Of a stretch of DNA of 24,289 nt, positions 1-24,289 are shown in pieces (the first letter of the stretch is position 1; each line of letters opens with the position of its first letter). The notes below the pieces were generated by a model that saw only the letters and a list, made by a program, of their open reading frames with translations, searched no databases and was not told where the DNA came from. The DNA is taken from assembly GCA_004151065.3 (NCBI GenBank), contig NWUY0300011243.1:1-24289 (forward strand), read 5' to 3'. The position numbers and the translations under genes were made by a program. Source of the stretch: Larix sibirica (lineage: Eukaryota; Streptophyta; Pinopsida; Pinales; Pinaceae).

Positions 1-120
1 GGGCCAAAAGGCCCTTTCTACAGCCCAATGAGGATGAGATGTGTCAAGTCTTGGAGCCGACATGTGACAAATGTGACACATCTGGACCCCATTGAGCTGT
101 AGAAAAGGCCTTTTGACCCA
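1..120. repeat. Imperfect foldback (inverted repeat), MITE-like end
   Basis: Bases 1-46 are the reverse complement of 74-120 with about 39 of 46 positions matching, separated by a 27-base loop. The outer end reads GGGCCAAAAGGCC on the left and GGCCTTTTGACCC on the right. One base of the left arm appears to lie outside the window. Foldback units of this size are typical of small non-autonomous DNA transposons (MITEs), and also of long hairpin transcripts. No target-site duplication can be checked because the left flank is missing, so family assignment is not possible. Confidence 0.6.
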
Positions 121-522
121 ATAAATATTTTGTTTTTAAGAATTGTAAAAGATCAGAAATTGTTAAGTTTCCTTGAGTCTTGCTTTTTTAATTTTTTAAG
201 TGTGGCTTTTGTAGCTAATGAAGATTGTTTAATGCATACTTACCAAGTTTTCAGCGTCTCAAGGAAACTGATTTATAAAATTATATCCTATCACAATTTG
301 TTCTTTGTGAAACTGATTTATAAAAGTATATCCTATTACAATTTGTTCTTTGTGCAGACAGTAAAAACTATATATGAAGCAATGGTTCCCATCACTTCAA
401 AAGCATTGGAAAACAACCCAAGCACTAAGAGATTTGACAACAACTGTGGGTGTGACAAACATGTATTGGATGTGGCTACTCTGCTCTATCTGTATATGAT
501 TAATATCTCTGGCAGTCACTGA
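103..522 (+). CDS. Open frame, possible terminal exon of an unknown gene
   Basis: The frame stays open for about 140 codons up to a TGA at 520-522, long for DNA this AT-rich, but it has no good ATG start (the first long stretch begins with TTG at 130). It contains a 45-bp tandem duplication in frame (264-353), giving two 15-residue copies beginning KLIYK. A polypyrimidine stretch ending TTTGTGCAG at about 347-355 resembles a 3' splice site. The residues after it, TVKTIYEAMVPITSK and on to the stop, look more protein-like than the part before, so a last exon from about 356 to 522 is the best guess. I do not recognise the product, and it could be chance. Confidence 0.25.
   Translation, partial: KRPFDPINILFLRIVKDQKLLSFLESCFFNFLSVAFVANEDCLMHTYQVFSVSRKLIYKIISYHNLFFVKLIYKSISYYNLFFVQTVKTIYEAMVPITSKALENNPSTKRFDNNCGCDKHVLDVATLLYLYMINISGSH
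264..353. repeat. Tandem repeat, 2 x 45 bp
   Basis: Units at 264-308 and 309-353 differ at only a few bases. The period is a multiple of three, so it keeps the overlapping open frame. Confidence 0.9.
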
Positions 523-554
523 ATGTAAAGGACTTAAAAATGTCTCTCTAATTT

Positions 555-902
555 GATCTTAAATGTTTACTTTATTTTCGGGCTATTAGTATTTGAAGGC
601 AACTCAATTAAAGAAATCAGTCCAGTGGTAGCTGCAAACAAGATTCTTTGTCATTTTGTTATTCAAATATGATCTTAAATGTTTACTTTATTTTTGGGCT
701 ATTAGTATTTGAAGGCAACTCAATTAAAGAAAGCAGTCCAGTGGTAGCTGCAAACAAGATTCTTTGTCATTTTGTTATTCAAATATGATCTTAAATGTTT
801 ACTTTATTTTTGGGCTATTAGTATTTGAAGGCAACTCAATTAAAGAAATCAGTCCAGTGGTAGCTGCAAACAAGATTCTTTGTCATTTTGTTATTCAAAT
901 AT
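555..902. repeat. Tandem repeat, 3 x 116 bp
   Basis: Three head-to-tail units (555-670, 671-786, 787-902) start with GATCTTAAATG and end with TTATTCAAATAT. They differ at about one or two positions each, for example TTTTCGGG in the first against TTTTTGGG in the others. No coding frame runs through. This is a recent minisatellite-type expansion, or the 3' region of the gene suspected upstream. Confidence 0.95.
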
Positions 903-922
903 GAGTACTGGTTTGAAGTTTT

Positions 923-1108
923 GAACTGTTCTGAGAGGCAGTGTTCAACAAGCATCTAACTAAATTCGTTCTAGAAGGCAGGATGAACTGTTCTGAGAGG
1001 CAGTGTTCAACAAGCATCTAACTAAATTCGTTCTCGAAGGCATGATGAACTGTTCTGAGAGGCAGTGTTCAACAAGCATCTAACTAAATTCGTTCAAGAA
1101 GGCAGGAT
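923..1108. repeat. Tandem repeat, 3 x 62 bp
   Basis: Units at 923-984, 985-1046 and 1047-1108 start with GAACTGTTCTGAGAGG and end with AGAAGGCAGGAT. They are near-identical, with differences at GTTCTAG, GTTCTCG and GTTCAAG. The sequence is unrelated to the 116-bp repeat just upstream. Confidence 0.95.
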
Positions 1109-1141
1109 TATGCAAGCCTCTGACATTCTTTTCTAGAAGGA

Positions 1142-1212
1142 AGAAGGAAGCAACATGTGGAATCCATTAAATGGAAGCTTTTGAGAAGGAAGCAACATGT
1201 GGAATCCATTAA
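1142..1212. repeat. Tandem repeat, 2 units, 42-bp period
   Basis: A 29-base identical core starting AGAAGGAAGCAACATG occurs at 1142-1170 and 1184-1212. Nothing else is recognisable from 1213 to about 1351. Confidence 0.85.
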
Positions 1213-1423
1213 GTTAGGACCTGGAAAAGTATTATATTTTATGAGCTGATTTGGCTTCTCTTTCACTCCTGTGTCCTCCCACATGTATATTACTGGGTAA
1301 GTTATACGACCATGTTGGGCCCCGTGTTGGGTGTTGTGCTTTTTTTAGGGATGCCAGCTTTTATTGTCCAGTAGAAAGTAGATAATGGATTTGATTGCCC
1401 TGGGGACACTTTTTACCTCAAAT

Positions 1424-1530
1424 GTGTTCCAGCAGGAAAAGAGAACAGCAACATGTGCTCCAGCAGGAAAGATTGGCATTGCTTACAGAACAGCAATATG
1501 TGCTCCAGCAGGAAAGATGGGCATTGTACA
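1424..1530. repeat. Short tandem expansion within the LTR-like segment
   Basis: The block GTGCTCCAGCAGGAAAGAT occurs three times, starting at about 1424, 1455 and 1500, with AGAACAGCAA between copies. The related segment at about 8205-8230 carries it once, so the expansion is private to this copy. Confidence 0.8.
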
Positions 1531-1780
1531 TAACGTTCTGAGTATGACAAACACAAATGTAGCAAAAATGTTTCCTCTCATGGAAAGTTCCTTTCATCCA
1601 TTTTTGGTGACTTAAAGTAATCATCCATTTTTGGATATTAATGCAGTTTGTAGCCCAGAAAGAAAAGGTTATTCTGAGAGAAAAATACAAACGTATGGGC
1701 ATGGCGTATAGACAAATACAAAGGAAGGAATAGTTATTCAATAACTACCACATACGTTAACATCTCAGAATGGAATAACC

Positions 1781-1790
1781 ATATAAATAC
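1781..1790 (+). promoter_or_regulatory. TATA-box-like site in LTR-like segment
   Basis: ATATAAATAC sits about 20 bases after a GTTAACATC block. The same pairing, with TATATAAATAC, occurs at 9817-9827 and 12344-12354. Conservation of position across copies supports an old LTR core promoter, and activity is unknown. Confidence 0.35.
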
Positions 1791-2062
1791 ATGCACATTA
1801 GGTATTTGTGTTTTGAAAGTATTTATTCTTCTTCCTGTTTTGTGTTTTGAAAGTATTTATTCTTTTTCCTTTTTAAATTTACTAGTTTTTATTTTTTATT
1901 TTTAAGTTAAGTGTATATATGATATGCTTTTAGGTTTTCTATATAAATACATATACAAAGTATTTGTGTTTTGAAAGTGTTTATTCTTCTTCCTTTTTAA
2001 ATTTATTAGTCTTTGATTTTTAAGTTGAGTGTATATATGATATGCTTTTAGGTTTTCTTGTA
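1781..2062. repeat. Tandem duplication carrying the TATA-like motif
   Basis: The stretch from ATATAAATAC (1781) to GCTTTTAGGTTTTCT (about 1940) recurs from 1941 to about 2055. The first copy has a further internal duplication of TTTTGAAAGTATTTATTC. Both copies keep TTAAGT(T)-AGTGTATATATGATATGC. The duplication therefore doubles the putative core promoter of the LTR. Confidence 0.75.
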
Positions 2063-2599
2063 TAAGATGATTTCACCATCATATTTTGAAAAAATAAATA
2101 ATAGAATTCATATAGACTTATATCTTTATGCACAATTTTATTATCGTTTTACATAAAAGTTGTAATTTTGAATACTTTCATCATTAGAAAATTTTGCATT
2201 TATGATAAGGACTACACTCATGAGAAAACTCATCTTAAACAAGTCTTTCAAAATCATAAAAACTCTTATAAGCAAATAAATAAAGTTCCCTAGTGTTGGA
2301 AAATCTCAAACCTCTAACCTATAAGCCTCTTCTCTTCATACAAGATTTCTAAAATTCTCTTAAGAAAACATCAAAATCATCTTCAAGCACTACATAACTC
2401 TAAAAAACATTTTGAAAACTGGAAACAATAAAACAAAGTTTCTCCTTTTTCATAATTTGTTGCATTGCATAGGTCAAGTAGCTTGATCCATAAGAATGAG
2501 GCTCAAAAATATGTTTTCCACAACAACCATAATGACACCATTCTACTCCCTATAACCTTGGTTGCATGAAAAATGTTGGGAATCTCTCACTAGTAACAA
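2063..2599. other. AT-rich stretch without recognisable gene
   Basis: By position this should hold the leader and gag of the gypsy element, but no gag motif, zinc knuckle or primer-binding site is visible. From about 2490 there are weak traces of the sequence that precedes retropepsin. Confidence 0.4.
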
Positions 2600-4046
2600 G
2601 GCAATGTGTAGCTGCTTTTGCCAATGGACCTTTTAAGTATACTATTTATCGTGATGTCAATCCATTGCATTGTTTTGAATTAATTGTGACGTGTCTCTAA
2701 AGGTATGATGAATATGCCATTTATGACAAGTGACATAACACTTATGGAATCCATAAAGATGGTAATGTATACAAACTCACCTTTACTTCTTTTTTGCCCA
2801 ACACTTCTTGACCTTCTTGACCTTTTGACAAATGTAACAACCTAATATCAATAAGTTCTTAAAACTTGGTGATGTCTATCAAGTTAAATAAATCAACATA
2901 GGGAAGCTCCCTACTTCAAAGATTCAGGATATTATAGATTCTTATTCATATTTTTTTGAAGAACCCATAGGTCTACCTCATCTTCACACCATTAGCACAA
3001 CATTGATAACTCTTCTGAATATCACACTACAACAATTAAGAATGAAGAGATCAAGAAATAGTGGAAAAAACTTCTTTAAGGTGGTAACATCCATCACGAC
3101 TCTTCTCCTTGTGGTTCCCTAGTTTTCATTTCACCCAAGAAAGAATATGAAGAATGACGATTATGCACAAATGAAAAAGCATTGAACTCTATCACTTTGA
3201 AAACTTGATACCTTGCCCATAATAGATGATCTCAAAGACTTGTTTAAGGGGGTCAAACATTTCAACAAAAATGATTTAACTCTGGTTATAATTAGCTATC
3301 TATGAAGCATTCATATGCATGGAAAACAACTTTCGAAACTAAATATGAGCTTTATGAATGGCTAGGCATGCCTCTTGGTCTTATATACTAATGATTCAAC
3401 TGAATCAACAATAACATATTTTCTCCACATTCAGGTATAAATCTATGGTGAAATATTTGGATGGCATATTCATTGGAAGACCATATTTAGCATGTTTTGA
3501 TTGCTACAAGGAAAAATGAAAAAGTCCTTTTTTGGACAGACTTCTAATCATTATTTACGTTATCTTGTTTACCGCAATAGGTTGCATGCAAATTTAGGCA
3601 AGGTCGGTCCTTTAGGGTTGGTTCACTCCATCTAATACCACATATTTAAAGAGTTTTATTAGTATGAATTATACAGAAAATTCATCTAACATTTCTCTCA
3701 CGTTGTCCAACCACTTTATGAGATTTTCAATCAAAAACAACTTTTTTCATGAAATGCAGCAACAACTAAGATATTTCAATAGCTTAAGGACGACCTTTGT
3801 TTGGATTGAGTGCTTACTCTTTTTAATTTGCATTAGTGCTTTTAGATAAAGAACAATGCTTCAAATTTTATCATAAGCGTTCTTCCTAAACATGGATGAA
3901 ACCAAATTACATATTACTCAAAAACAATTTATACCCCAAACAAAATTATAATATAGATGATAAAGTGTTCTATGCATTAGTTCAATTACTCAAGAAATAG
4001 AGATACTACATCCTCCATTGTAAGATGACAATTTGTATTTTTTAGG
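2600..4046 (+). pseudogene. pol: Ty3/gypsy pol remnant: protease, RT, RNase H
   Basis: A badly decayed polyprotein is readable only by changing frame. Around 2640-2800 a protease-end signature is visible (DVNPLHC, then RYDEYAIYD and IHKDGNVYKLTF). Around 2950-3480 comes reverse transcriptase: EPIGLPHLHTI, EEIKK, SPCGSLVF, ALNSITLKT, LPIIDDLKDL, AWKTTFETKYELYEWLGMPL, and the active-site box as KYLDG at 3451-3465, in which the second catalytic Asp is Gly. Around 3665-3805 the connection follows (LYRKFI, HFSHVVQPLYEI). At 3905-4040 the RNase H start is visible (TYYSKT, NYNIDDKVFYALVQLLKK). Stops include TGA after LKT and TAA after GLIY. RNase H is cut at about 4046, where the LINE begins. Integrase is absent here. 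The element is certainly inactive. Confidence 0.85.
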
Positions 4047-4105
4047 TGTTTTAATTTTTATTTTTATTTTTATTTTTCACAAAAGAAAAAAAAAAAGAAG
4101 GAGGA
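4045..4105 (-). repeat. A-rich LINE 3' tail plus simple repeat
   Basis: On the plus strand this is a (TTTTTA)n run followed by AAAAGAAAAAAAAAAAG. On the LINE's strand the first part reads as a poly(A)/TAAAA tail just after the RNase H stop, as expected for target-primed insertion. Confidence 0.7.
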
Positions 4106-4118
4106 AGGTCGCTATCCA

Positions 4119-4757
4119 TTATAAATCACATTGTTCATAGGTCCGATTGACCATACAAAAAACTTCATCAACAATTTCAGCATGAAATATTTTGTCTCCT
4201 ATACTAGCCATATCTTCATATATGTTAATTGTTATATACACCCACAATAGATAAACAACCAAAAAACCGATACATTCCCCATAATACCAGCTTATATGAA
4301 AGTTATCCAAGATGAGGTTCTGAGGCATCTTCTGTAATATCTTCATTAATACCTTCCCACTAATGCCAGTTACCTTCCCTCTCCTGAAGCCCATTTTGGA
4401 TAGATGATCAGTAGACATGTTTCTTTCCTTGTAGATGTGGTGATATGTAATGCCATGAAATAAGGCTTCTAATCTATTGAGTTCTTCATAAAGAGGCTTC
4501 AAATAAATGTTCTTTGGGGTTTTTCTAAGCTTTAACCAATCGATGACCAACATGGAGTCCCCAAAGACTTCAATATTTTGGACCACCTTTGAAAGAGCCA
4601 ATAACATTAATAATTTAAGAGTCATTAACTTAGCTCGATTGTTGGTGCTCCTACCTAGTCTTTCTGCAAATTTGGAATAGACAGAATCAGATAAGTATAG
4701 GTGACCCCCTACACCAACCATTCCTAGTCTGCCCTACGAGGCACCATCAAAATAAGA
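4119..4757 (-). pseudogene. LINE RNase H domain
   Basis: The conceptual frame starts at about 4757 with SYFDGAS (first catalytic Asp at 4746-4748), meets a TAG at 4734-4736, then runs open through 200 codons to 4119. Motifs follow the plant RNase H (RVT_3) order: VGVGGHLYLSD, AERLGRSTNNRAKLMTL, VFGDSMLVIDWL, and STDHLSKMG near the end. The Asp of GDS and that of TDHLSK are kept. The usual Glu of the NNxAEL motif is Lys here. It belongs to the LINE polyprotein downstream of the zinc-binding module. The ATG at 4721 is only the first Met after the nonsense codon, not a true start. Confidence 0.85.
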
Positions 4758-4910
4758 CTAGCTTCTATATTTATCAATATGCTCCTCACAAATCCTTCTC
4801 TACTTTGGTGGTCCTCTAGGTTGGGGGAAATGATCTAGAATTTTCAGACTTTTAGATGCATAAACCTGTGGTGGAATGGAAAGGTCCCGAAAAATAACCT
4901 TTTTCTTGGT

Positions 4911-5290
4911 TTACCATGCTCCCCATATCATCAGGGTTTGAAGGGACTTGTATTCAAAAAAGTCTACATTGTTAAGCCATGCTTGTAGTGCCTCTTGGAG
5001 ATCATTACCATTCAAGGTGAATTGGATGCCTTTAAATTGCACAACATGGTTCCACATACTATTCATATAAGGACAAAAAATGAAAACATGACTAATATTT
5101 CCAGAGTCTTCATCATAGAGGGGGCATCTACTCAGGCCAAAACCATACTTTTTTATCATATTGTCCTAAACAGGGACCTTTCTAGATAATGCTAACCACA
5201 TAAATAGTTTGGTCTTTAGAGGGCACTACAACTTCCATAGAACATGAGTCCACCATTCAGGCTCGAGTAAGTCCTCCTCTTCCCGAATCA
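4911..5290 (-). pseudogene. LINE zinc-binding module (zf-RVT)
   Basis: Reading down from about 5290, the frame gives WTHVLWKL, a TAG, PLKTKLFMWLALSRKVPV, a TAG, then DNMIKKYGFGLSRCPLYDED, SHVFIFCPYMNSMW and a tryptophan-rich end (IWGAW). This matches the zf-RVT module that follows RT in plant L1 elements. The second Cys of the usual CPLC is Tyr, while the later His and Cys remain. Two in-frame stops break it. A degenerate linker (about 4760-4910, with PPQVYASKSLKILDHFPQP on the same strand) joins it to the RNase H. Confidence 0.8.
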
Positions 5291-5893
5291 ACCTATATCC
5301 CAATGAAGGAAAATAATTACAACCTTATATATTCTTGGACCATAGCAGGTTATCATCTTTATCTTTCATGCATATGTGGCTATAATGTAGAGATTTTGTA
5401 TGTATTTTCACATAATTGTTTTATCTACCTCAAAGCCCAACTCCTTAGTAGTGCTCCAAACCTGTCTCATAGGAGAAGGGTTGTGTATATCTTGAATCTG
5501 AATCAGAAAGAGTATGCCCTTATCCCTTAGTGATTCTATCATCACTTTAGGTATTCTATAAGAATCTAAGCAACCAATCCATGGATCCTGAAAAATCCTA
5601 ACTCTTATCCCATTGCCTAATTCCCATGCAATCCAGTCCCCAATAACATCAAATACTAGTATCATAGGCTTTCATATTGTAGAGATGTTCCTTAAAGACT
5701 TGTTTCTGGATCATAACCATTCTTCTATGGTGAGGGGGTATATGTATTTCTGGTGTACAAATTTGACCCAAATCCCTTCACCATTAAGGACTCTCCAAAC
5801 ACCCTTAGAAACTAAGGCTTTTACAAAACAAGTATATTCTTCAAACCCCCCTAAATCTTTTGGAAGGGTAGGATTTTTCCAAGAAACCCACGG
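5291..5893 (-). pseudogene. LINE RT thumb / post-RT linker
   Basis: The minus strand reads WVSWKNPTLPKDLGGL just below 5893, then KALVSKGVWRVLNGEGIW and FVHQKYI, and at 5665-5408 an open stretch with DWIAWELGNGIRVRIFQDPWIG. These are the usual landmarks between the RT core and the zinc module in plant L1 copies (VSW..PK..GGL, W..GNG..I.I..DPW). Frame changes and stops are needed to read through. Confidence 0.75.
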
Positions 5894-6355
5894 CTAAGCT
5901 TTCTCATCAAACTTCCCTCTCCCTAAGAAATGAAAGCATAGTTTCCTGATATATTCCACTATACCAGAAGGGCCAATAATTTTGTCTTTTTGCATAGTTG
6001 ATACAACCTCTTTGAGCTCATCCAAAGTCACTTCATCATTTAACGATAAATTATGCTCATCACTAACAAATAAAGGATAATGAGCTACGAGGTTCAACAT
6101 TGGGCCTATAGGATTTCTCTCCTCTTCCTTGAACATATTTTGAAAATGATTCACACCAACTCTAGCCAAGTCCTTGAATCCTGTCACATGTATTCCATCT
6201 ACCTCCTCTATCTGGCATAGTGAATTGGTGTTGTTCCTATGTCTATAAAAATTATGGAAGTATTTTGTATTGTCATCCCCATGTTGCAACCATACTGCTC
6301 TGCTTTTAAGTCTAATTGATGCCTCTTCCTCAAGTAATATTTTCCTCCACCTACT
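5894..6355 (-). pseudogene. LINE RT N-terminus fused to thumb; core deleted
   Basis: From about 6355 the frame reads SRWRKILLEEEASIRLKSRA, VWLQHGDDNTKYFHNFYRHR, IEEVDGIHVTGFKDLA, LNDEVTLDELKEVVSTMQKD and KIIGPSG, the standard start of plant L1 RT up to the GPDG box (D replaced by S). Instead of the roughly 200 or more residues of palm that should follow, it passes directly at about 5950-5962 into YIRKLCFHFLGRGKFDEKA, which belongs near the RT C-terminus before VSW. No YADD box is present anywhere in the LINE. The fusion is in frame and contains no stop in 131 codons after the LQHGDD box. Confidence 0.85.
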
Positions 6356-6599
6356 TTCAAGATGTATGATGTCTCTTTTTTGTTCTAAGAATAATATCCT
6401 TCAGGCCCGTTTTCATGAAAAGTAGCCAACTAAGATTATGTCCCTCTAAGTTCAAAGTCCATGTTCCTTCTATGATCCGCAACCCATGCAATTGTTTCAG
6501 CTTTGATCCTTTTCAAATTATTTAAATATTGAATAGTTGCGAAGATTTGGCTATTTGCGTCATAGGGGTCCATAAGTGATTAATCATCTACTTATATCC

Positions 6600-7360
6600 A
6601 TCATCCTCCAGACATGTAGCATTGAATTTGAAGGGGCAAGGAGGTTTACCCTAATTCTCCTTAATTTCCAGAAATCTGGGGAAATGATCTGAGTCACCTC
6701 CTTCACCCACCCACTACTTAATAAGAGGTGCCATTCGTAAAAATCCTTCATTAATAAGATATATGTCCAGCCTTTTAGAAATCAAGTTCATTCCCGTATG
6801 CATGTTTCTCTAGGTAGGCCACAAAGGAACGGGAAGAAGATCAAATAAGGACACCTCTTCAAGCCTTTTAGTAAAATATTTTGATATTGGGTCTTTAAGC
6901 GCATTGGATCCCTTGGTCTCAGATTTCCCCATTGAGAAGTTCAAGTCGACCCCAATAATAAATCTTCCCTTATTATGAAAACCAAAGTTGAAAATCCTCT
7001 CCCAATAGGCCATCCTGTGAGTGTGAGGACCATATATATTAAGGATAGTAAGAGCTCGTCCAAATTCTCGAAAGAATAACACATAGCCCAAACCTGATAA
7101 AACCACCCAACTATTAGTACATAGGAAAGATCTGGATAGCCACCTTGTAATAATACCCCCAGATCTTCCAACAACATCAAGATATATAAATTCTCAACCA
7201 GGAAGATAAGACCTCGGTTTTGCCAGAATAGTATTGACACCGGTAGCAAGATTTTATTGTAGCATAAGGACATCGGGATGATGTATGGATACCAATCTCT
7301 TTAGGGAAAGCTTCTTTCATGGTTTCCTATCCCTTGACAATTCAGAGACAATACTAAAAT
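6600..7360 (-). pseudogene. LINE AP-type endonuclease domain
   Basis: The minus strand from about 7360 gives SLNCQGIGNHERS (N-terminal strand), HHPDVLMLQ in another frame, VVLSGLGYVLFF, FGRALTILNIYGPHTHRMAY, FIIGVDLNFSMGKSET, KRLEEVSLFDLLPVPLWPT, LISKRLD and, near 6680-6697, GDSDHFP. These follow the order of the L1 endonuclease (N of LNCQG, D and N of GVDLNF, DH of SDHFP), which nicks target DNA. At least two frameshifts and a stop after LWPT inactivate it. Confidence 0.85.
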
Positions 7361-7536
7361 TAAGTAACTAAAGCATAAGGAGAACATGATCTAAGTGTCC
7401 CTTTCAACATCTTTTTCCTCCCCGCCCTAACATCCAAGGCCGATTGTTCCCTAGCATATGACATAATAGACTTGTGACCCCGTAATCTAGAAGAGATCAA
7501 TGGAGAATCTAGATAAATGCCATTACATGATCCCGA

Positions 7537-8040
7537 TCACAAACAAGGCTTATTAGAGGACCTCGATTTGAGATGATATCGTGAGGGCTTGGGGCCCAAG
7601 ATTGTGTCACAAATAATGTCAATAGATCCCTTCACGAGAGTTTTTTCTGAGAAAAAATCCTTCAATTCTAGGAGTACTTCCATAGAAGTACCAGAAACCC
7701 TCTTCTCTCCTACCTTACTGTCAGGTCGGTCATATAGGTCAGATGTCACTGTCTTGTTAAACTTACCTCCAGTACCACAATAAAAAACACTATATCTCCT
7801 AATAATCTTAGTAACATTAGGGGGGGACTCCATACCACAGTCCTTAGAGTCAATCTCACCAATCTTTAGCACTTGGTGAAGCTCTAAGTCTGGTAAAAAT
7901 TCACTCAAAGACGTAGGAGATGTATCATAAACAACAGACAGGTCGAGTAGGGAGAGATTCTGTATAGAAACTAGGTCCTCCTCCTCACATCCAGTAGTTG
8001 GATAAGCTGCAGGCCTTCTAAAGTGGTCCCACTCACACAA
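7537..8040 (-). pseudogene. LINE ORF1-like region, C-terminal part
   Basis: A 167-codon open stretch lies just upstream (on the LINE strand) of the endonuclease. It is rich in Ser, Asp and Glu in its first half and has a basic end (LGPKPSRYHLKSRSSNKPCL). Position and composition fit the poorly conserved C-terminal tail of a plant L1 ORF1, or the linker before ORF2. No RNA-binding zinc knuckle is visible, and the LINE's 5' end is probably truncated near 8102. The assignment rests on position, since the sequence is not one I recognise directly. Confidence 0.5.
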
Positions 8041-8126
8041 GCTTCAGGAGAGGAGGGGAATCCCACGGGTGATTAGATCTATCAAACCATCTCAAAGAAG
8101 ATACAATTTTTTTTTTACTAGTAGAT

Positions 8127-8134
8127 AACAAGGG
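8127..8134 (+). promoter_or_regulatory. Possible polypurine tract before 3' LTR
   Basis: AACAAGGG directly precedes the TG that opens the LTR-like segment at 8135. It is short, and is supported only by the LTR comparison. Confidence 0.3.
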
Positions 8135-9850
8135 TGACGAGCCAAATTTTACTGCAAAGTAGGGATTTGATTTGATTACTCTAGGATCACTTTTGACCAC
8201 AAATATGCTCCCCAGGAAAGATGGGCATTACTTAAAAGAAGAACCTTTTCTTACACACACATCCAATTTTTTAGGTGACTAAGTGGTATTGTTAAATAGA
8301 TTGTATACCAAAATGGGTTAAAAAATAAATTTGAATTTATTAGCGTGGATTCCCTTTTATATATGGTTATGGTTACATCAAAGTTCATTCTCCAGAAAAT
8401 TTTCATTTTAATTATACAATCAATATTTATAATAAAGTGGCAATCAATCCATTTAACTTTACATTGATAGATATCACAAAAGGAAAAAAACTAAAATAAA
8501 AATTTATAATACACAATGTGTATTAAGTTTTTTTTTTGAAAATGGTAAAATTTGTCATAACTTAGTTGTCAAACACGTTGTGAGGATAGTTATATTGACT
8601 CCTATCCTCAAATACCAGTGACTCATCACTCTTATTCAAAGAAAGCCACACTACCTGAAATAATTTATAATGGTCCTTAAAAAAATCCTTTATGAAAAAG
8701 AATTTTAAGTTTTATTCCATGACAAAAAAAAAATAGATAACACATAAATATTTATATAAAATATTTCTTAATCTATATATTTTTCTCACTAAAACAACAA
8801 TCAAACCAAATGGCTTAACATGACGATGACAGACCATAAAACCAAAATAACTAAAACAAATTACAATACAATTACAATACACACTATAGAAATATTTAAA
8901 TAAAATGTTTTGTCACTTTATATAATTTGAAGTGGCAACAAACCAACCTAACATTATAATGACTTAACTAAAAGAAAAACAAGAGATAGTGATAACTTGT
9001 TATACTTAGATATATATCTTTTTACTTGTATAATTTTTTGATATATCTATATTATATTTCTTAAATTTTTAAATGAACATGAAAGCCAACTCTTTCAAAC
9101 AAAATTTACCTACTACATATATGTACATCTGCCTGTCAGTTTTCACTATTGGTTGGACCTATAACAGTTGCAAGTTGCAGAGCATGTGAGAGCTGAGCTA
9201 AGATAATAATTGTGGGGGCATGTCAGACAAATTTGAAGAATTCCTACTAGCTGCAAAGCACTCTCAAAAAAGACAATTATGAGAGGTTAAGGTTTATGGA
9301 GTCCCTACTCAAGCATGTTAAATATAAAGCAAATCTAACCAAAAAGGGCCACTGCCTTATTAAAATTGATATTACAACGTTTAATAATAAAGTAGAAGCA
9401 GTGTATATTTCAACAAAAAAGAAGAAGGAAAGGTTATTACGAGAGACAAATAAAAAAAACAAAAGCATGGGCTATGCCACAGCTCGTCAAAGATTCTCAA
9501 GTAAGAAAGCAAATATAATGTTGTTAAAAATAAAAAGTGGGAAAAAATATATCTGGACAATATTTTAAAGTGTCAAACTAGCATTTTTAGGAGGAATTAA
9601 CAAATAGTGAGGGGACGTTATAAAATTTAATGATTAGGGGATGTTATAAAATTAATAAAAAAAAGTACTTTACTGAATGATTGGAATCCATTTTAGGTGA
9701 TTAAAAAAGATTAATTGTATGATCTACCTTTTAGCACCTGTCAATTTGTTTTTGTTAAAGAATACATTACTCAATCACTATCACATATGTTAACATCCAT
9801 ACACACAAGGTGTCACTATATAAATACACAAGGTACCAATTTTATTCATT
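8135..9850 (+). mobile_element. Probable 3' LTR, interrupted by unrelated sequence
   Basis: Bases 8135-8310 match 1352-1640 in order, and 9690-9850 match the later part, including the CATCCATTTT..GGTGA, CACATATGTTAACATC and TATATAAATAC blocks. The roughly 1.4 kb between about 8310 and 9690 has no counterpart in the 5' copy and begins near a direct repeat of the CATCCA..TTAGGTGA block. The simplest reading is a gypsy 3' LTR split by a later insertion or local expansion. Part of it (from 8435) is shared with the downstream A/B/C copies. Confidence 0.4.
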
Positions 9851-10440
9851 AATTTTATGAACTTTTAAATTCCCTTCTTTTTAGATAGGCAATATAATAC
9901 CCAAATCCAACCATTTATTACTCATTTACCTAGTTTGTCTAGAGCAATTGATGTCCTCACATGATAATATTTGAATTATAAAAAATAATTTGTCATTAAC
10001 TAACAAATATTTGAATTATAAAAATTAACTTGCCATTAAATAAATTAGGTGTACAATTTTCAAATGGTGAGGTGATGTGTTGTGTTGTTTCAATAATTAA
10101 AATTGGTTTTAGTTTGTTTTATTTATTTTTAAAAAAAATGTTTATAAGAATATTTTTTTAAAAGGAGATGGACACAAAGTACAAAATGTTAAATACAAGT
10201 TCAATATTTCTCATAAGAAAGTAACATATTCAAGAAATAATAACATTGTACATTCTTTTTTTTAATTAGTTATTTTTTTTTAATTTTCACAATGGTTAGT
10301 TAAAAGATGCACATATTATTAACATAAAAGAAAAAATACAATACATTAATATTTGATATAGAAAATAAAATATAACAAGAGATTCTAGGCCTTGGGCTTT
10401 TACTCCACTATGCCTTCTTCCATTTCAACCACTTGAGATG
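8435..10440. repeat. Copy A of a 2-kb non-coding repeat
   Basis: Bases 8435-8640 appear identical, with no indel, to 10442-10647 (copy B). Bases 8641-10440 appear identical, also with no indel, to 11168-12967 (copy C). The switch falls inside a 24-base stretch common to all three. The copy ends exactly at the N. It is AT-rich, and the only ORF is a 90-codon one at 9296-9568. Confidence 0.9.
9817..9827 (+). promoter_or_regulatory. TATA-box-like site in 3' LTR-like segment
   Basis: TATATAAATAC follows a GTTAACATCCATAC block, as in the 5' copy at 1781. An identical copy lies at 12344-12354 in repeat C. Confidence 0.35.
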
Positions 10441-10441
10441 N
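10441..10441. other. Single N: contig join
   Basis: This is the only ambiguous base in the window. It sits exactly between the end of copy A and the start of copy B. B begins with the same AAGTGGCAATCAATCC that begins copy A. This is the signature of two overlapping contigs joined with a nominal gap. Confidence 0.9.
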
Positions 10442-10947
10442 AAGTGGCAATCAATCCATTTAACTTTACATTGATAGATATCACAAAAGGAAAAAAACTA
10501 AAATAAAAATTTATAATACACAATGTGTATTAAGTTTTTTTTTTGAAAATGGTAAAATTTGTCATAACTTAGTTGTCAAACACGTTGTGAGGATAGTTAT
10601 ATTGACTCCTATCCTCAAATACCAGTGACTCATCACTCTTATTCAAAGAAAGCCACACTACCTGAAATAATATGTGATGGTCCTTAAAAAAACCCTTTAT
10701 GAAAAATAATTTTAAGTTTTATTCCATGACAAAATAAAACAATAGATAACATATAAATATTTCTTAATGTATATATTTTCTCTCTAAAATAACAATCAAA
10801 CCAAATGGCTTAACATGACAATGACTGACCAAAAAACCAAAACAACTAAAAACAAATTGGAATGCACACTCTAGAAATATTTAAATAAATTTTGTTTTTC
10901 ACTTTATATAATTTGAAGTGGCAACAAACCATCCTAACGTTATAATG
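10442..10947. repeat. Copy B: short (about 505 bp) repeat unit
   Basis: Its first 206 bases equal the start of copy A. After the 24-base common stretch it diverges from A and C (ATATGTGATGG against TTTATAATGG, and many later changes). It ends at GTTATAATGA, where A and C continue with CTTAACTAAAAG, and runs straight into copy C. B and the start of C are thus a tandem pair. Confidence 0.85.
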
Positions 10948-11822
10948 AAGTGGCAATCAATCCATTTAACTTTACATTGATAGATATCACAAAAGGAAAA
11001 AATAAAAATAAAAATTTATAATACACAATGTGTATTAAGATTTTTTTTTTTTGAAAATGGTAAAATTTGTCAAAACTCAATTGTCGAACAGGCTGTGAAC
11101 AGGCTGTGAGGATAGTTATATTAACTACTATCCTCAAATACCAGTTAACTCATCACTCTTATTCAATGAAAGCCACACTACCTGAAATAATTTATAATGG
11201 TCCTTAAAAAAATCCTTTATGAAAAAGAATTTTAAGTTTTATTCCATGACAAAAAAAAAATAGATAACACATAAATATTTATATAAAATATTTCTTAATC
11301 TATATATTTTTCTCACTAAAACAACAATCAAACCAAATGGCTTAACATGACGATGACAGACCATAAAACCAAAATAACTAAAACAAATTACAATACAATT
11401 ACAATACACACTATAGAAATATTTAAATAAAATGTTTTGTCACTTTATATAATTTGAAGTGGCAACAAACCAACCTAACATTATAATGACTTAACTAAAA
11501 GAAAAACAAGAGATAGTGATAACTTGTTATACTTAGATATATATCTTTTTACTTGTATAATTTTTTGATATATCTATATTATATTTCTTAAATTTTTAAA
11601 TGAACATGAAAGCCAACTCTTTCAAACAAAATTTACCTACTACATATATGTACATCTGCCTGTCAGTTTTCACTATTGGTTGGACCTATAACAGTTGCAA
11701 GTTGCAGAGCATGTGAGAGCTGAGCTAAGATAATAATTGTGGGGGCATGTCAGACAAATTTGAAGAATTCCTACTAGCTGCAAAGCACTCTCAAAAAAGA
11801 CAATTATGAGAGGTTAAGGTTT

Positions 11823-12095
11823 ATGGAGTCCCTACTCAAGCATGTTAAATATAAAGCAAATCTAACCAAAAAGGGCCACTGCCTTATTAAAATTGATATT
11901 ACAACGTTTAATAATAAAGTAGAAGCAGTGTATATTTCAACAAAAAAGAAGAAGGAAAGGTTATTACGAGAGACAAATAAAAAAAACAAAAGCATGGGCT
12001 ATGCCACAGCTCGTCAAAGATTCTCAAGTAAGAAAGCAAATATAATGTTGTTAAAAATAAAAAGTGGGAAAAAATATATCTGGACAATATTTTAA
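11823..12095 (+). CDS. 90-codon ORF, unrecognised, doubtful
   Basis: ATG to TAA with 90 codons, very rich in Lys (KKKKERLLRETNKKNKS) and with a basic end. It is present identically at 9296-9568 because that stretch belongs to the duplicated segment. I recognise no domain. It lies in A-rich non-coding sequence, where Lys and Asn codons keep frames open, so chance is the more likely explanation. Confidence 0.12.
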   Translation: MESLLKHVKYKANLTKKGHCLIKIDITTFNNKVEAVYISTKKKKERLLRETNKKNKSMGYATARQRFSSKKANIMLLKIKSGKKYIWTIF

Positions 12096-12343
12096 AGTGT
12101 CAAACTAGCATTTTTAGGAGGAATTAACAAATAGTGAGGGGACGTTATAAAATTTAATGATTAGGGGATGTTATAAAATTAATAAAAAAAAGTACTTTAC
12201 TGAATGATTGGAATCCATTTTAGGTGATTAAAAAAGATTAATTGTATGATCTACCTTTTAGCACCTGTCAATTTGTTTTTGTTAAAGAATACATTACTCA
12301 ATCACTATCACATATGTTAACATCCATACACACAAGGTGTCAC

Positions 12344-12354
12344 TATATAAATAC
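12344..12354 (+). promoter_or_regulatory. TATA-box-like site in copy C
   Basis: Identical to the site at 9817-9827, in the same context. Confidence 0.3.
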
Positions 12355-12998
12355 ACAAGGTACCAATTTTATTCATTAATTTTATGAACTTTTAAATTCC
12401 CTTCTTTTTAGATAGGCAATATAATACCCAAATCCAACCATTTATTACTCATTTACCTAGTTTGTCTAGAGCAATTGATGTCCTCACATGATAATATTTG
12501 AATTATAAAAAATAATTTGTCATTAACTAACAAATATTTGAATTATAAAAATTAACTTGCCATTAAATAAATTAGGTGTACAATTTTCAAATGGTGAGGT
12601 GATGTGTTGTGTTGTTTCAATAATTAAAATTGGTTTTAGTTTGTTTTATTTATTTTTAAAAAAAATGTTTATAAGAATATTTTTTTAAAAGGAGATGGAC
12701 ACAAAGTACAAAATGTTAAATACAAGTTCAATATTTCTCATAAGAAAGTAACATATTCAAGAAATAATAACATTGTACATTCTTTTTTTTAATTAGTTAT
12801 TTTTTTTTAATTTTCACAATGGTTAGTTAAAAGATGCACATATTATTAACATAAAAGAAAAAATACAATACATTAATATTTGATATAGAAAATAAAATAT
12901 AACAAGAGATTCTAGGCCTTGGGCTTTTACTCCACTATGCCTTCTTCCATTTCAACCACTTGAGATGATCCAATTGATGCTTCATATGAGACTAATTT

Positions 12999-13881
12999 CT
13001 AATGGCTACAAACTATTTCACATCATTGGACATAATTGGACCAATCAACCCACCATCATTTCTTCAACACAAGTACATCCTAATGGCTACAAACTATTTC
13101 ACAGGATGGGTTGAAGTAGTTCCACTTCGCATTTCCAACACTAATAAGGTGATATCATTCCTTGAATCCTATATCATTACTCATTTTGGTGTCCCTGAAT
13201 CCACTGGTTTTTAATAATGCATCTTACTTTTCCTCTCTTGATTTACCTCAGTTTACATTAGATAAAGGGATTAAAATCAAATATTTGGCAAATTATTACC
13301 CACGAGGTAATGGGTTATCTGTATCCGCGAATAAGAATATGATTAAAATTTTGAAGAGGACAGTAGTAGAGCACCACAAAAACCGACGTACGAATTTGTT
13401 TAACATGTTGTGGGATGATAGGGTTACTCTGAAAGCATCCTTATGCAATTCTCCTTTCTTTCTCGTTTACGAGAAAGAAGCCATACTCCCACACAATATT
13501 TTTTTGCAATCTTTACAGGTATCTCAAGCAACTCAAGAAACTGAATTTTCTGCCATGGAAGGAAAAATTAATCACTTAATTAAATTAGAAGAAGAAAGGG
13601 TTAAAGCCACAAACAGACTTGATCATCATCAATAGATTGTTAAACATTGACTTGACAACGGATATTCTTCCGATAGGAATTTCGAAGTAGGTGATTTGGT
13701 TCTTAAATGGGACAAGGCACACAAGGAAAAAGGAGAGCAAACCAAATTCCAAACTTTGTGGCTTGAGCCATTTGCTATCAGCGAGAAAATCAATCCCAAC
13801 ACTTTTCTGTTACAATAACTAGAGGGTCAAGATGAGACTTATCCAGTGAACTTCCAGACTCTGAAAAATGATTTTACTTGA
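12999..13881 (+). pseudogene. Gypsy integrase fragment X
   Basis: This is the C-terminal half of a Ty3/gypsy integrase. It reads SLDIIGPINPP, TGWVEVVPL, FLESYIITHFGVP, then after a one-base insertion at about 13199 NASYFSSLDL, KYLANYYPRGNGLSVSANK, MLWDDRVTLKASL, LIKLEEERV, and the GPY/F-like end GDLVLKWDKAHKEKG and TLWLEPF. TAA at 13816-13818 precedes the likely original stop at 13879-13881. In the DDE set the second Asp is Asn (NNASYF) and the Glu is Val (GLSVSANK). A 24-base piece of the MATNYFT region (13080-13103) is repeated at 12999-13022, directly before DIIGPI, replacing the expected upstream sequence. Dead copy. Confidence 0.85.
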
Positions 13882-14787
13882 TTTTCGCACAGGAAGTCAT
13901 TTATGTATATAGTCTGTAGATAGTTTCTTTTAATTTTTGTTTGGTTTGTTTGTTGATTTGAGGTAATATTTACTAGTTTTTTTTGTGTTTTGTTTGCTTT
14001 CTTTTATTATGGTTTTTGAGTAAAACAGGTTTGAAATTTATCTTTATTCATATTAATATTGAATTATCAGTTTTATTATAATTAATCTCCAATTTCAGTT
14101 ATTTTTATGAGACATTGGGAGGAATTCTAGATCAAACAGTTATTTCAAAACCAAATTTTTTCTTGGTCTCTGCATAAGTTTCAGCTGAAAATTTTCCATT
14201 CGATACAAACCAGGATTTTCCTGAGTTGATATTAGACCTATTTTTTCTTTCAATTGTTGTTTTTCTGAATTTTTCTTTCAATAAAGTAATAGTCCAATAG
14301 CCCGTTTATCAGCTTGAACTTGGCAATATTATTTTTATTGAACATTCTCGGGGGTTATCTATTAGAGAACCATTAAATGGCATTAGCCAGATATGATGAC
14401 CGAGTTTTATATTTAAGCTGAACTTAAGGTGAAGTGGTTATGAGTTTGCAACTTGGGTTGAATTTAGTTCTCTTGTGGAGGTACATTTCCAAGTCTTGAA
14501 AATTATTTAAAGCACTGCAAGCTTCAGTTTTATTCCCAAGTAGCTCTCTGGTGAGGACATATTTTCAATCACTCATAATTTAGTTGATATATTTTAATTA
14601 TTTTCCATTTGAAACAGCGAGAATAATTGATGTTGTCTCTATCATAAACCTCTTTATGCCATCATATGCTCTTAAGGATCCCTTGGAATTGCTTCCCCAT
14701 TCACTAAGTGATCTCTTATGAGATTAACAATCAACTTACACAACTTACTTAATAGAATTAAACCTTAGGGTTTAATTGCAGGTTAGG
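13882..14787. other. Non-coding, downstream of integrase X
   Basis: T-rich sequence with no ORF that I can support. It is matched by 18927-19824 in Y. It contains an AATAAA at 14280-14285 (Y: 19314-19319) and a purine run TTGGGAGGAA near 14115 that could be a polypurine tract. No LTR boundary can be fixed. It is probably the 3' untranslated and LTR region of the gypsy element. Confidence 0.4.
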
Positions 14788-15260
14788 GGTCTCATAATGA
14801 GCCAGAATATCATGATCGTAAGTATTTGCAGAATGACATCTCCGCATCTAGTCACCAAGCTAGGGAGATGGTTTGCAGCCGTAAGAATGTAGGACATGAG
14901 GTCTCATCACGAGCTGACCTATTCATCTCTGCAGGTGCTGGTGAATGACACTAGCATCAGTTGGTTACCAAGCCAAGGTATCCATTTGCAATTTATTCCT
15001 TAAGAAAAATCGAATATGAATTAGAAAGTAAAATCTAATGAGTTAGATTAAGGATAGGAGGTCTCATAACGAGCCGACATGATCATGATCATGAACTATT
15101 TTGGAATGAAACTATTATTAGATGGTTACCAAGCCAAGATAGCAGCTTCTAGCCTTAAAATTGAAATATAGGGGTCTCATTACAAGCCAGCTTGATCATT
15201 TTATGTAAGTTTTTGTGAATGACACTTTCGGCAACTAATTACCAAGCTAGGGCAGTGTCT
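14788..15260. repeat. Four-unit degenerate repeat (X copy)
   Basis: Four units start at 14788, 14900, 15060 and 15173 (spacing 112, 160, 113). Each opens with GGTCTCATnACGAGCC or a close variant. In the middle comes GAATGACA (decayed in unit 3), and near the end GGTTACCAAGCCA or a variant. The first motif can fold as GG(T)CTC paired with GAGCC. The same four units with nearly the same spacing occur in Y at 19825-20290. Function is unknown. Confidence 0.85.
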
Positions 15261-16492
15261 TTTAGTCTTCTCCTTAGAAAACAAGCACATGCTAAGCAAG
15301 AATGAATATAAATATTTATCTAAAATACTAAAGCTATGCATCTTTATCTATTGAATGGGATAAAAGTAGCCAAATGAGGTTAAAAGGTATCACAGTCGAG
15401 GCTATTGATGCCAGGTTAGTAGCAGTGGCTATGCCTATGGTATTGGAGGTAAAACCTTATGACAACCATTAATGATTACAAGATGTTCCTTTGATGAGTT
15501 GATAAAAAATGTATCCTTTATCTGATGTTTGATTATTGTTTAATTTCAGTGTTCTCACGGGTGCGTTGTAGCCTTGTAGGGCAATCTTTTCGTTGCTACA
15601 GCTGGTTGAAAATTCCTTAAAAGGTTTGTTATGTGGAACCCACAATGCAGGACTAAAAACTTGGTCTGATTAGAAACCTCCATTTTTATTCATCTATGCA
15701 CAACTTAACTGTTGAAACTTTAGTCATATATAACTAGTACTCCCAGCCAATCACCATTTGTTGGCCTCCCCAACAACAACCTTTTCATTTTGAAAAAATG
15801 AATGGGTCCCCATTGAAAGAATGTTCAAAAATACTTTATCAATGATTCAATATGTCAAGTATTCGATTATCTGTAGCTGTAGGTTACCTCTTGGGTTAAG
15901 TTCTTATTTCCTTCCTCATTTGACAGCTTGGATGATTATCTTATTTTTATCTTTTCTAACCACTGGTTGTCTATCATATGTTGAATGCATGTATTTTGGG
16001 GGTTCTCTTTAGATATTCTTGTCATAAATATCAATTTTTAGTAGCAGATTTGATAATCGTAACATTTTGCATATTATTTTAGTAAATAAACATTATGTAG
16101 CTGGGTTCAAATTGTTTATTTAACTTAAGTTTCAAGTTTATATGAACCTCGCCGTGCTTCATTTTATGTAGAACAGGTAATGTCAAATTTTTCCTATCTA
16201 TATTGGGATTTATTGCTACTATCTCTACGATTTGATGTGGTATCATGAAATTGGCTCAATCCTGTAGCCAGTTGATTTTAATGATCATTTATCTCGTTTT
16301 ACATTATATAGGATCTATTGGTTGAATTTCTTAGCACGATTTGAATTCAAATTCATATAATCTTAAGTGGTTGCGTGATTGAATAAGGCCTTTCAACTGG
16401 TTTGATTTAGTTTTATTAATATTTGCACAATGTTGAAATAAATTGTTGTATCCTTATGAGTAACTTGGCTATATTATTTTTCACACTAGCAA
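15261..16492. other. Non-coding tail of segment X with an intron-like piece
   Basis: Matched by 20291-21529 in Y. A short frame (15388-15448, ending VAMPMVLE) is followed by a 101-base GT...AG stretch (15449-15549) and another open stretch. The Y copy has the same arrangement at 20485-20585. The rest is AT-rich without recognisable features. The join to the integrase Z block is at 16492/16493. Confidence 0.35.
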
Positions 16493-17673
16493 AACCTACC
16501 CAAATTGTTAAAAGACAAGGTTTGTGCAAGCTCGTTGTTGATGATGTCAACATTCCTAATGTTGATTTTTCTACTGAGGAAATTGAATTTTTTGTGCTTT
16601 TGATTAGCCTGATTCTTGGTATACTAACTTCTTCTTTTTTTTCTCCCTTCTGATGCATGGCATGGCACCGCAACATTTGGATGCAAGAAAAAAGAGAGCA
16701 TTAAGGATAAAATCAGCCCCATATCATCTCATTAATAATGTCCTATTCAGGAAGAATTTTGATGGTGTTTTATTACGTTGTTTAGAGCAATAAGGTTCAC
16801 AAAGAGTTTTGAATGAATTACACATCGAGCCTGTTAGAGGTCATTTTGGGGGTGATACCACTGCATACAAAGTCATGATGGATGGTTATTACTGGATGAA
16901 TTTATTCAAAGACGCCCATGCCTTGGCCCATAAGTGCAAAATCTGTCAAAAGACCGTAGGCAGAGTGAAGAAAGTTGCATTTCCTTTGCATCATGACATT
17001 ATTGAAACTCCTTTCCAGCAGTGGGGTTTGGACATCATTGGACCAATCAACCCACCATCATCTCTTCAACACAAGTACATCCTAATGGCCACAGACTATT
17101 TCACATGATGGGTTGAAGTAGTTCCACTTCGCATTGTCAACACTAATCAGGTGATATCATTCCTTGAATCCTATATCATTACTCATTTTGGTGTCCCTAA
17201 ATCACTGGTTTTTAATAATGCATCTTACTTTTCCTCTCTTGATTTAACTCAGTTTACATTAGATAAAGGGATTAAAATCAAATATTTGGCAAATTATTAC
17301 CCACAAGGTAATGGGTTATCTAAATCCACGAATAAGAATATGATTAAAATATTTAAGAGGACAGTAGCAGAGCACCACAAAAACCGACATACAGCTTTGT
17401 TTAACATGTTGTGGGATGATAGGGTTACCCTGAAAGCATCCTTAGGCAATTCTCCTTTCTTTCTCATTTACGAGAAAGAAGCCATAATCCCACCCAATGT
17501 TTTTTTGCAACCTTTACAGCTATCTCAAGCAACTCAAGAAACTGAATTTTCTGCCATGGAAGGAAGAATTAATCACTTAATTAAATTAGAAGAAGAAAGG
17601 GTTAAAGCCTCAAACTGACTTGATCATCATCAACATATTGTTAAACATTGGTTTGAAAACAAATCTTCTTCTG
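16493..17673 (+). pseudogene. Gypsy RNase H-integrase remnant Z
   Basis: The most complete integrase here. After a linker (KPTQIVKRQGLCKLVV at 16493) and a frame change, it reads ALRIKSAPYHLINNVLFRKN, a TAA (16791-16793), then LNELHIEPVRGHFGG, GYYWMNLFKDAHALAHKCKI (HHCC zinc-binding domain), WGLDIIGPINPP and MATDYFT, TGA (17106-17108), WVEVVPL, THFGVPKSLVFNNASYF, NYYPQGNGLSKSTNK and LEEERVKASN, TGA (17616-17618). The frame is constant from about 16700 to 17673. Of the DDE triad the first Asp is kept, the second is Asn and the Glu is Lys. The end is cut at about 17673, where segment Y begins. Inactive. Confidence 0.88.
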
Positions 17674-18045
17674 ATTGGTTTTAGTTTGTTTTATTTATTT
17701 TTAAAAGAAATGTTTATAGTAATATTTTTTTAAAAGGCGATGGAGAGAAAGTACAAAACGTTAAATATAAATTCAATATTTCTCATAAGAAAGTAACATA
17801 TTCAAGAAATAATAACATTGTACATTCTTTTTTCTAATTAGTATTTTTTTTAATTTCCACAATGGCTAGTATAAAGATGCACATATTATACTAACATAAA
17901 AGAAAAAATACAATACATTAATATTTGATATAGAAAATAAAACATAACGAGAGATTCTAGGCCTTGGGCTTTTACTCCACTATGCCTTCTTCCATTTCAA
18001 CCACTTGAGATGATCCAATTGATGCTTCATATGAGACTAATTTCT

Positions 18046-18926
18046 AATGGCTACAAACTATTTCACATCATTGGACATAATTGGACCAATCAACCCACCA
18101 TCATTTCTTCAACACAAGTACATCCTAATGGCTACAAACTATTTCACATGATGGGTTGAAGTAGTTCCACTTCGCATTGCCAACACTAATAAGGTGATAT
18201 CATTCCTTGAATCCTTTATCATTACTCATTTTGGTGTCCCTGAATCACTGGTTTTTAATAATGCATCTTACTTTTCCTCTCTTGATTTACCTCAGTTTAC
18301 ATTAGATAAAGGGATTAAAATCAAATATTTGGAAAATTATTACCCATGAGGCAATAGGTTATCTGTATCTGCGAATAAGAATATGATTAAAATTTTGAAG
18401 AGGACAGTAGTAGAGCACCACAAAAACTGACATACGACTTTGTTTAACATGTTGTGGGATGATAGGGGTACCCTGAAAGCATCCTTATGCAATTCTCCTT
18501 TTTTTTCTCGTTTACGAGAAAGTAGCCATACTCCAACACAATGTTTTTTTGCAATCTTTACAGGCATCTCAAGCAACTCAAGAAACTGAATTTTCTGCCA
18601 TGGAAGGAAAAATTAATCACTTAATTAAATTAGAAGAAGAAAGGGTTAAAGCCACAAACAGACTTGATCATCATCAACAGATTGTTAAACATTGGCTTGA
18701 CAATAGATATTCTTCCAATAGGAATTTCAAAGTAGGTGATTTGGTTCTTAAATGGGACAAGGCACACAAGGAAAAAGGAGAGCACACCAAATTCCAAACT
18801 TTGTGGCTCGAGCCATTTGTTATCAGCGAGAAAATCGATCCCAACACTTTTCGGTTACAATAACTAGAGGGTCAAGATGAGACTTATCTAGTGAACGGTC
18901 AGACTCTGAAAAATTATTTTACTTGA
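18046..18926 (+). pseudogene. Gypsy integrase fragment Y
   Basis: Same architecture as X, including the displaced 24-base MATNYFT piece before DIIGPI. It reads through FT, TGA, WVEVVPL, FGVPESLVFNNASYF, KYLENYYP, TGA, GNRLSVSANK, a further TGA after HHKN, a frameshift in a T-run near 18505, then an open stretch (18549-18863) with TQETEFSAMEGK, LIKLEEERV, NRYSSNRNFKVGDLVLKWDK and TLWLEPFVISEK. TAA at 18861-18863 precedes the likely original stop at 18924-18926. The Asp-to-Asn and Glu-to-Val changes are shared with X. The TGA after the FT box is shared with Z but not with X. Confidence 0.85.
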
Positions 18927-19824
18927 TTTTCTCACAGGAAGTCATTTCTATATATAGTTTCTTTTAATTTTTGTTTGGTTTGTTTGCTGATTTGAGGTAA
19001 GATTTAATAGTTGTTTTTGTGTTTTGTTTGCTTTCTTTTATTATGGTTTTTGAGTAAAACGGGTCTGAAATTTATCTTTATTCATATTAATCTTGAATTA
19101 TCAGTTTTATTATAATTGATCTCCAATTTTAGTTATTTTTATGAGACCTTGGGAGGAAATCTAGATCAAACAGTGATTTCAAAACCAATTTTCTTCTTGG
19201 TCTCTGCATAAGTTTCAACTGAAAATTTTCCATTCGATACAAACTAGGATTTTCCTGAGTTGATATTAGATCTGCTTTTTCTTTCCATTGTTGTTTTTCT
19301 GAATTTTTCTTTCAATAAAGTAACAGTCCAGTAGCCCGTTTATCAACTTGAACTTGGAAATATTATTTTTACTGAACATTCTCAAGGGTTATCTGTTAGA
19401 GAACCATTAAATGGCATATTTAGCCATATATGAGGACTGGGTTTTATATTTAAGTTGAGCTTAAGGTGAAGTGGTTATGAGTTTGCAACTTGGGCTGAAT
19501 TTAGTTCTCTTGTGGAGGTACATTTCCAAGTCTTGAAAATTATTTAAAGCACTGCAAGCTTCAGTTTTATTCCCAAGCAACTCTCTGGTGAGGACATATT
19601 TTCAATCACTCAGAATTTAGTTGATATATTTAATTAGTTTCCATTTGAAATAGCGAGAATAATTGATGTTGTCTCTATCATAAACCTCTTTATGCCATCC
19701 TATGCTCTTAAGGATCCCTTGGAATTGCTTCCCCATTCACTAAGTGATTTCTTATGAGATTAACAATCAACTTACACAACTTACTTAATAGAATTAAACC
19801 TTAGGGGTTAATTGCAGGATAGGG
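18927..19824. other. Non-coding, downstream of integrase Y
   Basis: Counterpart of 13882-14787, with an AATAAA at 19314-19319. I see no gene. Confidence 0.4.
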
Positions 19825-20290
19825 GGTGTCATAATGAGCCAGACTATCATGATCGTAAGTATTTGCAGAATGACATCTCTGCATCTGGTCACCAATCTAG
19901 GGAGATGGCTTGCAACCATAAGAATGTAGGACATGAGGTCTCATCACGAGCTGACCTGCTCATCTCTGTAGGTGCTGGTGAATGACACTAGCATCAATTG
20001 GTTACGAAGCCAAGGTATCCATTTGCAATTTATTCCTTTAGAAAATTGAATATGAATTAGAAAGTAAAATCTAATGAGTTGGATTAAGGATAGGAGGTCT
20101 CATAACGAGCCGACATGATCATGATCATGAACTCTTTTGGAATGACACTATCATTAGATGGTTACCAAGCCAATATAGCATCTTTCAGCCTTAAAATTGA
20201 AAGATAGGGGTCTCATTACGAGCCAGTCTGATCATTTTCTGTATGTTTTTGTGAATGACACTTTCAGCAACTGGTTACCAAGATAGGGCA
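19825..20290. repeat. Four-unit degenerate repeat (Y copy)
   Basis: Units start at 19825, 19937, 20096 and 20209 (spacing 112, 159, 113), matching the X array one for one. The opening motif is kept (GGTGTCATAATGAGCC, GGTCTCATCACGAGCT, GGTCTCATAACGAGCC, GGTCTCATTACGAGCC). Confidence 0.85.
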
Positions 20291-21529
20291 GTGTCCTTTA
20301 GTCTTCTCCTTAGAAAACAAGCACATGCTAAGCAAGAATGAATATAAATATTTATCTAAAATACTAAAGCTATGCATCTTTATCTAGTGAATGGGATAAA
20401 AGTAGCCAAATGAGGTTAAAAGGTATCACTGTCGAGGCGATTGATGCCAGGCTAGCTACAGTGGCTATGCCTATGGTACTGGAGGTAAAACCTTATGACA
20501 ACCATTAATTATTACAAGATGTTCCTTTAATGAGCTGATAAAAAATGTATCCTCTATCTGATGTCTGATTATTGTTTAATTTTAGTGCTCTCACAGGTGA
20601 TTTGCATCCTTGCAAGGCAATCGTTTCGTTGCTACAGCTGGCTGGAAATTTCTTAAAAGGTTTGTTATGTGGAACCCACAATGCAGGACTAAAAACTTGG
20701 TATGATTAGAAACCTCCACTTTTATTCATCTATGCACAACTTAACGATTGAAACTTTAGTCATATATAACTGGTACGCCCAACCAGTTGCCATTTGTTGG
20801 CCTCCCCAACAACAACCTTTTCATTTTGAAAAAATGAATGGGTCCCAAATGAAAAAATTGTTCAAAAATTCTTGATCAATGATTCAATATGTCAAGTATT
20901 CTATTATCTGTAGCTATAGGTTACCTCTTGGGTTAAGTTCTTATTTCCTTCCTCATTTGATAGCTTGGATGATTCTCTTATTTTTATCTTTTCTGACCAC
21001 TGATTGTCTATCATATGTTGAATGCGTGTATTTTGGGGGTTATCTTTAGATATTCTTACCATAAATATCATTTTTTAGTAGCAGATTTGATAATCGTAAC
21101 ATTTTGCATATTATTTTGGTAAATAAACATTTTGTAGTTGGGTTCAAATTGTTTATTTAAATTAAGTTTCAAGTTTATATGAACCTTGTCGTGCTTCGTT
21201 TTATGAAAAATGAGTAATGTCAATTTTTTCCTATCTATATTGGGATTTATTGCTACTATCTCTACGATTTGATGTGGTATCATAAAATTGGCTGAATCTT
21301 GTAGCCAATTGATTTTAAGGATCATTTATCTCCTTTTACATTATATAGGATCTATTGGTTGACTTTCTTAGCAGGATTTGAATTCAAATTCATATAATCT
21401 TAAGTGGTTGGGTGATTGAATAAGGTCTTTTAACTGGTTTGATTTAGTTTATTAACATTTGCACAATGTTGAAATAAATTGTTGTATCCTTATGAATAAC
21501 TTGGCTATATTATTTTTCACATTAGCAAT
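20291..21529. other. Non-coding tail of segment Y
   Basis: Counterpart of 15261-16492, including the 101-base GT...AG stretch at 20485-20585. No supported gene. Confidence 0.35.
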
Positions 21530-21864
21530 GCTATTTTTAATCAAGACCTATTTATTAGATTAATCATCAAATTCTTACCTGTATAATCATTTACACTATG
21601 GTTAGGGCCTAAATCTAATGCTATGTTTATTAAGGTTTTATCCTAAGGTTGGAGCCTAAGGCTAAGTGTATTATCAATCATATTATGTTATTATCATTCG
21701 TTTGGTTGCATGTCAAATCAAATTGAACCCAGATTTAAACTATTATATCCTGCAATATTGGTAATCGAGATTTCGATTTAATGGATGGAGGTTATAATTT
21801 AGGTTAGTAGTTGATCATTCACCAGATATGTGATTTGCATCCAGCTTAACGATGTGATTGTTCC
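21530..21864. other. Unique AT-rich spacer
   Basis: Not matched elsewhere in the window. No ORF or RNA gene is visible. It is the 5' flank of the 241-codon ORF, but no clear TATA box or splice site can be chosen. Confidence 0.4.
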
Positions 21865-22590
21865 ATGCATTGTGGTTTGGTACCAAAACTTGCATTTATA
21901 ATTGCAATGACACTACATAAGCTATACTTTTCAAATAAATCTATTCAAGTTGACTTATCAAAAGATTTGAATTCTTTTGGTTGTATGCTTACCTATAATT
22001 CATCCAAAACAAATATCGGCACCTCAATGGACCAAGTTCATCAACAACATATGAACAAAATGCCAAGAAATAATGTTAATGAGTCTATACAGTCCGAGTG
22101 TGTCCTTGGTTCAAACAATGGCAGTCAGAGGATTGATTGTCGGTCATTACTTGAGAAGAGGTCTTCTCTCATAGATCACGATGACAGGAAAAATCAAGAG
22201 GCAGTTGATAAAAATGTTGATAATTCTGCCAATAAGCCTCAGGCTCGACTTCTCTCTCTTTTGATGAGATGTAGGAAGGTTGAGTTAAACAAGGATCCAA
22301 AAAAAATATCCACTGTGGTAGTTGATTTAGAAAATGAGGATGAGTCAATGCCTAAGGTTAGAAATCCAGAACAAATGTCTGATGTCAACAATTATTCTCA
22401 GTTTGATTTTTTTCACGATCTTCCTCCTTTTTTGAAATTCCAGCCTTGTTTTTTAGGCATTGGGATAACAATAAAAATAATGCAGGATGGAACCAATCAT
22501 TTTGTTGACTTTGTTCACCCAGGGCATGAGAAAAATAATCCCAGTCATGTATGTGGCTTTGTCTGTCAAAATTTGATTGATTATTTTTAA
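21865..22590 (+). CDS. 241-codon intact ORF, unknown protein
   Basis: ATG (21865) to TAA, uninterrupted, the longest ORF in the window. An in-frame TAA 15 bases upstream makes this ATG the natural start unless the ORF is an internal exon. Residues about 1-50 are moderately hydrophobic (KLAFIIAMTLHKLYF). Residues 50-170 are hydrophilic and low in complexity, rich in Asn, Ser, Asp and Lys. The last 70 are more globular (FDFFHDLPPFLKFQPCFLGI, GTNHFVDFVHPGHEK) with Cys residues near the end (HVCGFVCQNL). I recognise no domain. A stretch from GTATGT (22549) to TTTGCATAG (22601) looks like a 53-base intron and would swap the last 14 codons for 13 others and a TAG. It lies between retroelement debris and a copia LTR, so it may be a captured or abandoned exon. 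Confidence 0.4.
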   Translation: MHCGLVPKLAFIIAMTLHKLYFSNKSIQVDLSKDLNSFGCMLTYNSSKTNIGTSMDQVHQQHMNKMPRNNVNESIQSECVLGSNNGSQRIDCRSLLEKRSSLIDHDDRKNQEAVDKNVDNSANKPQARLLSLLMRCRKVELNKDPKKISTVVVDLENEDESMPKVRNPEQMSDVNNYSQFDFFHDLPPFLKFQPCFLGIGITIKIMQDGTNHFVDFVHPGHEKNNPSHVCGFVCQNLIDYF

Positions 22591-22601
22591 ATTTTGCATA
22601 G

Positions 22602-23179
22602 GAGATCTGGATTGCAAATCAAGACTTCACTAAACTTTCATAGAGTTACAGAAAATAGAGAAGAAATTGTGAGCGGAAATGCAAAAAGAATATCACTCTA
22701 ATGTAAATAATATTTTTCATTCCATATCCTCTATGCTATGGAGGATTAACATATAATACAAAGAGAGAAATTCGTGAGCCTTAGGAGACATTTGAAATCC
22801 ATACATGTGGCGGGCTTATTTTGGAATATTCCCATCACTATACATGAGTGCTAGTTGTAACTCTTGAGATGTGGCCAGTTTAGCTGATGGTAGGTGGCAG
22901 TTAACTGATGGTAGGTGAACCTAGAGGGCGCATGAGGTAGTTAACTGATGGTAGGTATACCAAGAAGGAGCATAAGGAGGTTTAGTTAACTGAAGACTAG
23001 TGCATTATATCTCAGTATTCATGCATGTGTGGATAATGAAGGCTAAAATGACAAATATGTAGTCCAGATAATGAGAATAATGGGGACTATGCACTAGTAA
23101 ACTAACTGGGGGATCTATGCACTAGGAAAATCAGATAGATGGGCATGCTTAGTGTCTATATGGGTAATATGTTCCAACA
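22602..23179 (-). mobile_element. Ty1/copia-like LTR (left end uncertain)
   Basis: On the minus strand the sequence from 23179 opens TGTTGGAACATATTACCC, a typical copia LTR start. It is immediately preceded by AAGGCGGGG (23180-23188), a polypurine tract. It contains short internal repeats at 22881-22996. The LTR's far end should be CA on this strand. TGTGAGCGG at 22669 on the plus strand is one candidate, but no second LTR is in the window, so the left boundary could lie anywhere from about 22600 to 22670. Confidence 0.65.
22881..22996. repeat. Short tandem repeat inside the copia LTR
   Basis: AGTTAACTGATGGTAGGT and close variants start at about 22881, 22899, 22939 and 22984, at irregular spacing of 18-45 bases. 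Repeated blocks in an LTR are often enhancer-like, but that is inference. Confidence 0.75.
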
Positions 23180-23188
23180 CCCCGCCTT
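23180..23188 (-). promoter_or_regulatory. Polypurine tract of copia-like element
   Basis: AAGGCGGGG on the minus strand abuts the TGTTGGAAC of the LTR. In LTR retrotransposons this tract primes plus-strand DNA synthesis. Confidence 0.7.
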
Positions 23189-23371
23189 AAGCTTGACATA
23201 TGTGGTGATGAGTAAACTAGGGCCCTAGTAACAAAGAACAAAGGTCACCCTTTACAAAATTGATTTTATCTGTACATATCAACCGAGGAGGGAGGGAAAA
23301 CCTAGTGGGAAGAAAAACCCCCTCAGAAAGGACATGGCACATAAATAAACAAAAAGTATTCACGATGTCTT

Positions 23372-24289
23372 CTACTTCACTTGAATGATCTGAATGTACT
23401 GCTTCTTGGTGAGATACTTGGTGAAGACGTTGTATATGCCTTGATCATGCATCAATTTTTCAATGCAGTGTAGCTAAAAAACATGTGTAGGAGCCCCTTT
23501 GAACTCAAATTTGGTTGATGGAGGAGCATCATATGAATGCTTCTTTATGTGAACACATACATAATTAGATATGAATACATAATTAAATATGGACAAGCGA
23601 TATGTGAACTCTCCTATCCAAAATGCATCAATGAACTCATCAGGATCAGTAAAATGTGTAGCTCTATAATGAACAATGTAGCCATGTATCTTCCTTCCAA
23701 ACTAATTGATCACCATCCTAATTTCACAATGGAGCTTATGAGGCTCTGGAATAACAAAATAGGAACCATATGGAGCAACAAACATCAATGGAGAAGTGTC
23801 TCCATGAGTGAGTAGGATCACAAAAAGAAAAGATGGTGCGGCTGAATTGTATTGTTTGTTGAGTGAACCTGCGGGGTCTTTAGACTATGTAACCTTGAAA
23901 TTTGAACAAAAAAAGGTGATATTAGGTCAAAATATGTGGAATATCAGTCCAAACAGAGCCAATGTGATGGCATCCCAACCACTAAAATATATGAAAGACT
24001 AGAATGAAACTGATATAAGTGGCACAGTTTTTGAAACCATGGGTTTGTCAACTAGCGCACTTGGGGGTTGATGACTCTTTTCTGGATCTAATGGTGGGAA
24101 GGATGAATGTGTGGTCCATACAACTTGCTTATCAAATTCTGAATCAGAATAAGATATATAATAGGAATAATTCAAATGATCTTGGAAGGAGTTTCCAGAA
24201 GGCAGGTCAGAAACACATGAAAAAACACAAGGATTGAGAGGTGGTTTTGGTGGACTGAATGGAGATTCTTCCAAGGAAGGGATGGATAT
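23372..24289 (-). pseudogene. Decayed antisense coding frame, copia-like end
   Basis: One minus-strand frame runs from the window edge (24289) to a TAG at 23372-23374, about 305 codons, with only five internal stops (at 23999, 23927, 23885, 23702 and 23474), where DNA this AT-rich should give about 20. The end, IEKLMHDQGIYNVFTKYLT then KKQYIQIIQ, resembles the ADIFTK-type C-terminus of copia RNase H and lies about 180 bases before the polypurine tract, as expected. The rest (SPFSPPKPPLNPC, FVAPYGSYFVIPEPHKLHCE, GYIVHYRATHFTDPDEFIDA) does not match the RT or RNase H motifs I know. It may be a divergent or rearranged element. The frame continues beyond the window. Confidence 0.55.

Follow-up and report, generated by a model that had tools for sequence, protein, structure and literature searches.

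The stretch of DNA analysed here (the window) is 24,289 nucleotides (nt) long, corresponds to the entire contig C3773 and contains three related copies, A, B and C, the first of which reads as a mosaic of the other two and is separated from them by a single N. Are A, B and C truly in line on one chromosome, or has one locus been written twice? An earlier note had described A as an exact chimera of B and C. It offered two causes: a graph assembler that jumped at a short shared stretch, followed by a scaffolder that joined overlapping contigs, or an allele carrying a B/C crossover deletion that was set in line with the other allele. Our analysis of the sequence suggests that A and B+C are, in all likelihood, two assembled versions of one locus, with about 2 kb counted twice.

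The exact relations of the copies carry this reading. The first 206 bases of copy A (8435-8640) are identical to 10442-10647 of copy B (206/206), and the following 1800 bases (8641-10440) are identical to 11168-12967 of copy C (1800/1800), both without an indel, as had been judged by eye. The maximal exact match between A and B is longer than this, with 230/230 nt (8435-8664 = 10442-10671), and overlaps the maximal exact match between A and C (8641-10440 = 11168-12967, 1800 nt) by 24 nt at 8641-8664; the switch therefore falls where the earlier note had placed it, within a 24-base stretch common to all three copies. The claims that A and B start with the same bases, and that A ends and B starts at a lone N, also hold: the exact match begins at 8435 and 10442, only 23 of 100 positions agree directly upstream of A and B, which is unrelated sequence, and 10441 is the only N in the window. 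B and C, in contrast, are clearly different, with 34 substitutions in 502 aligned bases and 44 gap columns (K2P 0.071). When the 2006 nt before the N are aligned end to end with the 2526 nt after it (8435-10440 versus 10442-12967), the global alignment contains 2006 identical columns, no mismatches and one 520-nt gap, which can be slid within the 24 nt common to A, B and C. Since a single gap and no mismatch separate them, the sequence that ends at the N and the sequence that begins after it would be one sequence in two versions. The features are listed in Table 1.

Table 1. Features on both sides of the lone N (positions in the window; contig 1 and contig 2 are the pieces probably joined at the N)
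Feature	Position	Strand	Remark
Left flank	7900..8434	.	part of contig 1; copy-number query, one match in genome
Copy A, contig 1 tail, 2006 nt	8435..10440	.	B-like to 8664, C-like from 8641
24-nt switch stretch common to A, B and C	8641..8664	.	maximal exact matches
Lone N, probable contig join	10441..10441	.	only N in window; lone Ns elsewhere in the assembly
Copy B, first unit of 506-nt tandem duplication, head of contig 2	10442..10947	.	
520 nt in contig 2, absent from contig 1	10648..11167	.	B end and C start; global alignment, single gap
Copy C, second tandem unit and right continuation	10948..12967	.	11168-12967 identical to A tail
199-nt exact repeat, second copy at 17950-18148	12905..13103	.	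contig 1 ends 63 nt into it

Lone Ns elsewhere in the assembly suggest what the N at 10441 stands for. The sample comprised 116,075 readable bases from 13 other contigs, excluding all-N stretches and the window's own loci, and only N runs clear of the ends of the sampled stretches were counted; the longer N runs all touch such an end, where they need not be gaps. All of the counted runs (n = 7 joins) are one N long, and at three of the seven (four of eight with the window included) the ends on either side overlap. At C101:9824, the piece after the N, 3853 nt in all, repeats the final 3852 nt of the piece before it save for one T/G substitution and one added A, and the two pieces end on the identical base before an N. 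At C12915:7588, the 81 nt before the N match the 81 nt after it with three mismatches, and at C1817:48541 there is an exact end overlap of 19 nt. Two of the three other overlaps (C101 and C12915) carry small differences, and every unmerged overlap observed is very short or includes a difference. No overlap was found at C101:13678, C2277:20139, C3952:25475 and C505:18511 within at most 8 kb per side (for two of these, the right side is limited to 596 and 179 nt), so a lone N is in itself no proof of overlap. By analogy with these cases, we infer that the N at 10441 is a contig join. Some scaffolders write one N for a negative gap; such a mark is not stated in the available excerpts of PMC5368935, PMC8389630, PMC3507659, PMC3158087 and PMC8110574.

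Contig 1 would then consist of the left flank and A and end at 10440, and contig 2 would run from 10442 through B, C and the right side. The overlap between them would hold the 520-nt length difference, which would leave the ends unmerged, and a scaffolder would then have set both contigs end to end with one N, inflating the locus by about 2 kb. This part of the cause given in the earlier note, the joining of overlapping contigs at a lone N with about 2 kb doubled, stands, as three of the seven other lone Ns behave likewise. Assemblies tend to break at repeats and at shared matches, and both ends look like graph break points. Contig 2 begins at the first base of a 55-nt match common to A, B and C, at the point where the left flank and the end of B diverge, and contig 1 breaks off 63 nt into an exact repeat of 199 nt (12905-13103 = 17950-18148). 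For the part of this repeat that precedes the end of contig 1, a genome search returned no other close copy, and one further 79% match touches it. The two break points disagree about the word length of the assembler (a 55-nt match against 63 nt into the 199-nt repeat), and an attempt to deduce it from them was dropped.

The genome search, over the available part of the plant assembly to which C3773 belongs (618,328,334 bases in 19,862 contigs), passes over very common words, and the copy counts that it gives are lower bounds. The left flank (7900-8434) was found once. The 1476-nt unique part of A was found at least as A and C, both on C3773, with an additional partial match of 339 nt at 94% (17674-18012). 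The 230-nt block is present at least as A and B (100%) and C (89%), together with 32 weaker partial matches that each cover at most 137 of the 230 nt at 71-87% identity. A third copy elsewhere as the origin of A was not found in this search, which, with very common words skipped, is not proof.

Parallels have been published. Kelley and Salzberg 2010 (PMC2864568) treat as false segmental duplications those cases in which contigs from two haplotypes end up next to each other, and define duplicated contained contigs (DCC), in which >93% of a contig is aligned at >95% identity to a nearby contig, and duplicated overlapping contigs (DOC), in which an alignment of >300 bp at >95% identity lies within 300 bp of both ends; their calls also use mate pairs. 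The window resembles a DOC in that the copies lie on separate adjacent contigs (the single N at 10441 being taken as a join from the other lone Ns), the facing ends are the same and align to both contig ends with one 520-nt gap and 2006 identical columns, the outer sequence is unshared and a difference in the overlap keeps the contigs apart. It differs from a DOC in that its two versions are separated by one gap of 520 nt, a tandem unit, with no substitutions, and in that no single local alignment reaches the numeric cut-off, which is reached only when the 520-nt gap is allowed: a 98.7% match begins 499 nt into contig 2, and the one anchored at the first base of that contig reaches 91% identity over 530 columns. 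The DCC alignment threshold is exceeded by C101:9825-13677, where 3851 of 3853 aligned columns, covering the whole piece, are identical to the neighbour.

The optical-map scaffolds treated by BiSCoT (PMC7649008, in the excerpts available) show the same layout of one contig, a fixed gap sign and a second contig with the shared region doubled. Unfused overlaps, usually allelic duplications, are written twice there around a fixed 13-N gap; the gap in the window, unlike that scaffolder's mark, is one N. In addition, the available text on Readjoiner (PMC3507659) notes that contigs begun at branching nodes overlap each other, and that on Meraculous (PMC3158087) notes that some gaps are negative, with flanking contigs that overlap too little or in repeats.

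If one locus has two assembled versions, the origin of the 520-nt difference has to be explained, and the structure of the tandem bears on this. B (10442-10947) and C (from 10948) are head-to-tail tandem copies with a unit of 506 nt. Their differences fall at 12/229 sites before and within the 24-nt stretch and at 22/273 sites beyond it. Exact B/C matches of 55, 35 and 30 nt lie upstream of the switch and matches of 27, 29 and 33 nt downstream; all six are longer than the 24-nt switch stretch. The motif TTATAAT occurs directly before the start of the tandem unit and at the unit end, as expected if an ordinary tandem duplication through short homology had left it there. The duplication of B and C at the underlying locus would be old enough for a site divergence of 7% between the units.

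One explanation, which we hold less surely and whose probability falls a little short of even, is that contig 1 derives from an allele in which an in-register exchange, within the 24 nt common to both units, has shortened the tandem by 520 nt. Direct tandem repeats tend to contract in register, by unequal exchange or slippage, and the A junction is the expected product of such an event between B and C, although it could also be a product of assembly. A real contraction allele would explain why the overlap was left unmerged. The earlier note had given this allele as its biological alternative, and it fits at least as well as a graph jump, since small differences are also present in two of the three other overlaps. 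The probability of finding no substitution in 2006 nt between alleles is 0.37 at a heterozygosity of 0.05% and 0.02 at 0.2%; two alleles with no substitution in the 2006 shared bases, as here, are therefore likely only where heterozygosity is low. The two differences in 3.85 kb at C101, a single case, suggest a low value, provided that they are allelic. A deletion allele, if genuine, would be an ordinary structural variant.

The other explanation also takes the two contigs as versions of a single locus and departs from the first only over the origin of the 520-nt difference: the plant would have left-B-C-right only, and contig 1 would have been mis-stitched from B to C at the 24 nt. This chief alternative is somewhat less probable than the contraction allele. 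In its favor, A combines B and C exactly, with its switch inside an exact shared stretch, and the two versions show no substitutions. The switch, however, bypassed the longer B/C matches of 55, 35 and 30 nt upstream and so does not lie where confusion would be easiest, and assemblers of large genomes usually use words or overlaps longer than 24 nt. A plain graph jump at the short shared stretch, the remaining part of the cause given in the earlier note, is therefore not favored by the positions of these matches.

The A junction might also have arisen before assembly, by contraction of the tandem in a library clone or as a chimeric amplicon that was assembled as contig 1. Direct tandem repeats are prone to such in-register contraction, and the sampled contigs, of 10.6-90.2 kb, have sizes possible for clone-based data; however, nothing indicates that clones were used, contig C1002 exceeds 139 kb, and contig 1 is free of N for the 8434 bases up to A. 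We consider this origin improbable.

That A, B and C are truly in line on one chromosome, as in the contig, is very improbable. The contig letters themselves show the order A-B-C, four of the seven other lone Ns lack an overlap and could thus be true joins, and the region does duplicate: a second, older tandem duplication, at an offset of about 5 kb, relates 12629-16492 to 17674-21528 at 94% identity. Against this, one reciprocal exchange between B and C would yield left-(B/C)-right or left-B-(C/B)-C-right, and never left-(B/C)-B-C. The order would require a fresh 2.5-kb duplication and a 520-nt deletion, both free of substitutions, with the edge of the duplication exactly at the N, and overlapping duplicates across lone Ns recur in the assembly. 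That a very recent 2.5-kb duplication of B+C was indeed followed by the loss of 520 nt from the first copy, through in-register exchange, can hardly be credited. If the order were true, the locus would be a currently unstable tandem, with blocks of perfect identity in a region where the older duplication, of about 5 kb, is already present.

We reject the reading of A as an undiverged ancestor of B and C on the basis of the site changes: B would then be unchanged across the 230 nt at its start and C across 1800 nt, yet B and C differ at 34/502 aligned sites. Chance similarity of A to B and C is ruled out by the exact matches of 230 and 1800 nt: because B and C differ clearly, the identity of A with B on one side and with C on the other is far beyond chance.

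The duplication in the window is thus very probably an artefact of assembly; the most that may underlie it is an ordinary deletion allele of 520 bases. For users of the assembly, this means that about 2 kb are very probably counted twice, and with them a 90-codon ATG frame, whose sequence at 9296-9568 recurs unchanged at 11823-12095. Because the ends on either side overlap at three of the seven other lone Ns, albeit in a small sample, duplications that adjoin lone Ns should be distrusted.

The region around the tandem is plant repeat DNA. The plant is probably a gymnosperm: among the best 120 of 645 relatives of a GRAS gene exon from this genome, the highest-scoring one with a species name is in Cryptomeria japonica, at 53%, behind four sequences without such a name at 82-97%. 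The frame at 21865-22587 had no relative in a protein search, and the window contains no Rfam hit at gathering scores and no hit in a tRNA scan. Ten translated pieces of the window were scanned against Pfam. On the minus strand, RVT_3 scores over the cut-off in one piece and zf-RVT falls below it in one, a combination known from plant LINEs. On the plus strand, Integrase_H2C2 scores over the cut-off with rve below it; the rest of the ten pieces gave nothing over a Pfam cut-off. A search of viral contigs returned no copy of a 20-base stretch of C and no relative of the integrase piece. The integrase piece is read as a putative Ty3/gypsy remnant, as its relatives carry rve and H2C2 domains. Among the best 120 of its 143 relatives, one bears an organism name; it is in Cryptomeria, at 40% identity.

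In the assembly from which the window was taken (G000), contig C101 carries a 3853-nt piece, flanked by two lone Ns, that is the tail of the preceding piece again (tail and repeat together G000:C101:5972-13677, stretches L010 and L029). The two differ by one substitution and one indel and end at the same last base, and the repeat is probably a false duplication. Flanking ends also overlap, unmerged, at lone Ns on two other contigs, by 81 nt with 3 mismatches at G000:C12915:7588 and by an exact 19 nt at G000:C1817:48541.

A dispersed repeat of ~137 nt (window 8528-8664) is common to copies A, B and C of the window, and the longer of its matches on other contigs have 71-78% identity. On C12915 it is present twice, in copies ~545 nt apart (stretch L007, 956-1096 and 1501-1640).

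Window 12629-16492 and 17674-21528 form a tandem duplication (94% identity, offset ~5.04 kb), and a piece with integrase homology is found in three copies of ~93% identity. Short tandem arrays lie near the left contig end.

Repeated features of the window
Feature	Unit (nt)	Window positions
Short tandem array	45	264-354
Short tandem array	116	550-904
Short tandem array	62	922-1108
Integrase-homology piece		13026-13674
Integrase-homology piece		17028-17675
Integrase-homology piece		18071-18715
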